The notes under the pieces: generated by a model
What the model saw: only the letters and a program-made list of their open reading frames with translations
Databases searched by the model: none
Told to the model about the DNA's origin: nothing
Made by a program: the position numbers and the translations under genes
Part shown: positions 1-64,000 of the stretch, piece after piece
Numbering within the stretch: position 1 is the stretch's first letter
How the letters are laid out: each line of letters starts with the position of its first letter
DNA from: Leptodesmis sichuanensis A121
Lineage (GTDB): Bacteria; Cyanobacteriota; Cyanobacteriia; Leptolyngbyales; Leptolyngbyaceae
Direction: 5' to 3'
Length of the DNA: 64,000 bases
NCBI RefSeq assembly: GCF_021379005.1
Contig: NZ_CP075171.1
Coordinates: 2,480,001-2,544,000 of the forward strand

Positions 1-1400
1 CCCATCCGGATGGCAAATATTTTTTGGGACATCGATCGCTGGAACAAACCTGTGCCGAAATTGCCCGCTACAGTCCCCGTGATGCCCGCAAGTATGCTGA
101 GTTTACGGATTACTGGCTGCGAGTGATTCGGGCCATGAGTCCCATGTTCAACGCCCCCCCACGATCGCTGCTCGACATCGCTGGAAACTTCAGTGCTGGC
201 AAAGTGAAGGATTTAATTTCCGTAGTTGGTTCTACCAATAAAGCGATGGATTTTGTCCGTACCATGCTCACCAGTGCCGAAGATTTGCTCAACGAGTGGT
301 TCGATTCGGAATTTCTCAAAGCGCCTCTGGCCCGATTGGCCGCAGAAATGGGGGTGCCTCCTTCGCAGAAGAATTTGGGAATTGGCACGATTATGATGGC
401 CCTGCGGCATGATCCGGGGATGGCACGACCGAAAGGGGGAACAGGAGCCTTGACCCAGGCACTGGTGACGTTGGTGCAGGCGCTGGGAGGAAAAATTCTT
501 TGTGATCAGAACGTGGAAAAGGTGCTGCTAGATGGCGATCGCGTGGCAGGAGTGCGCGTGGCAGGAGGCACCGAATACCGGGCAACAAAAGGCGTGATTT
601 CCAATATTGATGCTCAACGGTTATTCCTGCATCTCATGGATCCGGCAGAGGTGAATGCCGCCGATCCAGAGTTGAGGGAGCGACTGGAACGCCGCATTAT
701 CAACAACAATGAAACGATTTTGAAAGTCGATCTGGCCATGGCTGAACCGTTGCGGTTTGAGCATCACCATCATCGGGATGAATACCTGATCGGTTCCATC
801 CTGATTGCCGATTCAGTGCGCCATGTGGAAATCGCTCATGCGGATCCGGCGCTGGGCCGCATTCCCGATGCGGATCCATCCTTGTATGTGGTGCAGCCTA
901 CAGTATTAGATCCGACCATGGCTCCAGCAGGCAAGCACACGGTCTGGATTGAGTTTTTCGCGCCCTATCAGATTGCCGGATTGGAAGGCACCGGGTTGTA
1001 TGGAACGGGCTGGACGGATGAGTTAAAACATAAAGTGGCCGATCGCATTGTGGATAAGCTGGCGGAGTATGCCCCTAACGTAAAAACGGCAACCCTGGCG
1101 CGACGGGTGGAAAGTCCCGCGGAATTGGGAGAACGGTTGGGCGCATTGAAGGGCAATTACTACCACCTGGACATGACCCTGGAACAGATGGTCTTTTTCC
1201 GCCCCCTGCCCGAAATTGCCAACTACAAAACTCCCATTGAAGGATTATTTCTGACGGGAGCCGGAACCCATCCCGGTGGCTCCATTTCGGGAATGCCAGG
1301 ACGTAACTGCGCCAGAGCCTTTTTGCATAGCCAGAAGCCCTGGGCCACCACCTGGATAGATGCCAAAGAGACATTGCGATCGCTCTTGAACCGAAGATAG
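1..1400 (+). CDS. FAD-dependent oxidoreductase, CrtI/CrtO-like (5' end outside window)
   Basis: C-terminal two thirds of a phytoene-desaturase/CrtO-type flavoprotein. The open frame continues to the left edge without a stop, so the start and the N-terminal dinucleotide-binding GxGxxG motif lie outside the window. The C-terminal flavin signature is visible (GLFLTGAGTHPGG followed by SGMPGRNCARAF). The middle contains a segment that requires NAD/FAD-fold secondary structure (IGSILIADS, VVQPTVLDP). Family members desaturate, isomerise or ketolate carotenoids or act on other polyprenoids; the exact substrate cannot be told here. A second, distinct flavoprotein of the same superfamily lies at 17533-19095. 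Confidence 0.85.
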   Translation, partial: HPDGKYFLGHRSLEQTCAEIARYSPRDARKYAEFTDYWLRVIRAMSPMFNAPPRSLLDIAGNFSAGKVKDLISVVGSTNKAMDFVRTMLTSAEDLLNEWFDSEFLKAPLARLAAEMGVPPSQKNLGIGTIMMALRHDPGMARPKGGTGALTQALVTLVQALGGKILCDQNVEKVLLDGDRVAGVRVAGGTEYRATKGVISNIDAQRLFLHLMDPAEVNAADPELRERLERRIINNNETILKVDLAMAEPLRFEHHHHRDEYLIGSILIADSVRHVEIAHADPALGRIPDADPSLYVVQPTVLDPTMAPAGKHTVWIEFFAPYQIAGLEGTGLYGTGWTDELKHKVADRIVDKLAEYAPNVKTATLARRVESPAELGERLGALKGNYYHLDMTLEQMVFFRPLPEIANYKTPIEGLFLTGAGTHPGGSISGMPGRNCARAFLHSQKPWATTWIDAKETLRSLLNRR

Positions 1401-1442
1401 AAGCATTCCCCATCCACAGCTAACACTCTATAACCAGCTAGC

Positions 1443-1474
1443 AATCCAAAATCTAAAATCCAAAATCCAAAATC
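1443..1474. repeat. heptanucleotide tandem repeat (CCAAAAT type)
   Basis: About four copies of a 7-nt unit close to AAAATCC stand in the gap between the flavoprotein and the broken Uma2 gene. It is one of many 7-nt-period repeats in this window, each with a different unit sequence, resembling the STRR repeats known from filamentous cyanobacteria. Confidence 0.7.
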
Positions 1475-1558
1475 GAAACCCCTTCCCCATCACAAAACCA
1501 CTGGCAGAGGCAACGATCCCTTGATCTGTCAGAATGAGTTCAGGATTGAGGAACAACC

Positions 1559-2131
1559 ATGACCTCCATACAAACACAAGCAGAGATGACTTTGGCAGAG
1601 TTTTTACGACTTCCAGAGACAAAACCTGTGAGTGAATATATTGAAGGTCGTATCTACCAAAAACCTGTGCCCCAAGGAAAACATAGTCGCCTACAGACCC
1701 GACTGCCGGCTGCCATCAATCAGCAGTTAGAACCTCAGCGGTTAGGGTGCGCTTTCACAGAATTGCGATGTACCTTTGCGGGCCGCTCCATTGTTCCAGA
1801 TATTTCCGTGTTTACCTGGGAGCGCATTCCGCTAGATCAGAACGGAGACATTCAGAATGAATTTACGATCGCTCCCGATTGAAGCATTGAAATTCTTTCT
1901 TCGGATCAGTCCCCTACTCGTGTGATTAACAACATCCTGTTTTGCCTTAATCATGGAACGCAATTAGGATGGCTCATTGATCCAGACGAGCGAAACATCA
2001 TTACATTTCAACCCGGTCAACAGCCGATCGCCCAGGAGCATCCGACAGAGATGCTGCTGGTTCCAGATTTCATGCAAAACTGGCAATTAACGGTAGGTGA
2101 ACTATTTGGCTGGCTGAATTTCCCAGGATAA
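1559..2131 (+). pseudogene. Uma2-family (DUF820) nuclease-like gene with an in-frame TGA
   Basis: Uma2 proteins are PD-(D/E)XK-fold proteins of unknown role, greatly expanded in cyanobacteria. The N-terminal part (MTLAEFLRLPETKP, EYIEGRIYQKPVP) and the C-terminal part (GTQLGWLIDPDERNI, QPGQQPIAQEHP) are in the same frame, separated only by a TGA at 1880-1882. Relatives usually have a tryptophan there (PDWSIEILSSDQ), so a single TGG to TGA change explains the break. Total length without the stop is about 190 codons, normal for the family. The GTG at 1922 could in principle restart the C-terminal piece, but that piece would lack the first acidic motif. Confidence 0.85.
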
Positions 2132-2160
2132 CAGGATCAACGAAAGACAATTGCAAGGGC

Positions 2161-3264
2161 ATGCTACAAAGAGTCGTGATTTTAGGGGGAAGCGGACGGA
2201 TTGGCCGGAGTGTGGCCGCTGATTTGATCGCACATACAGAGGCCGAGATCCTATTAGCCGGACGAAATAGTGCTGCTGGAGAACGGGTATGTAATCGTCT
2301 AGGGACTCGTGCTCAATTTCTGATGCTGAATCTGGAAGATCAGGCGGGGTTAAGTAGTGCGATCGCCCAAGCCAACCTGGTAATTCACTGCGCGGGACCA
2401 TTTCATTTCCGGGATGCCAGAGTTCTGAAAACCTGCATTGACCGGGGTGTGAACTATGTGGATGTGAGTGATCATCCTTCTTTCACCCGCAAGGCGATGG
2501 AGTACAGTGCGGCGGCTGCAGCGGCTGGAGTGACGGCGATCGTCAATACAGGCATCTTTCCCGGAATTTCCAACAGCATGGTGCGGCAGGATGTGGAACA
2601 ACTGGATGCGGCTGAAACAATTCACTTAAGTTATGTCGTGGCAGGTTCGGGGGGAGCCGGAATTACCGTCATGCGAACCACCTTCTTAGGGTTACAGAAC
2701 CCCTTTCAAGCCTGGATCAATGGAGCATGGCAAACAATCAAACCCTACAGCGATCGGGAAACGATTGAATTTCCCGCACCCTACGGTCGGACAGGCGTGT
2801 ACTGGTTTGATATGCCGGAAACCTTTACGCTACCCAATACCTTTCCGGTTAAAACCGTGATTACCAAATTCGGCACCGTTCCCGATTTTTATAACTTCCT
2901 CACCTGGACTGTGGCCCACTGGTGGCATCCCTGGCTGCTCAAACAAAAGGCCGTAATTGAATTTCTCTCCCAAGTCAGCCACTTTATGACTGATGTCACC
3001 GATCGCTTCAGTGGCATTGGCGTTGCCATTCGCTCAGAAGTGACCGGACAAAAGGATGGCAAACCCGCCCAGGTTTGTTCGACGTTGGTACACGAAAATA
3101 CCGCGATCGCAGCCGGGTATGGTACAGGCAGCGTGGCCCAATTGCTGCTGTCTGGACAACTTCATAAACCAGGAGTCTGGGCCGTGGAACAGGCATTATC
3201 CACCGCTTTGTTTAACCAGACCTTGCAGGAACGTGGTGTGAACATTGCTTCAGTCATTAAATAG
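2161..3264 (+). CDS. saccharopine dehydrogenase family NAD(P)-binding protein
   Basis: A 367-residue protein with an N-terminal Rossmann fold (VVILGGSGRIGRSVAADL, residues about 5-22) followed by the NADP-binding part of the saccharopine dehydrogenase family (LVIHCAGPFHFRDARV, then CIDRGVNYVDVSDHPSF). Bacterial members of this group are oxidoreductases or enzymes of unknown substrate; lysine metabolism is not implied. A weakly hydrophobic segment near residues 245-265 (FLTWTVAHWWHPWLL) suggests membrane association. It starts 29 bp after the Uma2 pseudogene and 57 bp before the next gene, so it may be cotranscribed with the regulator downstream. Confidence 0.8.
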   Translation: MLQRVVILGGSGRIGRSVAADLIAHTEAEILLAGRNSAAGERVCNRLGTRAQFLMLNLEDQAGLSSAIAQANLVIHCAGPFHFRDARVLKTCIDRGVNYVDVSDHPSFTRKAMEYSAAAAAAGVTAIVNTGIFPGISNSMVRQDVEQLDAAETIHLSYVVAGSGGAGITVMRTTFLGLQNPFQAWINGAWQTIKPYSDRETIEFPAPYGRTGVYWFDMPETFTLPNTFPVKTVITKFGTVPDFYNFLTWTVAHWWHPWLLKQKAVIEFLSQVSHFMTDVTDRFSGIGVAIRSEVTGQKDGKPAQVCSTLVHENTAIAAGYGTGSVAQLLLSGQLHKPGVWAVEQALSTALFNQTLQERGVNIASVIK

Positions 3265-3321
3265 GGTAGTGGAGATAAGACATACCATCAACAGATGTAA
3301 AACATTACCCTTTGTTGCAGC

Positions 3322-3951
3322 ATGATTTCCTCTAATTCCCCTAACCGTTTACGTCAACTCATGCAACAGGTTGGTCTGACCACCTATAAAGCGCTGAGTG
3401 AAGCCACGGGGGTATCGGAAAAGCAGATCAGAAAATTGCGTCGAGGACAGATTGCTCAAATGCGAGTGGAGACGCTGGAGAAGTTGGGCCGGGTGTTGCA
3501 GGTATCGGTGGGAGAGTTGGTAGGGATTGGGGAGCAGGAGGTAGTATCTGGGCGGGATGAAGTGGGGGAATTGCGGCGGGAGTACGATCGCCTCCAAGCT
3601 CAATTGCTACAACAACGGCAGGAACTCTGGCAGGAATTTCAACAATCGAGTGTGCAGGTGTTGGAGTCTTTGCTGTTACAACTGCCAACAGCGGCTTATG
3701 CAGCTCAACAAAATCCCCAGGCTCCAGCGGTAAAACTTTTACCATTATTACGTCCGATCGAAGCATTATTGCAACATTGGGGTATTGAGGCGATCGCAGC
3801 CGTCGGGTCTGAAGTTCCCTACGATCCACAACAGCATCAACTCATGGAAGGTACGGCAGCAGTGGGCGATCGCGTGCGAGTGCGATACACGGGCTATCGC
3901 CAGGGGGACAAGTTACTTTATCGGGCGAAAGTCAGTCCTGTGGTGTCGTAA
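3322..3951 (+). CDS. XRE-type helix-turn-helix protein with coiled coil and extra C-terminal domain
   Basis: Residues about 6-65 form a Cro/C1-type HTH (LRQLMQQVGLTTYKALSEAT, then SEKQIRKLRRGQ and LEKLGRVLQVSVGELV). Residues 75-115 are rich in Glu, Gln and Leu and likely form a coiled coil (EVGELRREYDRLQAQLLQQR). The C-terminal half (about 120-209) contains a conserved-looking block (LLPLLRPIEALLQHWGIEAI) and a basic beta-rich end (GDRVRVRYTGYRQGDKLLYR). This is longer than a minimal XRE repressor. It presumably binds DNA as a dimer; its targets are unknown. It lies between a dehydrogenase and an iron/manganese-type transporter. Confidence 0.75.
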   Translation: MISSNSPNRLRQLMQQVGLTTYKALSEATGVSEKQIRKLRRGQIAQMRVETLEKLGRVLQVSVGELVGIGEQEVVSGRDEVGELRREYDRLQAQLLQQRQELWQEFQQSSVQVLESLLLQLPTAAYAAQQNPQAPAVKLLPLLRPIEALLQHWGIEAIAAVGSEVPYDPQQHQLMEGTAAVGDRVRVRYTGYRQGDKLLYRAKVSPVVS

Positions 3952-4138
3952 GCGCTAGAACGAAGGGGAATTTCTCCAGTAGTATGGCGACAGAAAGTGA
4001 GGGGAGAGTGGGATAACGGGGAGATGGGGAAGCCAGGGGAGATGAGGAAGATAGAGAAGATACAAGCGTCTTTCCTTCCCCACCCGCCTCACCTCCTTTA
4101 CCCTCGCATCAGCCTATCAGCGCAACCGGAGAACATCC

Positions 4139-5275
4139 ATGAAGCCATCCCGCACCTCTGATATCAGTCGTTATCTGGAAAACTGGCAGGACGAGATTGA
4201 AAGCGCCTTTCTCTACCGCACGTTAGCCAAGACTGAGAAACAACCCACTCTAGCTGAGGTTTATCGGAAACTGGCGGCAACAGAGGAGTCTCACGCTCAG
4301 TTTTGGCGAGATAAGTTGGTCAGTGCAGGCTATCCAGTACCTCGCAAACGGATTGGCTGGCGAACTCAAATGCTGGCTAAGTTAGCCACCTGGTTTGGCC
4401 CCCAGTTTGTGTTGCCAACGATTAACGCCATGGAGCAGGTGGATAGTCATAGCTACGATATGCAGCCCGATGCTCAAAACACTCCACTGCCTGTAGAAGA
4501 ACGATCGCACGCCCGCTTACTGAATGCGATCGCCAGCCCAACTGGTCAGGGGATGGAAGGGGGAACAATTGCTCAGATCGAAGGTCGGCACCGGGCGGCG
4601 GGGGGCAATACGTTACGGGCAGCAGTGCTGGGAGCGAATGATGGCCTGTTGTCTAACCTGAGTTTGGTGATGGGGGTTGCTGGGGCGGATTTAGCTGGAA
4701 ATTCGATCCTGGTAACGGGAATGGCAGGGTTGCTGGCAGGAGCCTGTTCCATGGCGTTGGGTGAATGGATTTCCGTACAAAGTTCTCGCGAATTGTACGA
4801 TCGCCAGATTCGGATTGAACGGCGGGAAGTGGAAGAGGTGCCAGAAGAAGAGGAAGAAGAACTGGCATTGATTTATGAGGCGAAGGGATTGCCTGAAGCT
4901 CAGGCTCGTTCTCTGGCTGCTCGAATTATGGCAAACAAGGCCACGGCTCTGGACACCCTTACCCGCGAAGAATTGGGAATTGATCCGGAAGAACTGGGCG
5001 GTTCGGCCTGGGTCGCTGCCATTACCTCCTTTTGCCTGTTCGCAGTCGGTGCGATCGTCCCGGTCGCTCCCTTTTTCTTCTTGAAAGGCAGCCTGGCAGT
5101 GATTATGAGTTTGGTGTGCAGTGGTCTGGCGCTGTTTGCGATTGGCGCTGGCATCACATTACTAACAGGCCGCAGTGTCCTCTTCTCTGGCTTTCGTCAA
5201 GTCATTTTTGGGTTCGCCGCCGCAGGCATTACCTATGCTTTAGGACGATTATTAGGAGTGTCGATCGGGGGTTGA
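4139..5275 (+). CDS. VIT1/CCC1-family transporter with N-terminal ferritin-like domain
   Basis: A 378-residue protein. Residues about 10-95 resemble a rubrerythrin/ferritin-like bundle, with acidic and His residues in the expected style (NWQDEIESAFLYRTLA, then ATEESHAQFWRDKL). Residues from about 155 form a VIT/CCC1 membrane domain (LRAAVLGANDGLLSNLSLV, then GACSMALGEWISVQSSRE) with a charged Glu-rich cytoplasmic stretch (about 225-245) and three C-terminal membrane segments. CCC1-type proteins move Fe(II) or Mn(II), and fused ferritin-like domains probably bind the metal before transport. ATG 4139 has GGAGA about 8 bp upstream. A MITE copy is inserted 29 bp after the stop codon. Confidence 0.85.
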   Translation: MKPSRTSDISRYLENWQDEIESAFLYRTLAKTEKQPTLAEVYRKLAATEESHAQFWRDKLVSAGYPVPRKRIGWRTQMLAKLATWFGPQFVLPTINAMEQVDSHSYDMQPDAQNTPLPVEERSHARLLNAIASPTGQGMEGGTIAQIEGRHRAAGGNTLRAAVLGANDGLLSNLSLVMGVAGADLAGNSILVTGMAGLLAGACSMALGEWISVQSSRELYDRQIRIERREVEEVPEEEEEELALIYEAKGLPEAQARSLAARIMANKATALDTLTREELGIDPEELGGSAWVAAITSFCLFAVGAIVPVAPFFFLKGSLAVIMSLVCSGLALFAIGAGITLLTGRSVLFSGFRQVIFGFAAAGITYALGRLLGVSIGG

Positions 5276-5304
5276 CGATCACCCAGCCAGCATTCGTCAG
5301 ACGG

Positions 5305-5504
5305 CTGGTTGACTGACAAATCTCCTGAACACCCGCTACATCACCAGGAAATCAATTTCCTGGCTCATCGCCAAAGTCATCTAAAGATGACTGGACAAGA
5401 GTTTCAGTCCATTTGCATGGACTTGCGCTGTTAGCCCAAAATTTATTTTAGGGCGGGTGGACAACAGAGATATGAGCCTTTCGGAACTTTTGTCAGTCAA
5501 GCAG
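5305..5504 (+). mobile_element. 200-bp MITE, copy 1
   Basis: Non-coding element with terminal inverted repeats CTGGTTGACTGACAAA at the left and the complement of CTGCTTGACTGACAAA at the right. It is flanked by a perfect 9-bp direct repeat, GTCAGACGG, at 5296-5304 and 5505-5513. Inside are four short hairpins in order: CCAGGAAAT/ATTTCCTGG, AGTCATCT/AGATGACT, AGTCCAT/ATGGACT and GCCC-AT-rich-GGGC. Two other copies of identical length lie at 21138-21337 (opposite orientation) and 22880-23079. Ends in CTG and a 9-bp duplication suggest mobilisation by an IS4-type (IS10/IS50-like) transposase. Confidence 0.9.
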
Positions 5505-5581
5505 GTCAGACGGTTAGCAGGTGGCAGTAGTAGATAGTAACTCCTGCCACGCCTGAGAAATTTTTACTGGGAGGCTGGCAC

Positions 5582-6076
5582 TTATTCACCCTCCACTCCC
5601 ACCCCCTGAATAGTCAGTACGGAACAAGGGGCATGATGCAGAACATAGTTACTGACACTCCCCAGGAAAAATTCTTTCAATCCCGTATGGCCCCGCCGCC
5701 CCAGGATAATCAGATCGGCTTCCCAAGTATCAGCGAGGTTGCAAATCTTGCGGCCTGGATCGCCAGGACTTTGAGTGAATTCAGCACTTACCCCAGCGGC
5801 AGAAACTTCTTTCGTTAGCTTTTGCAAGAACTCCAGGCCCTGCCGTTCATACACCTCCCACTGCTGGGCATAGGCCCGGATGGCTTCCTCATGTAAACCG
5901 GGATAAACACTATCTGGTCCTGGATATACCGGAGTCGGATAGTCTTCATCCATGGGGGACAGTACATGTAACAGCATAATCGTGCCGCCCGATAGCTTGG
6001 CCAGGTCGATCGCTTCATGAATCAGCGTGTCATCAGTCATGGCCGGTGAAACAGCAACAAGAATTTTTTTGAACAT
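5582..6076 (-). CDS. universal stress protein (UspA family)
   Basis: A 164-residue single-domain Usp. The N terminus (MFKKILVAVSPAMTDDTLIH) and the C-terminal ATP-binding signature G-2x-G-9x-GS (LGRRGHTGLKEFFLGSVSN) are both present, pointing to an ATP-binding member. These are cytoplasmic proteins linked to stress survival, with mostly unknown partners. It is 133 bp downstream of ppsA on the same strand, so cotranscription is possible but not shown. MITE copy 1 lies just past its 3' end. Confidence 0.9.
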   Translation of the reverse strand: MFKKILVAVSPAMTDDTLIHEAIDLAKLSGGTIMLLHVLSPMDEDYPTPVYPGPDSVYPGLHEEAIRAYAQQWEVYERQGLEFLQKLTKEVSAAGVSAEFTQSPGDPGRKICNLADTWEADLIILGRRGHTGLKEFFLGSVSNYVLHHAPCSVLTIQGVGVEGE

Positions 6077-6209
6077 AGTATTTTGAGGGATTGGGAATTA
6101 GGGGGTAGGAATTAGGCGTTGTTTTTAGAGCCAGGTATCGGGGTTTAAGTTGCTAATTTTCAGCCTTTACCCCCCTAAGCCCTCACCCCTAATTCCTTTC
6201 GTCTTTAGA

Positions 6210-8645
6210 TTATCTCTCAGCTTCGGCAATTTCGAGGATCGTCTTTAACACAGAATCCGGGTTGAGGCTGATCGAATTGATACCCTGTTCGACCAGGAAA
6301 CGAGCGAATTCGGGATAGTCGCTGGGAGCCTGACCGCAGATGCCGATTTTGCGATCGCAGGCTCTGGCTGTGGTGATGGCGTGTTGTACCATGCGTTTCA
6401 CAGCGGTATTGCGTTCGTCAAACAGGTGAGAGACTTGGGCGGAGTCGCGATCCAGTCCCAAAGTCAGTTGGGTCAGGTCGTTGGAGCCGATGGAGAAGCC
6501 ATCGAAGATCTCACTGAATTCATCGGCCAGGGTAACATTGCTGGGCAGTTCACACATGACGTAGACCTGTAAGCCGTTTTCACCCCGTTTGAGGCCGTTC
6601 TTTTCCATTTCCGCTATCACCCGCCGACCTTCATCCGGAGTGCGGCAGAAGGGAATCATCAAAATCACGTTGCTGAGGCCCATGTCTTCCCGGACGCGCT
6701 TCATCGCCTGACATTCCAGGGCAAAGCCTTCCCGGTAACGATCGTCATAGTAGCGAGAGGCACCGCGCCAGCCGAGCATCGGGTTTTCTTCATGCGGTTC
6801 AAACTGGCGACCACCGAGCAGGTTGGCATACTCGTTGCTCTTGAAGTCGGACATGCGAACGATCACGGGTTTGGGATAGAAGGCCGCGGCGATCGCGCCC
6901 ACTCCCTGAGCCAGCTTATCGACAAAATATTCCGGCTTGTTTTCATACAGCTTGGTCAGGTCAGCAATTTTGTACCGGGCCAGTTCATCCTCCAACTGGT
7001 CGTAATACAGCAGCGCCAGGGGATGCACCTGAATCTGATTGGCAATGATGAACTCCAGTCGCGCCAGTCCTACGCCATCGGCGGGAATCGCCGCCAGGTT
7101 GAAGGCTTCATCCGGGTTGCCCACATTCATCATGATCTGAGTGCGGGTTTTGGGCAGAGTATCCAACTCTATTTCATTCACCTGAAAGGACAGCAGCCCT
7201 TCGTACACATGGCCGTCTTCCCCTTCACAGCAAGAAATCGTCACATCCTGCCCGGTTTTGATTGATTCCGTGGCATTGCCGCAGCCGACGATCGCCGGAA
7301 TTCCCAACTCCCGCGCAATAATTGCCGCATGGCAGGTACGCCCGCCCTGATTGGTGACGATCGCGCTGGCCTTTTTCATAATCGGTTCCCAGTCCGGATC
7401 GGTGCGTTCCGTGATCAGGACTTCACCGGGTTGGAACAGGGTAATCTTGCTTGGGTCTTGAATCACCCTGGCCTGACCCTGACCCACAGAGCCACCCACA
7501 CTACGGCCTGTTGCCAGTACCTGACTGCGTTCATTCAACTGATAGCTACGCAGGATGTTGACGGCTTTTTGCGAATGCACCGTTTCTGGTCGAGCCTGCA
7601 CGATGAACAGGTCACCCGTTAGGCCATCCTTGGCCCATTCAATATCCATCGGGGAGGGCACACCGCGTACCTGGGAATAGTGATCTTCAATGACGCAGGC
7701 CCACCGCGCCAGTTGCAATACCTCCTCATCGGTAATGGCAAACTCCTCCCGTTGACTGCGACTGACAGAAATATTTTTCGTGAACTTAGAGCCACCCTCG
7801 TCATAGATCATCTTGATTTCCTTGGTGCCCAACCGTCGCCGGACGATCGGACGGAATCCCTGTTTCAGCGTCGGTTTGAACACCAGATACTCATCCGGGT
7901 TGATGGCTCCCTGTACGACGTTCTCACCCAATCCGTAGGCCGCCGTCACCAGTACCACATCCTTAAAGCCACTTTCCGTATCAATCGAGAACATCACTCC
8001 GGAAGCGGCCAGATCAGAGCGCACCATCTTTTGCACCCCCACGGACAGGGCAATCTCGAAGTGGTCAAAGCCTTTGGTCTGGCGGTAGGAGATGGCGCGA
8101 TCGGTAAAGATGGAAGCAAAACAGCGATGGCAGGCTTCCAGCACCCCTTGCAAACCGCACACATTCAGGTAGGTTTCCTGCTGTCCGGCAAAACTGGCAT
8201 CGGGCAAATCTTCTGCTGTGGCACTGGAACGCACGGCAACATCGGTTTCAGGCCCCCCGTATTGCTTACATAACTGGTGATAGGCATCGGCGATCGCGTC
8301 CTGCAAATCCGGCGGAAAGGGGGTTTGCAACATCAGCGATCGGGCCTGCCTGCCCACCTTCTGCAAACTCCGTACATCATCCACATCCAGTTCCGCAAAT
8401 AACTCCCGCAATTTGGCTTCCAGCCCTGCCGACTCAATGAAGTGGCGATAGGCATAGGCGGTCGTCGCAAAGCCATTGGGTACGTTGACCCCCTGACTGG
8501 ATAACTGGCGAATCATTTCTCCCAGGGAGGCATTTTTTCCACCCACCAGAGGAACATCTTGCATCCCGACTTGTTCAAACTCCAGCACCAGTGCCTGTTC
8601 CCTCGGATGCTGGGCAGTACGAGTTTCTAAAGAAAGATCCACCAT
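6210..8645 (-). CDS. ppsA: phosphoenolpyruvate synthase
   Basis: An 811-residue enzyme converting pyruvate, ATP and water to PEP, AMP and phosphate in gluconeogenesis. The N-terminal ATP-grasp-like domain (VGGKNASLGEMIRQL, then SSATAEDLPDASFAGQQET) is followed by the swivelling phosphohistidine domain (GGRTCHAAIIARELGIPAI, His near residue 440). The C-terminal PEP/pyruvate barrel carries SIGSNDLTQLTLG and the catalytic-cysteine motif GICGQAPSDYP near residue 770. Length and motif order match PEP synthase rather than PPDK. The start MVDLSLETRTAQ is taken; an internal start would remove part of the ATP-binding lobe. Confidence 0.95.
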   Translation of the reverse strand: MVDLSLETRTAQHPREQALVLEFEQVGMQDVPLVGGKNASLGEMIRQLSSQGVNVPNGFATTAYAYRHFIESAGLEAKLRELFAELDVDDVRSLQKVGRQARSLMLQTPFPPDLQDAIADAYHQLCKQYGGPETDVAVRSSATAEDLPDASFAGQQETYLNVCGLQGVLEACHRCFASIFTDRAISYRQTKGFDHFEIALSVGVQKMVRSDLAASGVMFSIDTESGFKDVVLVTAAYGLGENVVQGAINPDEYLVFKPTLKQGFRPIVRRRLGTKEIKMIYDEGGSKFTKNISVSRSQREEFAITDEEVLQLARWACVIEDHYSQVRGVPSPMDIEWAKDGLTGDLFIVQARPETVHSQKAVNILRSYQLNERSQVLATGRSVGGSVGQGQARVIQDPSKITLFQPGEVLITERTDPDWEPIMKKASAIVTNQGGRTCHAAIIARELGIPAIVGCGNATESIKTGQDVTISCCEGEDGHVYEGLLSFQVNEIELDTLPKTRTQIMMNVGNPDEAFNLAAIPADGVGLARLEFIIANQIQVHPLALLYYDQLEDELARYKIADLTKLYENKPEYFVDKLAQGVGAIAAAFYPKPVIVRMSDFKSNEYANLLGGRQFEPHEENPMLGWRGASRYYDDRYREGFALECQAMKRVREDMGLSNVILMIPFCRTPDEGRRVIAEMEKNGLKRGENGLQVYVMCELPSNVTLADEFSEIFDGFSIGSNDLTQLTLGLDRDSAQVSHLFDERNTAVKRMVQHAITTARACDRKIGICGQAPSDYPEFARFLVEQGINSISLNPDSVLKTILEIAEAER

Positions 8646-9295
8646 AATCTCTAAACTCCAGTTTTATGCGACAAAAGGGAATTTACCCTCTCTTCCCTTG
8701 TAGCGAATGGCGAAAAGGGATGAGGTGGATTGCAGGAATTCTTATCAGTAAGCAAAACAACTCACCGCAAAAAGCCATCCAAACTCTTACTTAAGCGGAC
8801 AGATTAGACTTCTTGCAAATTGGAAAAAACGTCGGATTGCAAATTGGAAAAAACGTCGGATCGGCAAAGGGAAACGCTCTGCCTATCCTGTCATTCTGGC
8901 TGATTTGCATGGGCACGCCAGGCTTTGCCCGTCCTACTGATGATGATTGAGTCTAATAGGCAAGAGTTCCAATGAGGTTACGAAGAAAAAATAATACCTT
9001 AGTACTAAGAAAATATAGAAAATATAATTTAAAGGTAAGCTGGTCGCCGTTAATTAACATGGCTTCCTTGCAGGGTGGGTCAGCGATCGCGTAACCCATA
9101 CGGCTTGAGGAAGTGATGTGTTACGGCTGCGCCTGCCCCATCCTGCGTCTACGTTTGATTTTGGCTGCCTACTCAAGTTGAGTCCAGATATGGAGTGCCC
9201 GCCCCAGAAAAAACCTTGAAAACACCAAATCTAGTAGCCAAGTTCCCAACGATCGCGTACCCTTAGTCTCAGCCATGTTGTAGGTTTGAGTCCTT
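8646..9295. promoter_or_regulatory. 650-bp divergent region between ppsA and dnaE
   Basis: No gene was recognised. The region must hold promoters for both ppsA (leftward) and dnaE (rightward). It contains a 24-bp perfect tandem duplication (8813-8860), a perfect 12-nt palindrome CTTAGTACTAAG (8998-9009) inside an AT-rich stretch, and a nested inverted repeat at 9070-9146. In the last, GCAGGGTGGG pairs with CCCATCCTGC and CGTAACCCAT with ATGTGTTACG. The last structure resembles the dispersed palindromic repeats of cyanobacteria. No promoter boxes can be assigned with confidence. Confidence 0.5.
8813..8860. repeat. 24-bp perfect tandem duplication
   Basis: Two adjacent identical 24-mers beginning TTGCAAATTGG and ending ACGTCGGA occupy 8813-8836 and 8837-8860. 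They sit about 170 bp upstream of the ppsA start codon. They could be a duplicated operator or a recent replication-slippage product. Confidence 0.8.
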
Positions 9296-12200
9296 ATGTC
9301 TTTTGTGGGTCTGCACATTCACAGTGACTATAGTTTGCTGGATGGGGCCAGTCAGCTTCCAGAACTGATCGATCGCGCCGTGGAATTGGGGATGCCTGCG
9401 ATCGCCCTGACGGATCATGGGGTGATGTATGGAGCGATCGAATTGCTGAAGGTATGCAAGAACAAAGGCGGGGCGATCAAACCGATCATCGGTAACGAGA
9501 TGTATGTGATTAATGGCGATATTACCAAACAGGAGCGCCGTCCTCGTTACCATCAGGTTGTGCTGGCCAAGAATACGCTGGGCTACAAGAATCTGGTGAA
9601 GCTGACCACGATCTCGAACCTGAAGGGGATCCAGGGCAAGGGCATCTTTTCCCGTCCCTGCATCAATAAGGAACTGCTGGAGCAATATCACGAAGGCTTG
9701 ATTGTCACTTCCGCCTGTCTGGGTGGAGAAGTGCCGCAGGCAATTTTGCAGGGCAGACCAGAAGTGGCCCGTCGCGTGGCGCAGTGGTACAAGGATCTGT
9801 TTGGCGAGGACTATTACCTGGAACTTCAGGATCACGGGTCGCCGGAAGACCGGATTGTGAATGTGGAACTGGTGAACATTGCGCGAGAACTGGACATCCA
9901 GATTATTTGCACCAATGACTCCCACTACATTTCCTGCTATGACGTAGAAGCCCATGACGCGCTGCTGTGTATTCAAACCGGGAAGCTGATTACGGAAGAT
10001 AAGCGGCTGCGATACAGTGGCACGGAATATCTGAAATCCGCTGATGAAATGCGGTTGCTGTTCCGTGATCATTTACCGGATGAAGTGATTGAGGAGGCGA
10101 TCGCCAATACCCTCTCTGTTGCGGAAAAAATCCAGAGCTATGACATTCTGGGCGAACCCCGGATTCCCGACTATCCGATTCCCGAAGGCATGACTGCCGA
10201 TCAGTACATGGCGGAAGTCGCCTGGGAAGGATTGCTGAAGCGGCACAAGTGTTCCTCCCGTGACGAAATCAAACCGGAGTACCGCGATCGGTTGGAATAC
10301 GAACTCCAGATGATGCAGCAGATGGGATTTGCCACCTACTTTCTCGTCGTGTGGGATTACATCAAGTTCGCCCGCGATCGCGGCATTCCCGTAGGGCCAG
10401 GACGGGGATCCGCCGCTGGATCGCTGGTGGCCTACGCCATGGGCATCACCAATATTGATCCAGTGCATCACGGGTTGCTATTTGAACGCTTCCTGAATCC
10501 CGAACGGAAATCGATGCCGGATATTGACACGGATTTTTGTATCGATCGCCGGGATGAAGTGATCCAATACGTCACCGAGAAATACGGCACCGAGCGGGTA
10601 GCACAGATCATCACCTATAACCGGATGACCTCCCGGGCGGTACTGAAAGATGTGGCGAGAGTGCTGAATGTGCCCTACGGGGAATCCGATCGCATGACAA
10701 AAATGATTCCCGTGGTGCGCGGCAAACCCACCAAACTGAAGGTGATGATTTCCGATGACACGCCTGCTCCGGAATTTAAGGAGAAGTACGACAAAAATCT
10801 CACCGTTCCGGGGACAGAACCCGCTGTCACCTATCGCCGCTGGATCGATATGGCGATGCGGATTGAGGGCACTAACAAGAGTGTGGGCATTCACGCGGCA
10901 GGCGTGGTGATTTCTGCACAACCACTGGATGAAATTGTCCCCTTGCAGCGCAACGAGGATGGAGCCGTTTTTACCCAGTACTTCATGGAAGATATTGAGT
11001 CTCTGGGGTTGCTGAAGATGGACTTCCTGGGGCTAAAAAACCTGACGATGATTCAGAAAGCGCTGGAACTGATCCAGCAAAATCGCGGACTGGAACTGGA
11101 TCTCGATCGCCTATCCCTGGATGATCCCGCAACCTACAAGCTACTAGCTCGTGGTGAACTCGAAGGTGTGTTCCAGTTAGAGTCTTCCGGGATGCGACAG
11201 ATTGTCCGCGACCTGAAGCCGTCCGGTCTGGAAGATATTTCCTCCGTCCTGGCGCTCTACCGACCGGGGCCGCTGGATGCGGGACTGATTCCCAAATTCA
11301 TCAACCGCAAACACGGGCGGGAAAAAATTGATTATGCCCATGAGATTCTCAAGCCAATTCTGAATGAAACCTACGGCATCATGGTCTATCAAGAACAGAT
11401 CATGAAAATCGCTCAAGACATGGCTGGCTACTCCCTGGGACAAGCCGATCTGTTGCGGCGGGCAATGGGGAAGAAAAAGAAATCGGAAATGGAAAAGCAC
11501 CAGGAAATTTTTGTCTCCGGTGCTAAGGAACGGGGCGTGGAAAAGAAAGTCGCCACTGATTTGTTTGATCAGATGATCAAGTTTGCCGAGTACTGCTTCA
11601 ACAAATCTCACTCCTGCGCCTACGGCTATGTCACCTATCAAACCGCCTACCTGAAAGCCAATTACCCCGTTGAGTACATGGCTGCTTTGCTAACAGCCAA
11701 CAGCGGTGATCAGGACAAGGTGCAGAAATATATCGCCACCTGCATCTCTATGGGGATTCAGGTGCAACCGCCGGACATTAATCGCTCTGGTGTGGACTTC
11801 ACCCCCACAGGTAACAGCATTTTGTTTGGTCTATCGGCAGTGCGGAATGTTGGTATGGGCGCGATCGAAGCCATTCTGCTGGTACGAGAGGAAGACGGCC
11901 CTTTCAAATCCCTGGCCGATCTCTGTGCGCGGGTGGCCTGTTCCGAGAACGATCGCGTAGATGCCCGTGCCCTCAACCGTCGCGCCCTGGAAGCCCTGAT
12001 CTACTGCGGTGCCTTTGACCAACTGGAACCCAACCGTAATCAGTCTCTCCACGATCTGGAACTGGTACTGGACTGGGCCCAATCCCGCGCCCGCGATCGC
12101 GCCAGTGGTCAGGGAAATTTATTCGATTTACTGGCTGGTACTCCCTCTCTGCAGGAATCTGCCGCCAGTTTCGATTCAGCCCCGAAAGCTCCTGCTGTAC

Positions 12201-12856
12201 CGGATCTACCCCAACAGCAGCGACTACAAATGGAAAAGGAAATTCTCGGCTTTTACATCTCGGATCATCCCCTGCGTTCCATCCGCGAAGCCGCCCGAAT
12301 TCTGGCTCCCATTAACCTCAGTGATCTGGGAGACTATTCAGAAGGAGCCTCCGTCAGCGCGATCGCCCTGATCTCCTCTGTGAAACCTGTCGTCACTAAG
12401 AAGGGCGATCGCATGGCGATTCTGCAACTCGAAGATCTCACCGGACAGACAGAAGCGGTGGTCTTTCCCAAATCCTACGAACGAGTGCAGCAACACATTC
12501 AACCCGATCTGCGGGTGATGATCTGGGGCAAGGTCGATCGTCGGGATGACCAGACCCAATTTATCGTGGAGGACATCGAACCCGTGGAAGCCGTCTACAT
12601 GGTGATGGTGGAACTGGATCCCAGAGTCGCCAGCGACATCGAACAACAACACCGCCTCCGCAATGTGCTGCTGCAAAATAAGGGCGAAGACGATCGCGCC
12701 AAAGTACCTGTGGTGGCGATCGTCAAGAATCAGGAAAAACGCCACTTTGTCCGCTTCGGCTCCCAATTCCGTGTCCAAAACTATCAGGCCACGGTCAACG
12801 CCCTTACCAAAGCTGGATTCCAGGCCAGAGCTTCGTCGCTGGTGAATGGAGCGTAG
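9296..12856 (+). CDS. dnaE: DNA polymerase III alpha subunit, unsplit and without intein
   Basis: An 1186-residue replicative polymerase. It has an N-terminal PHP domain ([11 protein letters not shown], then [10 protein letters not shown]) and a polymerase core with the catalytic aspartates PDIDTDF (near residue 407) and KMDFLGL (near 575). A tau/beta-binding and helix-hairpin-helix region follows, then a C-terminal OB fold ([18 protein letters not shown]). Many cyanobacteria carry dnaE as two distant genes joined by the split DnaE intein, inserted between Tyr and Cys of AEY/CFN. Here [12 protein letters not shown] (Tyr766-Cys767, codon at 11594) reads straight through. The ATG at 9296 is adopted; upstream in-frame sequence gives no better start. 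Confidence 0.97.
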
Positions 12857-12868
12857 TGGGTAAGTTAA

Positions 12869-13108
12869 ATGGGTAGCGGTTTTGAAATCATTGGAGACAT
12901 AACAGACATTGAGGTAATTGCCGTAAATCTGTCAATTCGTGAGTTGCAAAGGTTGAAGGCTGATTTTGGATGTCGTCACTGGCGAAAACTCAAAGGCGTT
13001 GGATTAGTTCGATTTCCGAGTGGAGGAGTACGTCGAGTAGAGTTGCATTGGTATGAGGCACACGGAATTGGACGGCGTAAAATGAAAGTTAAGCGTATCT
13101 TGGACTAG
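12869..13108 (+). CDS. small hypothetical protein, first of a two-gene unit
   Basis: A 79-residue basic protein starting 12 bp after the dnaE stop. The C-terminal half is strongly basic (CRHWRKLKGVG, then GIGRRKMKVKRIL). No family was recognised. Only 5 bp separate its stop from the next small gene, which is acidic, so the two look like a co-translated pair. A toxin-antitoxin-like arrangement is possible from size, spacing and opposite charge, but nothing in the sequence proves it. Confidence 0.6.
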   Translation: MGSGFEIIGDITDIEVIAVNLSIRELQRLKADFGCRHWRKLKGVGLVRFPSGGVRRVELHWYEAHGIGRRKMKVKRILD

Positions 13109-13113
13109 GACTA

Positions 13114-13350
13114 ATGTATACGACTGAGTCAGAGATTCAATTTGCCATTTGCATTGCAGGCGAAGAGGACAGAGATTTGGAAGCCTGGAAGGTCTATCGG
13201 GTGCTTCCAGACTCAAAAGCTGACGAAGTAGCTTGTTTGCGAGTGATTGATGAGTCTGGCGAGGATTATCTTTATCCGAAGCAACGGTTTGTGATTGTGG
13301 AATTACCGGAAGACGTGCGAGCCAGGTTATTGGCAACAGTTGAGCAGTAG
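13114..13350 (+). CDS. small hypothetical acidic protein, second of the pair
   Basis: A 78-residue acidic protein (IAGEEDRDLEAWKVYRVLPD, then VELPEDVRARLLATVEQ) beginning 5 bp after its basic neighbour. The pattern VYRVLPDSKA...LRVIDESGEDYLYP resembles a small beta-sheet protein. No catalytic motif is visible and I do not recognise a named family. The short spacing suggests it interacts with the product at 12869-13108. Confidence 0.6.
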   Translation: MYTTESEIQFAICIAGEEDRDLEAWKVYRVLPDSKADEVACLRVIDESGEDYLYPKQRFVIVELPEDVRARLLATVEQ

Positions 13351-13392
13351 AGAGATCGCCTCTTGATTAGTCGATGTAGAAGGAAGCCAGCC

Positions 13393-13944
13393 ATGACCGT
13401 CACGACAGCGAAATGGAGCCTGGGGGACTATCACCGGATGATTGCAGCAGGTATTTTAGCCGATCGCCGCGTCGAGCTTTTGCAGGGAGACATTGTTGAA
13501 ATGGCCATTGAAGGTGAATCCCATGCCTACTCACGGAATGAGGCGGACGAATATCTCACAGAGTTGCTGGGCGATCGTGCCAAAGTTCGTCAAGATAGCC
13601 CCGTTACGTTGCCAAATAACTCAGAGCCAGAACCGGATATTGCGATCGTGCAACGACTGGGACGGGAATATCGATCGCACCATCCTTACCCAGAAAACAT
13701 CTTCTGGTTGATTGAGTATGCCGAGTCTTCTTTAGTCAAAGATTTAGAAGTCAAAAGCAAAATCTATGCTGAAGCTGGCATTCTTGAATATTGGGTTGTG
13801 AACTTGAAAACAATGCAATTGATTGTGTTTCGTGACCCGCAAAACGGCGAATATGCATCTCAACAAATCCTCACCAGTGGAACGATATCGCCGTTGGCTT
13901 TCCCGGATGTGGCGATCGAAATTACTGCCATTCTGAATCCCTGA
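13393..13944 (+). CDS. Uma2-family (DUF820) nuclease-like protein
   Basis: A 184-residue intact Uma2 protein. The start at ATG 13393 is preferred because AAGGAAG lies 7 bp upstream; a TTG 30 bp earlier would add an unlike leader. The N terminus (WSLGDYHRMIAAGIL, then RRVELLQGDIVEM) is followed by PD-(D/E)XK-type elements (EPEPDIAIV, then WLIEYAESSLVKDLEVKSKI) and the usual YWVVNLKTMQLIVF. Function in cyanobacteria is unknown. A diverged middle fragment of the same gene type follows DUF4058 at 14811, indicating local duplication. Confidence 0.9.
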   Translation: MTVTTAKWSLGDYHRMIAAGILADRRVELLQGDIVEMAIEGESHAYSRNEADEYLTELLGDRAKVRQDSPVTLPNNSEPEPDIAIVQRLGREYRSHHPYPENIFWLIEYAESSLVKDLEVKSKIYAEAGILEYWVVNLKTMQLIVFRDPQNGEYASQQILTSGTISPLAFPDVAIEITAILNP

Positions 13945-13977
13945 CCAATGACGAATGACGAATGACCAATGGCCAAT
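13943..13977. repeat. heptanucleotide tandem repeat (GACNAAT type)
   Basis: Five consecutive 7-nt units, GACCAAT, GACGAAT, GACGAAT, GACCAAT and GGCCAAT, begin at the Uma2 stop codon. A related run lies upstream of the DUF1400 gene near 42906-42936. Confidence 0.8.
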
Positions 13978-14003
13978 GTTAGACTGCAACTAACGTTGCG
14001 CGG

Positions 14004-14807
14004 ATGAACGACGCGATGCCTTCCCCATTTCCAGGCATGAATCCCTATCTGGAAGCTCCAGCCGTGTGGTCAGGGGTACATCACTGGTTGATTACTGAAA
14101 TTGCGCGATCGCTCCAACCCCAATTGCGGCCCCGATACTTTGTCGCGGTAGAGGAACGAGTTTATCAAGTCAATGGGGATTGGTCAGCTTTAGTAGGAAT
14201 TCCTGACGATGTGGTAGTTCAATCGGTCAGAACAGGGACTGACTCTGACGTTTCCAGAGTCGCTGTGGCACCTCCTCCAGGCCAGCCGATAACGGTTGCA
14301 TTGCCAATGCCAGAAACCATTCGTGAAGGCTATTTGGAAGTGCGAGAAGTGGGGACGGAAGCCGTGATTACGGTGATTGAGGTGCTGTCACCGACGAATA
14401 AGCGTCCGGGTGAGGGCCGTAGCCAGTATGAGGCCAAGCGTCAGAAGGTGTTGGGAAGTGCAACGCATCTGGTAGAAATCGATCTCCTGCATCAGTGGGA
14501 ACCCATGCCGATTTTATATGTGCCCATTCAGAGTCGGTACCGGATTTTGGTGAGCCGCAGCGATCGTCGTCCCAAAGCCGACCTCTACGCCTTCAATTTG
14601 CCTGATCCGATTCCGCCATTTAAACTGCCTCTGCAAGCGGACGATGTGGAACCTGTAGTCGATCTGCAAGCGCTCTTAAATAAGCTCTATGACGAGGGCG
14701 GTTACGATCTGCGCCTCGATTACTGCCAAAACCCACTGGTGAGCCTTTCTGTGGACGAGGCAACCTGGGTGGATACCTGGTTACGGCAGCAGGGGCTACG
14801 GAATTAA
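14004..14807 (+). CDS. DUF4058 family protein
   Basis: A 267-residue protein with the family's diagnostic N terminus PSPFPGMNPYLE and internal blocks (ALVGIPDDVVVQ, then EVLSPTNKRPGEGRSQYEAK and LVEIDLLHQWEPMP). DUF4058 proteins are abundant in cyanobacteria and of unknown function; the E-x-LSP-x-NK region looks like a restriction-fold core. The ATG at 14016 (MPSPFPGM) is an equally plausible start. The gene ends only 3 bp before a Uma2 fragment, so its 3' end lies at an old recombination junction. A second DUF4058 sits at 56067. Confidence 0.85.
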   Translation: MNDAMPSPFPGMNPYLEAPAVWSGVHHWLITEIARSLQPQLRPRYFVAVEERVYQVNGDWSALVGIPDDVVVQSVRTGTDSDVSRVAVAPPPGQPITVALPMPETIREGYLEVREVGTEAVITVIEVLSPTNKRPGEGRSQYEAKRQKVLGSATHLVEIDLLHQWEPMPILYVPIQSRYRILVSRSDRRPKADLYAFNLPDPIPPFKLPLQADDVEPVVDLQALLNKLYDEGGYDLRLDYCQNPLVSLSVDEATWVDTWLRQQGLRN

Positions 14808-14810
14808 CGG

Positions 14811-15475
14811 AGTTATTGGGCGATCGCGCTAAGGTTCGTCAGGACAACCCCGTTACGTTGCCGAATGACTCGGAACCAGAACCCAACATTGGGATCGGGC
14901 AACGACTGGGACGGGAATATCGATCGCACCATCCCTATTCGGAAAATATCTTTTGGTGGATTGAATATGCCGAGTCGGGTGCATATCACTTTTGCCCTCA
15001 CCCTAAATCCCTCTCCCAAGTTGGGCTACTGTGTACAGACATCTCGGTAAAACCCAAAGTCTAGATCCGGGGGACTTCCCCCCGATCCCCCGCTGCGTGG
15101 GGTCCGATCTCCCCCACACCCCCCGAAAGGGTTGCCTTGGTGAGGGCAACAGACCCCAGTTTAACGATTTGACGAGTGTACCCTAAGTCTTGAGCCGCTC
15201 ACCAGCTAATCCTTCTGGAAGGGGTGTGGGGGACGCAGCCGTCCTCCACAGCGGGGAGTTTGGGGGGCTGCCACCCAAGCCAGGAGTTTGGGTCTAACAA
15301 GTAGACTTCGGTGCAACCACGTTCTAATGACTTGTGTGTACACGGCAGCCCAAATTGGGAGAGGGACTTTGAGATGGCTCGGCTCCCCTTCTCCCAGGTT
15401 GGGAGAAGGGGCTGGGGGATGAGGGCCTGCAAAGGTGACATACTCTCTGCCGAGTCTTCGTTAGCCAAAGATTGA
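14811..15475 (+). pseudogene. Uma2 fragment interrupted by a fold-back element
   Basis: The first part reads ELLGDRAKVRQDNPVTLPND through WWIEYAES, closely matching the middle of the intact Uma2 at 13393 at both protein and DNA level. There is no N terminus: the fragment begins directly behind the DUF4058 stop. At 14977 it is broken by a 471-bp insertion flanked by TGCCGAGTC repeats. After the insertion the match resumes for a few codons (AESSLAKD) and ends at a TGA. It cannot make a functional protein. Confidence 0.85.
14977..15447. mobile_element. 471-bp fold-back (MITE-like) element with 9-bp target duplication
   Basis: The element lies in a Uma2 fragment between two copies of TGCCGAGTC (14968-14976 and 15448-15456). 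Its ends are imperfect inverted repeats (GGGTGCATATCACTTTTGC against GAGAGTATGTCACCTTTGC, 14 of 19 matching). Large parts of the interior are also inverted (CTCTCCCAAGTTGGGC against GCCCAAATTGGGAGAG, and CCCCCACACCCC against GGGGTGTGGGGG). The whole unit could fold into one long hairpin. It has no credible coding region and would need a transposase supplied in trans. Confidence 0.75.
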
Positions 15476-15480
15476 TTGGA

Positions 15481-16326
15481 TCAGGAGTGCTGCGGGGGTT
15501 CGTTGGACTGAAAGGATTTGGGATTGAAGGCGACTTCCGGATTAAACGGTTGAGCTTCAGTATCGTTGGCAGGTTTGCTTTCTGCCCAGCGCCGCGCCAC
15601 ATTAATAAAGTCAGACGGCATCATAATAATCGTCGTCGTGTTGTTCTCGGCTCCAATCTCAGTGAGCATTTGTAAGCGACGCAGTTCCAGGGCAGAAGGG
15701 TTAGCACTGATATTTTGGGAGGCTTCCGCCAGTTTAAGAGAAGCTTCTTGCTCTGCGCTGGCTTTAATCAGACGGGCACGCTTTTCCCGAATCGCTTCGG
15801 CTTCTTTAGCCATCGCCCGCTGCATTCCCGTAGGAATTTCCACGTCCTTCATTTCCACGCGCTCAATCACAATTCCCCAGGGTTCAGTGATTTCGTCCAC
15901 AATCTCCTGCACCCGGATGTTGATCTTGTCGCGATTCTGCAATACGTCATCCAAAATGTTCTGGCCTACAACATTTCTTAAAGTGGTAAGTGCCACTTGA
16001 TAGACCGCAGCTTCGTAATTCTCAACCCGGTTAATTGCTTTAGCAGGATCCAGAATTCGGTAGTAGAGTACAGCATTAACGCGAATGGTTACGCTATCAG
16101 CCGTGACAGTTTCCTGTGGTTCGATATTGACCGTCTTGGTTCGCACATCCAACTGCACTTTCTGATCAATCCAGGGCAGGATGAAATACAATCCTGGCCC
16201 TCGCACTCCATTCAGGCGACCTAACCGAAAGATGACACCACGTTGATATTCGCGATCGAGCTTGATTCCCTGACTGATAGACAAAATAATGAAAATGGCT
16301 ACGAGGCTAGCAATTACACTTCCCAT
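15481..16326 (-). CDS. slipin / band-7 (SPFH) membrane protein
   Basis: A 281-residue SPFH protein. Residues 1-18 are a hydrophobic membrane anchor (VIASLVAIFIILSISQGI). They are followed by a stomatin-type SPFH domain (EYQRGVIFRLGRLNGVRGPG, then NAVLYYRILDPAKAINRVEN and GIVIERVEMKDVEIP) and an Ala/Glu-rich coiled coil (EAEAIREKRARLIKASAEQE). The C-terminal hydrophobic turn TTTIIMMPSDFI is typical of slipins. Such proteins oligomerise on membranes and organise microdomains; a partner NfeD gene is not adjacent. It is transcribed leftward, 60 bp downstream of the pilin-like gene. Confidence 0.92.
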   Translation of the reverse strand: MGSVIASLVAIFIILSISQGIKLDREYQRGVIFRLGRLNGVRGPGLYFILPWIDQKVQLDVRTKTVNIEPQETVTADSVTIRVNAVLYYRILDPAKAINRVENYEAAVYQVALTTLRNVVGQNILDDVLQNRDKINIRVQEIVDEITEPWGIVIERVEMKDVEIPTGMQRAMAKEAEAIREKRARLIKASAEQEASLKLAEASQNISANPSALELRRLQMLTEIGAENNTTTIIMMPSDFINVARRWAESKPANDTEAQPFNPEVAFNPKSFQSNEPPQHS

Positions 16327-16385
16327 TGGTTCGGCCTCATCCTACTTACATACTCATTCTAGGCGTGTTTTAAAGGTGTTGAGGA

Positions 16386-17495
16386 CTAATGCACTGCGCT
16401 AGAATCCGCTGGACATTGGATTGGCCCGTCTAAGGCTTGGGACAGAACGGGAGCCACAGTAGACGGTTGGTTGGTTTCGCAGACGATCGCGCTGGTCGGC
16501 CAATCTGGTGTAGAGGCTCTCGTCAAGACTACAGTTCCGGCATAACTTTTCAAATCATTGGACTTGGGAATAGCAGTAACTACCGCCTGCGTATCGTTAG
16601 GCAGAATGAGTTTATAAGTGTAACCGGAACTTTGGGAAATTAAGGCCGCAGAACGCTCTAACTCTTCCAGAGTGGTCGCAAAGCGATTATTTTGCTTATA
16701 AAAATTTTGTTGCGCTTTGTTCATCTGCAGCAGGTAATTCCTGACGTAGGCCTGCTGGCTCTCAACCGATTGTTTGCTGCCCATCAAGGAATTACCGCTA
16801 GGAACAGTTGATACGCCTGCAGACACCTGAGATTCACTGTGGGCTTGAGAGTAAATCAGGATGGCTACCGTACCGCCGATCGCAAAGGCTCCCAGTCCGA
16901 CTACAGCCGCCAGCACATAGCGATTGCCGTGCTGCACTTGATAAGCCAGCTTCTGCAGGTAAAACTGCCAGCGTTTTTTAGGCCGCTTCACACCCTTTTT
17001 AGGCATCCGGGGAGGGCCAACTGGAGCTATAACCTTCTCCGGTTCTTGCGCTGGCTCCGACGGCACGGGAGGTTCTTCGACCGCCACAGCCACCGATTGG
17101 AATTTTTGAGCAAACGTGGGTAAGGCGGGTTCACCGGCAGGCCGCGGCACTTTGATGGTCGGAGGAGTAACGACTCGCGGAGTGGAAACTGGAGTCGGAG
17201 TGCCTAACTGAAAGCCATCCGTCCAGATCGGCATTTTCTCGCCCGTCTTTTGAGCATAGAGTTTGACCTGATCAATGGGAATGACTCCCAGATTGGCTAA
17301 CCCCGTTCGGGCAAAAGTAACCAGGGCGGACTGGCTGAGGGGTTCTGCGGATGAAAACAGGATGTGCAGGCACCGATCTTGCAGGGACGCTTTGACCGTT
17401 ACTCCCTTAGGTTGTAATACCAGATTCATTAAGGATGCGATCGCCTGTGGATTGCCCTGTTTAGCAAATTCCAATACATCAGACTGAGTCATCAT
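16386..17495 (-). CDS. membrane protein with type IV pilin-like C-terminal domain
   Basis: About 370 residues. The cytoplasmic N terminus (SDVLEFAKQGNPQAIASLMN) resembles a domain found in several cyanobacterial regulatory membrane proteins. A Pro-rich linker and a basic patch (KKGVKRPKKRWQF) precede one transmembrane helix (YVLAAVVGLGAFAIGGTVAI). The extracytoplasmic part contains a pilin-like block (QQAYVRNYLLQMNKAQQNFY, then KQNNRFATTLEEL and SGYTYKLILP), as in cyanobacterial type IV pilin-like G/H proteins. ATG 17495 (MMTQSDV) follows AAGGG by 6 bp and is preferred over a start 21 bp upstream. Confidence 0.75.
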   Translation of the reverse strand: MMTQSDVLEFAKQGNPQAIASLMNLVLQPKGVTVKASLQDRCLHILFSSAEPLSQSALVTFARTGLANLGVIPIDQVKLYAQKTGEKMPIWTDGFQLGTPTPVSTPRVVTPPTIKVPRPAGEPALPTFAQKFQSVAVAVEEPPVPSEPAQEPEKVIAPVGPPRMPKKGVKRPKKRWQFYLQKLAYQVQHGNRYVLAAVVGLGAFAIGGTVAILIYSQAHSESQVSAGVSTVPSGNSLMGSKQSVESQQAYVRNYLLQMNKAQQNFYKQNNRFATTLEELERSAALISQSSGYTYKLILPNDTQAVVTAIPKSNDLKSYAGTVVLTRASTPDWPTSAIVCETNQPSTVAPVLSQALDGPIQCPADSSAVH

Positions 17496-17532
17496 AGATC
17501 CCTTAGCCAGCCTCAACAGTAAAAAGTTTCTA

Positions 17533-19095
17533 TCAAGATACTCCTAATTTCTCAAATGGTTGCAAACTTTTTCTCCAGGCGGATTGTCCGGTCATCAACT
17601 CCACCACATCCATGCCATTCCCAATCACTCCTGGCACACTGGGATAACCTGCCGAGGCTCCTACCAGGAACAAATTGGGCAGTTCTGTAACATATCCCAA
17701 CCGATTCAGGCCCACTTGTCGGGGAATCAATTTAGCTCCATAGATATTCCCCTGGGGTTGCCCCAGATAGAATTCACTGGTAGTTGGCGTGCCGTAGACC
17801 TTCATTCGGGCATAGGTGTTCACGTCAGGGATTAAATCCTGCACACTGCTCATAATCTGCCGATAGACCTCCCGTTTCTTCGCCTTGTATGCCTTTGGAT
17901 CGGTCTGGCTCAACTGGTGGAACGGCTCATAGGGACAAACAGTGGCAATTTCCAGAACATGATGCCCTGCCGGAGCCATGCCCGGTTCGCTGGATTTCAT
18001 CGTCGGGCAGGATAGGAAAATCCAGGGTCGGCTCAAATCACCCTCTAACTGCCGCTGGTACTCCTGGTTCAGGTCGCCCGTCGGGTAGTACCAGACATTC
18101 CAGTTACCAACTCCGTACCGTTGCGGATCAAAGCGGCTGTCCAGTCCCAGGTAGATATTGAAGGCACTGGCCGAATACTCATAGCCTGTTAACCGCTGCC
18201 GTTCCCGATGGCTTAAAGCATCGTCCTGGTGCATTAACTGAACCGTCAACTTCGGATCCAGATCGCTAACGTAAGCATGACGGGCTGTATAGGTTTCTCC
18301 GCCTGCCCGGATACTCTGAACGCGATGATTTTCGACCTGAATGTGTTCGACCGGAGTAGACAGTTTCACCACACTCCCACCCTCGGTGATCGCGGCAACG
18401 ATCGTGTCTACAAAGTGTTTGAAGTGATGGGTGGGATAGTAAGCCCCTTCGGAATAGTCCCAGACGAGGGAGGTATGGGTCAGCAGGGCAATTTCCGCAG
18501 GCGGCAGGGCGTAGTCGCCGCTTTGTCCCGCTAATATTCCCTGCAGTTTCAAGGAAAGACCCGCTTCCTCATAGAGATCCTGTAAGGTCCAGTTGCGTTT
18601 CAGGAACAGGTTCCAGTATTTGGGCAGTTTCAGCCAGTCCGTCCACTTCTGGTGATACCAGCGAACTTCTCGCACCAAATGATGAATGTCCTGATGCAGG
18701 TGCTTAATTTCGTCACAGTAGCGGTTAATGGCCGGAGCTTCTTCGGGATAGGTGGCCAGCAGGCGATCGCGCAGGTTCTCCCAACCGAGAGGAATTCGGA
18801 AGTCGGCGTAGGGAGTGATGACGCGATCGATGCAATCGGGATCGAGGCTGTTGAAGGCAACATCCCGTTCAATGTAATTCAAGAACTGGGCAATAGTTTG
18901 ACCGGGGCCGCACTGGGAAATGTAATGCACGTCGGCACAGAAGTGGTATTCCCCATAATCGAAGGTGTGGCAGCAGCCTCCCGGCAGATAATGCTTTTCT
19001 AAGACCAGAACTCGATAACCTTGGCGGGTTAAACAAGCGGCGGCTGACAAACCACCCAATCCAGCCCCTAAAATCACATAATCAAAAACTTCCAT
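17533..19095 (-). CDS. FAD-dependent oxidoreductase, phytoene desaturase / retinol saturase-like
   Basis: A 520-residue flavoprotein with an N-terminal dinucleotide-binding fold (VILGAGLGGLSAAACLTRQG, residues 7-26, then VLEKHYLPGGCCHTF) and the C-terminal flavin block (LPNLFLVGASAGYPSVPGV). Order and length fit the CrtI/CrtH/retinol-saturase branch of amine-oxidase-like proteins. It could act on carotenoids or another isoprenoid; sequence alone does not justify the name crtH. It is transcribed alone, with a 770-bp gap upstream. Confidence 0.85.
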   Translation of the reverse strand: MEVFDYVILGAGLGGLSAAACLTRQGYRVLVLEKHYLPGGCCHTFDYGEYHFCADVHYISQCGPGQTIAQFLNYIERDVAFNSLDPDCIDRVITPYADFRIPLGWENLRDRLLATYPEEAPAINRYCDEIKHLHQDIHHLVREVRWYHQKWTDWLKLPKYWNLFLKRNWTLQDLYEEAGLSLKLQGILAGQSGDYALPPAEIALLTHTSLVWDYSEGAYYPTHHFKHFVDTIVAAITEGGSVVKLSTPVEHIQVENHRVQSIRAGGETYTARHAYVSDLDPKLTVQLMHQDDALSHRERQRLTGYEYSASAFNIYLGLDSRFDPQRYGVGNWNVWYYPTGDLNQEYQRQLEGDLSRPWIFLSCPTMKSSEPGMAPAGHHVLEIATVCPYEPFHQLSQTDPKAYKAKKREVYRQIMSSVQDLIPDVNTYARMKVYGTPTTSEFYLGQPQGNIYGAKLIPRQVGLNRLGYVTELPNLFLVGASAGYPSVPGVIGNGMDVVELMTGQSAWRKSLQPFEKLGVS

Positions 19096-19866
19096 TTAAG
19101 TTTCCTCCACATTTTTATTTAGCTAGTGGACTTAATACTTGAATGAGAGATAAAATCAGCAACGAAGAAGCAAACCAGAAATTACTTTTCGGATAATAGG
19201 GTTTTAATTGGTTAGAAGATAAAAACGGAGCTATATCGATTCAATGTAGACTTGTTGGTGTGTAAGTTGGTAGATGAAGCCACCATCACTTCCCAGGCAG
19301 TGTCTGTTGAAGTGGTAGAAGCTTACCCTATCTTGAGCCTACCAAATCTATTAAGATGCATTTCCCCAGGTTGAATAATCTTTGCGTTTCTCAACCTGAA
19401 TTTACGTTTCGCTCATGTCCACACTGGGACTCCTGGCGATCGTCAGATTCAATTGACCGATCGGGTTGTCACCGATTTGAAATTTAAGGCGATCGTCTCC
19501 ACCAATCCCAAAACCAACCGTGGTTGTAGGGGCGCGGCATTCGGCAATTGATCCTGGCCATTGGTCACTATTTCTGGCCCGAATGCCACGCCCGGTTCAC
19601 AGGGGTTGTGTGGATTGGGGGTGGCATTGGGATGGTGAATGGGCCTGGCATTGGGATGGATCATTTGCCTCATACATTCAATCGCATCAGGTGAGACCGT
19701 TTTCCAGGAACGTTTGCGCGATCGCTTCCAGTTGCTGGCTGAAGTCGTAGGGGTGTTTCATCCGGTAGGAACGGGAGGTATGGAGCAATGGTTGGTGATG
19801 GGTCGCTTCGGCGTAGCGTTTTTTGTTGGCCAACACTCTCTTGAGAAACTGTTTGTAAACAGTTTC
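19096..19866. other. 770-bp gene-poor stretch with a palindromic repeat
   Basis: No credible gene was found. The short frames here are low-complexity (for example a His-Pro-Asn-rich frame on the minus strand). A GTAGGGGCG-type hairpin repeat lies at 19526-19593, followed by short GGCATTGGGATGG repeats near 19623-19660. The stretch separates GC-rich genes on the left from the AT-richer block on the right and probably includes the promoters of the flavoprotein and remnants of lost genes. Confidence 0.5.
19526..19593. repeat. GTAGGGGCG palindromic repeat, copy 1
   Basis: Arms GGGCGCGGCATTCGG (19530-19544) and CCGAATGCCACGCCC (19579-19593) are complementary at 14 of 15 positions around a 34-nt loop. 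Related hairpins occur at 48687-48758 and 50551-50622. Confidence 0.75.
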
Positions 19867-21078
19867 TTATCTAGAAGAGATTAGACTCATTTGAGTAAAG
19901 ACATCCTGCGAAATGGCTGGAAATATTTTCCAATCATTGGCATAGGCCGAGTCTTCCGCGAGAATAGCTAGTATATAGGCAATGCGGCCATCTTTAGTTC
20001 GTACTAATGCTACTTCTTGTCGAGATTGAGTTGTAAAACCAACCTTAGAGGCAAACTCTACTTTATCTGATGAAAGCCCTTCGCCCAAGAAACCTTCAAT
20101 TGCGTTATCTTCTACACCTTTCCAAGCACTTATTTTTAAATCTCGTTCTAGGAGTTGCAACATACTTCGACTTGCCAATGATGAAACAGCTTTCCCCTCA
20201 GCAATTTCATATAATAATCGAGCTACCTGATAAGCGGTTATTTGATTTCGTATCGGTTGATCTAGATCACTGACTTGCATTCGTTTATCAAATTCAGTAG
20301 GTTCTGTCAAACCTAAATAGGGAATCGGAAAGTTCTTTTGACTAACATTTATATTCTTATAGCCCGCTCTTTCAAAAAAACGATTAAACCACATACGCCT
20401 ATCAAGCCAAATTCCATAATCCTCTGGCTGGGGACTTGGAGCAGATTTTGTAGCTGTAAGTTGATCTACTATGCGACTTGCAGGTTCATTGTCTGAATCC
20501 TGAATCATGCGAGCTAAATCCTTGGAGCTAATATCTCCAGGTGCTAGGAATCCAGCATCCTGTTGGGCATAAAATGCAACCATCCAAAATAGTTTAGAAA
20601 GACTTGCCGGATATTGCATTGCATCCATCTGATACCCAGCTACTGATTTATCATGAATATTAATTAGACAAATAGAGAGTTTATCTACTGGGAAACCTTT
20701 TTTCTCAAGCTGTTCTACTAGCTGATTAACAATAGCTTGTAAAGTACCACTAGAAATCAAGTCAGGTAAGCCTCTTACATTATAGTAAAGCTGCGGAACT
20801 GAATCTTGCTGCAAATACTTTGAGGTTTCTTCAATACGTGAAGTAGGAGTTCTTTTACTTGCTGGAGAAGAAATATACTCACTATTTATTTTGAAAGGTA
20901 GCCAGCCTAATTGGCTTTTTATTTTCTTGATTAAGCCTGAAGTTATCAAAATATAGACTGCGAATCCGAAAATCGAACTCCAGAAGAAAAAGATGGAGAA
21001 TCTAAGAAAAATCCCATTAAAAAAATAATTTTTTTTTGATATGGTATAAATATGAGGCCGTTCTTGAAAACGTTTCAT
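19867..21078 (-). CDS. membrane-anchored serine hydrolase, class A beta-lactamase fold
   Basis: About 403 residues. A short basic N terminus and one membrane helix (FLRFSIFFFWSSIFGFAVYI, residues about 25-48) place the catalytic part outside the membrane. The serine beta-lactamase/PBP motifs are present: SLSK (S159-K162), SDN (195-197) and KVG near residue 355 in place of KTG. The family includes beta-lactamases and cell-wall-related hydrolases; the KVG variant and the poor surrounding match make true lactamase activity uncertain. ATG 21078 (MKRFQERP) is preferred to a TTG 45 bp upstream. MITE copy 2 sits 60 bp upstream, inside the probable promoter. The gene is AT-richer than the core genes. 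Confidence 0.75.
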   Translation of the reverse strand: MKRFQERPHIYTISKKNYFFNGIFLRFSIFFFWSSIFGFAVYILITSGLIKKIKSQLGWLPFKINSEYISSPASKRTPTSRIEETSKYLQQDSVPQLYYNVRGLPDLISSGTLQAIVNQLVEQLEKKGFPVDKLSICLINIHDKSVAGYQMDAMQYPASLSKLFWMVAFYAQQDAGFLAPGDISSKDLARMIQDSDNEPASRIVDQLTATKSAPSPQPEDYGIWLDRRMWFNRFFERAGYKNINVSQKNFPIPYLGLTEPTEFDKRMQVSDLDQPIRNQITAYQVARLLYEIAEGKAVSSLASRSMLQLLERDLKISAWKGVEDNAIEGFLGEGLSSDKVEFASKVGFTTQSRQEVALVRTKDGRIAYILAILAEDSAYANDWKIFPAISQDVFTQMSLISSR

Positions 21079-21137
21079 GGCTATCCCAAAATCCTCAAAG
21101 AAACTTTTGTAAATGAAAATCAAGAGCAGCCAACACC

Positions 21138-21337
21138 CTGATTGACTGACAAAAGTTCTGGAAGGCTCATGTCTCTGTTGTTAACCCGCCCTAAAATAAA
21201 TTTTGGGCTACCAGCGCAAGTCCATTCAAATAGACTGAAACTCTTGTCCAGTCGTCTTTAGATGACTTTGGCGATGAGCCAGGAAATTGATTTCCTGGTG
21301 ATGCAGCGGGTGTTCAGGAGATTTGTCAGTCAACCAG
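21138..21337 (-). mobile_element. 200-bp MITE, copy 2
   Basis: It has the same length and internal order of hairpins as copies 1 and 3, but in reverse orientation. It is flanked by perfect 9-bp repeats GCCAACACC at 21129-21137 and 21338-21346. Terminal repeats CTGATTGACTGACAAA and CTGGTTGACTGACAAA differ at one position. Relative to copy 3, the third hairpin arm carries a C-to-T change that still allows a G-U pair. The insertion is directly upstream of the serine hydrolase and could supply or disrupt its promoter. Confidence 0.9.
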
Positions 21338-21485
21338 GCCAACACCTGTATGAGCAGATTATACAACATTTCAGATTATGCGTATAATCTATTAATTAGA
21401 CTGGTTTATCCAGTTGCAGGTTTGTATTTTTTTGTAAATCACACTTTATCAAACAAGTCATTTAAAATCTTTCTTATCGTGAGTG

Positions 21486-22769
21486 TCAAGGAGGATTTTT
21501 TAAGCACTGTTGAATGGCTTCATAATCGCGTCTTCCCAAATTTTCAAGATCATAATACCAACAGATTTTTGTGATCCCGTTTTGTTTGGCTAAAAGATAT
21601 ATATTTTTGTCGGTATTTTTGCCATTTCTTATCTTTCCGCCATCTACTTCTTCTACTACTACGTCCGACCATCGATCCCTCAAATACCTTGTTTCAGTTA
21701 TAGTCATTTGCGCTTCGGCTCGATTATATCCCTTTTGTTTGAGTTCAAAATCAGGATCAATCTTAGAATGTCCCATAAAATACCAGTAGTGTCCTGCTCT
21801 TTTCAAGTCACTAATGCTTCCTCTATATCTAAGAGTGTCATTTGCTAGGTAGCTAGTAGCAACTGAATGCACAAGATCCTGAATTGCAGGCGAGTCTGGA
21901 TCAGAATACTTACCATAAATTTCAGGCTTAGCTGCCAACCATTGTTCAACTGCGTATTTAGCTTCTTGTTGGGAAATTCCTTTAGGTTGAAGTTTTATAT
22001 CCCCAATTTGATTAGATAATGGAGTTATCAACACTTCACACTTTTCATATCCATCAGCATCTATGGTAATGTTAACCTCAGTATTTGGTTTTCGTAAAAA
22101 TTGGAATTTACCTTCTAAATCTGAATCGATGATGGATACAGTATCTTTGATTTTCAAGGTAATTTTAGTTTGTACGCCTTTTCCAGTTTCTCCATTTATA
22201 ACTCGACCTTCCACTACATTTTTGGTAGGGAAAGGGTTAACAGGAGTTGTTGGAGGAGTTGTTGGAGGTGATGTGATACTCCTTACAGTATCTAAATAAT
22301 TCCTTAAGTAGACACTGCCAATGAGAAATAATCCTGATAATATTGCACCAACTATAGTTGCTACGATTGGATTATCTTTAGCAAATTGTAATAGTCTTAA
22401 TTCTTTTTTGGTACTAGCTCGGTTTATGCTAAACGTCTTCTCAGTGTATCTACGTGAAGGGTAAACTGTTACTTTTATTGTGTCTTGAGTGTAAGTACGA
22501 TCAAATGCTGCTTTGTAGTGAACTCTATCTACATCGATGTGATGTCCCTTTACGTCTTTACCATTAAGAAGAATGTCACCATACTTTGCAGTCCAAACAA
22601 ATTCAGTGTTTCCTCCAAAGTCACCTGTTAATATTACTACTTCTAGTTCTCCAGGTTTAATAGGACTAGAAATATCAATTTCTAAGCTATCGCCCTGATT
22701 GGATAATCCTTGATTTTGATTTTGGTGGCTCACATTAAAACTCCAGTAGTTAAAATTTTGTAATGCCAC
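21486..22769 (-). CDS. membrane protein with carboxypeptidase-regulatory-like and ARC6-like IMS domains
   Basis: A 427-residue protein with four parts. Residues 1-125 form a beta-rich N-terminal domain without a recognised family (ELEVVILTGDFGGNTEFVW, then RYTEKTFSINRA). One membrane helix follows (IVATIVGAILSGLFLIGSVY, about 134-155). After a Pro-Thr linker comes a CarboxypepD_reg-like fold (VVEGRVINGETGKGVQTKI, then DLEGKFQFLRKP and DADGYEKCEVLI). The C-terminal part, from about 270, resembles the IMS domain of ARC6/Ycf-type and cyanobacterial kinases (EAKYAVEQWLAAKPEIYGKY, then RAGHYWYFMGHSKI and RAEAQMTITETRYL). The combination is unusual and the role unknown. The gene is AT-rich and lies between two MITE copies. 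Confidence 0.65.
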   Translation of the reverse strand: MALQNFNYWSFNVSHQNQNQGLSNQGDSLEIDISSPIKPGELEVVILTGDFGGNTEFVWTAKYGDILLNGKDVKGHHIDVDRVHYKAAFDRTYTQDTIKVTVYPSRRYTEKTFSINRASTKKELRLLQFAKDNPIVATIVGAILSGLFLIGSVYLRNYLDTVRSITSPPTTPPTTPVNPFPTKNVVEGRVINGETGKGVQTKITLKIKDTVSIIDSDLEGKFQFLRKPNTEVNITIDADGYEKCEVLITPLSNQIGDIKLQPKGISQQEAKYAVEQWLAAKPEIYGKYSDPDSPAIQDLVHSVATSYLANDTLRYRGSISDLKRAGHYWYFMGHSKIDPDFELKQKGYNRAEAQMTITETRYLRDRWSDVVVEEVDGGKIRNGKNTDKNIYLLAKQNGITKICWYYDLENLGRRDYEAIQQCLKNPP

Positions 22770-22879
22770 AAACAGACATGATTTTTTTCTAGCCAGCCAA
22801 TTTTTCTCCTCAAACGCACTATCTCTAGTAACATGACAGTTATCTAGTGTTAGAAAAAACTACTGGGTTAGGTTATTCC

Positions 22880-23079
22880 CTGATTGACTGACAAATCTCC
22901 TGAACACCCGCTGCATCACCAGGAAATCAATTTCCTGGCTCATCGCCAAAGTCATCTAAAGATGACTGGACAAGAGTTTCAGTCCATTTGAATGGACTTG
23001 CGCTGTTAGCCCAAAATTTATTTTTGGGCGGGTGGACAACAGAGACATGAGCCTTTCGGAACTTTTGTCAGTCAATCAG
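22880..23079 (+). mobile_element. 200-bp MITE, copy 3
   Basis: Perfect inverted ends CTGATTGACTGACAAA at both sides are flanked by perfect 9-bp repeats GGTTATTCC at 22871-22879 and 23080-23088. All four internal stems are intact, including AGTCCATT/AATGGACT and GCCCAAAA/TTTTTGGGC. With perfect ends and stems, this copy is probably closest to the ancestral element. Confidence 0.92.
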
Positions 23080-23243
23080 GGTTATTCCTGATCCCATTGT
23101 TAAATTCATTCTATGAAAAATTTGCTAGAGCGACAAGTCAGTTATAGACCATATAGCCTGGGTTGAACCTTATCAAACCGGGTATGTCAGCTATTTAACA
23201 GTGCGATCACATTTTATTAACCAACGTAAATTCGTATAGATAC

Positions 23244-23796
23244 TTATAGCACTCCGGGAAGTGCTGAAGTGGACGGGAGGCCATCCCTTTTTGACTCAAA
23301 AGCTATGTAAGTTAATCCAGTCTGAACCTGTCATCCCTGCCAATTCAGAAGCCGTCTGGGTAGAACGATTGGTCAACAAATACATCGTGAGTAATTGGGA
23401 ATATCAGGATGAGCCGCCCCATCTGAAACTGATTCGCGATCGCCTGCTGAGAAACAAAGACCAAATTAACCGCATTCTGGGATGTTATCAAACTGTATTA
23501 CAAGGTAAGCCCTTAGCTTGCGAGGATAGTCGCGAACGGTTGGAACTGCGACTGTCTGGCCTGATTACTCCAATCGACGGCAAATGCAGGTTAGCAATCG
23601 TATCTATGCCTCCGTGTTCAATCAAGCGTGGCTGAACGAAGTCCTGGCCAGCCAACGGCCTTATGGTTCTGCCTTATTAGCGTGGCAGGAATCTCAGCAG
23701 GATGAAACCCATTTATTGCGCGATGAGGAGCTGGAAGCCGCTCAACGGTGGGCTGAAGATAATCAGGAACAGTTGGTGGAAAGATATGCATTGTAA
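23244..23796 (+). pseudogene. AAA-like domain gene remnant, 5'-truncated and frameshifted
   Basis: The first frame (LREVLKWTGGHPFLTQKLCK, then IRDRLLRNKDQINRILGCYQ) and a second frame starting near 23590 (VSNRIYASVFNQAWLNEVLA, then LLAWQESQQDETHLLRDEEL) are consecutive parts of the AAA-like domain that precedes WD40 repeats or effector domains in many large cyanobacterial proteins. The Walker A part is missing, the frame shifts within the sequence GKCRL/VSNRIY, and no downstream repeats follow. Confidence 0.8.
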
Positions 23797-23828
23797 GCAT
23801 TGATGCGCTATATATTCTTAAGCCTGGT

Positions 23829-23933
23829 TATCTGAGATGCTCTTTCAAGGCATCAACTGTACCAAGATCGACGGAACATTGAAATAAATCCTCCAGATAT
23901 CCCTCTTTAGTCACTCTAACCCTCTTCCACCAT
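23829..23933 (-). pseudogene. MNT nucleotidyltransferase 3' remnant
   Basis: On the minus strand the text YLEDLFQCSVDLGTVDALKE precedes a stop and aligns with the C terminus of the intact MNT at 29245-29535 (YLEDLFQRPVDLGTVDALKE). Only the last ~30 codons remain. The remnant abuts the end of the IS701 transposase pseudogene, so the rest was probably lost through that insertion. It shows that the toxin-antitoxin island once extended left of the insertion-sequence nest. Confidence 0.75.
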
Positions 23934-24621
23934 TTAGGCAGAGTTAAATAGGATGCGCCGCAGGAGCAGATCGTGAATTACAGGGCAGTAAAACGGCTGC
24001 ATTCGCTCAATCAATTGGGCAAATCCTTACTCTAGAGTAGGAATGAAAACCACAGTTAACCACTGTCTGAGGTGGTTAAAGGCAATCCACGGTTGAATCA
24101 CCAAATGCAAATTATTGAGCAGATTTTTCCACCCCCATTGGTTGTCCCACCAGGGATGCTGCGAGAAGACTTGCTGAGATAAAGGACACTCTCGATTAAA
24201 CACATCGGAAAACAAACTGACCATTGTAAACGCACTCATGACGATCTCCCACCAACGTTCAATCTGCTTGTAGTTCGTCACGCGAAAATCAGCCCAACCC
24301 AAGGCATCCTTGCTTTGCTTGAGTCCATATTCCACCCAGGTACGGTCGCCGTAGGCATCGCCAATTTCATCAAGCTTGATGGCAGGTGAATTACTCATCA
24401 CCAACACGGTTGAATTGTCCGGTAACGTTTCTGGGTCGGTGGTCAACTCCCAGTAACGCACACTGCGACGAGTGCCATAGAAGTGCCATTCTCTCGTTTG
24501 CCGACATTACCGATGTATTGGCACTTCACATAATCCGTACGGTCTCCCTTCTTGCAATCCCCGGTTTCATCAATTAACAAGATCATCGGTTGTTTCTGAG
24601 TCAATTCCAAGATCAGATTTA

Positions 24622-25747
24622 TTGCTCCGGCAACTAAACACAAGACATAATGAATATACAGGCACAAGGAGGTTTGTGATGGATAAACCAGATGCCAGGC
24701 ACCTCTCGATAGAAACCCAAAACTACCTGCGGCAGCAAGCGATTCGCCTCCGAGAGCAGGGCAAACGGGTTAAAGACATTAGTGAGTATTTGGGCGTTCA
24801 CCGCAACACGGTATGGGAATGGTGGTGGGAGTATGAACATTATGGAGAGGATGCTCTCTATCAGTTAGAGCGGGGACGACAAGTGGGGGAGGGGCGAACC
24901 TTGGAGCGCTGGCAGGAAGAGGCCGTGCAAACGGCGATGCAAGATCATTTTCCGGAAGATTACCAGATTGATAGTGCCCTGTGGACAAGACGAGCGGTGC
25001 AGGCATTAATGGAGCAAGTGTGTCAGGTGAAAATGCCAATTCGCACGGTGGGAGAGTATTTGAAACGCTGGGGGTACACGCCCAAGAAACCCGTAGAGCG
25101 AGCCTACGAGCAAGACCCAAAGACGGTACAACGGTGGTTGGAACACGAGTATCCGGAGATTGAGCAACGGGCCAAAACCGAAGGAGCAGAGATTGCTTGG
25201 GGGGATGAATCAGGCGTGTCCTCGACTGAGTATGGCGGACGAGGGTATGCCTTGCTGGGCACGTCTCCTGAGATTCGTCCCAGTGAGCGCAACCGAGAGC
25301 GCGTCAATTACATTGCCAGTGTGAGTAACCAGGGAGGAGTCCAGTTTATGCTCTACACTTGCACGTTGGCAGCAGAACTGTTCATCCGATTTTGCCAGCG
25401 GTTGATCGCCAAGCGCCAGCGGAAACTATTTTGGATTGTGGACCGGCATCCCGTGCATCGGCAACAGAGCGTGAAACAGTGGTTACGAGAACACCTCGAG
25501 CAGATTGAGTTATTTTACTTACCCTCCTATTCGCCAGAATTGAATCCAACTGAATACTTCAATGGTGATGTGAAGCAGGGCGTGCATGACAAACCACCGA
25601 GTCGTAATTTGAAGCAGTTGAAAGGGCGAGTGTTATCTCAATTGCGGAAGTTACAGAAGCTACCTGCTCGGATTAGAAATTATTTCAAGCATCCATTGAT
25701 TGCTTATGCTGCGTTGTAGAATGCATTCTATTTTATTGCCGAGGCAA
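24622..25747 (+). mobile_element. IS630-family insertion sequence, apparently intact, inside IS701
   Basis: A 1126-bp element bounded by TA dinucleotides (24620-24621 and 25748-25749), the classic IS630 target. Imperfect ends TTGCTCCGGCAACTAAA and TTGCCTCGGCAATAAAA are inverted. It contains one complete transposase gene. Its limits are supported independently, because precise removal rejoins the IS701 frame. Confidence 0.9.
24679..25719 (+). CDS. IS630-family DDE transposase
   Basis: A 346-residue transposase. The N-terminal HTH (REQGKRVKDISEYLGVHRNT, residues about 23-45) binds the ends and a second winged-helix region follows. The DDE catalytic motifs are visible: AWGDESGVSSTEYG (first Asp), WIVDRHPVHRQQSV (second Asp) and LPSYSPELNPTEYFNGDVK (Glu). 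No stop or frameshift is seen, and length matches active members. AAGGAGG lies 6 bp upstream of ATG 24679. It catalyses cut-and-paste movement into TA sites. Confidence 0.93.
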   Translation: MDKPDARHLSIETQNYLRQQAIRLREQGKRVKDISEYLGVHRNTVWEWWWEYEHYGEDALYQLERGRQVGEGRTLERWQEEAVQTAMQDHFPEDYQIDSALWTRRAVQALMEQVCQVKMPIRTVGEYLKRWGYTPKKPVERAYEQDPKTVQRWLEHEYPEIEQRAKTEGAEIAWGDESGVSSTEYGGRGYALLGTSPEIRPSERNRERVNYIASVSNQGGVQFMLYTCTLAAELFIRFCQRLIAKRQRKLFWIVDRHPVHRQQSVKQWLREHLEQIELFYLPSYSPELNPTEYFNGDVKQGVHDKPPSRNLKQLKGRVLSQLRKLQKLPARIRNYFKHPLIAYAAL

Positions 25748-26027
25748 TAAGTGCCGCTGCCGCAACCAACTCACTGACCAGGGAGACTCCGTTAACAAGT
25801 TGTGCAACCCTTGTTCATTGGCTAGTCCAACTGCTTTAGCAATCGCTGGCAAAGGCTTGCGTTTGAGCTCTGAAATCATTCCGATATGCAGATATTTGAA
25901 CGCTTCACAACTCCGCACCTCGGGAAATAAGTCAGCATATAGTTCTCAATACTCATCGACGAATCGGAGCGTTGGACGAGCTTCACGCGGTGTAACCATA
26001 CCCTTAAGATGGCAACAGGAACATAAT

Positions 26028-27164
26028 CTGAGATCTTGCACCATTCTCAGTAAGGGTTGCCAAAGGAGCCAAAATCTGAAAGAAAGGGCGTAGTAAAAAC
26101 AATTCAGAAGACGGTCATGGAAACCATTCTTCAACACGCCCAAGGGCTAGTGTATAGCCTCCTCTGCTTGATGCCTGGTGCCTATCAAAAAGCCAGTCTC
26201 AAGGCTCGATTGGGACTGTTTTTAGACGCTCAAGGTCATGCATTGCCTGCTCATACCTCCGTTAAATCTGCCAGTTCCTTAAGTCGATTGCTCAAGCGCT
26301 ACAACTGGTCTACTCGTGGGGTCATGCGGAACCACCCGTCAGGCGATTTTGCAGCAGCTTGCCACTCATCTACCCCATGTCAGAACCCCGATTCGCATCG
26401 TGGTTGACCTGACGACCTTAGAAAAAAGTGGCAAGTTTTGGCAGTTGAGTACCCCGACCTCAGCCCCCCAAGCTCCCGCCCCTTGGATCCGTTTTCTCCA
26501 CGGCAAACGAGGTCTACACTTGCTTGTCCTCTATCTGGTTGTGGGTGAATGGCGAGTCCCGTGGAGTTTTCGGGTCTGGCGGGGGAAAGGGTTCGCCAGT
26601 CCTGCCCAGTTGGGGTGCAAGTTGTTGGCAACCGTACCCAAGTCCTTGCTCAACGGACGAGTGGTTCTGGTGCAAGCCGATACCGAGTTTGGAACCGTCG
26701 AGTTTCTCAATGCGGTTCGTAAACGGTGTTGGCGACCTGTCGTCGGTTTGCGCAGTAATCGTACTCTCAAAGACGGTCGCTGCCTCAAAGACCTCTACCG
26801 TCATGCCAAGCGCGGTCTGCAGGACGCAAACGTTGGGCCATTGAGGGCTTTTTCAAAACCGCTCAACATCAGTTTGGTTTGCATTGTGTTGGCCAAGCAA
26901 CCAAGTTGGGGGTTTATCGTTGGCTGATTCTGTCGCTGATTGCTGATCTGTTAGCGCACTGGGTTGAGCAATGCTCACTGCCCCCTGTGCTGGAGTGGAA
27001 AACGGCCAGTCGCTTGGCACTGGAAACTTTATTGCCCTCGATTGTCTGGTTTCAACTCCTCAAACAGATCCGAATGAGTGCAGATATTGCCGCACAGTAT
27101 GGGTTTGAAATTGTCCTCAAATCCTTGCCTGACCCGGCTGATTGGGAAAGGTGCAAGATCTGAG
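26028..27164 (+). mobile_element. IS4-type insertion sequence, copy A (damaged)
   Basis: About 1137 bp with ends CTGAGATCTTGCACC (left) and CTCAGATCTTGCACC (right, as complement). Copy B at 53708-54371 has the same ends and nearly identical terminal sequence but a larger internal deletion. No target duplication is recognisable at either copy, which suggests later rearrangement of the flanks. The right end lies inside a small DUF2283-like gene. Confidence 0.85.
26057..27163 (+). pseudogene. IS4-type transposase, frameshifted and internally deleted (copy A)
   Basis: Three frames carry consecutive parts: MPKEPKSERKGVVKTIQKTV through NWSTRGV, then TTRQAILQQLATHLPHVRT and IRIVVDLTTLEKSGKF (first Asp region) with VVLVQADTEFGTVEFLNAVR (second Asp region), and finally RWAIEGFFKTAQHQFGL (YREK-like Glu region). 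Comparison with copy B shows one extra G near 26325 as the cause of the first frameshift. At about 26825 an out-of-frame deletion removes the segment between RGLQ and RKRWAIEGF. It is not functional. Confidence 0.85.
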
Positions 27165-27211
27165 GTTAACAACTCCATTTCGGGTTCGTAGTAGATTTTT
27201 ACCTGTGCCAT
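27165..27211 (-). pseudogene. DUF2283-like gene start cut by IS4 copy A
   Basis: The minus strand encodes MAQVKIYYEPEMELLT and then enters the IS4 end at 27164. This N terminus resembles small DUF2283-type proteins of cyanobacteria. The remainder was not found on the other side of the element. A good ribosome site (AAGGAGAAACCC) precedes the ATG, so the gene was probably expressed before the insertion. Confidence 0.65.
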
Positions 27212-27253
27212 AGGGTTTCTCCTTCTTTGATTGCATCAGTTTGGTGAAATATC

Positions 27254-27466
27254 TTAGGAAGAGACGGTTGTCTGAGCAACCATATACTCAATAGCTTGTG
27301 GGTTGTCAATCCGTTTAGAAGCCTGAAGAATTTCGATGCCAACGACATTTCGATTAGCGTCAAAGTCCAGAATAATGCCGGAGATTTCTTCATCACTTTC
27401 TTCAATCTCCACATCTTTGAGGGTAATCCGAATCACATCTACTTCAGGGTCATACTTGATTTTCAT
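27254..27466 (-). CDS. DUF2283 family small protein
   Basis: A 70-residue protein starting MKIKYDPEVDVIRITL with the family's DxxANRNVVGIEIL signature (FDANRNVVGIEILQASKRI). DUF2283 proteins often accompany DUF4258 toxin-like proteins as a probable antitoxin. ATG 27466 has GGAGG 5 bp upstream. Upstream codons (MDFKFSSHA) look like the first residues of such a DUF4258 partner joined by a deletion, so the partner seems lost. Confidence 0.8.
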   Translation of the reverse strand: MKIKYDPEVDVIRITLKDVEIEESDEEISGIILDFDANRNVVGIEILQASKRIDNPQAIEYMVAQTTVSS

Positions 27467-27555
27467 GGTTCCTCCAGTGTTTTTTGATCTGGCTTTACGA
27501 TAAACCAGAGCGTGACTTGAAAACTTAAAATCCATCAGTCATCACCTTGGCTGCT

Positions 27556-27643
27556 AGGCTATCAAAGTCAACTCCTTCAACATAGTGAAAATGAGTTTTA
27601 AAGCTTCTACAATATCGATTAAAGCTTCTCGATCACGCGACAT
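27556..27643 (-). pseudogene. HEPN (HepT-like) N-terminal remnant
   Basis: MSRDREALIDIVEALKLI at the start matches the N terminus of DUF86/HepT toxins (compare MSRDQTYLVDIATTCQTVIE at 30013) but stops after about 29 codons. The start codon overlaps the end of the MNT antitoxin gene by 11 bp, the same coupling as in the intact pair at 30003-30013. The catalytic RxxxxH motif is absent. Confidence 0.75.
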
Positions 27644-27971
27644 AGATTACCTCGGCAGAGTCTAGAATATTCTTACGTCTCAGCCAATTTCGACTTTGTT
27701 CGATGGCTTTCTTGCTGACCAAATCAACGTCACGATGCAGTAGGAATGAAAGCTCTTCTTGCATTCTGATTTTTTCAAAAAGTCCCCGTTTGGCAGTGGG
27801 TTGGTAAGAGACCAGTACATCAATATCACTATCAGGGGAGAAATCATCGCGTAGGACAGATCCAAACAGAGCCAGTTCAGAAACTTGCCATCGTTGGCAG
27901 AATTCGGCAAGCTGTTCTGGGGTAATTCCTAATCGGGATTGAAGTCTAGAGTTTAGTTGCAGTGTAGGCAT
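27633..27971 (-). CDS. MNT-type minimal nucleotidyltransferase (MntA-like antitoxin)
   Basis: A 112-residue protein with the nucleotidyltransferase signature GS-x10-DxD (LFGSVLRDDFSPDSDIDVLV). In MntA/HepT pairs this enzyme adds AMP residues to the HEPN toxin and neutralises it. The start ATG 27971 overlaps the stop of methylase tail T1 in a TGATG. Its HEPN partner downstream is reduced to a remnant, so this is an orphan antitoxin. A paralogue lies at 30003-30341. Confidence 0.88.
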   Translation of the reverse strand: MPTLQLNSRLQSRLGITPEQLAEFCQRWQVSELALFGSVLRDDFSPDSDIDVLVSYQPTAKRGLFEKIRMQEELSFLLHRDVDLVSKKAIEQSRNWLRRKNILDSAEVIYVA

Positions 27972-28054
27972 CAGTCACCCCCTCCGTTATCTCTGCCCAT
28001 GCGGTATTTGATGTCGTAGTTGATGAGGTCGTCGAGTTCTTCGTCAGTGAAGCC
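27971..28054 (-). repeat. methylase C-terminal tail repeat T1
   Basis: Encodes GFTDEELDDLINYDIKYRMG followed by RDNGGGD and a stop that overlaps the ATG of the MNT gene (TGATG). The same tail, in whole or part, is at 28879-28955, 29561-29655, 30341-30374 and 31151-31250. It matches the usual C terminus of Eco57I-type restriction-modification methylases. Confidence 0.8.
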
Positions 28055-28133
28055 CCTCGAAATCTTTGGGCGGCGGGCTAGGACGCGATTCTTCAAGAGA
28101 GAGTCTGCGCCAAGGATTTGATGAGTGATGGGA

Positions 28134-28478
28134 TTAAACGGTTGCATAGCCTGAATATTGACGCAAGTAAGGCGGTTGAAATCCAATGACAATATCTTCT
28201 TTGGGTATTCCTTGTTCAACCAAGTCTTGAGCAATATCTAACTCAGTATTGTTGACCTGAATCCAAATTTTCTCATCTTTAATATCCAAATGAATTGAAC
28301 AACCATAGATTCTCTCTTTTTTATTCCAGCCGATCGCAACCACTTGATAATGGTCGTGTTCTGTGTCGAAAATCGTTTGAATTTCAATGTCACCATAGGA
28401 TGGTTTGTAGGCAGCATAGTTTTCAAGCAGTTGCTTGATGATGGTGCGATAAATTTGAAGTTTTTCTAGGTTTGCCAT
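28134..28478 (-). CDS. xisI: XisI family protein
   Basis: A 114-residue protein with the full XisI pattern (LEKLQIYRTIIKQLLENYA, then TIFDTEHDHYQVVAIGWNKK and GIPKEDIVIGFQPPYLRQYS). XisI and XisH were first described as controlling factors for fdxN element excision in Anabaena, but homologues are widespread in cyanobacterial islands and behave like a toxin-antitoxin-type pair. Its ATG overlaps the natural end of xisH by 13 bp, so translation should be coupled. The gene is intact although its partner has a stop codon. Confidence 0.9.
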   Translation of the reverse strand: MANLEKLQIYRTIIKQLLENYAAYKPSYGDIEIQTIFDTEHDHYQVVAIGWNKKERIYGCSIHLDIKDEKIWIQVNNTELDIAQDLVEQGIPKEDIVIGFQPPYLRQYSGYATV

Positions 28479-28879
28479 AGAACAATCACCTCATTTTCAA
28501 TGTCATAAACAAAGAGTTCAAGTTGATACTGCTCAATTACCATGCGTGGAAACTCTTTTTAAAAAAATGTATTGTAGGTGATGTCGGGAACAGCCAGAAA
28601 TAATTGCCGTTCTGGATCGACTGTTTTTAACGCAACACGATAGTTGATGAATTGCCCGATCGCAAGATGGAAATCAGTAATGCTAGAGGTGCTGATAAAG
28701 CTTTTGATCTCGACGGCAATTTTTTTGCCATTGCGTTCAGCAGCCAGCAATTTTTCTGCGCCAAGATCAATAAAGAGGTCTACACCACCAACCTTGAGAA
28801 ATAGAGGATCGTCGGTGATAGTCCATCCGTCTTTGACCAAGGCGGCTTTGACCACATCATGAAACAGATCTTTTGCCAT
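28466..28879 (-). pseudogene. xisH: XisH-like gene with one in-frame TAA
   Basis: The frame reads MAKDLFHDVVKAALVKDGWT, then DLGAEKLLAAERNGKKIAVE and IKSFISTSSITDFHLAIGQF. This includes the PD-(D/E)XK-like core with E-x-K (AVEIKSF). At 28559-28561 a TAA follows YNTFF; the same frame then continues EFPRMVIEQYQLELFVYDIE to the normal end overlapping xisI. Homologues have a sense codon, typically Gln, at that place, so a single base change is enough. Expression of a 106-residue shortened protein remains possible. Confidence 0.85.
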
Positions 28880-28955
28880 CAGCCATCACCTTCAGAATCC
28901 CTGCTCATGGGGTATTTGATGTCGTCGTTGACGAGGTCGTCGAGTTCTTCGTCGG
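28879..28955 (-). repeat. methylase C-terminal tail repeat T2
   Basis: Encodes DEELDDLVNDDIKYPMSRDS and ends in a TGA that overlaps the xisH ATG as TGATG. On its upstream side it is joined abruptly to the end of the HEPN gene within ITWSTIQNNLP, replacing that gene's last codons. It is more diverged than T1 and T3. Confidence 0.78.
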
Positions 28956-29255
28956 AGGTAGGTTATTTTGAATCGTTGACCAGGTAATTCGTAGATTGAC
29001 TTGAAAATATTCGTGAGCCATGATACTTCTCATGTCACTCATGAGCCGCCAAGGCAGTTCAGGTGCTAAGGCTTGAACCTTAGCAGGAATGTTCATCGCT
29101 GCTTCACCAATAACAATGAGATCATAAAGCACGGCTTTAACGATCGTTTCGTTTTGACTAAATTGCTCAAAACTCATACCAGCAGTCCGACGCTGAATGC
29201 TATCAATAGCATTGAGAATATCTTGGATGCGTTCTTTGGCAGATCTAGAAGACAT
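28905..29255 (-). CDS. HEPN (DUF86, HepT-like) toxin with altered C terminus
   Basis: Residues 1-100 match HepT-type ribonucleases: SSRSAKERIQDILNAIDSIQ, then VKAVLYDLIVIGEAAMNIP and the catalytic-region motif DMRSIMAHEYF (R-x4-H-x-Y). The last ~14 residues (TKNSTTSSTTTSNTP) are not native: they come from tail repeat T2 read in another frame, replacing the usual ending. ATG 29255 overlaps the MNT gene stop by 11 bp. The core looks complete, so activity is possible, but the C-terminal helix is lost. Confidence 0.8.
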   Translation of the reverse strand: MSSRSAKERIQDILNAIDSIQRRTAGMSFEQFSQNETIVKAVLYDLIVIGEAAMNIPAKVQALAPELPWRLMSDMRSIMAHEYFQVNLRITWSTIQNNLPPTKNSTTSSTTTSNTP

Positions 29256-29535
29256 GAACCGCTTCCTCCAAGATCGGTTGCCTGAGATGTTCCTTGAGCG
29301 CATCAACTGTTCCTAAATCAACCGGGCGCTGAAAAAGATCTTCTAGATAATGTTTGATGCGAAAAAACTCAAAAAAGCCAATAGATTCATCGAGTTCCAC
29401 TAAGATATCCACATCACTTTGAGCGTTGGCTTGATCGCGGGCAACGGAGCCAAAAAGATTGAGCGACTTAACGCCTAACTTTCGTAGCTCCTCCTGGTGA
29501 GATTGAACTAGCTTGAGTGCGTCCAACTTTCTCAT
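29245..29535 (-). CDS. MNT-type nucleotidyltransferase (antitoxin partner)
   Basis: A 96-residue minimal nucleotidyltransferase with LFGSVARDQANAQSDVDILV (GS-x10-DxD) and a C terminus LGTVDALKEHLRQPILEEAV. It belongs to a different MNT subgroup from the genes at 27633 and 30003 (shorter, no N-terminal extension). It overlaps the HEPN gene downstream, the standard order for MntA-HepT. The start at ATG 29535 (MRKLDALKL) follows a heptanucleotide repeat and lacks an obvious ribosome site. Confidence 0.87.
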   Translation of the reverse strand: MRKLDALKLVQSHQEELRKLGVKSLNLFGSVARDQANAQSDVDILVELDESIGFFEFFRIKHYLEDLFQRPVDLGTVDALKEHLRQPILEEAVHVF

Positions 29536-29560
29536 ACTTTTGCCTTTCACCTTTTTACTT

Positions 29561-29655
29561 TTAACTTTCACTATCTCTGCCCATGCGGTATTTGATGTCA
29601 TAGTTGATGAGGTCGTCGAGTTCTTCGTCGGCGAAACTGTAGTGGCGAGCAAGGC
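29561..29655 (-). repeat. methylase C-terminal tail repeat T3
   Basis: Encodes RLARHYSFADEELDDLINYD and IKYRMGRDSES with a stop. ARHYGF-type residues before the tail are also found in Eco57I-like methylases, so this copy retains slightly more of the original gene. Tail T5 shares both the ending DSES and the following repeat-rich DNA, showing that T3 and T5 derive from a common segment. Confidence 0.78.
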
Positions 29656-29659
29656 GCGA

Positions 29660-30013
29660 TCAACTATCATAGTCAGTCTCCTCTTGGGGCAGTAGGGGCA
29701 GCACAAACTCTAGAAGTTCAGGAATACTAGATTGAGTCACTTCCCAAGTCAAATCTAGATCGACCTTGTTGTAGTCATGCACTAACTTATCCCGCATTCC
29801 AGCAATTTGCTTCCACGGTATTTCTGGATGGTCTTGCCGAAATTCTGAAGAGAGCCGCTTGACAATTTCTCCGATAACCGTAATTTCATACAGCACAGCA
29901 AGGTGGGTGCGCTTGTCTGCTACAAACGATGATTGACTCATGCCTTGAATCAGTTCAATCACGGTTTGGCAAGTCGTAGCGATGTCAACTAGGTAGGTTT
30001 GGTCACGACTCAT
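29660..30013 (-). CDS. HEPN (DUF86, HepT-like) toxin
   Basis: A 117-residue intact HEPN protein. MSRDQTYLVDIATTCQTVIE starts the first helix pair, LYEITVIGEIVKRLSSEFR the second, and GMRDKLVHDYNKVDLDLTW holds the catalytic R-x4-H-x-Y motif whose tyrosine is the AMPylation site in studied HepT proteins. The start overlaps the upstream MNT gene by 11 bp. This is the only MNT/HEPN pair in the island in which both members appear complete. Confidence 0.9.
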   Translation of the reverse strand: MSRDQTYLVDIATTCQTVIELIQGMSQSSFVADKRTHLAVLYEITVIGEIVKRLSSEFRQDHPEIPWKQIAGMRDKLVHDYNKVDLDLTWEVTQSSIPELLEFVLPLLPQEETDYDS

Positions 30014-30341
30014 AAATGACTCTGGCTGTACTCAGAATTTCCTTGCGACGAATCCAGTTGGGGCTAGTTTCCACTGATTTTTTAGTGAGTAAGTCCACTT
30101 TGCGGTGGCATAAGTCTTCTAGCTCGTACTGCATATCAACCAAATCTAGAAGGCTAACTTTGGCATTGGGCTGAAAGGTGACTAGCATATCGATGTCGCT
30201 ATTGGCGTGGAAGTCATCACGTAGAACAGAACCGAATAGCGCAAGTTCTTTGATCTGCCGACGCTGACAAAATTCTGAGAGTTTGGCTGGAGTGATGGCT
30301 ACTCGCTCTTGTAGTTCAAGATTAAATGGAATGGTATACAT
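30003..30341 (-). CDS. MNT-type nucleotidyltransferase (MntA-like antitoxin)
   Basis: A 112-residue protein with LALFGSVLRDDFHANSDIDM and an N-terminal extension (ITPAKLSEFCQRRQIKELAL), like its paralogue at 27633. It precedes the complete HEPN gene with an 11-bp overlap, so it is expected to modify and silence that toxin. Its ATG overlaps tail T4 as TGATG, exactly as its paralogue overlaps T1. This points to duplication of a tail-plus-module unit. Confidence 0.9.
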   Translation of the reverse strand: MYTIPFNLELQERVAITPAKLSEFCQRRQIKELALFGSVLRDDFHANSDIDMLVTFQPNAKVSLLDLVDMQYELEDLCHRKVDLLTKKSVETSPNWIRRKEILSTARVIYES

Positions 30342-30374
30342 CAGTCATCACCTCCGTTATCTCTGCCCATGCGG
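30341..30374 (-). repeat. methylase C-terminal tail repeat T4 (short)
   Basis: Only the last codons remain (RMGRDNGGDD and stop), but the stop again overlaps the MNT start codon as TGATG. The upstream side is replaced by a heptanucleotide repeat. Confidence 0.7.
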
Positions 30375-30379
30375 TGAGG

Positions 30380-30500
30380 AAAGGCAAAAGGTAAAAGGAA
30401 AAAGGCAAAAGTTTGCAATTGCCCTATTGTTTGTTGTGTACCCATAATCTCTCGAACTCCCTCCTTACCTTTGCCTTTTACCTTTTTACTTTTTACTTGG
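30380..30500. repeat. two heptanucleotide repeat arrays (AAAGGCA type and complement)
   Basis: AAAGGCA, AAAGGTA, AAAGGAA and AAAGGCA units run at 30380-30411, and the complementary type (CTTTTAC, CTTTTTA) at about 30463-30500. Similar arrays at 29535-29573, 31021-31072, 31124-31160 and 34272-34318 punctuate the island between modules, possible sites of recombination. Confidence 0.7.
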
Positions 30501-30621
30501 AGTAACAATAGCTCCGATGATTTTCATGATTTCTTCTGCTTCGGATTGAAGCAATTGCATCCGATTTTCTGGAAGGATGTCGGTAGCACTTAGACGCTCA
30601 TGCAGCAACTCCAACCAATCC
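30486..30621 (-). pseudogene. four-helix-bundle protein 3' fragment
   Basis: Codons LDWLELLHERLSATDILPEN through EEIMKIIGAIV and SKK resemble the C terminus of the small four-helix-bundle (S23-type) proteins common in cyanobacterial islands. No N-terminal half is present. The fragment overlaps the end of hicB in another frame, marking a deletion joint. The assignment is tentative. Confidence 0.4.
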
Positions 30622-30813
30622 AACTTTAGTTGTTGGTTCTGGAATGGGTTCCCCGCGTTCTTGCAAAACCTCAAGGTAAAGTTCAATCGCTTCTTTAACA
30701 TTTTCCTGAACTTCTTCAAAAGTATCTCCAATGCTCACACAACCGGGTAGGTCGGGAACGATTGCTCCCCAGTTTGTCTCGCCTTGTTCATAAATAACTG
30801 CATACTCTTTCAT
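30598..30813 (-). CDS. hicB: HicB family antitoxin
   Basis: A 71-residue protein with the partial RNase-H-like HicB fold: YAVIYEQGETNWGAIVPDLP, then GCVSIGDTFEEVQENVKEAI. HicB binds HicA and represses the operon; no separate DNA-binding C-terminal domain is present, as in the short HicB class. It overlaps hicA by 4 bp, the usual order hicA-hicB. Its last codons lie at a junction with a fragment of an unrelated gene. Confidence 0.88.
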   Translation of the reverse strand: MKEYAVIYEQGETNWGAIVPDLPGCVSIGDTFEEVQENVKEAIELYLEVLQERGEPIPEPTTKVGLVGVAA

Positions 30814-31004
30814 GATTCATCCTCCAATTGAGCTTGTTTCCAAATCGATGCTAATGTGCCTTTGGGTATCTCGTCTCCAGGCTTGCCAGGAACAACCACG
30901 ATTCCTGACTTTGTTTCATGGGCAAGAATTCGATGGCTACCTCGCATTCGGATTTGATACCAACCATCCGCTTCTAACCGTTTGAGTACATCTCGAACTT
31001 TCAT
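30810..31004 (-). CDS. hicA: HicA family toxin (mRNA interferase)
   Basis: A 64-residue dsRBD-like protein: MKVRDVLKRLEADGWYQIRM, then RGSHRILAHETKSG with the catalytic histidine in GSHR, and the ending IPKGTLASIWKQAQL. HicA cleaves mRNA independent of the ribosome until bound by HicB. No disruption is visible, so with hicB this appears to be an intact toxin-antitoxin pair. Confidence 0.9.
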   Translation of the reverse strand: MKVRDVLKRLEADGWYQIRMRGSHRILAHETKSGIVVVPGKPGDEIPKGTLASIWKQAQLEDES

Positions 31005-31020
31005 TACTCATCCCCTCCGG

Positions 31021-31160
31021 TGAGGAAAGGCAAAAGGTAAAAGTAAAAAGGAAAAAGTAAGAAGGCAAAAGGTTGGAATTGCCCATTTTTTGTTGTCCCT
31101 TCATCATTACTCCATCGCTCTTCATACTTTTGCCTTTTACCTTTTTACTTTTAACTTTCA
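31021..31160. repeat. heptanucleotide arrays upstream of hicA
   Basis: GGCAAAA, GGTAAAA, GTAAAAA, GGAAAAA and GTAAGAA units run from 31021 to 31072, and a complementary array follows at about 31124-31160. The second array and its surroundings also follow tail T3, so it moved together with the tail. Confidence 0.7.
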
Positions 31161-31376
31161 CTATCTCTGCCCATGCGATATTTGATGTCGTCGTTGATGA
31201 GGTCGTCGAGTTCTTCGTCGGTGAAGCCGTGGGGGTGAATCATGGGATCACCCCCTGTTCGACATCCCGGTAGGCTTGGAGGGCCGCTTGTTTGGTGGCA
31301 TCGGGAACACTTCAATGAACAGGGATTCAAAATCAAACGTCTGGAGATACTTTTGGGTACGGGTACAGTTGAGCAT
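31151..31376 (-). pseudogene. Eco57I-like DNA methylase reduced to its two ends (tail T5)
   Basis: The minus strand begins RTQKYLQTFDFESLFIEVF, like the N terminus of Eco57I-type N6-adenine methylase/restriction proteins. It jumps to ATKQAALQAYRDVEQG and then, after a frame change, to HGFTDEELDDLINDDIKYRM ending GRDSES. A protein of roughly a thousand residues is thus represented by about 75 codons. The methylase motifs (for example NPPF/Y) are gone. This is the best candidate for the source of tails T1-T4. Confidence 0.65.
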
Positions 31377-31393
31377 TGTAGATTTTACGAGGT

Positions 31394-31747
31394 TTATTGG
31401 TAGGCGATAACGCCAGAGCGGTTAAGTTCGATATAGTTGTGGGATTCTAACAACGTGACTAGCTGTTCAAGATTTTGGCAAAATAATTCCTCAAGCTCAG
31501 CATTTTTAATATTTCCAGTAGCAACAATGAGTAATTTATAGGGTTGTTTCTGCGACAGGAATGATTCAACAAAATCAGCATCTTTGGTAATGACAACACG
31601 CTAGTCTTGGATTGAAAACTGGTTAATGAATGAGTCTGGGGTTGCATTGTGTTGCGGCAAGTCGCAAGTATGTAACGTGTCATAGCCTGCGGATTGTAGA
31701 AACCGAGCGAGTCTTACAGGTAATTGGGCATCGACGAGGAACTTCAT
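31394..31747 (-). pseudogene. DUF5615 PIN-like toxin gene with one in-frame TAG
   Basis: Codons MKFLVDAQLPVRLARFLQSA then LHTCDLPQHNATPDSFINQF, followed at 31601-31603 by TAG, then in the same frame RVVITKDADFVESFLSQKQP and a normal ending. DUF5615 proteins are Mut7-C/PIN-like nucleases with conserved Asp residues (FLVDAQLP and TKDADF), paired with DUF433 antitoxins. One base change accounts for the inactivation. The gene overlaps the DUF433 stop by 4 bp. Confidence 0.85.
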
Positions 31748-31980
31748 GAGGCTAATCGATGGATACTCTTAACCTGGCTTAACCGAGCAGCAAACAGTAG
31801 GACTGCTAGAATGTCAGCCTCTTCTAAGTCATCATAGTCAGTCAAAATTTCCTCATAAGTCATACCAGAACTGAGTAATTCGAGCAAAAACTCAACTGGG
31901 TAGCGCAGTCCTCGAATACAAGGTTTTCCATGACAAATCTCTGGATTGATCGAAATTCGCTGTAGTAGTGGTTCGTTCAT
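31744..31980 (-). CDS. DUF433 family antitoxin
   Basis: A 78-residue protein with the DUF433 core RISINPEICHGKPCIRGLRY and an HTH-like end (GMTYEEILTDYDDLEEADIL). It is the usual antitoxin/regulator of DUF5615 toxins and overlaps that gene (ATGA). It is intact, whereas the toxin partner has a stop codon. Confidence 0.9.
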   Translation of the reverse strand: MNEPLLQRISINPEICHGKPCIRGLRYPVEFLLELLSSGMTYEEILTDYDDLEEADILAVLLFAARLSQVKSIHRLAS

Positions 31981-32076
31981 TGACTTTTCCTACATCCTGT
32001 TCAAGTATTCTACTGATCACCATCATTCCTAGAATTTGAGGTTCAGTTACTCATATTAGCCTTTCAGAACGTTCAC

Positions 32077-32526
32077 TCACCTAGCTGGATTCAAATCGTT
32101 GGGAAAGTTAGGGTCAACTAATTGGTCGGCAATGTAAGGGCAGTTTTCGGGTAGGTCTTCGTAATCTAAAGGGGTTTCTTTGACAACTAAATCCTTGCCA
32201 GATTCATAGGCATCGGCGATCGCCTCTGCCAAATAGGGCTTGAGGCTAGGATTTTCCTTTAGGAGTTGTAAAATTTCTCGTCGCTGCTCACGAATCGTTG
32301 CTCGCCAGCTTTTGGTGCGTTTGTCGGGTTGGTAGTGCCATTTCAGTAAATGCCCAATTAAAATACCGAGTCGGTTTCTCAGTTCCTGACGCTGTTGTTT
32401 CCCCAACGACTCAATTTCCTCCACCAAATTGGGAATATCTAAATGCTTAAAATCCCCCTCTTTGAGCAATTTTGATTGCTCCAACGTCCAGGCATAAAAA
32501 TCAGTTTCATAGAGATTAGAGGCCAT
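32077..32526 (-). CDS. DUF29 family protein, copy 1
   Basis: A 149-residue protein with the DUF29 pattern LYETDFYAWTLEQSKLLKEG, then DIPNLVEEIESLGKQQRQEL and ILIGHLLKWHYQPDK. DUF29 proteins are small helical cyanobacterial proteins of unknown function, often in multi-copy clusters. It is nearly identical to copy 2 over its first ~90 codons and diverges at the C terminus, a sign of recent duplication or gene conversion. Confidence 0.9.
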   Translation of the reverse strand: MASNLYETDFYAWTLEQSKLLKEGDFKHLDIPNLVEEIESLGKQQRQELRNRLGILIGHLLKWHYQPDKRTKSWRATIREQRREILQLLKENPSLKPYLAEAIADAYESGKDLVVKETPLDYEDLPENCPYIADQLVDPNFPNDLNPAR

Positions 32527-32542
32527 GTCTTTAAGTTTTGAC

Positions 32543-32992
32543 TCATTTAGCTGTATTCAAATCTGAAGGGAAATCGGGGTCGAGCAATTGTTTTGCAGAG
32601 TAGGGGCAGTTTTGGGGTAGGTCTTCATCATCTAACGGGGTTTCCAGGCGTACTAAATCCACGCCTGCCCGATAGGCCTTGGCGATCGCCTGTGATAAGT
32701 ATGGCTTGAGACTAGGATTTTCCTCCAATAAATCATTGATTTCTCGTCTCTGGATTTGAATCGTCACTCGCCAGCTTTTACTACGTTTGTCGGGTTGGTA
32801 GTCCCATTTCAGTAAATGCCCAATTAAAATACCGAGTCGGTTTCTCAGTTCTTGACGCTGTTGTTTCCCCAACGACTCAATTTCCTCCACCAGATTAGGA
32901 ATATCCAGATGCTTAAAATCTCCCTCCTTAAGTAACTTTGACTGTTCTAATGTCCAGGCGTAAAAATCGGTTTCATAGAGATTGGATGGCAT
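32543..32992 (-). CDS. DUF29 family protein, copy 2
   Basis: A 149-residue paralogue (MPSNLYETDFYAWTLEQSKL, then RNRLGILIGHLLKWDYQPDK). The start at ATG 32992 matches copy 1 residue by residue; an upstream frame belongs to the end of copy 3. Only 16 bp separate it from copy 1, so the three DUF29 genes probably form one transcript. Confidence 0.9.
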   Translation of the reverse strand: MPSNLYETDFYAWTLEQSKLLKEGDFKHLDIPNLVEEIESLGKQQRQELRNRLGILIGHLLKWDYQPDKRSKSWRVTIQIQRREINDLLEENPSLKPYLSQAIAKAYRAGVDLVRLETPLDDEDLPQNCPYSAKQLLDPDFPSDLNTAK

Positions 32993-32996
32993 ATCA

Positions 32997-33461
32997 TTAC
33001 TCCTCAGATGATTCCAGCCAGAAGTCACTATTGAGCATGGGATCGATGGAGCGATCGTAGACCCATTCAGATGGAAAGGAGATTTGCGGATACTCCTTTC
33101 GCACATTTTTGAGCACAATTTGCCAAGCTTTATCAAAGCTCATTTCCCACCGACTGCTGAGGCTGGGCACTGCATCCAACAAAATTTCTAGCTCTCCGCG
33201 CTGAGTCCGAATCGTTCGTTCCCAACCGTTATAGTCATCGGGTAAATTCACATACAACCGTTTCAATAAGTGCTCTAATAAAATAATTAAGCGGCTAATC
33301 AACTCCTTTTTTTGAGAAATCCCCAATGCTTCTACCTCTTCGATCAAATGTTCAATATCGAGATGATCAAAGTCCCGTGCCTTCAGCTTGGCAACCGTAT
33401 CTTCTGACCACAGCAAAATGTCTTGTTCATAGAGAGCCGCTAAATTATTGGTTTGAGACAT
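32997..33461 (-). CDS. DUF29 family protein, copy 3 (diverged)
   Basis: A 154-residue DUF29 protein, more distant from copies 1 and 2 (LYEQDILLWSEDTVAKLKAR, then DIEHLIEEVEALGISQKKEL and IILLEHLLKRLYVN). The start MSQTNN at 33461 follows a GGAG 5 bp upstream and is preferred to the ATG 27 bp earlier. It is the first gene of the DUF29 run, whose function is not known. Confidence 0.87.
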   Translation of the reverse strand: MSQTNNLAALYEQDILLWSEDTVAKLKARDFDHLDIEHLIEEVEALGISQKKELISRLIILLEHLLKRLYVNLPDDYNGWERTIRTQRGELEILLDAVPSLSSRWEMSFDKAWQIVLKNVRKEYPQISFPSEWVYDRSIDPMLNSDFWLESSEE

Positions 33462-33630
33462 TCTCCATTCCTCTTGAAATGAGTTCATGATTTTCCTCCC
33501 AAGACTGCTGGCACTGGTTCGCTAACAGGAGATGGCTGGCTGAAGGCTTTGCTGGGCAAGTGCTTTCATAGTTTTAGACTAAATCCTCTCAAATTACTAT
33601 TGTGCAAGGGTTTTAGGGATTTATCATCGC

Positions 33631-34260
33631 TTAAGAGACCAGTGCCAAGACTGCTAACAAATTCTGTTCGCACTGCTCAAAAACAAAGTTCAAAATTCCT
33701 AAGACTTGAGGCAAATTCCCGATCGCATATAGCCCAAAACCATACACCAATCCATCCAGAGTTAATTTATAGAATTGCCACCCCTCTCCATTAGTCACAA
33801 TGCCATAAATGTCTAATTTTTGACCGAGCAACTGATTGTTATATTGACAGGCTTTCATGGCGGGCAAGCATTGAGCTAATCCCTGCTCAAAATCATCTTT
33901 CTTCGCTTCGATAATGCAAAGTAATGGTACTTCTAGATAGGCACGTCTCTTGGCCAGCAGATAGTCCACATAACCAGTCGTTTGTTCGCCAGAAAACGGG
34001 GCTGCTTTCCAAATTTTCAAGTGCTTAAACTGCCGTAGCGACTCCTGACAAATGGCATCAATCAGGAGTTTTTTAGACTCTTCACCACTTTGTAAATCAA
34101 ACACCTCAGAAATCTGTCTGAGGTTTTCCTGAAAGAATTCGCTAGGGGCGATCGGCTCCACAGAAAACTTCCAAGGTATGATTTCTGGAATCCCTAAATA
34201 CTTAAATGCTTCCCCATAGGTAAAACTCAAAAAATGCTTCTTCTTAACCCGCGTAGCCAT
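33631..34260 (-). CDS. hypothetical protein with PD-(D/E)XK nuclease-like core
   Basis: A 209-residue protein. The middle block YVDYLLAKRRAYLEVPLLCI with IEAKKDDFEQGLAQCLPAM has the spacing of a restriction-like fold (Asp ... Glu-x-Lys, followed by Gln). The end EGWQFYKLTLDGL also recalls type I-like restriction N-terminal folds. Similar proteins are common in cyanobacteria and unassigned. In this context, downstream of a dead helicase, it may be a leftover component of a defence operon or a domesticated nuclease relative. Confidence 0.6.
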   Translation of the reverse strand: MATRVKKKHFLSFTYGEAFKYLGIPEIIPWKFSVEPIAPSEFFQENLRQISEVFDLQSGEESKKLLIDAICQESLRQFKHLKIWKAAPFSGEQTTGYVDYLLAKRRAYLEVPLLCIIEAKKDDFEQGLAQCLPAMKACQYNNQLLGQKLDIYGIVTNGEGWQFYKLTLDGLVYGFGLYAIGNLPQVLGILNFVFEQCEQNLLAVLALVS

Positions 34261-34271
34261 TGTGCTTTACT

Positions 34272-34318
34272 CCCTTTACCTTTTGCCTTTTGCCTTTTGC
34301 CTTTTTACTTTTTACTTG
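34272..34318. repeat. heptanucleotide repeat (CCTTTTG type)
   Basis: CCTTTTG occurs three times in a row, followed by CCTTTTT and ACTTTTT units, between the nuclease-like gene and the helicase remnant. Confidence 0.75.
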
Positions 34319-35330
34319 AAAAAATTCCCATCGAGCAGATTATCTGCGCCCCGTCTCGCCGTTCCTCTGGGTTGATCGCACACAGGGCATCATGCTCCCG
34401 TAGAAAGGTCACTAGCTTTGCCAACTGCTCATCACTAATCCCTGCTTTGAGTTCCCGGTTGAGGCGGGCGATCGCATTCTGCTTTAAAGGATACTGATTA
34501 ATCTCTTCGATCGCCCGTTCCAGGTGTTCCCACTCCGTGCCCATTGCCAGTAGGGGGGTAGTTTCGCGGACGTGTTGGGTGTAGGCCATCAGGCGATCGT
34601 AAGTCCGTGCCGCTGCACTACGCTTGTTGCCCAGGGTGCCCGCCACCGTTTTGGTTTGCTCAGCGATCAGTTCTGCGCCACGGGTCACGAGTTGATGATG
34701 TTGGGGATGACGGGGCAACGGTGGGGTATCAATACTGCACCGTGCCATGCGTAAAATTCGCATTTGCGACTAAGTGACGCTGTTACCGTCCTTGTCCACC
34801 CATGCCAAAGCATCCGTGCCACCCTCTGTGCGGCGGTACACCAACACGCCCTCTGGATCAGATGCCGTCGGTTCATGCTCTCGTGTGGAATACACCACAT
34901 CCGGTAATTTCTCGATGATGCCCTTCAGCACCGGGTTGGCATCGATCGCACTTTGCCAGATTTGCAACGCCTCAGAGGGCAAATCCACATCGCCCTCATC
35001 GGCTTCATCGAGTACGCCACCAACCGAAACCGCGCTGGCACATTGGACAATTCCTGAATCACTTGGCTAATCGGCACCACTCTGCCCCGCAAGCCATAGC
35101 GATCGATGTAACCCTGCCACATTTTTCCAGGTTCTTGGGGCAGATAATTTCTGCGAGTTGCTCAGAAATATCCAGGCAAAAGCGATCGTCCCAACGCTCT
35201 TCAAACCATTGCTCCAGCTTACTTGTATCATCCCGATCCACCACTTCCACATTTAGCTCACCCTGGGATCTCAGTCCAGACAGGTTCAAATTGCTGCTGC
35301 CTACATAGCTTGTGAATTTTCCTGAAGCTG
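34305..35330 (-). pseudogene. PLD-domain SNF2/DEAD-type helicase, gutted remnant
   Basis: Recognisable consecutive pieces occur in different frames: YVGSSNLNLSGLRSQGELN (second PLD/HKD region), EQWFEERWDDRFCLDISEQL, EIICPKNLEK, GYIDRYGLRGRVVPISQVIQ, then LPSEALQIWQSAIDANPVLK and a long C-terminal helical part (RGAELIAEQTKTVAGTLGNK, AKLVTFLREHDALCAI). The Walker A, DEAH and helicase C motifs are missing through large internal deletions. Such helicases accompany Eco57I-type methylases in restriction-like defence operons, consistent with the methylase remnant 3 kb downstream. Confidence 0.7.
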
Positions 35331-35390
35331 CCTTTCAGGGTGGCACAGGATGCTAGATTGAATTATGAAAGAATTATGAAAGAGGCAGTC

Positions 35391-36707
35391 ATGTCTGTTG
35401 CTTCCCCTCGACCCAGTTTGCCAGAAGTGCATCGGAGCATTCCCATCCCTGCCGGAAAAGGGTTCTGGCGTAAGTTAATGGCCTATGCTGGCCCTGGCTA
35501 TTTAGTATCGGTGGGCTATATGGATCCAGGTAACTGGGCTACTGATATTGCAGGAGGTTCTCAGTTTGGCTATACACTCCTGAGTGTGATCTTGCTGTCG
35601 AACCTGATGGCGGTGCTGCTCCAGTCTTTGTGCGTGCGGCTGGGAGTAGCGACAGGTAAGGATTTAGCCCAAGCCTGTCGGGATTACTTCAGCCCCCGAG
35701 TGACGTTTATCCTGTGGGTACTGTGTGAAATTGCGATCGCCGCCTGTGACCTGGCAGAGTTATTGGGAAGTGCGATTGCCCTCCAGTTACTGTTTAAGAT
35801 TCCGCTGATCTGGGGGGTTTGTATTACCGCTCTGGATGTCCTGGCGATGCTGGCTCTCCAGCGTAAAGGATTTCGCTATGTGGAAGCACTGGTCATTACG
35901 CTAGTATCTACGATTGGGATCTGTTTTGCAGCTCAGATCTGGTTTGCCCGTCCCGATGCCTCCGCGATCGCACTGGGATTTGTGCCCAGCAAGGAGATTT
36001 TACGCAATCCTGGAATGCTGTACATCGCGATCGGGATTTTGGGTGCAACGGTGATGCCCCATAACCTGTATCTCCACTCGTCTATTGTCCAAACACGGGC
36101 ATGGCAAAATACCCCAGAGAAAAAACGAGAAGCCATTACCTTTGGCACTTTGGATTCCACGATTGCCCTAACCCTGGCCCTGTTCATTAATGCGGCCATC
36201 CTGGTCGTTGCGGCGGCTACTTTCCACAAAGCCGGACATTATCATGTCGCCGAACTTCAAGATGCCTATCAACTGCTGTCTCCGCTAGTCGGTGTGAGTG
36301 CGGCCAGCACTATCTTTGGTCTGGCGTTACTGGCTTCGGGACAAAGTTCCACGCTGACAGCAACCCTGGCCGGACAGGTGGTGATGGAAGGATTTATCCA
36401 ACTCAAGTTTCCCTCCTGGTTACGTCGTTTATCCACCCGGTTAACGGCGATCGTTCCGGCGATTATTGTCATTCTCATCTTTGGCGAGCAGAGTACAGGC
36501 AATCTGCTGGTTCTCAGTCAGGTGATTCTGAGTATGCAACTGTCCTTTGCGGTGGTGCCTCTGGTGATGTTTACCAGCGATCGGCGCGTGATGGGCGATT
36601 TCGTTAATCCCTTCTGGTTGAAAGTCTTTGCCTGGGCTGTGGCGATGATTATCGTGGGGTTAAACCTGTGGCTACTGGTGCAAACCTTTTTAAGCTGGCT
36701 AGGCTAA
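35391..36707 (+). CDS. Nramp family divalent metal transporter
   Basis: A 438-residue membrane protein with about 11 helices. The two family hallmarks are present: YMDPGNWATDI in helix 1 and ATVMPHNLYLHSSI in helix 6, whose Asp, Asn and neighbouring residues coordinate Mn(II) or Fe(II). The MPHN form, with a helix-6 Met two positions before the conserved His, suggests manganese or iron import, coupled to protons. ATG 35391 with AGAGG 5 bp upstream is preferred over the ATG at 35376. Two near-repeats (AATTATGAAAG) precede the start. It lies directly beside the dead helicase on the opposite strand. Confidence 0.9.
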   Translation: MSVASPRPSLPEVHRSIPIPAGKGFWRKLMAYAGPGYLVSVGYMDPGNWATDIAGGSQFGYTLLSVILLSNLMAVLLQSLCVRLGVATGKDLAQACRDYFSPRVTFILWVLCEIAIAACDLAELLGSAIALQLLFKIPLIWGVCITALDVLAMLALQRKGFRYVEALVITLVSTIGICFAAQIWFARPDASAIALGFVPSKEILRNPGMLYIAIGILGATVMPHNLYLHSSIVQTRAWQNTPEKKREAITFGTLDSTIALTLALFINAAILVVAAATFHKAGHYHVAELQDAYQLLSPLVGVSAASTIFGLALLASGQSSTLTATLAGQVVMEGFIQLKFPSWLRRLSTRLTAIVPAIIVILIFGEQSTGNLLVLSQVILSMQLSFAVVPLVMFTSDRRVMGDFVNPFWLKVFAWAVAMIIVGLNLWLLVQTFLSWLG

Positions 36708-36744
36708 GGGCTGTGCACAAAAATAAAATCCCTACAATGCGTTA

Positions 36745-36852
36745 TGGCTAACGCCGAACCCATCCTACAACTTAACAGGAAGCGAAGCGGGTAGCGCAAT
36801 TCATCTCAGTTGACTCTCCCCGACCTGAAGGAACGGGGATTCTACAAGGATG
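36745..36852 (-). ncRNA. likely omega-RNA / right-end hairpin region of the TnpB element
   Basis: TnpB nucleases use a guide RNA made from the 3' end of their gene and the right end of the element. The GC hairpin at 36818-36838 and the final AGTCAA lie in the expected place and orientation. The guide part would begin just past the element end, in 36808-36790. RNA existence is inferred from the family, not visible directly. Confidence 0.45.
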
Positions 36853-38240
36853 CTACGCGGTAGGCTGAAGCCGTACCGCTTCGCTTTTCCTTGCCAATTG
36901 CCAGAGGCGAAACCTCTGCGGCTGGGTCAATGCAGCCCTAGACACTTTGCTCAAATCTAGACCGAGCATCATGCTTACTTTTTGTAGGATGTTCGCTCCC
37001 CCGTTTGCATCGGCATTGATATACCAATTAAGGAGAGTGCGATACAACCCTCGCTTCACCCGTTTTCCTGATGGCTTCCAATCATCGGGTTTTTCACCGT
37101 GTTTCGGGAGTGAGTCACCATCTAGAAAACTGGCAGCAGAGGTATTTGCTTCCTCTGTTTCCACAAATTGCATCCCGTATTGTTGAGCCAGTTGAGCGAT
37201 TCGCTCTTTCAGCCTTGCAGTCGGGATGAATACAAATTTCTGATTGTTTTTTTTGCCCAGGTTGACGGATTGTTTGATGCCCTGTCCCCACCCAAAAACA
37301 ATCGTGCCAATTCGGTTCTTGAGGCAATAGTTAATTACAATCCGGGCAGCTTTGTTAATCGCATCTCGAATCTGCCTGTTTCGCCGTTCTGTGATGTGGG
37401 CGAGTTGATTCGACCAGAAGCCCTGGTTTTGCCCTTCTTTGAGTCGAGCAACTTCTTTGTTGTACCACTGGTTTAGGCTTTTCACCTGTCTGCCATCAAC
37501 GATGAAACTCTCTCCCACCGTGCTGACACAGGTGAGCCAGTTATCGATGCCGTGGTCGATTCCTAATGCGCGGGATAGGTCTAACTGAATCGGGGCAGGT
37601 TCAGGCTGCCGATAGACAAATTCTGCATAAAAACAGCGATTACGAGGGAGAATTCGCAACTCTCGAATATCTTCAAACCTCAAGTTTGAAGGCATCGGCA
37701 GAGTGAAAGAAGCAATCCCAAACCAGGCTTTGACCTTGCTACCCAGTGGGACACGGATTAATCCATCAACTAGCTTCAATGCCTGCTTTGGATAGCTGGC
37801 AACAGACAAACCTGCATCCCGATACTTTGGCAGTTTAGGTTTGTCTTCTAACTCCCCTCGTTTCCACAACGCCAAAAGTTCCCGGTATGACTTAAAGGCT
37901 TCCCAGACTCCGTGACAGGTTTGCTGTGCTGCCTGGGAGTGCATTGCCTGAAAGTGAGGATTGGACTTCATCTCCTCATCCAGCCTACTTTTGCCCACGT
38001 ATTTACGGGTCTTAAAGTAGATTTGTCGGGCGTAGTAGGTTGCACAGTTAAAGAGTTTGTTTGACTCAGTGCAGACATATTCCAGGATTGCCTTGATGTC
38101 TGGAACTGGGCTTAATAAAACAGGTTGACAACCAAATAAATGTATCACCTCCTCGCCATACTGTACCAGAATTACTGGTGGGTTAAAACCCGCAACTCGC
38201 TTTCATCCCCTGCTTGAAAGACAGGGACTTTCAGCGTTCT
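36809..38240 (-). mobile_element. IS200/IS605-group element carrying tnpB only
   Basis: The right end, downstream of tnpB, carries the hairpin CCCCG/CGGGG (36818-36822 with 36834-36838) in the pattern AATCCCCG...CGGGGAGAGTCAA, typical of TnpB-only elements of cyanobacteria. The left side has a hairpin CCCTG/CAGGG (38208-38212 with 38222-38226). No tnpA is adjacent, so mobility would depend on a tnpA elsewhere. Exact limits cannot be fixed because these elements do not duplicate targets. Confidence 0.65.
36853..38148 (-). CDS. tnpB: TnpB-family RNA-guided nuclease lacking the zinc ribbon
   Basis: A 431-residue protein. RuvC-like catalytic residues are visible in ALGIDHGIDNWLT (Asp), FVETEEANTSAASF (Glu) and YINADANGGANILQ (Asp). 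Between the last two, typical TnpB has a four-cysteine zinc ribbon; here the segment DGDSLPKHGEKPDDWKPSG and KRVKRGLYRTLLNW has no cysteine. Such zinc-less TnpB relatives are known in cyanobacteria. The proposed GTG start at 38148 overlaps a GAGGAGG, so translation might begin a few codons later. No stop interrupts the gene, and all three acidic residues are kept. Confidence 0.85.
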   Translation of the reverse strand: MIHLFGCQPVLLSPVPDIKAILEYVCTESNKLFNCATYYARQIYFKTRKYVGKSRLDEEMKSNPHFQAMHSQAAQQTCHGVWEAFKSYRELLALWKRGELEDKPKLPKYRDAGLSVASYPKQALKLVDGLIRVPLGSKVKAWFGIASFTLPMPSNLRFEDIRELRILPRNRCFYAEFVYRQPEPAPIQLDLSRALGIDHGIDNWLTCVSTVGESFIVDGRQVKSLNQWYNKEVARLKEGQNQGFWSNQLAHITERRNRQIRDAINKAARIVINYCLKNRIGTIVFGWGQGIKQSVNLGKKNNQKFVFIPTARLKERIAQLAQQYGMQFVETEEANTSAASFLDGDSLPKHGEKPDDWKPSGKRVKRGLYRTLLNWYINADANGGANILQKVSMMLGLDLSKVSRAALTQPQRFRLWQLARKSEAVRLQPTA

Positions 38241-38286
38241 TATCGGTAAAATACTGAACGATCGACAGGCGATAGAGAGGTAAAGC

Positions 38287-39288
38287 GTGAAAGCAGTATT
38301 AATGACGGCAGCAGGCAGTCCAGATGTTTTGCAATTGGCGGATGTGCCCACCCCTACTCTCCAAACAGGCATGGATCTCCTGGTACGGCTAAAAGCAGCG
38401 GGAGTTAATCCGATCGATACCAAACTGCGGAAGCGAGGAACTTTCTACCCTGACCAGATGCCTGCCATTCTGGGTTGTGATGGGGCTGGAATTGTGGAAG
38501 CCGTCGGGAGTGCCGTGCAGAAGTTTCGCCCTGGCGATGAAGTCTACTTCTGCAATGGCGGCTTAGGCGGACATCCCGGCACCTATGCTGAATGGGCGGT
38601 GGTAGACGAACGATTTGCAGCCCGTAAGCCTGCCTCGATCAGTTTTGCGGCGGCGGCAGCAGCCCCTCTAGTGTTAATTACGGCCTGGGAAGCTCTCTAC
38701 GATCGCGCCCGACTTCAGGCAGGACAGCGGGTGCTGATTCATGCTGGAGCCGGAGGGGTGGGTCATGTGGCGATTCAACTGGCAAAGTTACAGGGCGCGA
38801 TCGTGGCCACTACCGTCAGTACCCCTGAAAAAGCTGATTTTGTACAACAGTTGGGGGCCAGGTGCATCATTCGCTATCAGCAGACCGATTTTGTCACTGC
38901 TATTATGGATTGGACACAAGGCCAGGGTGTGGATGTTGTGTTTGATACGGTTGGTGGCGCGACTTTTGGCAACAGCTTTGCCGCCGTTCAAATTTACGGG
39001 GATATCGTTTCCATTCTGGAACCGGATCCGGCCACCAACTGGAAAATCGCTCGTAACCGTAACCTGCGCATTAGTCTGGAACTTATGCTGACCCCTATGC
39101 TGCAAGGGCTGGTGGCAGAACAAATTGCTCAGGCCAAAATTCTGGAACAATGCGCCCGCCTGATTGATCAAGGAAATCTTACTATTCATGTCGCCCAAAC
39201 CTTCCCGTTGGCTCAGGCGGCTGAAGCCCACCGCCGTCTGGAAGCTGGCTCAATAACCGGAAAGTTGGTGCTGGTAATAGACTCTTAG
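38287..39288 (+). CDS. zinc-independent quinone oxidoreductase-like MDR protein
   Basis: A 333-residue medium-chain dehydrogenase/reductase. The N terminus (MKAVLMTAAGSPDVLQLADV) and GCDGAGIVEAVGSAV belong to the catalytic GroES-like fold, and the Rossmann nucleotide-binding motif is AGAGGVGHVAIQLAKLQGA (about residues 155-173). The usual structural zinc cysteines are missing, which places it with NADPH:quinone reductases (zeta-crystallin type) rather than alcohol dehydrogenases. It is a cytoplasmic NADPH-dependent reductase; substrate unknown. Confidence 0.85.
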   Translation: MKAVLMTAAGSPDVLQLADVPTPTLQTGMDLLVRLKAAGVNPIDTKLRKRGTFYPDQMPAILGCDGAGIVEAVGSAVQKFRPGDEVYFCNGGLGGHPGTYAEWAVVDERFAARKPASISFAAAAAAPLVLITAWEALYDRARLQAGQRVLIHAGAGGVGHVAIQLAKLQGAIVATTVSTPEKADFVQQLGARCIIRYQQTDFVTAIMDWTQGQGVDVVFDTVGGATFGNSFAAVQIYGDIVSILEPDPATNWKIARNRNLRISLELMLTPMLQGLVAEQIAQAKILEQCARLIDQGNLTIHVAQTFPLAQAAEAHRRLEAGSITGKLVLVIDS

Positions 39289-39302
39289 AGTGGGTTTTAA
39301 CA

Positions 39303-39332
39303 GTGCTGAGGACTGAGTGCTGAGTGCTGAGT
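39303..39332. repeat. heptanucleotide tandem repeat (GTGCTGA type)
   Basis: Four 7-nt units, GTGCTGA, GGACTGA, GTGCTGA and GTGCTGA, lie between two convergent genes. Confidence 0.8.
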
Positions 39333-39340
39333 AAAAGCAT

Positions 39341-40252
39341 TCAGCGGGTTCCCGTCATCACTTTTTGCAAATTTTGGTCAGCCTTTGCGGCCCATAGCGT
39401 GTTGCCCTGTCTGGTATATAAGTCCTTGGCGTAGCGCAAGACAGTCTGGGCATCCTGCAGTTTTCCTTGCTTAATAAACACCAGACCCGCTCCATAGTAG
39501 GCATTGGCATAGTTTGAGTTGGATTCTGCCGATCGCCGGAAGGCATTCAATGCCTCATCAAGTTTGTTCTGCCGAAACAGGATTGCGCCAATGTTGTAAT
39601 AGGCTTCTGCATAGCGGGGATTGATCCGAATGGCCTGCTGAAAAGAGGTTAGAGCGTCTTGCTCTTTCCCTTGTTGCAACTGTACCAACCCTAAGTGATA
39701 AGGCGGCTCTGGCGCATTAGGGCTGAGTTCCATGGCTTTTTTGAACGTGACGGCGGCCTGGTCATAAGCGCGTTGCTGCTCCAGGGCTAATCCCAGGTTG
39801 TAGTGCGCCAGTCCCATGCGGGGATCCAGTTCGATCGCCCGTTTCAGATAATCTCTGGCCTGGGCTACATTCCCTCCTTCTAACAGGGCCGCTCCCAGGT
39901 TGGCATAGGCCAGCCCAAACTTAGGATCGGCTTGAGTGGCCTGATAGAAAGCTGTGGCGGCAGGCTGTAACTGTCCCTGTTGCCGCAGAGCGAGTCCCAA
40001 ATTATAGTGAGCAGCGGCCATCTTGGGATCCATCTGGGCGGCTCGTTGAAAGGCGGCGATCGCTTCATTTAGTTTGCCTTGCTGAATGTACTGCAGTCCC
40101 TGATTGACGATCGCTTCTGCCGATTGGGGAGCATTCTGAGCGATTGGCGCAGGGGCAGATGCGATCGCCAGACCAGCTACTGGTATTAGGGTCAGGGAAC
40201 TTCCCAAGAGGACTCCCAGGAAGCCGATTTGATTTGCCTGCCACACCTGCAT
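39341..40252 (-). CDS. secreted or periplasmic TPR-repeat protein
   Basis: About 303 residues. The start at ATG 40252 gives a signal peptide (MQVWQANQIGFLGVLLGSSL then TLIPVAGLAIASA) and has GAGAGGA upstream; a longer frame upstream is not signal-like. The mature part is made of consecutive 34-residue TPR units (AAHYNLGLALRQQGQLQPAA, LAYANLGAALLEGGNVAQAR, AHYNLGLALEQQRAYDQAAV and others, about seven in all). TPR proteins hold multi-protein complexes together; the partner here is unknown. Confidence 0.88.
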   Translation of the reverse strand: MQVWQANQIGFLGVLLGSSLTLIPVAGLAIASAPAPIAQNAPQSAEAIVNQGLQYIQQGKLNEAIAAFQRAAQMDPKMAAAHYNLGLALRQQGQLQPAATAFYQATQADPKFGLAYANLGAALLEGGNVAQARDYLKRAIELDPRMGLAHYNLGLALEQQRAYDQAAVTFKKAMELSPNAPEPPYHLGLVQLQQGKEQDALTSFQQAIRINPRYAEAYYNIGAILFRQNKLDEALNAFRRSAESNSNYANAYYGAGLVFIKQGKLQDAQTVLRYAKDLYTRQGNTLWAAKADQNLQKVMTGTR

Positions 40253-40526
40253 ACTCAAAATCCTCTCATGTCCCAAATCGCTACTGTTTCGATCGAACGT
40301 ATGACTACTCATCCCGTTCTGAGGGGTCAATCTTACACAGGAAACTAAAGTTCGGCAAGCAATTTCATGCAAAATTTGTTCGCTATTCTACTAGCGAATC
40401 TGAAAAAGCAGCAGGGAGAGTGGAAAACTTTTAGACGGTGCCTTAAATGAGTGGAATGAGGGAGATGGGGAAGCTGGGGAGGTGGAGGAGTGAAGGGCTG
40501 AAGAAAGATGTAGAAAATTTCTACGC

Positions 40527-41519
40527 ACGCGATGTGCAACTAAGTTTGGCAAAGGAAAGCCCCACTGAACGATGCTAGAAGTACAACCTATCTAGCGCGA
40601 GTGGGACTTATGTTTACTATCGAAGAGTTTATCATTGCAGTTTTTTGCTGTGTGGATGATTTGCTGAAGGCAATCACTCAAGGGCAACCCATCCGAGCCA
40701 AAGGATTTGCCCCTGCCTTGTCCGACAGTGAGGTAATGACGATGGAAATTGTGGCAGAGTACCAAGGGATTGATACAGACCAGGCAATTTGGCGCTATTT
40801 CCGTCGGCACTGGTTGGAGTGGTTTCCTGGCTTGGGCAGTCGTTCTGCCTTTGTCCGTCAGGCTGCAAACCTCTGGCAGTACAAGCAACGACTCCAGCAG
40901 CACCTGTCCACTGAGTTAGGGGCTTTTGCCGATGAGGTGCATCTGGTCGATGGCATTCCTATCCCGTTGTGTGGGTTTAGTCGTGCCCCGGAGTGTCGCA
41001 GTTTCAAGGGGATTGCTGCTTACGGTTACTGCGCGGCTAAAAAGCAGTTCTATTATGGCTTTCATGGTCATTTGCTCATCAGTGCGACAGGGGTGATTAC
41101 AGGGTTTAGCCTCACCCCAGCCAATGGCAGTGAACGCGAGGCATTGTGGGACATGGTGCAGACGATTCATGGTTGGCTCATTGGCGACAAAGGTTACCTC
41201 TCTGCCGCTCTCCAGCAAGAGCTTCGAGCTGTGGGGATTGAACTAGAAACTGCCCTGCGCTCCAATATGCAGGATACTCGTGAGCCTGCTTGGGTGGCGT
41301 TACTCCAACGAATTAGACGACTGATTGAAACGGTGATTGGGCAATTAGTCGAACGCTTCTCAATTGAGAAGGTCTGGGCACGAGATTTATGGCATTTGAC
41401 CAGTCGCATCAATCGCAAGCTTCTAGCTCATACCGTTTGTCGATGGCTCAACCGTCACAGTGCTGACCCCTTGCAGTTCGACCAGCTTGTGTCACAGTAG
41501 TTTTAGTCGCACATCGCGT
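40527..41519 (+). mobile_element. IS982-family insertion sequence, apparently intact
   Basis: A 993-bp element with inverted ends beginning ACGCGATGTGC(A/G)ACTAA on both sides. A 5-bp direct repeat TACGC lies at 40522-40526 and 41520-41524. One full transposase gene occupies most of the length. It inserted in the gap between the TPR gene and serS. Confidence 0.9.
40610..41500 (+). CDS. IS982-family transposase
   Basis: A 296-residue DDE transposase starting MFTIEEFIIAVFCCVDDLLK, a typical IS982 N terminus. Catalytic Asp/Glu blocks are seen in VHLVDGIPIPLCG, TIHGWLIGDKGYLS and LIETVIGQLVERFSIEKVWA. No frame damage is visible, and both ends of the element are intact, so recent mobility is plausible. 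ATG 40610 is chosen by similarity over the GTG at 40601. Confidence 0.92.
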   Translation: MFTIEEFIIAVFCCVDDLLKAITQGQPIRAKGFAPALSDSEVMTMEIVAEYQGIDTDQAIWRYFRRHWLEWFPGLGSRSAFVRQAANLWQYKQRLQQHLSTELGAFADEVHLVDGIPIPLCGFSRAPECRSFKGIAAYGYCAAKKQFYYGFHGHLLISATGVITGFSLTPANGSEREALWDMVQTIHGWLIGDKGYLSAALQQELRAVGIELETALRSNMQDTREPAWVALLQRIRRLIETVIGQLVERFSIEKVWARDLWHLTSRINRKLLAHTVCRWLNRHSADPLQFDQLVSQ

Positions 41520-41523
41520 TACG

Positions 41524-41552
41524 CACTATTCACTATCCACTTTCCACTCTGC
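41524..41552. repeat. heptanucleotide tandem repeat (ACTATCC type)
   Basis: Units ACTATTC, ACTATCC, ACTTTCC and ACTCTGC run directly from the IS982 end to the serS stop codon. The IS thus landed at the edge of a repeat array. Confidence 0.7.
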
Positions 41553-41555
41553 GCT

Positions 41556-42836
41556 CTACAAAATATCCCGCCCCAAGTAGGACTGCAGGGCTTCTGGAAT
41601 TCGCACACTGCCATCGGATTGCTGGTAATTTTCCAGAACAGCAGCCATGGTTCGGCCCACGGCCAAACCGGAGCCATTCAGCGTGTGAACAAGTTGAGTT
41701 CCTTTTTGTCCGGGTTCCTTAAAGCGAATGTTGCCCCGTCGAGCTTGGAAGTCGCGGAAGTTAGAACAACTGGAAATTTCCCGATAGGTTCCTGCTGCGG
41801 GTAGCCACACTTCCAGGTCGTAACATTTCGCCGCCCCAAAGCCCAGATCTCCGGTACACAGTTCAATCACCCGGTAAGGCAGTTCCAGGGCTTGGAGAAT
41901 GGCTTCAGCATCCTGTACCAGGGCTTCATGTTCCTGTTCAGAGGTATCAGGATGAACCAGTTTCACCAGTTCCACTTTATTAAATTGGTGCAACCGGATC
42001 AGACCACGGGTATCTTTGCCATAGCTGCCTGCCTCCCGACGAAAACAGGGCGTATAGGCGCAGTGGTAGATGGGTAGCGCTTCCGAGGAAAGAATTTCAT
42101 CCCGATAAAAGTTAGTGACAGGAACTTCTGCCGTAGGTGCCAACCAGAGGTCGTCTTCACTGCACTTAAAGCTTTCCTCGGCAAATTTGGGCAGTTGCCC
42201 CGTGGCGGTGAGAGAGGTGCTGTTAATCAGGAAGGGAGGTAAGACTTCGACATAGCCTGCGGCGATTTGGCGATCGAGCATAAATTGGATTAAGGCTCGT
42301 TCTAAAGCGGCTCCGGCTCCAATTAAGGCAACAAAGCGGCTTTGAGCAATTTTGGTGGCCCGTTCGGTGTTCAGAATGCCTAACTTTTCACCAATTTCCC
42401 AATGAGGCAGGAACTTGTCCCCTGTGGGCTTGTACGCATCTCCCCAGCGACGCACTTCTACATTTTCCGTTTCATCCTTGCCGATCGGGGTGGAATCGCT
42501 GGGCAAGTTGGGCAGGTTCAGCAGTAAGGCTTCAATCTGGGCTTTCAGGTCTCTTTCCTGAGGTTCCAGTTCGCTCAGGGTGGCTTTCAGATCGTTGCCC
42601 TCATTTTTCAGGGCCACCACCTCCGGATCATTTGGCTTGCTGCCTGACTTCATCTTCTGGCCGACCAGTTTACCGATTTCGTTGCTGCGGGCCTGGAGTT
42701 GCGATCGGGTCTTTTCCAACTCTTTTTGTTGCCGATCCAGTTCCACGATCGGCTGAATGTCATAACCTGGGCCACGGCAGTTCAGCTTTTCTTGCACCAG
42801 GTCTGGATTTTCGCGAATTAACTTCAGGTCAAGCAC
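41556..42836 (-). CDS. serS: seryl-tRNA synthetase
   Basis: A 426-residue class II synthetase. The N-terminal long coiled-coil arm that grips tRNA-Ser occupies residues about 30-105 ([20 protein letters not shown]). The catalytic domain contains class II motif 2 ([20 protein letters not shown] with HQFNKVEL) and motif 3 ([18 protein letters not shown]). All essential parts are present and the length is normal. It charges tRNA-Ser and tRNA-Sec in the cytoplasm; it stands as a single gene here. Confidence 0.96.
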
Positions 42837-43031
42837 GGATAGTTCTCAATGAGTCTCAAGGGCCAGGTGTTAAGGGAACGGTTACATCCCTAGTTCAGGA
42901 TACACTGACCAATGACCAGTAACCAATGACAATGGCACACCGTTAGAATGGCAGAAGCAGGGTTAAGTTAGGAAACTCGTGACCCTGGATCGGGGTCGGA
43001 AGAACTGGAAACTGTGCTGGGGGTTAGGCTG

Positions 43032-43649
43032 ATGCAGATTTCAAGAACTGGGTTACGTCGCCCTCTGGGGGTTGTGACTGCCGCGATCGCAACAATTACC
43101 AGTTTTTTGCTGCTGGCTCCTCCAGGGCAAACAGCGAATGAAGTGGTATTCCGGTATGGGATTTTTCGTCGTCGGTTAGCGGTTGCAGAATTGACCAACT
43201 TTGCCAAGACGGGTGAACAATCCAGAGTGCTGCAGAAATATCTGGAAATGACGAATAGCGATGCGGAGTCAATTCGACAAATTTTGAATCAGCCTGTGGG
43301 TATCGATCGCAGCACTCTCAATGTGGCCCTGAAGAATCCAGCGGCTAACTTACTGCTGGATGAACTGGGCCATATAATTCAAACCCCTGACAATAAAATT
43401 GAGGAAAACAAAGAAGCGCTGAGGGAAGCGGTATTGACCTCTGCCTCTAAGGATAACCAGTTCACGCTACTGGAAGTCATTCAGAATTACCCCGGTGATG
43501 AAATTCACCTGGATGTGAAACGGGCGATCAGAACTTACAACACGGTCAGCAAGTTCCAGAAGCCTGTAGAAGGAGCGTTGGGACAAATTAACCAGGTGCG
43601 TCAGAGGCTCAAAGACCGGGGAATTAATTTGCCGGACTTTTTGAAGTAA
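43032..43649 (+). CDS. DUF1400 domain protein
   Basis: A 205-residue protein with a signal peptide (GVVTAAIATITSFLLLAPPG) followed by the DUF1400 domain (NEVVFRYGIFRRRLAVAELT, then LNQPVGIDRSTLNVAL). In cyanobacteria DUF1400 usually precedes an alpha/beta hydrolase; here it stands alone, as in shorter family members. It is exported or periplasmic, role unknown. ATG 43032 is chosen because the signal peptide starts cleanly there. A short GACCAAT-type repeat lies upstream near 42906-42936. Confidence 0.8.
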   Translation: MQISRTGLRRPLGVVTAAIATITSFLLLAPPGQTANEVVFRYGIFRRRLAVAELTNFAKTGEQSRVLQKYLEMTNSDAESIRQILNQPVGIDRSTLNVALKNPAANLLLDELGHIIQTPDNKIEENKEALREAVLTSASKDNQFTLLEVIQNYPGDEIHLDVKRAIRTYNTVSKFQKPVEGALGQINQVRQRLKDRGINLPDFLK

Positions 43650-43778
43650 TCAAGGCAGGTTAAACACCATTGACTATCCCTTTTCCTTGGAAATCCCCTT
43701 CTTCTAATTCAGAAGCAGGGGATTCATATACAGCTACCAATTCCAGCATCAGTGAAAAAGATACATCCACTCAGGAAC

Positions 43779-46754
43779 TTAACCCGCTCCCAGTGCCCCA
43801 GATCCAGCCGCAGCGGCAGCAGAGGTCAGGGCTGTCACGAAGAGCCACCAGGCAGCGGTGGCAGCGGCTTTGCGGGTTTCTTCCATTTGGCGTTGAGCTT
43901 GATGTTTAATCTCTTCAACGCGCCGTTGGGCTTCCAATTGAATGCGTTCGGCCCGTTGCAGCACGCTATTACGAGCCGATTCGATTTGATCGATGATGTG
44001 GTTGGCCTGTTCCTCCGAAATATCCTTGCGGGAACTGAGGATGGCGACCAGGGTGCCTCGATCGAACTGACCTAACCGCTCGCGGATCGCATCAAATCCG
44101 GCTTGCGGATCGTCAAACAGCAGACGGACATCGTGTTTGATGCTGTCATAGTTGAGTTCAGGACGATCCAGGGAGTTCAGATAATTGCGGATGCGGGCAA
44201 ACAGGCGATCGATCAGTTCCTGAATCCGGTACTGGATCTGGCGCATTTGATTCACCAATTGATCGCGTACCGACTCGACTTGGGAGACAATTCGTTCGGC
44301 CTCTTCTGGTGTCATGTCTTTCCGCTGGGAGAGTAAAGCAATCAAAGTGGATCGATCCACCTGGGCCAGGCGATCGCTGAGATGCTGTAGACCCAGTTTG
44401 GGAGATTGTACCAGCAAACCGAGATCCCGCTTGATGCCCTCTGGATTGAGTTCTTCCTTATCCGTATGGCGAAGATAGTCTTCCAGGCTGGCCTCGAAAT
44501 CCATCACCTGTTGCTGAGTTCGCAGCGCTAAGCGACGAGGTGCCCGAATAATTTGCCGAATGGCTCCCAGGACCTGATCAATCGTCTGGTTCACCTGTTC
44601 CTCACTCAGATCGGGACGCTGACTGAGCAGTTTCACCAGGGTTTCACGATCGATCCTGGATAAGCGCTGTCGTAACGCGATCGTGCCTTCCTGGGGATCT
44701 GCGAGCAGGGTTCTTAAATCCCGTTGAATACCCTCTGGATCCAGTTCTTCCAGATTGGTGCCACACAGGTAATCAGCAATTTTGATTAGCGTTTGCTCAT
44801 ACGCCTCCTGAACTGTTCCTGCCAGCATTTGAGGAGCGTGAATTACTGAATTCCAGTTGAATTCTACATGATCCACAATTTGATTAGCCTCAGCTTCACT
44901 AATGTCCTCCCGCTGACGTAGTAATTGCACGGCAGTATCGCGATCGAATTGGGAGAAGCGATACCGCAACGCACCGATGCCCAGTTGAGGATCATTGAAC
45001 AACAGTTGTAAGTCGCGCTTGATGCCTTCTGGATTCAATTCGGATTTACCTGTATTTCGCAGGTAGTTTTCCAGACGCTGCTGAACATCAGTCGCTCTCT
45101 GGCTTATCTGCTCATTCAACGATTTGGCATCGAACAAGACCCGATCGCGAGTTCTTTCCAGGGCATCCAGAATACTTTCCACTTCCTCCGGTGCCATATC
45201 TGTCCGCTGCAGTAACAGATTTTTCAGCGTGGAGCGATCGTACACAGACAGACGCTGGTTAAGCGTGTCATAGTCGGCATCTTCATCCGATAGCAATGCC
45301 TGAAACTCAGGCAGAGTGTCGCTAGAGTGCAGTTGAGATGGGGGTGTGAGTGTGAGATAGATTTTAATCCGCTGTTGCAGATCGGCGGCAATTTCCAGTT
45401 CCTTCGCGGCTTGAGCACCAACCAGCACATCCTTGCGAATCGCCTCTAATTGATCGGCAATTTGCTGAATCTTGCTTTGAGTGAATACACCGCGAGACGA
45501 CAGCACATCCACAAAGTAAGACCGCTTCAGGTAAGACAACTGTTGCACGATGGAATCGGGGTCAGCAGCAGGATCATACAGCACTTCGCGAAATTCCCGC
45601 TCGACGATCGCCGGACTCATCTGCCAGGACGCTTGATTCAGCAAATACTGTTCCACATCATACCGAATGAGACTGTAGGCTTGTTCTTGAGGCGTTTCAC
45701 CCTGCAACTGAGCCATCACTTGATTAGCCTGTCTAGCCACCTGATCGGAACCGCCTTTTAACCGATCGAGAATCCTCTCCAGATCCAGATCAGACAAATC
45801 AGTGCGGCCTGCAATCAAGCCCAGCAAGGTACTCATACCGGCTTGCACCGATTGTTGTAAGAGGCCAGGTGATTTTTGTTGATCGCCACTGGTTCTCTGC
45901 TGCGATCGCTCGGCTAACAGGCGATCGATCTTGGCATTCAGTTCCCGGATCTGCAGTTGTCCCGGTTGAGTCAATTGCAGATACTCGATCAACTCGGCTG
46001 TAGAGTCACGACGAGGAGATCGTTTGCCCAATGTCTGCCGCCATACGCTTTCTAACAGGTCAGCAATTCGGTTCACTTCGTCCTTGGTGAAATCGGTGCG
46101 TTTGCTGACCAGATCCACGAATGTATCGCGATCGATCTGAGCAAGGCCACCCTCATCGGCTAACTCAGCAATTTCTGGATCGTTCAAGATGGCCTCAAAA
46201 TCACTCCGCAATCGGCCCAGATCCAGTCCTGGCAACCTGAGCCGTTGTACGTAGTCTTCAATAGATTCGCGAATGCTGGCTGGATCCATGGCAGATCCCA
46301 ATTCATTCCGAACCGCAGCCGCAACGGCTTCTGCTGTGGAAACGACCTGCCGTTTTGCGGCCTGTCCACCGATCGCGGCTGTGGCGGCTCCTAATACAGC
46401 CTGGAATCCAGAGGTTGCTGCATTGACAACAGAGCCAATCAACGAGCCAACCGTACTGGAACTAACCCAGACTAAGAGACAGAAATAAGCAGCCCAGATT
46501 ACCAGACCAATAATGGCACCCAGGCCAGAATCAGTTAATAAACTGAGTTTGACAGCCAGATAGCAAGCAAAAAATAGTGCTAGCGTAACTGTGATCAGCG
46601 TCCATAGACCCACACCAAGACCGATCTTACGGATACTCATGCCTTCACTGTGGGAATGATCATCAGAGGAGGAGTCAGAGGAACGTCCCAGATAGGAGAT
46701 TCCGGCAGCCACTGAAAAGTTGGTCAAGAGTAGCTGCATGGCAAAGGCCAGCAA
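43779..46754 (-). CDS. large membrane protein with seven ~75-residue repeats
   Basis: A 991-residue protein. The N-terminal part has three or four hydrophobic segments (to about residue 130). The rest contains seven degenerate repeats at about 165-238, 367-440, 463-540, 561-637, 657-733, 757-831 and 855-930, plus a half repeat near 302-332. Each runs from YLR-x-ELNPEGIKRDL through FDR-x-TLVALLSQR to DISEEEAN-x-IIDQIE. A charged helix and one C-terminal membrane segment follow (AAWWLFVTALTSAAAAAGSG). The annotated start is a TTG; hydrophobic codons continue upstream without an ATG, so the true start is unclear. Conserved cyanobacterial family, function unknown. Confidence 0.75.
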   Translation of the reverse strand: MLAFAMQLLLTNFSVAAGISYLGRSSDSSSDDHSHSEGMSIRKIGLGVGLWTLITVTLALFFACYLAVKLSLLTDSGLGAIIGLVIWAAYFCLLVWVSSSTVGSLIGSVVNAATSGFQAVLGAATAAIGGQAAKRQVVSTAEAVAAAVRNELGSAMDPASIRESIEDYVQRLRLPGLDLGRLRSDFEAILNDPEIAELADEGGLAQIDRDTFVDLVSKRTDFTKDEVNRIADLLESVWRQTLGKRSPRRDSTAELIEYLQLTQPGQLQIRELNAKIDRLLAERSQQRTSGDQQKSPGLLQQSVQAGMSTLLGLIAGRTDLSDLDLERILDRLKGGSDQVARQANQVMAQLQGETPQEQAYSLIRYDVEQYLLNQASWQMSPAIVEREFREVLYDPAADPDSIVQQLSYLKRSYFVDVLSSRGVFTQSKIQQIADQLEAIRKDVLVGAQAAKELEIAADLQQRIKIYLTLTPPSQLHSSDTLPEFQALLSDEDADYDTLNQRLSVYDRSTLKNLLLQRTDMAPEEVESILDALERTRDRVLFDAKSLNEQISQRATDVQQRLENYLRNTGKSELNPEGIKRDLQLLFNDPQLGIGALRYRFSQFDRDTAVQLLRQREDISEAEANQIVDHVEFNWNSVIHAPQMLAGTVQEAYEQTLIKIADYLCGTNLEELDPEGIQRDLRTLLADPQEGTIALRQRLSRIDRETLVKLLSQRPDLSEEQVNQTIDQVLGAIRQIIRAPRRLALRTQQQVMDFEASLEDYLRHTDKEELNPEGIKRDLGLLVQSPKLGLQHLSDRLAQVDRSTLIALLSQRKDMTPEEAERIVSQVESVRDQLVNQMRQIQYRIQELIDRLFARIRNYLNSLDRPELNYDSIKHDVRLLFDDPQAGFDAIRERLGQFDRGTLVAILSSRKDISEEQANHIIDQIESARNSVLQRAERIQLEAQRRVEEIKHQAQRQMEETRKAAATAAWWLFVTALTSAAAAAGSGALGAG

Positions 46755-46965
46755 AATACCAGAAATCAGGGCAATGAAGAAGCGCGGCCCCGTAAATAGA
46801 TCCCTTTAGTGGGAACTCGGTATCGAAAGATTACTGCCTGCCGCTAAAGCTTGCCTCGATGCTGGATGGATCCTGACTATCAGAAGAAGAAGTAACAAGA
46901 AAGATGGAGTAGACAGGGTAAACTCGCTCTATACTGAAAGAATTGGGTATCAGAACGAGTATTTT

Positions 46966-48114
46966 ATGTCTCTTGATCAAATTTCTAGAGCGGATCGGAT
47001 TCTGGTGGTAGATGATTCACCAGATAATTTATTTTTGATTCAAGCCACTCTAGAAGACGATGGGTATCAAATCAGTCTGGCTGAGGATGGTAAGACCGCC
47101 CTGGCCCTGGTAGAAAAGCTTCTACCTGATCTGATTCTGCTGGATGTGATGATGCCAGAAATGGATGGGTATGAAGTAACCGAACGGATTCGCCAGAACC
47201 CTAAGCTTCCTTATATTCCGATTCTGCTGATTACTGCCCACGAACGCTCCAGTGTTGTAAAAGGGCTGGATATCGGGGCAGATGACTTTATTCGCAAACC
47301 TGTTGATATTGATGAATTGCTGGCCCGCGTACGATCGCTCCTGCGCTTAAAGCACAGTATTGATGAACGAGAACAAATGGTGCGCCAGCGCGAAGACTTT
47401 GTTTCTCGGTTGACCCACGATTTGCGAACGCCTCTGGTTGCCGCAGACCGAATGCTGTTGCTGTTCCAACAAGAGGCCTTTGGTGCCCTGCCCCAGGAGA
47501 TGCATGAAGCCGTTGATAGCATGGCTCGTAGCAACCATAAGCTGTTGCAAATGGTGAACACTTTACTGGAGGTGTATCGCCATGAAGCTGGATGCAAAAC
47601 CTTAATATTTAATCCGGTTGAAGTTCAGGAATTAGCCCAGGAAGTTATGCAAGAACTGAAACCCCTGGCTGAAGAACGGGGACTTAAGCTAACTGTGGCA
47701 GTTGAGCAGAGTTTGGAAGCAGGAACTGAGGGACACTTGACCACAGTGGTGATGGGCGATCGCTTAGAACTGCATCGCGTTCTCACGAATCTGGTTGGCA
47801 ATGCCATTAAATTCACTGAGCAAGGCGCGATCACTATTCATGTGGCTGGTGCGCCTGTGGGTGGCACACCAAACCAACCTGATCAAAAGTCTTACGTTAC
47901 GATCGCTGTACAAGATACTGGAGTCGGCATTCCTGCTGACGAGCAGGCGACCTTATTTGAACGGTTCCATTCTGGTGAACACAAGCGTTCTGGAAGTGGT
48001 TTGGGGCTGTATCTCTCTCGCCGGATTGTGGAATCCCATCAGGGGACGATCAACGTGCGATCGCAACCGGGTAAGGGGAGTGTTTTTACGATTCGCTTAC
48101 CAGCAGAAAAGTAG
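46966..48114 (+). CDS. response regulator-histidine kinase hybrid
   Basis: A 382-residue soluble protein. An N-terminal receiver domain (ILVVDDSPDNLFLIQATLED, phospho-acceptor in LILLDVMMPEMDG, then ADDFIRKPVDIDEL) is followed by a linker helix, a HisKA dimerisation domain with the catalytic His in SRLTHDLRTPLVAADR, and an HATPase (VLTNLVGNAIKFTEQGAITI, then GSGLGLYLSRRIVESHQGTI). The receiver probably controls the kinase. No input domain or partner regulator is adjacent, so it likely works in a phosphorelay with distant genes. Confidence 0.9.
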   Translation: MSLDQISRADRILVVDDSPDNLFLIQATLEDDGYQISLAEDGKTALALVEKLLPDLILLDVMMPEMDGYEVTERIRQNPKLPYIPILLITAHERSSVVKGLDIGADDFIRKPVDIDELLARVRSLLRLKHSIDEREQMVRQREDFVSRLTHDLRTPLVAADRMLLLFQQEAFGALPQEMHEAVDSMARSNHKLLQMVNTLLEVYRHEAGCKTLIFNPVEVQELAQEVMQELKPLAEERGLKLTVAVEQSLEAGTEGHLTTVVMGDRLELHRVLTNLVGNAIKFTEQGAITIHVAGAPVGGTPNQPDQKSYVTIAVQDTGVGIPADEQATLFERFHSGEHKRSGSGLGLYLSRRIVESHQGTINVRSQPGKGSVFTIRLPAEK

Positions 48115-48224
48115 AGTGGACACGGCCCACTTTTACATTGCCTGCCCGATGAATCCAATTAATGTCATGAGGACAAATTTAAGATTCTGTTCCTTGAGGA
48201 TTGAATAAAAAAGTGATAAATGGA

Positions 48225-48659
48225 ATGACTAAGGTAATGGGTACCTTAAGCCCAGTTCATTCATTCCAGCCGTCACCAACAATGGCTAATATATATCCGT
48301 TTCCCAAACCCAACCCAATGGACAGACTCCGGTTAGCCTGGTCGATCCTGGTTAACCCCATTAAAATGTTGATAAATTTTAGAAAAACTGTAGCAACCAA
48401 TTCAGACTTTGAAGAGACGAGTTCTATTTTCTGCTTTTATAAAAATGAAGCAAAACAAATTCAAATTCTCCGCATTGTCGATCGCAACCATAACTGCCAC
48501 TTTGAACAAGTTATTTTTCCCACTCAACAGTTGTTATTTGCCACTCCGCCCAAAGTTCAACTGGAAATATACACAGGAACATTCATTTCTACCGTGTTAA
48601 CGAATAGATTTGCCTGTGAGAACTTAGAAATTAAGGTGATAGAAAGAGTCACCTCCTAA
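48225..48659 (+). CDS. DUF1830 domain protein
   Basis: A 144-residue protein whose C-terminal half matches DUF1830 (IFCFYKNEAKQIQILRIVDR, then FEQVIFPTQQLLFATPPKVQ and LEIYTGTFIST). The N-terminal ~65 residues (MDRLRLAWSILVNPIKMLIN) are not recognised. DUF1830 is a small cyanobacterial domain of unknown role. ATG 48225 is used; ATGs at 48237 and further in would also keep the domain. Confidence 0.75.
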   Translation: MTKVMGTLSPVHSFQPSPTMANIYPFPKPNPMDRLRLAWSILVNPIKMLINFRKTVATNSDFEETSSIFCFYKNEAKQIQILRIVDRNHNCHFEQVIFPTQQLLFATPPKVQLEIYTGTFISTVLTNRFACENLEIKVIERVTS

Positions 48660-48686
48660 TAAACAGTCAGTGAGCAGATCCAACCT

Positions 48687-48758
48687 GTAGAGGCACAGCA
48701 TTCGCCAGGTGATTGCAGTGAATTGATAGAAATCTGGACTGAATGCTACGTCCTAGTA
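48687..48758. repeat. GTAGGGGCG palindromic repeat, copy 2 (diverged)
   Basis: GTAGAGGCACAGCATTCG at the left and GAATGCTACGTCCTAGTAC at the right form a partly mispaired hairpin over ~72 nt. It overlaps the last codons of the DUF202 gene (GTATTGG side), so the hairpin may work as its transcription end. Confidence 0.65.
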
Positions 48759-49190
48759 CTGAACCCTATTAGCAGGTGGCTGCAGATCTGGATTAGTAGG
48801 CGGGATTTCCTTATTTCTAAGCAACACAAGCGGGATGCTGAGAATGCCTAATGCCATCACGATCACCGTTGTCATCCACACATACCACCGCCGAGGACGG
48901 TAATCTCCCCGCTCAATTTGCCAAAAGACCTGATTATAACGCCATGCTGCGAGTGCGATCGTGACAATGCCAACAACGACCAGCACCACTCCCACATCCT
49001 CTGAGCTAAATCTGGCAGGAGGTGAAACAGTGGATGGATGGAGTGCAACTTGCAACTGACGCAAAAACAAACTGAAGCGAGCGATCGCAAATCCAAACCC
49101 AATTAAAGCAATCGAAGTCCGCATCCAGGCTAAAAAGGTGCGTTCATTAGCTTGATGTTCTCGCTGGCGATCGATCTTTGGTTCCTTCAT
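48753..49190 (-). CDS. DUF202 family membrane protein
   Basis: A 145-residue protein with the family signature ANERTFLAWMRTSIALIGFG (about residues 13-32) and three membrane segments (IALIGFGFAIARF, DVGVVLVVVGIVTIALAAWR and MTTVIVMALGILSIPLVLL). DUF202/YidH proteins sit in the inner membrane with unknown role. ATG 49190 starts just before the signature; an upstream extension is unlikely. Confidence 0.88.
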   Translation of the reverse strand: MKEPKIDRQREHQANERTFLAWMRTSIALIGFGFAIARFSLFLRQLQVALHPSTVSPPARFSSEDVGVVLVVVGIVTIALAAWRYNQVFWQIERGDYRPRRWYVWMTTVIVMALGILSIPLVLLRNKEIPPTNPDLQPPANRVQY

Positions 49191-49552
49191 ACCTGACCTG
49201 TGCGTGCTTATTGGCGTTGTAGGATGTGTTAGCGTAGCGTAACCCATCTCCTTCCATTACTCTAATTGGTACAACAGGTGAGAACAATGGTCATTCGTCA
49301 TGGGTTGGCGATTAGTCACAGATGACAAAGGACACATGACGCATGACAGCCCCCCCAGGAATATTTATTCCATCCAACGGAGAATTGCTTTCTCCTGCGA
49401 CAGGACTTTTGTATACTTAGCCATATACAGCCGCCAATGGCACGGAATACGGAGAAACAGGAAAGTAAGTTTTAAGTTTTGAGTTCTCAGTTTTAACTGG
49501 CTCAAAACTCAAAACTTAACACTTAAAACTTTTCACAAAGGGGAATTGTTTG
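49191..49552. other. intergenic region with GTAGGATGGGTT-type palindrome and heptanucleotide repeats
   Basis: No gene was seen. Near 49219-49252 GTAGGATGTGTTAGCG and GCGTAACCCATC are partly complementary, matching related palindromes near 9070 and 36735-36775. At 49468-49500 AGTTTTA, AGTTTTG, AGTTCTC and AGTTTTA units repeat, and their complement follows at 49503-49532, so the two arrays can pair into a long hairpin just upstream of the next gene. Confidence 0.6.
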
Positions 49553-50476
49553 ATGAAAGTCGCAGTAACAGGGGCAACGGGGTTCGTAGGGCATCGACTG
49601 GTGGAGCGCTTGCAGGCAGAAGGCCATCAGGTAGTTGTCTTCACCAGAAACCCAGACCGGGCTGCAAAAGTCTTTCCCAAAACAGCATTTCCAGCCGTTG
49701 AAATTGTGGCCTATACCCCAACCGTTGCAGGAGAGTGGCAACAGGCGATCGCAGGCTGCGATGGTGTCGTTAATCTGGCAGGAGAACCAATCTCAGAACG
49801 GTGGACAGCGGCTCATAAACAGGCCATTCTGGAGAGCCGCAAACTGGGAACCCAGCGAATTGTCGAGGCGATCGCCCAGGCAAACCCCAAACCCCAGGTA
49901 CTGGTGAATGCCTCAGCGATCGGCTATTACGGTACCAGTGAGACAGTTACCTTTGATGAGAGCAGTAATCCGGGTAACGACTTCTTAGCAGAGGTTTGTC
50001 AGGCGTGGGAAAGTGAAGCGCAGAAAGTGAAAGAGGCCGGAGTGCGGCTGGTCATCCTGCGTCTGGGAATTGTACTGGGGATGGGAGGCGCGATCGCCAG
50101 AATGCTGCCGCCGTTCAAACTATTTGCAGGTGGCCCGATCGGTTCCGGCAAGCAATGGTTTTCCTGGATTCATCGCGATGATCTGGTCAGCCTGATTCTG
50201 TACGCCTTGACTCAACCCAGTATGGCAGGTATTTACAATGCGACCGCCCCCAATCCTGTCCGCATGGCTGAATTCTGTCATACTCTGGGTGAGGTGATGC
50301 ATCGTCCTTCCTGGCTTCCTGTTCCTGCCTTTGCGATCGAAGCATTGCTGGGCGATGGTGCGATCGTTGTTCTGGAAGGGCAAGAAGTCATTCCCAAACG
50401 CACTCAAGAAAGTGGATTCCAATACCAGTACCCAACGGTAAAACAGGCCCTGGAAGAAGTCGTAACAGAATCATAA
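49553..50476 (+). CDS. TIGR01777-family epimerase-like protein
   Basis: A 307-residue short-chain dehydrogenase-like protein. The Rossmann motif AVTGATGFVGHRLVERLQ (about residues 4-21) is followed by the family's VVNLAGEPISERWT, VNASAIGYYG (with the YxxxK-type region) and RLGIVLGMGGAIARMLPPFK. Members occur in most cyanobacteria and chloroplasts and are linked to cell division in a few cases; substrate unknown. ATG 49553 is used, with AAAGGGGAA about 8 bp upstream. Confidence 0.88.
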   Translation: MKVAVTGATGFVGHRLVERLQAEGHQVVVFTRNPDRAAKVFPKTAFPAVEIVAYTPTVAGEWQQAIAGCDGVVNLAGEPISERWTAAHKQAILESRKLGTQRIVEAIAQANPKPQVLVNASAIGYYGTSETVTFDESSNPGNDFLAEVCQAWESEAQKVKEAGVRLVILRLGIVLGMGGAIARMLPPFKLFAGGPIGSGKQWFSWIHRDDLVSLILYALTQPSMAGIYNATAPNPVRMAEFCHTLGEVMHRPSWLPVPAFAIEALLGDGAIVVLEGQEVIPKRTQESGFQYQYPTVKQALEEVVTES

Positions 50477-50513
50477 GCTTTAAGTTTTAAGTTTTGAGTT
50501 CTAAGCTTTAAGT
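50473..50513. repeat. heptanucleotide tandem repeat (AGTTTTA type)
   Basis: Units AGCTTTA, AGTTTTA, AGTTTTG, AGTTCTA and AGCTTTA run from the stop codon of the epimerase gene onward. The same unit family occurs upstream of that gene and near 58076, so it flanks the gene on both sides. Confidence 0.8.
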
Positions 50514-50550
50514 GATTTCTCTGGGGCTAATTTAGTTTGTGTTGGCCAAC

Positions 50551-50622
50551 GTAGGGGCGTGGCACTTGGGCAAACATCTGCGAGTCAAGCCAAAAATCTC
50601 TGGCCAAATGCTACGCCCTTAC
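50551..50622. repeat. GTAGGGGCG palindromic repeat, copy 3
   Basis: Left arm GTAGGGGCGTGGCACTTGGG and right arm CCAAATGCTACGCCCTTAC bracket ~33 nt. Together with 19526-19593 it defines a ~70-nt palindromic family. Confidence 0.75.
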
Positions 50623-50646
50623 AGGAGTTTAACTCAAAACTTCTTT

Positions 50647-50931
50647 CTACTGTGCCTGGTTCAATCGTTTGTTGACCCAGCTAATTATGCCACTGGCGAT
50701 CGCGCCTGCCATTAAAATACCGATTGCAGGTTGCATAACGGGATCCCATAGCTTGTACCAGACATCCAGCCCTAGAGGAAATCCGGCACTGCGACCAATT
50801 ACGGCGGCGGCAAACCAGACAAAGCTCAACAGCACAAAAAATAAATCTGCCATCAAGGCCAGATTCAGCCATTGCAGAAGTTTTTCTTTCACGCTGAGTA
50901 ATCTCCCAAGTCTACTAGCCTGATTGTACAA
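50647..50931 (-). CDS. small two-helix membrane protein
   Basis: A 94-residue protein with two membrane segments (LALMADLFFVLLSFVWFAAA and ILMAGAIASGIISWV) separated by a loop (FPLGLDVWYKLWDPVMQPAI). It looks like a conserved cyanobacterial membrane protein; no family name was recognised. It ends inside a region of repeats and is not clearly linked to neighbours. Confidence 0.65.
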   Translation of the reverse strand: MYNQASRLGRLLSVKEKLLQWLNLALMADLFFVLLSFVWFAAAVIGRSAGFPLGLDVWYKLWDPVMQPAIGILMAGAIASGIISWVNKRLNQAQ

Positions 50932-50993
50932 GGCAGCGCGATCGATAACCGAGTGGTGAACCCGGAGAACCCAGTGGGGTTATTTCATCATTC

Positions 50994-51662
50994 TCAGAGA
51001 ATTTTTTGCTGCATGACATCAAACGCTGCAACCTGAGCCTGAGCCGCTGGGCTATTGGGATATTCATCAAGCAACAATGACCAGATCATTTGATCCTGCT
51101 TCTGTCCCTCATGGTCATCCAATCGTTGGCGTAAGGTTGCCTCATGCACAAAACCCAGTTTTTTAGGAACTGCCATGCTTCTCACATTTCTGGGATCACA
51201 GTGAATTTCAACTCGTTTCAATCCCATGACTGCAAAGGCGACTTTTGTGAGTGCCGCCGAAACCTCTGTAGCATAGCCCTGGTTGACGTAGTCCACATGA
51301 ATCCAGTAGCCAATCTCGATCGCATCCTTGCCCACCCGAGGAATCAGCCCAGTTCCGCCAATAACCAGAGATTCATCCTGATTAAAAATCCCGTAGGCAA
51401 AATGCTCATCCTGGTCAAACTCCGCCCGAAATTTGCGGAGCAAGTTAACTCTTTGCTGTAAATCCTGGGGTTCGTTGTGCGCCCACGGTGTCCAGGGTTT
51501 CAGGTGTTCCAGGCTTTCTGCGATCGCAGTAGCTAACAAAGGAGCATCAGTTGGATCCCAGCATCGCAGAATCAGGCGCTGGGTTTGAATTCGATAGGCT
51601 GGTCTGGAAACTGCATCAGTCATAAGATCAGGAAAGTTAGTTTGCCAGGCAGAAACTTTCAT
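50994..51662 (-). CDS. GNAT-family N-acetyltransferase (RimJ/RimL type)
   Basis: A 222-residue enzyme. The fold starts with YRIQTQRLILRCWDPTDAPL and contains the acetyl-CoA-binding region IEIGYWIHVDYVNQGYATEV and the later RVEIHCDPRNVRSMAVPKKL (N-R/xxS motif). It probably acetylates a small amine or protein N terminus. Its ATG follows the stop of the lyase gene with no gap, so the two are translationally coupled. An alternative start at 51624 begins nearer the fold. Confidence 0.87.
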   Translation of the reverse strand: MKVSAWQTNFPDLMTDAVSRPAYRIQTQRLILRCWDPTDAPLLATAIAESLEHLKPWTPWAHNEPQDLQQRVNLLRKFRAEFDQDEHFAYGIFNQDESLVIGGTGLIPRVGKDAIEIGYWIHVDYVNQGYATEVSAALTKVAFAVMGLKRVEIHCDPRNVRSMAVPKKLGFVHEATLRQRLDDHEGQKQDQMIWSLLLDEYPNSPAAQAQVAAFDVMQQKIL

Positions 51663-52163
51663 TTACTCAGGGGCTATCAGATCGATTTCTACACCATAGG
51701 TTTCCAGCAAATTACAGGTGTCGTGATCAACAACGTTGGTGTCACTCAGTTCTAAATTGTAAAAGTCAATCACAGGTGCTTCAAAATAAGGGCCAGCGTG
51801 CCAGGTGCCCACATTTAACTTAATAAAACAATTGCCTGGAATCCGAAAAGCTCTGATACTCTCCCAGTCTGGTTTAGGAGACGCTGGATCAGGACGGGCA
51901 ACGGCCATCAACCACTCTTTGCCTTCCAGAGATCCTAAACACTGAGTACAGCGCAGATGGCGGGTAATGCGATCGAACCTGGTTCCCCGATTATGCAGCC
52001 GCATAATGTAAAAGCGAGGGATGCCATTTTGTAACTCAAGTTGAGCGTCACTGGCATCATAAGCCTTCCCATCTGCAGCGGCAAAAATGACTTGCCCAAA
52101 GGGTTGAAAGTTCTCTGAAGTAATGGGTTGGGGGCGCAGTTTAAGCAGCAAGTAGGTTTCCAT
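51663..52163 (-). CDS. ureidoglycolate lyase family protein
   Basis: A 166-residue cupin-like protein of the AllA family (LLLKLRPQPITSENFQPFGQ, then MRLHNRGTRFDRITRHLRCT and QCLGSLEGKEWLMAVARPD, ending FIKLNVGTWHAGPYFEAPVI). AllA releases urea or ammonia from ureidoglycolate in purine breakdown. The histidines expected to hold the metal (RHL, GTWHAGP) are present. It is the first gene of a two-gene unit with the acetyltransferase. Confidence 0.85.
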   Translation of the reverse strand: METYLLLKLRPQPITSENFQPFGQVIFAAADGKAYDASDAQLELQNGIPRFYIMRLHNRGTRFDRITRHLRCTQCLGSLEGKEWLMAVARPDPASPKPDWESIRAFRIPGNCFIKLNVGTWHAGPYFEAPVIDFYNLELSDTNVVDHDTCNLLETYGVEIDLIAPE

Positions 52164-52360
52164 AGCGGGTGGGGATAGCTAGATGGGGATGGATTCAAGC
52201 GCAACAGCCAGTTTTCCGTAAAGGATGGCAGAATAACATGATGCAGGCTGAGGTTTCAGTATGTAATTTATCTGGCCTCCGCTTTAAATCAGTAAATTTG
52301 AATTAATCACAGTTTGCTTACAAAATAGAGGCTGTTATTTATTGGTTCTACATACGCCAA

Positions 52361-52397
52361 AATTTTTTGCCGAAAAGAGGCTCTCCGGCAAAAAATT
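52361..52397. terminator. bidirectional intrinsic terminator
   Basis: A perfect 12-bp stem AATTTTTTGCCG / CGGCAAAAAATT with a 13-nt loop (52373-52385), A/T-rich on both flanks. It lies ~85 bp past the end of the 52484-52984 gene (leftward) and ~200 bp upstream of the lyase gene. Confidence 0.75.
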
Positions 52398-52483
52398 ATG
52401 AGTGTCATCAGTATGTCTGAAATAGGGGCTCAATAGATGGCAAGGCTGAATTTAACTGGCTTTTTGATCACTGAAGTCTGCGA

Positions 52484-52984
52484 TTATTGAGAAACTTCCA
52501 CCTGATCTTTAATCGTCTGCCAAACTGAAACTACCCCTTCTAGCCAGCCTTGTGCGAAAACAATCCGGCTTTGGGGATCCACTTCCAGCAAATAAGCAAA
52601 ATCAGGATCCTGAATCCGCGCTTGTTGGGAATATTCTTTCAAATCTAAAAAGCTCCACAGGTAGTCCAAAACTTCATCGTCTAACGATGTTGCCAAAGGC
52701 ATGACTCGTTCAAAATGCCGAAAATCTTTGTAGGACAGTTTTGAACTGGAGCGGATTCCCAACTCAAATCCTTCTTGACGGACTTTGTTGAGTAAAACTT
52801 TCTTTTCTGCCTGTAACCGTTCGATCAAATTGTCTTGTTCAGCAGCCTTGACTTTGAGTTCTTCACAAGTAACAGCCATTTCTAATGCCTCCTGGCAAAT
52901 TGCCGAAATATTGAACTGATGTTTGACGGGTTGAAGCCTTTCAAATAGTGCATCTGGAACAGCGATGGTAACTCTTTGACTCAC
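52484..52984 (-). CDS. ribbon-helix-helix-like protein with coiled coil
   Basis: A 166-residue protein. Residues 1-40 look like a MetJ/Arc-type ribbon-helix-helix (VTIAVPDALFERLQPVKHQF with ISAICQEALEMAV), followed by a coiled coil (EELKVKAAEQDNLIERLQAE) and an unrecognised acidic C-terminal part (LDYLWSFLDLKEYSQQARIQ). It could be a DNA-binding antitoxin or regulator; no toxin-like neighbour follows. A terminator lies after it. Confidence 0.6.
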   Translation of the reverse strand: MSQRVTIAVPDALFERLQPVKHQFNISAICQEALEMAVTCEELKVKAAEQDNLIERLQAEKKVLLNKVRQEGFELGIRSSSKLSYKDFRHFERVMPLATSLDDEVLDYLWSFLDLKEYSQQARIQDPDFAYLLEVDPQSRIVFAQGWLEGVVSVWQTIKDQVEVSQ

Positions 52985-53348
52985 AACTTCCTTCCGAAAA
53001 CTGTCTACTCTTATACAATAGTCAGTCTTTATGCATAAAGGTTGACATTGACATAATTTGTTGCATAACTAGCAGTTTCTTCTTCAAAAGTATGCAATCA
53101 AAAAGGCGGGAAAAATAGCAAGCATGAATATGTTGCCTGAAAAGCCAGTCCAGACGGCGCATTCACTATTGGGAAATCACCGGATAGCCAGATTCGTCCC
53201 ACCAAGACGAACACCATCTTAGGAAGCCATATCAAAGTCACCAGCACCGAACAGACCCTGCGTAAGCTTACCCCGGCCTAAAGGCACGAGGCTTTCGCCC
53301 TAACCTACAATCAAGTCCACAAGCGAACAAGAAAGCAAAGTCGAGCGT
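52985..53348. other. gene-poor stretch, probably remains of a TnpB element
   Basis: Contains a GC hairpin-like block at about 53265-53300 (complement CGAAAGCCTCGTGCCTTTAG then GCCGGGG), similar to right ends of TnpB elements. On the minus strand, GVRLGGTNLAIR near 53190-53230 recalls the RuvC-I motif of TnpB (GVDLGRTNIAVT) with its Asp replaced. Nothing complete was seen. Confidence 0.4.
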
Positions 53349-53707
53349 TCAGGAGTGCTTACAACAACCCCCCAAAGTTCCATCACCTGATCTGAGCAAC
53401 GCGATTTGATAGCCGCCAATGGAGAGCTTAAACTTATGCCGACCACCGATCAACGTTACTCCTACAACACGCTCATGCTCGTTGTAAGAGAACGTGCGAA
53501 TATCCAGGCTCAACGAGGTGGGCCGAAACTCCTTCACGTTGTTCCTGGCTGCCAATGCACCCAGCACCCGACGAATCGCCTGACAAATGTGATTGGCCTT
53601 CAACCCAGTCATGGCTTTTACAGGGTAATAGGTGAGGTGATGCAGCTTGGTGGTGTTGGAGCAACGCTCTTCTCTGGCGGTTTTCAGAATCTGATTGCAA
53701 GCGTTAG
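53349..53707 (-). pseudogene. TnpB N-terminal fragment cut by IS4 copy B
   Basis: The minus strand encodes CNQILKTAREERCSNTTKLH, then YYPVKAMTGLKANHICQAIR and EFRPTSLSLDIRTFSYNEHE with GGRHKFKLSIGGYQIALLRS, matching the N-terminal region of TnpB proteins of the zinc-ribbon type. It begins directly at the IS4 boundary and lacks its first ~40 residues. It ends in an unrelated frame after LLRSG, before any catalytic motif. Confidence 0.7.
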
Positions 53708-54371
53708 CTCAGATCTTGCACCTTTCCCAATCAGCCGGGTCAGGCAAGGATTTGAGGACAATTTCAAACCCATACTGTGCGGCAATATCTGCACTCATTC
53801 GGATCTGTTTGAGGAGTTGAAACCAGACAATCGAGGGCAATAAAGTTTCCAGTGCCAAGCGACTGGCCGTTTTCCACTCCAGCACAGGGGGCAGTGAGCA
53901 TTGCTCAACCCAGTGCGCTAACAGATTAGCAATCAGCGACAGAATCAGCCAACGATAAACCCCCAACTTGGTTGCTTGGCCAACACAAGGCAGACCAAAC
54001 TGATGTTGAGCGGTTTTGAAAAAGCCCTCAATGGCCCAACGTTATTGAGAAACTCGCCTGACGGGTGGTTCGAATTACTCCACGAGTAGACCAGTTGTAG
54101 CGATTGAGGAATCGACTTAAGGAACTGGCAGATTTAACGGAGGTATGAGCAGGCAATGCATGACCTTGAGCGTCTAAAAACAGTCCCAATCGAGCCTTGA
54201 GACTGGCTTTTTGATAGGCACCAGGCATCAAGCAGAGGAGGCTATACACTAGCCCTTGGGCGTGTTGAAGAATGGTTTCCATGACCGTCTTCTGAATTGT
54301 TTTTACTAAGCCCTTTCTTTCAGATTTTGGCTCCTTTGGCAACCCTTACTGAGAATGGTGCAAGATCTCAG
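53708..54371 (-). mobile_element. IS4-type insertion sequence, copy B (deletion derivative)
   Basis: 664 bp with the same ends as copy A (CTCAGATCTTGCACC and CTGAGATCTTGCACC). On the minus strand the transposase starts MPKEPKSERKGLVKTIQKTV and runs to GVIRTTRQA, where a deletion joins it out of frame to RWAIEGFFKTAQHQFGLPCV and the normal C terminus. The catalytic Asp regions are gone. Copy B keeps the correct frame at the site where copy A has an extra G, so the copies have complementary damage. Confidence 0.85.
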
Positions 54372-54621
54372 TGATCCTAATAAGTCTGCGATTATTAAGT
54401 ACTCAGGTAGCAAAGTTGGTATCCCGTGGGTTAAAGATTGGCTGTCGCAACAAGCTGGCCTTTTTGGGCATTTAATCGGCGATGCGACCACTGCGGTCGA
54501 TCTTAATTCTGCACTCAGTACCCCAGAAGCCAAAAAGGAATTCGACCCGCAATTAGTTAAAGGGGCGGAGATCCTGGAAAAGTGGAAGCCGATTAAGTGG
54601 AAGCGGGAGGTCGTGAGTTAG
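54372..54621 (+). pseudogene. 3' fragment of an unknown gene next to IS4 copy B
   Basis: Codons NKSAIIKYSGSKVGIPWVKD, then WLSQQAGLFGHLIGDATTAV and KGAEILEKWKPIKWKREVVS end at a proper stop. The frame enters from the IS4 end, so the 5' part is missing and no start site of its own is clear. I do not recognise the family. It looks like a real protein C terminus (balanced composition, no stop for 80 codons). Confidence 0.5.
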
Positions 54622-54737
54622 TGGGGATCTTATAGAAGTTACAAGTCTCCCCACTCGCTGGGGAAACCAATTGAATGGAAACAGAAAAGTGAATGGGGAG
54701 GAAGTACTAATTTCCACTTCCACATCCCCAATCCCTA

Positions 54738-55979
54738 TCACGTCGTATACTCTGCATTGATCTTGACGTAATCGTAACTGAGGTCGCAACCCCAGGCTGT
54801 ACCAGTACCAGGGCCAGAGCCAACCTTCACTGAGATCAGCACAGTATCGTCTTTCAGGTAGGCTCCTTCAGCCGCTTTTTTCAAATAGGCATTCGCAGCA
54901 GCCCGATCGAACGGTTGCGGTTGCCCATGCTCCATCATCAGGAAGTCGCCCAGCTTAATTTGCAGGTCTTCTTGATTAAAGGGAACACCTGCCCGTCCAG
55001 CCGCTCCGGCAATTCGTCCCCAATTCGGATCCCGGCCAAAGATGGCAGATTTGACCAGGGAGGAGCCAGCGATCGTCCGGGCAATCTGACGCGCAGCGGC
55101 AGCATCACTGGCACCAGATACTTGCACTTCAATCAGACAGGTGGCACCTTCCCCATCGCGGGCGATCGCCTTCGCCAGATGAATGCACACCGCCGTCAGC
55201 ATCGCTTCCAACTGATCAGCTTCTGGGCCAGGTTCTGTAATGGCAGGAGTGCGAGATTCCCCATTGGCCAGCGCCAGCACCGTATCGTTGGTACTGGTAT
55301 CCCCATCCACCGTAATTTGATTAAAGCTTTTGTTGACCGCCCGACTCAGCATATCCTGCCAGAGGTGGGGAGATACCGCCGCATCACAGGTAATAAAGCC
55401 CAGCATAGTAGCCATATTGGGGTGAATCATCCCCGCCCCTTTGCAGATGCCGCCAATCCGTACCGGACGATCGCCAAACTGACCTTCCAGCGCGATCGAT
55501 TTAGTCACAGTATCCGTGGTGCAAATCGCTTTCGCGGCACTATCCGATCCCGTATCGGACAATGACTCGACCAGCTTCGGCAAAGCAGCCTTGAGTACAT
55601 CCATCTTGATCCGCTGCCCAATCACCCCTGTAGAAGCCAGCAGAATGGAGTCCGCAGGCACCCCCAACACCTGACTCAACGCCTGAGCCGATGCGATCGC
55701 ATCAATCAATCCCTGTTCTCCCGTGGCCGCATTTGCCTGTCCCGCATTGCAAAGAATGGCACGGGCACTGGTTTTCTCCCGCAAGCGATCGCGGCAATAA
55801 TCCACACAAGCGGCCCGCACCACACTGGTGGTAAAGACTCCCGCCGCGATCGCCTCCACATCAGACACGATCAGGGTCAAATCCGGCAATCCCGAAGGCT
55901 TCAATCCAGCAGTAATCCCTGCTGCCCGGTAGCCTTTAGGTGCGGTAATGCCTCCGGGAATCTCCTGCCAATCTGTCAT
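54738..55979 (-). CDS. argJ: bifunctional ornithine acetyltransferase / N-acetylglutamate synthase
   Basis: A 413-residue ArgJ of arginine biosynthesis, transferring the acetyl group from N-acetylornithine to glutamate and, in the bifunctional type, also using acetyl-CoA. The self-cleavage site with its nucleophile Thr is in PNMATMLGFITCD (ATM-L), near residue 190. Other blocks are ILLASTGVIGQRIKMD and VDGDTSTNDTVLALANG. The N terminus GGITAPKGYRAAGITAGLKP is typical. The precursor cuts itself into alpha and beta chains. Single-gene unit. Confidence 0.95.
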   Translation of the reverse strand: MTDWQEIPGGITAPKGYRAAGITAGLKPSGLPDLTLIVSDVEAIAAGVFTTSVVRAACVDYCRDRLREKTSARAILCNAGQANAATGEQGLIDAIASAQALSQVLGVPADSILLASTGVIGQRIKMDVLKAALPKLVESLSDTGSDSAAKAICTTDTVTKSIALEGQFGDRPVRIGGICKGAGMIHPNMATMLGFITCDAAVSPHLWQDMLSRAVNKSFNQITVDGDTSTNDTVLALANGESRTPAITEPGPEADQLEAMLTAVCIHLAKAIARDGEGATCLIEVQVSGASDAAAARQIARTIAGSSLVKSAIFGRDPNWGRIAGAAGRAGVPFNQEDLQIKLGDFLMMEHGQPQPFDRAAANAYLKKAAEGAYLKDDTVLISVKVGSGPGTGTAWGCDLSYDYVKINAEYTT

Positions 55980-56066
55980 GCTGTCCTCCGTGAATCCATG
56001 CTTGCGACGCGATTATAGCAGGGAGATGGGGGATACAATCGGATTACTTGCAATCGCATTTCTCCT

Positions 56067-56951
56067 ATGCCTTCGCCATTTCCGGGAATGAATCCATATC
56101 TGGAAAATCCTGACTTATGGACGGAAGTTCATCACTTGTTGATGAGTATTCTGGCGGAAACGTTGAATCCTCAACTATTGCCCAGGTATCGAGCGGCGAT
56201 CGAAAAACGAGTTTATCTGAGTGGGGAAGAAGTTCTGTTGGTGGGAATTCCTGATGTGCCAGTCGAGCAGCGATCGCGCCACCCGCCATCCCCCGAATCG
56301 CCACCTCAAACTCAAGTTACTGCCTCTACCGGATCGGTAGCCACTCTGCCAATGCCCATTCAGGTAGTCGTTCCAATGCCCCTGGAGAGGCGAGAAGGGT
56401 ATTTGGAAATTAGAGACGTGGCCACACGAGAAGTCGTGACGGTGATTGAACTGCTGTCACCCAGCAATAAGCGGCCTGGAAGAGGACGGGACACTTATCT
56501 AACCAAGCGGCAGGAGATTTTGGCCAGTTCCACTCACTGGTACGATCGCGCTGGCTACTCCGTCGTCATAGACTACAACCAGAACCCCATTCCTCCCCTG
56601 TCCGAATCTGCAACCCCCTCCGCTCCTCCTATGTCTTCCTACCCTGCCATTTACAGCGTCGTCTGCCAGATTCCCTACGGCCAGGTCGCCACCTATGGCC
56701 AGGTTGCAGAACTAGCCAACCTGCCAGGACGGGCACGATTAGTTGGCTATGCCCTCTATCGAGTGGCTCCAGATTCAGAGATTCCCTGGCATCGGGTGAT
56801 TAATGCCAAAGGGGAAATTTCCGAATCTCCGGTGCGCTATGGGTCGGATTACGTGCAGCGATCGCTTTTGGCAGCAGAAGGTATCGCATTTGACGCTCAG
56901 GGCAAGATCGATCTGCGAAAATATTTGTGGAAACCGACTCTGGAAGGATAG
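56067..56951 (+). CDS. DUF4058 (shortened) fused to alkyltransferase-like protein
   Basis: A 294-residue frame in two parts. Residues 1-150 are the N-terminal DUF4058 region (PSPFPGMNPYLENPDLWTEV, then ELLSPSNKRPGRGRDTYLTK); its central part is missing and only the end WYDRAGYSVVIDYNQNPIPP follows. From residue 189 (MSSYPAIYSVVCQIPYGQVA) to the end is an ATL domain of the MGMT family with the active-site region SEIPWHRVINAKGEIS: Trp replaces the reactive Cys of PCHR, so it can bind but not transfer alkyl groups. The ATG at 56631 could start ATL alone. The fusion is probably made by deletion. Confidence 0.78.
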   Translation: MPSPFPGMNPYLENPDLWTEVHHLLMSILAETLNPQLLPRYRAAIEKRVYLSGEEVLLVGIPDVPVEQRSRHPPSPESPPQTQVTASTGSVATLPMPIQVVVPMPLERREGYLEIRDVATREVVTVIELLSPSNKRPGRGRDTYLTKRQEILASSTHWYDRAGYSVVIDYNQNPIPPLSESATPSAPPMSSYPAIYSVVCQIPYGQVATYGQVAELANLPGRARLVGYALYRVAPDSEIPWHRVINAKGEISESPVRYGSDYVQRSLLAAEGIAFDAQGKIDLRKYLWKPTLEG

Positions 56952-57394
56952 GGGCCGAGGTCTACAAGTTAACTTTGCCTTGACTCTTATCCTTCGTCTT
57001 TCTCTGGTTGGAAAGGCAGAAATGGGGAATTTGTGAGGGATAAACAAGATAGACCAATGTTATTGAACCAATCATCACCCGACGTTTCGGGCAATGGTTT
57101 GGAATAACGACGGCCACTGTGCTAACCACTATTGGTAGCCATCGTTTCACAAGCCCTTTGCTTGATACTCCTCTCCAGGTTCCGTTTCCATCGTAAATTT
57201 GAGAATTTCTTGCTCCAGGTTGGGAGTGAAATTGAGAACGAAAAGTAATGGCCTATGAAGCCTCTGGAGAACCTTTGCCAGCACCCAGTACGATTTGTGC
57301 GATCGCTTAATTTAGCTGGGACTCCCAGGTGGGCTTAATCGAGTATGCATGATGCCCACTGTAAGTATTGATCTGCAGATGCGATCGCACAGTC
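56952..57394. other. 440-bp gene-poor stretch
   Basis: No gene was recognised on either strand. Short frames are without family features. A partial hairpin GGGACTCCCAGGTGGGC lies near 57319-57335. The region separates converging genes. Confidence 0.4.
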
Positions 57395-58018
57395 TCAATC
57401 CAGGCCCATCTGACCACGATAGCCCGTAAAAATGCGGCGACCATCTTTGAGGATGTGAATTTCCAGTTGATCGCTGGCCCAGGTAATCCGATCTTTGAAC
57501 GCTGGATTGAAAATATGAACGCGCTGATTGCGGGAAGACACAGGACAATCCGGCGAGTGAATGGCTAAAGATTCGATATACGGCCCATCAATCAAAATAT
57601 CCAGTTGCTCCAGGAGTTCCTGCGCTCCTGCCGGGGCATAGTCATCCTGCAGTTGTTCCAGTGTAAAGCCAGTAAAGGACATCACACTTAGCCCCGCCGC
57701 TTTCACCTGACGAGCCAGCGCTGCCAGTGCCGGGGCTTGCCAGAATGGTTCTCCCCCCGAAAACGTTACCCCTTCGTTATTGGGGTTGCTGAGAATGCGT
57801 TCGGCCAGGGCATCCACCGAAATCAGTTCATTAATTTCAAAACTCCAGGAGTCTGGATTAAAACATCCTGGACATTCTCGCAAGCAGCCCTGCACCCAAA
57901 CCACCGCTCGACTACCGGGGCCATTGACCTCAGACTCATCCACATAGCCCATGATGTTGAGGTAGCCTGCGGGAATTTCCAGTAATGAGAGGTAGGGATT
58001 GGTTTTGATGTTTGACAT
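57395..58018 (-). CDS. radical-SAM activating enzyme, NrdG-like
   Basis: A 207-residue protein with the cysteine motif CLRECPGC (C-x3-C-x2-C) near residue 45-52 in GCLRECPGCFNPDSW, which holds the 4Fe-4S cluster, and the SAM-binding GGEP in VTFSGGEPFWQAPAL. This is the compact fold of anaerobic ribonucleotide reductase activases and similar glycyl-radical activators. No ribonucleotide reductase is adjacent, so the target is open. It lies close to another radical-SAM gene in the same orientation. Confidence 0.85.
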   Translation of the reverse strand: MSNIKTNPYLSLLEIPAGYLNIMGYVDESEVNGPGSRAVVWVQGCLRECPGCFNPDSWSFEINELISVDALAERILSNPNNEGVTFSGGEPFWQAPALAALARQVKAAGLSVMSFTGFTLEQLQDDYAPAGAQELLEQLDILIDGPYIESLAIHSPDCPVSSRNQRVHIFNPAFKDRITWASDQLEIHILKDGRRIFTGYRGQMGLD

Positions 58019-58075
58019 GATGGGTACTCCTGAAGGGGTGAAGGGGTAGGGGAGTGGAGAGGTAGAGGGAAATTC

Positions 58076-58108
58076 CGAACTTAAAACTCAAAACTCACAA
58101 CTTAAAAC
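58076..58108. repeat. heptanucleotide tandem repeat (ACTTAAA type)
   Basis: Units ACTTAAA, ACTCAAA, ACTCACA and ACTTAAA lie between the two radical-SAM genes, in the complementary sense to the arrays at 49468 and 50473. Confidence 0.75.
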
Positions 58109-58914
58109 TATTCACCAATGGCCACTTTCACGGCAATGCCCGTTTCTCGCTGAATGCGATCGCCGAATGCCTGCAAGGTAGGAACACTCACACGTTTGAG
58201 TTGCCGGATGGCGTAGGGGCGATCGCTGGCACTGTGGTTACCCCTGGCATCCAATTGGTGCGCAAGCGGTCGGGGGCGGGTGGGGGTATTGAGTTGAATT
58301 TCATCCGGAGCCAGATCCCGCATTTGGTCGATGTACGCCTGTTGCTCAGCTTCATTCCAGGGAACCAGCAGCATGGTTTGCATCGCAAGCTGACCAGAGT
58401 ACTGTTGCCGAAAGGCTTTTAAGCCCTGCCATTGGGTCGTCAGATCAATTCCGGCAACGGGACGGTTCACTCGGCGCAGCACCTCATCTGTAACGGCATC
58501 CATTTTAACGGCCACCTGATCGGCGATCGCCAGTTCTGCCCGTACCTCTGCACAGTTCAACAACGTGCCGTTGGTCAGTACACCAACAGGTTTTCCGGTC
58601 AAAGATTTGGTCAACGCCAGAATTTCACCCAGGTTGAGCGCCAGGGTTGGTTCGCCACTGCCGCTTAACGTGATCACATCCACATCCCAGGGTTGGAAGG
58701 CGGATAAATCCTGGAGAATCTGAGACGTGGGAATGAAGATCTGACGATCGCGGCTTTTGTGCTCAATCTCGCCCAATTGACAGTAAACGCAATCGAAGGA
58801 ACAGGTCGATACAGGGCCGATCGGATCAATGCCCAGCGATCGCCCATAGCGCCAGGATTGAACTGGCCCATAGACGGAACAAAACGATGACAGCGTGGCA
58901 CTGGTCATAGGCAT
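58108..58914 (-). CDS. radical-SAM protein
   Basis: A 268-residue enzyme with the canonical CxxxCxxC in STCSFDCVYCQLGEIE (near residues 38-45), a GSGEP motif in LSGSGEPTLALNLGE and a TIM-barrel-like core (GVLTNGTLLNCAEVRAELA, then VAVKMDAVTDEVLRRVNRP). Similar proteins are annotated as wyosine-like or general radical-SAM proteins in cyanobacteria and archaea; no substrate can be given. It starts 89 bp upstream of the NrdG-like gene on the same strand. Confidence 0.85.
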   Translation of the reverse strand: MPMTSATLSSFCSVYGPVQSWRYGRSLGIDPIGPVSTCSFDCVYCQLGEIEHKSRDRQIFIPTSQILQDLSAFQPWDVDVITLSGSGEPTLALNLGEILALTKSLTGKPVGVLTNGTLLNCAEVRAELAIADQVAVKMDAVTDEVLRRVNRPVAGIDLTTQWQGLKAFRQQYSGQLAMQTMLLVPWNEAEQQAYIDQMRDLAPDEIQLNTPTRPRPLAHQLDARGNHSASDRPYAIRQLKRVSVPTLQAFGDRIQRETGIAVKVAIGE

Positions 58915-59005
58915 CTCCTACAAGCGATGGGCACCCCTGGCAAGCGAGTCTGGGAAAAGTCCATCCAGGCTGTCCTCAAAGGATGTCCAGTGTGCTGTTT
59001 CAACC

Positions 59006-59533
59006 TTATCGCATGGATCTGGTAGGTAGCTCACTTGCGTCATCTATTTTGATGTTTTGGTTGGCAATCAGGGTTCTAAATTCTTTGATCAGTTGGCTTT
59101 GCTCCTGATACAAGACCTCCAGACGGGCCAGAATTTCGACCAGTTGAGTCTGCGGGGTAGGAGATGGGGGCACAGGCGGTTGCGCCGGTTTCACCAGTGC
59201 CATTTTCTGCAACGGACGGCTGATCCAGGCCCAGAACCAGAGACTGAGTTTTAAGGGCACTTGCAGGATCGTGATCCAGATGCGCTCCGTGAGTTGGGCG
59301 ATCGCTCGTACCAATCCCCAAAACAGCAGCAACAGCACCACGCCCAGCACCAGCGTTAGGATGGGATGATGCACCATCCAGGCAATCACTGGATGCACTG
59401 CCAACCAGTCCTGAAATGAAGCAACCACCGTATTCTGCAATCCTTCCACCACCCCATTGGCTAACTGGTTGGTCGCGCCAGTCAGGGTTCCCTTCACACT
59501 TTGTAAGCTCTGAGTCACTGGGTCTAAACTCAT
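59006..59533 (-). CDS. hypothetical membrane protein
   Basis: A 175-residue protein starting at ATG 59533 (MSLDPVTQSLQSVKGTL). One strong membrane segment (ILTLVLGVVLLLLFWGLVRA) is followed by an amphipathic helix and a second weaker segment (LKLSLWFWAWISRPL), then a Pro-rich linker and a C-terminal coiled coil (LARLEVLYQEQSQLIKEFRT). No family was recognised. It is divergent from the sensor kinase gene on its right. Confidence 0.65.
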   Translation of the reverse strand: MSLDPVTQSLQSVKGTLTGATNQLANGVVEGLQNTVVASFQDWLAVHPVIAWMVHHPILTLVLGVVLLLLFWGLVRAIAQLTERIWITILQVPLKLSLWFWAWISRPLQKMALVKPAQPPVPPSPTPQTQLVEILARLEVLYQEQSQLIKEFRTLIANQNIKIDDASELPTRSMR

Positions 59534-59719
59534 CGGATTCACCGCTACCGTCCTCAATCATTCCCTTGTGATGAGGATAGCGAACTGCGGGTGCAATGAA
59601 CGCGATTCAGAAGACCAAAGAAAAACTCTCAGGGCAGATTTTGGTTAAGATCTTCAGCAGTTTCCTGGAAAATTGGCGCTTTGTAGCCTGAACCGTTCGT
59701 CTTCTACCGGGCTGGCTTT

Positions 59720-62700
59720 ATGATGCAATATTCCCAAAACCTGTGCTTAACCGGAACCCCAATCCTTATCTTCTGGATTCTACTGGATGGTCTGTTGATC
59801 GGAGGAGCACTGCTACTGGGGGCGATCGCCCTGTGGCGATGGCGCGAAGGACGCTCTTGGAGGCACTGGCAGCAGATGCAGGCCGACCTCCAGCAAGCCA
59901 ACGCGAAATTGCAGCAGGAAACTTGCGATCGCCAGCAGGTAGAAGCGGCACTGCGAGATAGTGCCACCCGGTTATCACTGGCTCTGAAAGCTGCTAAAGC
60001 GGGAACCTGGCAATGGGATCAGGCCAGCAATCAAGCCATCTGGTCAGAGGAAAATTTCCGGCTGTTGGGCTATGATCCACAGGATTGTGAAGCCTGTTAT
60101 GAAAACTGGTTGCGGGCAGTTCACCCCGACGATCGCGCTACCGTCAACCAGCATATAAGCCAGCTGATGGCAGAGCAGCATGGCCTCAATCTGGAATATC
60201 GGGTGATGTGGCCCGACCGCACCGTGCGCTGGCTAGCCGATATCGGTGAAATCACTTACGACCCGGACGGCAACCCCACCGGGATGATCAGCATCCAAAT
60301 TGACATCACTAACCGCAAACAGGCAGAACTTGCCCTCGCAGAATCGGAAAGTCAACAGCGATTGATTCTGGAAAACATCCCCAGTTTTATTGCCAAGGTG
60401 AATCGCGAGGCGGAAATCTTATTTCTCAATCGGTTGGCTCCTGGGTTTACCCCAGAGCAGGTGATCGGGCAAAGCCTGGATTTGTTTACCGCCCCGGAAA
60501 GCCGTGAGCCGCAACGGGCGGCGCTGGCTGAGGTGTTTGCGACGGGGCAGACGGTCACGCTTGAGACCCACGGCACAGGCGCACATGGACAACCTGCGTT
60601 CTATGAAGTACGGATTGCCCCGATTGAAGCCGCCGGACAGATTGATGCGGCAATTATTGTGGCAACCGATATTAGCGATCGCAAACAGGCAGAGCTGGCT
60701 CTGGTTCAACTGAATCAAGCCCTGGAATCCCGCGTGCAAGAGCGCACTGCCGCCTTGCAAGAAAGTGAGTCCCGGTTCCGGCAATTGGCGGAAACCATTC
60801 AGCAGGTCTTCTGGCTATTTGATCCGAACAGTCATCAGAATCTCTATGTCAGCCCTGCCTATGAGCAAATCTGGGGACAATCCCTGGAAACAGTCTATGC
60901 ATCTGAATGGAGTTGGGCGGATGCAATTCACCCCGACGATCGCGATCGTATCCTCACCCTATTCACCAACAGTCTCACCTGGGCACATGATGTCGAATAC
61001 CGGATTGTTCGTCCTGATGGAACCATACGCTGGATCCACGATCGTTCCTTCCCGATTCGTGATTCAGAGGGGCAGATTTACCGGGTTGCTAGAATTGCCG
61101 AAGATATTACGAAACGCAAATTGGTGGAGGGATCTCTGCGTGATCGACTTGCGTTTGAACGGTTAATCGCGAGCATTTCAACCCACTTTGTCAACCTGAA
61201 CCTGGATGATCTGGATGCAGGCATCACAGATGCTTTAGAACAAATTACCCAATTTTTTGGGGTTGACTATAGCTACATTGTTCTGTTCTCTGCCGATCGA
61301 TCCGTTGGCTACAAAACCTACGAATGGCTCCAGCCCGGACTACCCCCCTTCTCGGAAGAATGGGATGCGATTCCAGCGGCTCCCTTCCCCTGGTGGATGG
61401 ACAAAATCACCCACTTTGAGCCAATTGTGATCGACGATCGCGACGATCTTCCCGCCGCCGCCAGCAATGAACGCGCTGCCCTGGAAGCCACCGGAATCCA
61501 GTCTCTGACCGCGTTGCCTATTTCCTACAGCAAAATCCTGATGGGATACATCGGCTTTGCGACCATCAACCGCTGCCACTCCTGGCAGGAAGATACCGTT
61601 ACATTGCTGCAACTGGTAGGAGAACTGTTTGCCAATGCCCTCCAGCGCAAACAAGCCGAAATCAACCTGCAAGAACAACAGGCACGGTTGAATCTAGCTC
61701 TGGAAGCAGTGAATATGGGAATCTGGGAAGGAAACCTGATCACGGGGGCAGAAATTCTCTCGCCTCAGGCCGAAGCCCTGCTAGGATTTGCCCCAGGCAC
61801 CTTTGATGGCAAACGAGAAACGTTCCTCAGCCGAGTTCATCCAGACGATGTAGAACAAGTGCAACTGTCTGGCAAAGTGGCCCTGCAGACGGGTGTTCTA
61901 CAAGATGAGTACCGGATTGTGCTACCGGATCAAACCATTCGCTGGATCAATTGTTTAGGCAAAGTCTTTTACGACGAAGCAGGCCATCCTCTTCGCGTTG
62001 TTGGGGTGGATCTGGATATCACAGAGCGCAAACGGGTTGAGGAAGACCTGCAGCAGGCTGTGGAGACTAATCAAGCCCTACTCGCAGCCATTCCTGACTT
62101 GATTTTGCGGATCAGTCGGGATGGGATCTTGCGAGAGGGTATCCCAGCCAAAGAGGCATCGCTCTTGCTACCCATCGACAAGATAGTAGGTAAAAGTGTT
62201 TGGGAAATCCTGCCCACGGATCTCGCTTGCGAACGGATGGATGCGATCGAACAGGCATTCCAAACTGGGCTGACTCAGGTTCATGAATACCCTGTCTGCT
62301 TGAACGACGAGTGGCGCTATGAAGAAGCCCGCTGTGTTGTTTGTGGTGAGGATGAAGTAATGGTGCTGGTGCGGGATATCACTGATCGTAAACGCACCGA
62401 AGCGGCTTTGCAGCAACAGTTACAGCGGGAACAGGCCCTCAATCGGGTATTCCAGGCCATTCGCCAATCTCTTGACCTGGAAGTCATTTTTGCCACCGCC
62501 ACAGCCGAAACTGCACGCTTATTACCCGGTCTTACCTGTTCTGTGGTGCAGTATTTACCCACTCGGAAAGTCTGGAAAAACGTTGCAGAATTCCGTCATA
62601 ACCCAGAACTTCCTTACTTAATCGGATTTGAAATTTCAGATGTAGACAACCCCTTTGCCGATCAACTCAAACGCCTGCAAACTGTCCGAGTTGAAACAAC

Positions 62701-63259
62701 CAGTCAACTCGAAGACAAGCTTAACCAGAACATTGCCCGCATGGTTCCTGGTGCATGGTTACTACTTCCCCTCCAAGTTGAAAACCAGGTCTGGGGCAGT
62801 TTTACTCTGCATACATCTCACCACCCGTTTAGCTGGACTGAAGAACAGGTTACTCTGGCTCAGACTGTGGCAGGGCAGTTAGAAGTTGCCATTCAGCAAG
62901 CTGAACTGTATCAACGGGTCAAACAGGAAAAACAAAAGCTGCTTAACAGTCAGATGGCTCTAGTTCAGGCCCAACAAATTGCTCAGGTTGGCAGTTGGGA
63001 ACTGGATGCCACCACCCAGGCAATGGTCTGGTCAGATACGTTATTTCAAATCTTTGGCTTTGATTCCGCTGCACCAGAACCTGATTTTGCAGAAGTAATG
63101 CTGAATTACGTTCACCCAGAGGATCGCCCCCGCCTGGAACAGTACTTGACGCAGGCGATGACGGAGGGAAGCCCCTACGAAATTGATCTGAGATTTTTTA
63201 GAACAGACGGCACAATGGGCTATATGGAAGCACGGGCCGAAGCAGTCCGAAATGACTAG
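59720..63259 (+). CDS. multi-PAS/GAF sensor histidine kinase, sensor part ending at in-frame TAG
   Basis: A 1179-residue sensory part. One N-terminal membrane helix (ILIFWILLDGLLIGGALLLG) and a coiled coil are followed by PAS (about 85-200), PAS (205-320), PAS with PAC (345-465), GAF (475-630), PAS with PAC (645-770), PAS (775-885), GAF (895-1070) and a further PAS (1085-1179). The repeated ending ITxRKxAE marks PAC boundaries (NRKQAELALAES, ERKRVEEDLQQA, DRKRTEAALQQQ). GAF motifs lack an evident bilin-binding cysteine. The TAG at 63257-63259 falls in the last PAS domain, before the kinase; the same frame then continues with the kinase. Confidence 0.85.
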   Translation: MMQYSQNLCLTGTPILIFWILLDGLLIGGALLLGAIALWRWREGRSWRHWQQMQADLQQANAKLQQETCDRQQVEAALRDSATRLSLALKAAKAGTWQWDQASNQAIWSEENFRLLGYDPQDCEACYENWLRAVHPDDRATVNQHISQLMAEQHGLNLEYRVMWPDRTVRWLADIGEITYDPDGNPTGMISIQIDITNRKQAELALAESESQQRLILENIPSFIAKVNREAEILFLNRLAPGFTPEQVIGQSLDLFTAPESREPQRAALAEVFATGQTVTLETHGTGAHGQPAFYEVRIAPIEAAGQIDAAIIVATDISDRKQAELALVQLNQALESRVQERTAALQESESRFRQLAETIQQVFWLFDPNSHQNLYVSPAYEQIWGQSLETVYASEWSWADAIHPDDRDRILTLFTNSLTWAHDVEYRIVRPDGTIRWIHDRSFPIRDSEGQIYRVARIAEDITKRKLVEGSLRDRLAFERLIASISTHFVNLNLDDLDAGITDALEQITQFFGVDYSYIVLFSADRSVGYKTYEWLQPGLPPFSEEWDAIPAAPFPWWMDKITHFEPIVIDDRDDLPAAASNERAALEATGIQSLTALPISYSKILMGYIGFATINRCHSWQEDTVTLLQLVGELFANALQRKQAEINLQEQQARLNLALEAVNMGIWEGNLITGAEILSPQAEALLGFAPGTFDGKRETFLSRVHPDDVEQVQLSGKVALQTGVLQDEYRIVLPDQTIRWINCLGKVFYDEAGHPLRVVGVDLDITERKRVEEDLQQAVETNQALLAAIPDLILRISRDGILREGIPAKEASLLLPIDKIVGKSVWEILPTDLACERMDAIEQAFQTGLTQVHEYPVCLNDEWRYEEARCVVCGEDEVMVLVRDITDRKRTEAALQQQLQREQALNRVFQAIRQSLDLEVIFATATAETARLLPGLTCSVVQYLPTRKVWKNVAEFRHNPELPYLIGFEISDVDNPFADQLKRLQTVRVETTSQLEDKLNQNIARMVPGAWLLLPLQVENQVWGSFTLHTSHHPFSWTEEQVTLAQTVAGQLEVAIQQAELYQRVKQEKQKLLNSQMALVQAQQIAQVGSWELDATTQAMVWSDTLFQIFGFDSAAPEPDFAEVMLNYVHPEDRPRLEQYLTQAMTEGSPYEIDLRFFRTDGTMGYMEARAEAVRND

Positions 63260-64000
63260 GGGCAGATTGTCAAGGTCGTGGGCACCTCACTGGATATTAG
63301 CGATCGCAAGCGTGCAGAGTTAGAGATTCGCCAACTGAATGAGGCACTGGAACAGCAAAACCAGAACCTGGAAGTGCTGATAGAACAGCGCACAGCAGAA
63401 TTGACTCAACGCACTATCCAGCTAGAAGCCAGTAATCAAGAACTGGAATCGTTCTCCTATTCGGTATCCCATGATTTGCGTGCGCCACTGCGCCACATTA
63501 ATGGTTTCGTCAATGTTTTGCAACAGCACTTGCAAAATCATCAAGCTCTGTCCGATCCCAAGGTTGTTCACTATTTACAGGTAATTGAGAGCAGCAGTCA
63601 AAAAATGGCCTTGTTGATTGATGGGTTACTGACCCTATCCCGCATTGGGCGCAAAGACATGACCTCGGATCTTGTGTCGCTGCGGGCACTGGTGGATGAG
63701 GCGATCGCTCTGGTTCAGAGTCACTCAGAAACAGCTAGCAGTGTCGAGTTTGCGATCGGTAAGTTGCCAACTGTTCAAGGGGATACCACCTTACTGCAGC
63801 AAGTATTCAGTAATTTAATTAATAATGCGGTTAAGTTTAGCCGCAATCATCCTGCTCCTCGGATCGAAATTGGCAGCTTGCCCGACGGTACACTTTTTGT
63901 CAAAGACAACGGGGTTGGCTTTCAGATGGAGTATGCCGACAAGCTGTTTGGTGCTTTTCAACGCTTGCACTCACAGGCTGTGTTTGAGGGATCGGGGATT
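63260..64000 (+). pseudogene. HisKA-HATPase kinase core continuing the frame beyond the TAG
   Basis: In the same frame as the sensor, the text resumes GQIVKVVGTSLDISDRKRAE, then a coiled coil, a HisKA domain with the phospho-acceptor His in FSYSVSHDLRAPLRHI (near 63465), and an HATPase N-box FSNLINNAVKFSRN with DNGVGF. The gene leaves the window on the right. A Gln codon (CAG) is the likely original at the TAG. No good start codon with ribosome site lies right after the stop, so this part is probably not made unless the stop is read through. Confidence 0.75.

Follow-up and report, generated by a model that had tools for sequence, protein, structure and literature searches.

A four-hairpin core, probably a REP/BIME-like repeat of a subclass 1.2 Y1 transposase carried as a passenger by a DDE-type MITE, in Leptodesmis sichuanensis A121

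The TnpA transposases of IS608 and ISDra2, as well as TnpA-REP, bind their hairpins as single-stranded DNA, and a TnpA of the Y1 fold needs guide tetranucleotides. The motifs HUH, WQ and Y---Q--HH form the signature of subclass 1.2 of these transposases in the survey of Quentin et al. 2018 (PMC6006769), in which subclass 1.2 is described as generally devoid of typical terminal IS200 structures and is listed without REPs; the automatic repeat search of that survey demanded a GTAG or GTGG foot (PMC6006769). Among MITEs mobilized by DDE transposases, Nezha is a named cyanobacterial example (PMC3733652). Here we describe a repeat of L. sichuanensis A121 that shares features with all of these systems, starting from a window of 64,000 nucleotides, by which we mean the whole stretch of DNA analyzed.

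The window contains three copies of a 200-bp MITE. Copy 1 (5305-5504, forward strand; ends CTGGTTGACTGACAAA and TTTTGTCAGTCAAGCAG) is flanked by the target-site duplication GTCAGACGG on its left (5296-5304) and right (5505-5513; L001). Copy 2 (21138-21337, reverse strand; L099) lies between duplications of GCCAACACC at 21129-21137 and 21338-21346, and copy 3 (22880-23079, forward strand; L011) between duplications of GGTTATTCC at 22871-22879 and 23080-23088. Copies 2 and 3 have opposite orientations and, at a distance of 1.5 kb from each other, enclose a region of gene size (21138-23079) in the manner of composite-element arms, each with its own target duplication. Elsewhere in the window, two pairs of inverted repeats, 336 and 301 bp long and 98-99% complementary, lie 27 kb apart at 26028-27164 and 53708-54371 and are likely to be two copies of one mobile element.

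Across the genome, a single contig of 5.35 Mb, there are about 70 related copies with a constant unit length of 200 bp and the termini CTG(A/G)TTGACTGACAAA...TTTTGTCAGTCAA(C/T)CAG. Both ends are present in 39 of the 66 copies examined, and 9-bp target duplications are perfect in 18 of these 39 and carry one mismatch in 7, so that the inverted ends, constant length and target duplication expected of a DDE MITE are all found. One intact DDE transposase ORF (G000:C1:5347492-5348664) lies between TTGACTGACAAAA ends that match the MITE, although the outermost bases on the left differ; this intact element adjoins a broken MITE copy, and between its ends it holds the gene and not the MITE interior. 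We call it IS4-like, a fair name since Pfam DDE_Tnp_1 matches above its cut-off but the NCBIfam model IS4_2 falls below (121.7 vs 152). The anatomy of the MITE shows that the window copies moved by DDE transposition.

The interior of the MITE is a core of four hairpins (5342-5456 in copy 1, forward strand) which also occurs at Y1 tnpA loci and in differently ended MITEs of other genomes. Hairpin H1 (5344-5363) reads CCAGGAAAT-CA-ATTTCCTGG, with 9-bp arms at 5344-5352 and 5355-5363; H2 (5375-5392) reads AGTCATCT-AA-AGATGACT, with 8-bp arms at 5375-5382 and 5385-5392; H3 (5406-5423) reads AGTCCAT-TTGC-ATGGACT, with 7-bp arms at 5406-5412 and 5417-5423; and H4 (5434-5454) reads GCCCAAAAT-TT-ATTTT(A)GGGC, with one bulged A, GCCC/GGGC arms at 5434-5437 and 5451-5454, and an inner AAAAT/ATTTT stem, all on the forward strand. 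H1 and H4 are approximately reverse complements of each other, as are H2 and H3, and our covariance model of the core, R1, therefore matches both strands. A preliminary description of this DNA had proposed these four hairpins from the sequence alone, and all of them, with every motif it named, were located in the window sequence at the positions it gave, as was the G-U pair that it claimed for stem 3 of copy 2. Its long-range match between GGCTCAT (5362-5368) and ATGAGCC (5472-5478) is likewise present, but only partly conserved, with 5 to 7 of 7 pairs formed in 11 IS4-type MITEs; the ATGAGCC tail also pairs with a segment just 5' of hairpin 4 (helix 2; 86.9% of cells paired). The 115-nt core has a folding energy of -22.8 kcal/mol as single-stranded DNA, compared with -11.1 +/- 2.6 for shuffled sequences (z = -4.5, 0/200), and the centroid of this fold is exactly the four hairpins.

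In three other genomes (G022, G015 and G027), two tandem cores lie directly 3' of a gene of about 150 aa whose product is a Y1 transposase (PF01797 Y1_Tnp, 1.2e-27). The nearest solved structures to this protein are the ISHp608 and ISDra2 transposases, and HUH, WQ and Y---Q--HH are present in all 8 diverse members aligned (alignment A3). At the G022 locus (L051, C1 about 1.041 Mb), the tnpA gene and its two tandem cores lie within a type I-D CRISPR operon, flanked by cas10d/csc3 and csc2; a similar arrangement is seen in two other genera (L110 in G015 and L111 in G027), where the cas genes are candidates, and the tnpA reading frame terminates inside hairpin 1. The unit also occurs split around tnpA, with H1-H2 before the gene and H3-H4 after it (G004 and G029), and an equivalent arrangement, made of different hairpin sequences, is seen in G053 and in the own genome. 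In the relatives represented by L113, L116 and L208, tnpA lies between left-end and right-end hairpins, as in IS200/IS605 elements, and the window copies contain no gene. Whole cores occur on both sides of tnpA in Aliterella atlantica, Oscillatoriales USR001, Microcoleus and Tychonema, and inverted palindromic units of the kind that defines REP/BIME are dispersed and also arrayed at tnpA (arrays L182, L190, L203 and L212). One such array, that of Hormoscilla sp. GUM202 (L190, 4054-4778), consists of five tandem core units at an exact spacing of 149 bp.

A scan of named genomes returned 80 tnpA loci, in 66 of which the gene is intact and both flanks are available. An R1 match lies within 700 bp of tnpA at 54 of the 80 loci, a proportion that is not fully independent of the model, as some loci (e.g. 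relatives of G022 and G027) overlap the genomes behind R1. Around the 66 intact genes, a perfect hairpin occurs within 220 bp upstream in 53, downstream in 54 and on both sides in 47, compared with one or more perfect hairpins in 12% of 771 control windows. Two subclass 1.2 protein clades among these loci (L178-L257) track two hairpin styles, YV.NQK.HH with AGTCNNCT..AGNNGACT and YIRNQ.HH with AACCCGCCTNCGCGGGTT, and members also occur in Chloroflexi and Thiotrichaceae. While the unit adjoins genes with the subclass 1.2 signature in relatives, the only subclass 1.2 tnpA found in the own genome (L118, G000:C1:1408070-1411429) has hairpins of another type, the gene being followed by four tandem half-units GTCCGC..GCGGAC-TAGCC-GCGATT..AATCGC.

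With hairpins and R1 matches flanking tnpA, the module is, as judged from sequence and gene neighborhood, a putative REP/BIME-like repeat of this subclass 1.2 Y1 transposase, and its split form suggests that it may also represent the fused left and right ends of a tnpA-bearing element. There is no GTAG or GTGG at the feet of H1-H4 in the window copy, and the unit is therefore REP-like and not a canonical GTAG REP. Of the three roles considered in the preliminary description, recognition during movement is the one that these loci support, given that the hairpins are those accompanying Y1 HUH transposase genes and would be bound by TnpA.

The core is not confined to one MITE family. When left and right core flanks were compared against shuffled sequences, at least four unrelated end sets were found around it across cyanobacteria: CTG(A/G)TTGACTGACAAA in G000, G003, G032, G040, G022, G015 and G019, with 9-bp duplications where read; AGAGGATGTTTGAAAAGTA in G006, G033 and G029, with ends that adjoin TTA/TAA; TAACTGAGATCTTGCA in G004 and G008, with the variant TAGCTCAGATCTTGCACC in G020; and TAGGGCGTGTTTTAAA in G004. 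Two further end sets are likely in G034 and G046. The tnpA-bearing copy L116 of G029 retains a left-end remnant of the IS4-type MITE (0/500 shuffles), with no significant match for the right end. The simplest reading of one module in unrelated MITEs is repeated capture followed by amplification, and it is possible that the core benefits its carrier. A bolder version, that unrelated DDE MITE families independently and repeatedly took up the HUH module because it helps them spread, which would combine two trans chemistries acting on double- and single-stranded DNA, strikes us as rather unlikely.

The strongest rival explanation is that the MITE's own DDE transposase uses the hairpins, as subterminal binding or cruciform sites, with the link to tnpA being secondary. 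The position of the core about 14-31 bp inside the carrier ends in several MITE families would fit this reading, as would the rarity of amplified changes in stems, which the terminal repeats share (see below). However, a single core within at least four unrelated end sets, its adjacency to tnpA genes in many genomes, and an intact IS4-like element that has a gene instead of the core between matching ends all argue against it, and we regard it as improbable.

Comparison across genomes establishes that the four hairpins are real and conserved by compensatory change. Among the 58 genomes searched, the core was found without these MITE ends in other genera, and covariance model searches with R1 gave core matches in 30 of the 58 relatives. 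Across 20 diverse cores, 88.5% of stem cells are paired, compared with 80.6% in shuffled alignments and at most 55% when the stems are slid; double changes affect 15 stem pairs, and the covariation score is 0.239 vs 0.106 (0/500). Both arms of H2, AGTCATCT/AGATGACT, are rewritten elsewhere as AGTCCTCT/AGAGGACT, AGTCTTCT/AGAAGACT, AGTGCTCT/AGAGCACT or AGTCTACT/AGTAGACT, and H3, AGTCCAT/ATGGACT, as AACCCGT/ACGGGTT. A larger alignment (A4) is not used as main evidence, since its rows were fitted to the model and most of the cores enter it twice, once per strand. Covariation among copies, proposed in the preliminary description as a check, is strong across other genomes but absent from the stems within the own genome alone, and the evidence for it therefore comes from other genomes.

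Such covariation, and a stable multi-stem fold of the core as RNA (z = -5.5), would also be expected of a structured RNA gene or a cis-regulatory RNA, such as a processed RNA or an mRNA stabilizer, traveling aboard the MITE. Selection on RNA should, however, clearly favor G-U over C-A pairs, and the H2 and H3 stems of 57 unique cores are 95.4% Watson-Crick with G-U (1.7%) as rare as C-A (1.1%), so that an RNA role is not supported. In layout, the core closely resembles its reverse complement, with both strands matching the model; the gene context is inconsistent; and an Rfam search of the element at gathering and permissive thresholds returned nothing relevant. An RNA role is thus very improbable: the earlier proposal of selection on nucleic-acid structure holds, through covariation across genomes, while its extension to a processed RNA does not. 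HEARO/omega RNA and integron attC, which we considered as candidates for the element, lack Rfam support, and GTTAGCC is unlike the attC core.

Within the own genome, deviation from the consensus amounts to 1.7% in stem cells, 4.1% in the other core sites, 1.5% in the terminal repeats and 4.0% in the remaining flanks. Private changes occur at 0.379 per site in stems vs 0.378 at other sites; by class, the values are 0.38 in stems, 0.38 in the other core, 0.32 in the terminal repeats and 0.36 in the remaining flanks. Shared (amplified) changes are rarer in stems (13/66 vs 40/100, p = 0.007), with p = 0.18 when stems are compared with core non-stem sites alone, and 18 of the 66 copies carry a mismatch (A.C) at one H2 pair. 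Stems broken as often as loops, named in the preliminary description as the pattern that would contradict structural selection, are thus what the private changes display, whereas the shared changes avoid stems. Because private changes are equal everywhere and shared changes are fewer in stems, there is modest evidence that the constraint falls on multiplying lineages rather than on in-place use of single copies. A host function in place was rejected, as private mutations are equal in stems and loops. The least probable of the rivals is a transcription insulator, also offered in the preliminary description, or a bidirectional terminator, either of which would shield the neighbors or the MITE: the hairpins are strong and, of 30 copies inspected, 28 do not overlap an ORF, but there is no excess of convergent genes (12 divergent, 8 convergent and 8 tandem neighbors), no T-run follows hairpin 4 or the other hairpins, and stems are not spared private mutations, which argues against in-place use.

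We consider it highly probable that the window copies are composites, in which a REP/BIME-like, tnpA-less Y1 element is carried by a DDE MITE, with TnpA binding expected from family knowledge. The outer part is the 200-bp MITE with CTG(A/G)TTGACTGACAAA inverted ends, moved by a DDE (IS4-like) transposase that leaves 9-bp duplications, as its anatomy shows; the inner part, the four-hairpin unit of about 120 bp, would be the repeat of a subclass 1.2 Y1 HUH transposase related to those of IS200/IS605. Where the unit is split, H1-H2 match the hairpins on the left side of tnpA and H3-H4 those on the right, and in other genomes whole units flank the gene as REP/BIME-like arrays. TnpA would bind the hairpins as single-stranded DNA, as its IS608, ISDra2 and TnpA-REP counterparts do, and this binding may preserve pairing in the stems as their sequence diverges. 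In the window, the unit would then be a tnpA-less passenger, captured and amplified by the MITE. Its HUH side is probably idle in the window copies, because the only subclass 1.2 gene found in the own genome has other hairpins, and the copies probably spread by the DDE route. The stems without own-genome covariation, the private mutations as frequent in them as in loops and the broken H2 pair amplified to 18 copies count against this composite reading. If it is correct, a transposase subclass previously without a substrate gains a candidate one, so that its activity becomes directly testable; miniature elements from several transposon classes would house a hairpin module that belongs to another class; and the covariation of stems would record a long-term constraint on the structure of DNA, not RNA.

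The composite resembles each of three known systems in part. With IS200/IS605 elements (IS608, ISDra2), it shares a Y1 transposase related to the TnpA of ISHp608 and ISDra2, hairpins at both ends and internally deleted derivatives, PATEs of Haloquadratum being, reportedly, tnpA-less relatives of IS200/IS605 elements. IS608 has one hairpin per end, whereas here there are two hairpins per end and a low-copy gene, and the window copies spread by DDE transposition that duplicates 9 bp. With REP/BIME (REPIN) sequences and the REPtrons of TnpA-REP/RAYT (PMC6006769, PMC3733652, PMC3116915), it has in common inverted palindromic units in many copies, which, singly or in arrays, flank one Y1 HUH gene, often with several units per gene. 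It differs in that the gene belongs to subclass 1.2, reported without REPs (PMC6006769), and in that the unit has four hairpins, H1 being inverted relative to H4 and H2 relative to H3, and occurs within DDE MITEs. Like bacterial DDE MITEs, the element has a length of 200 bp, inverted ends, duplicated target sites and numerous intergenic copies, and the genome contains an IS4-like gene whose ends match apart from the outermost bases on the left; unlike them, it contains a covarying hairpin module common to other MITE families in place of a shortened transposase gene.
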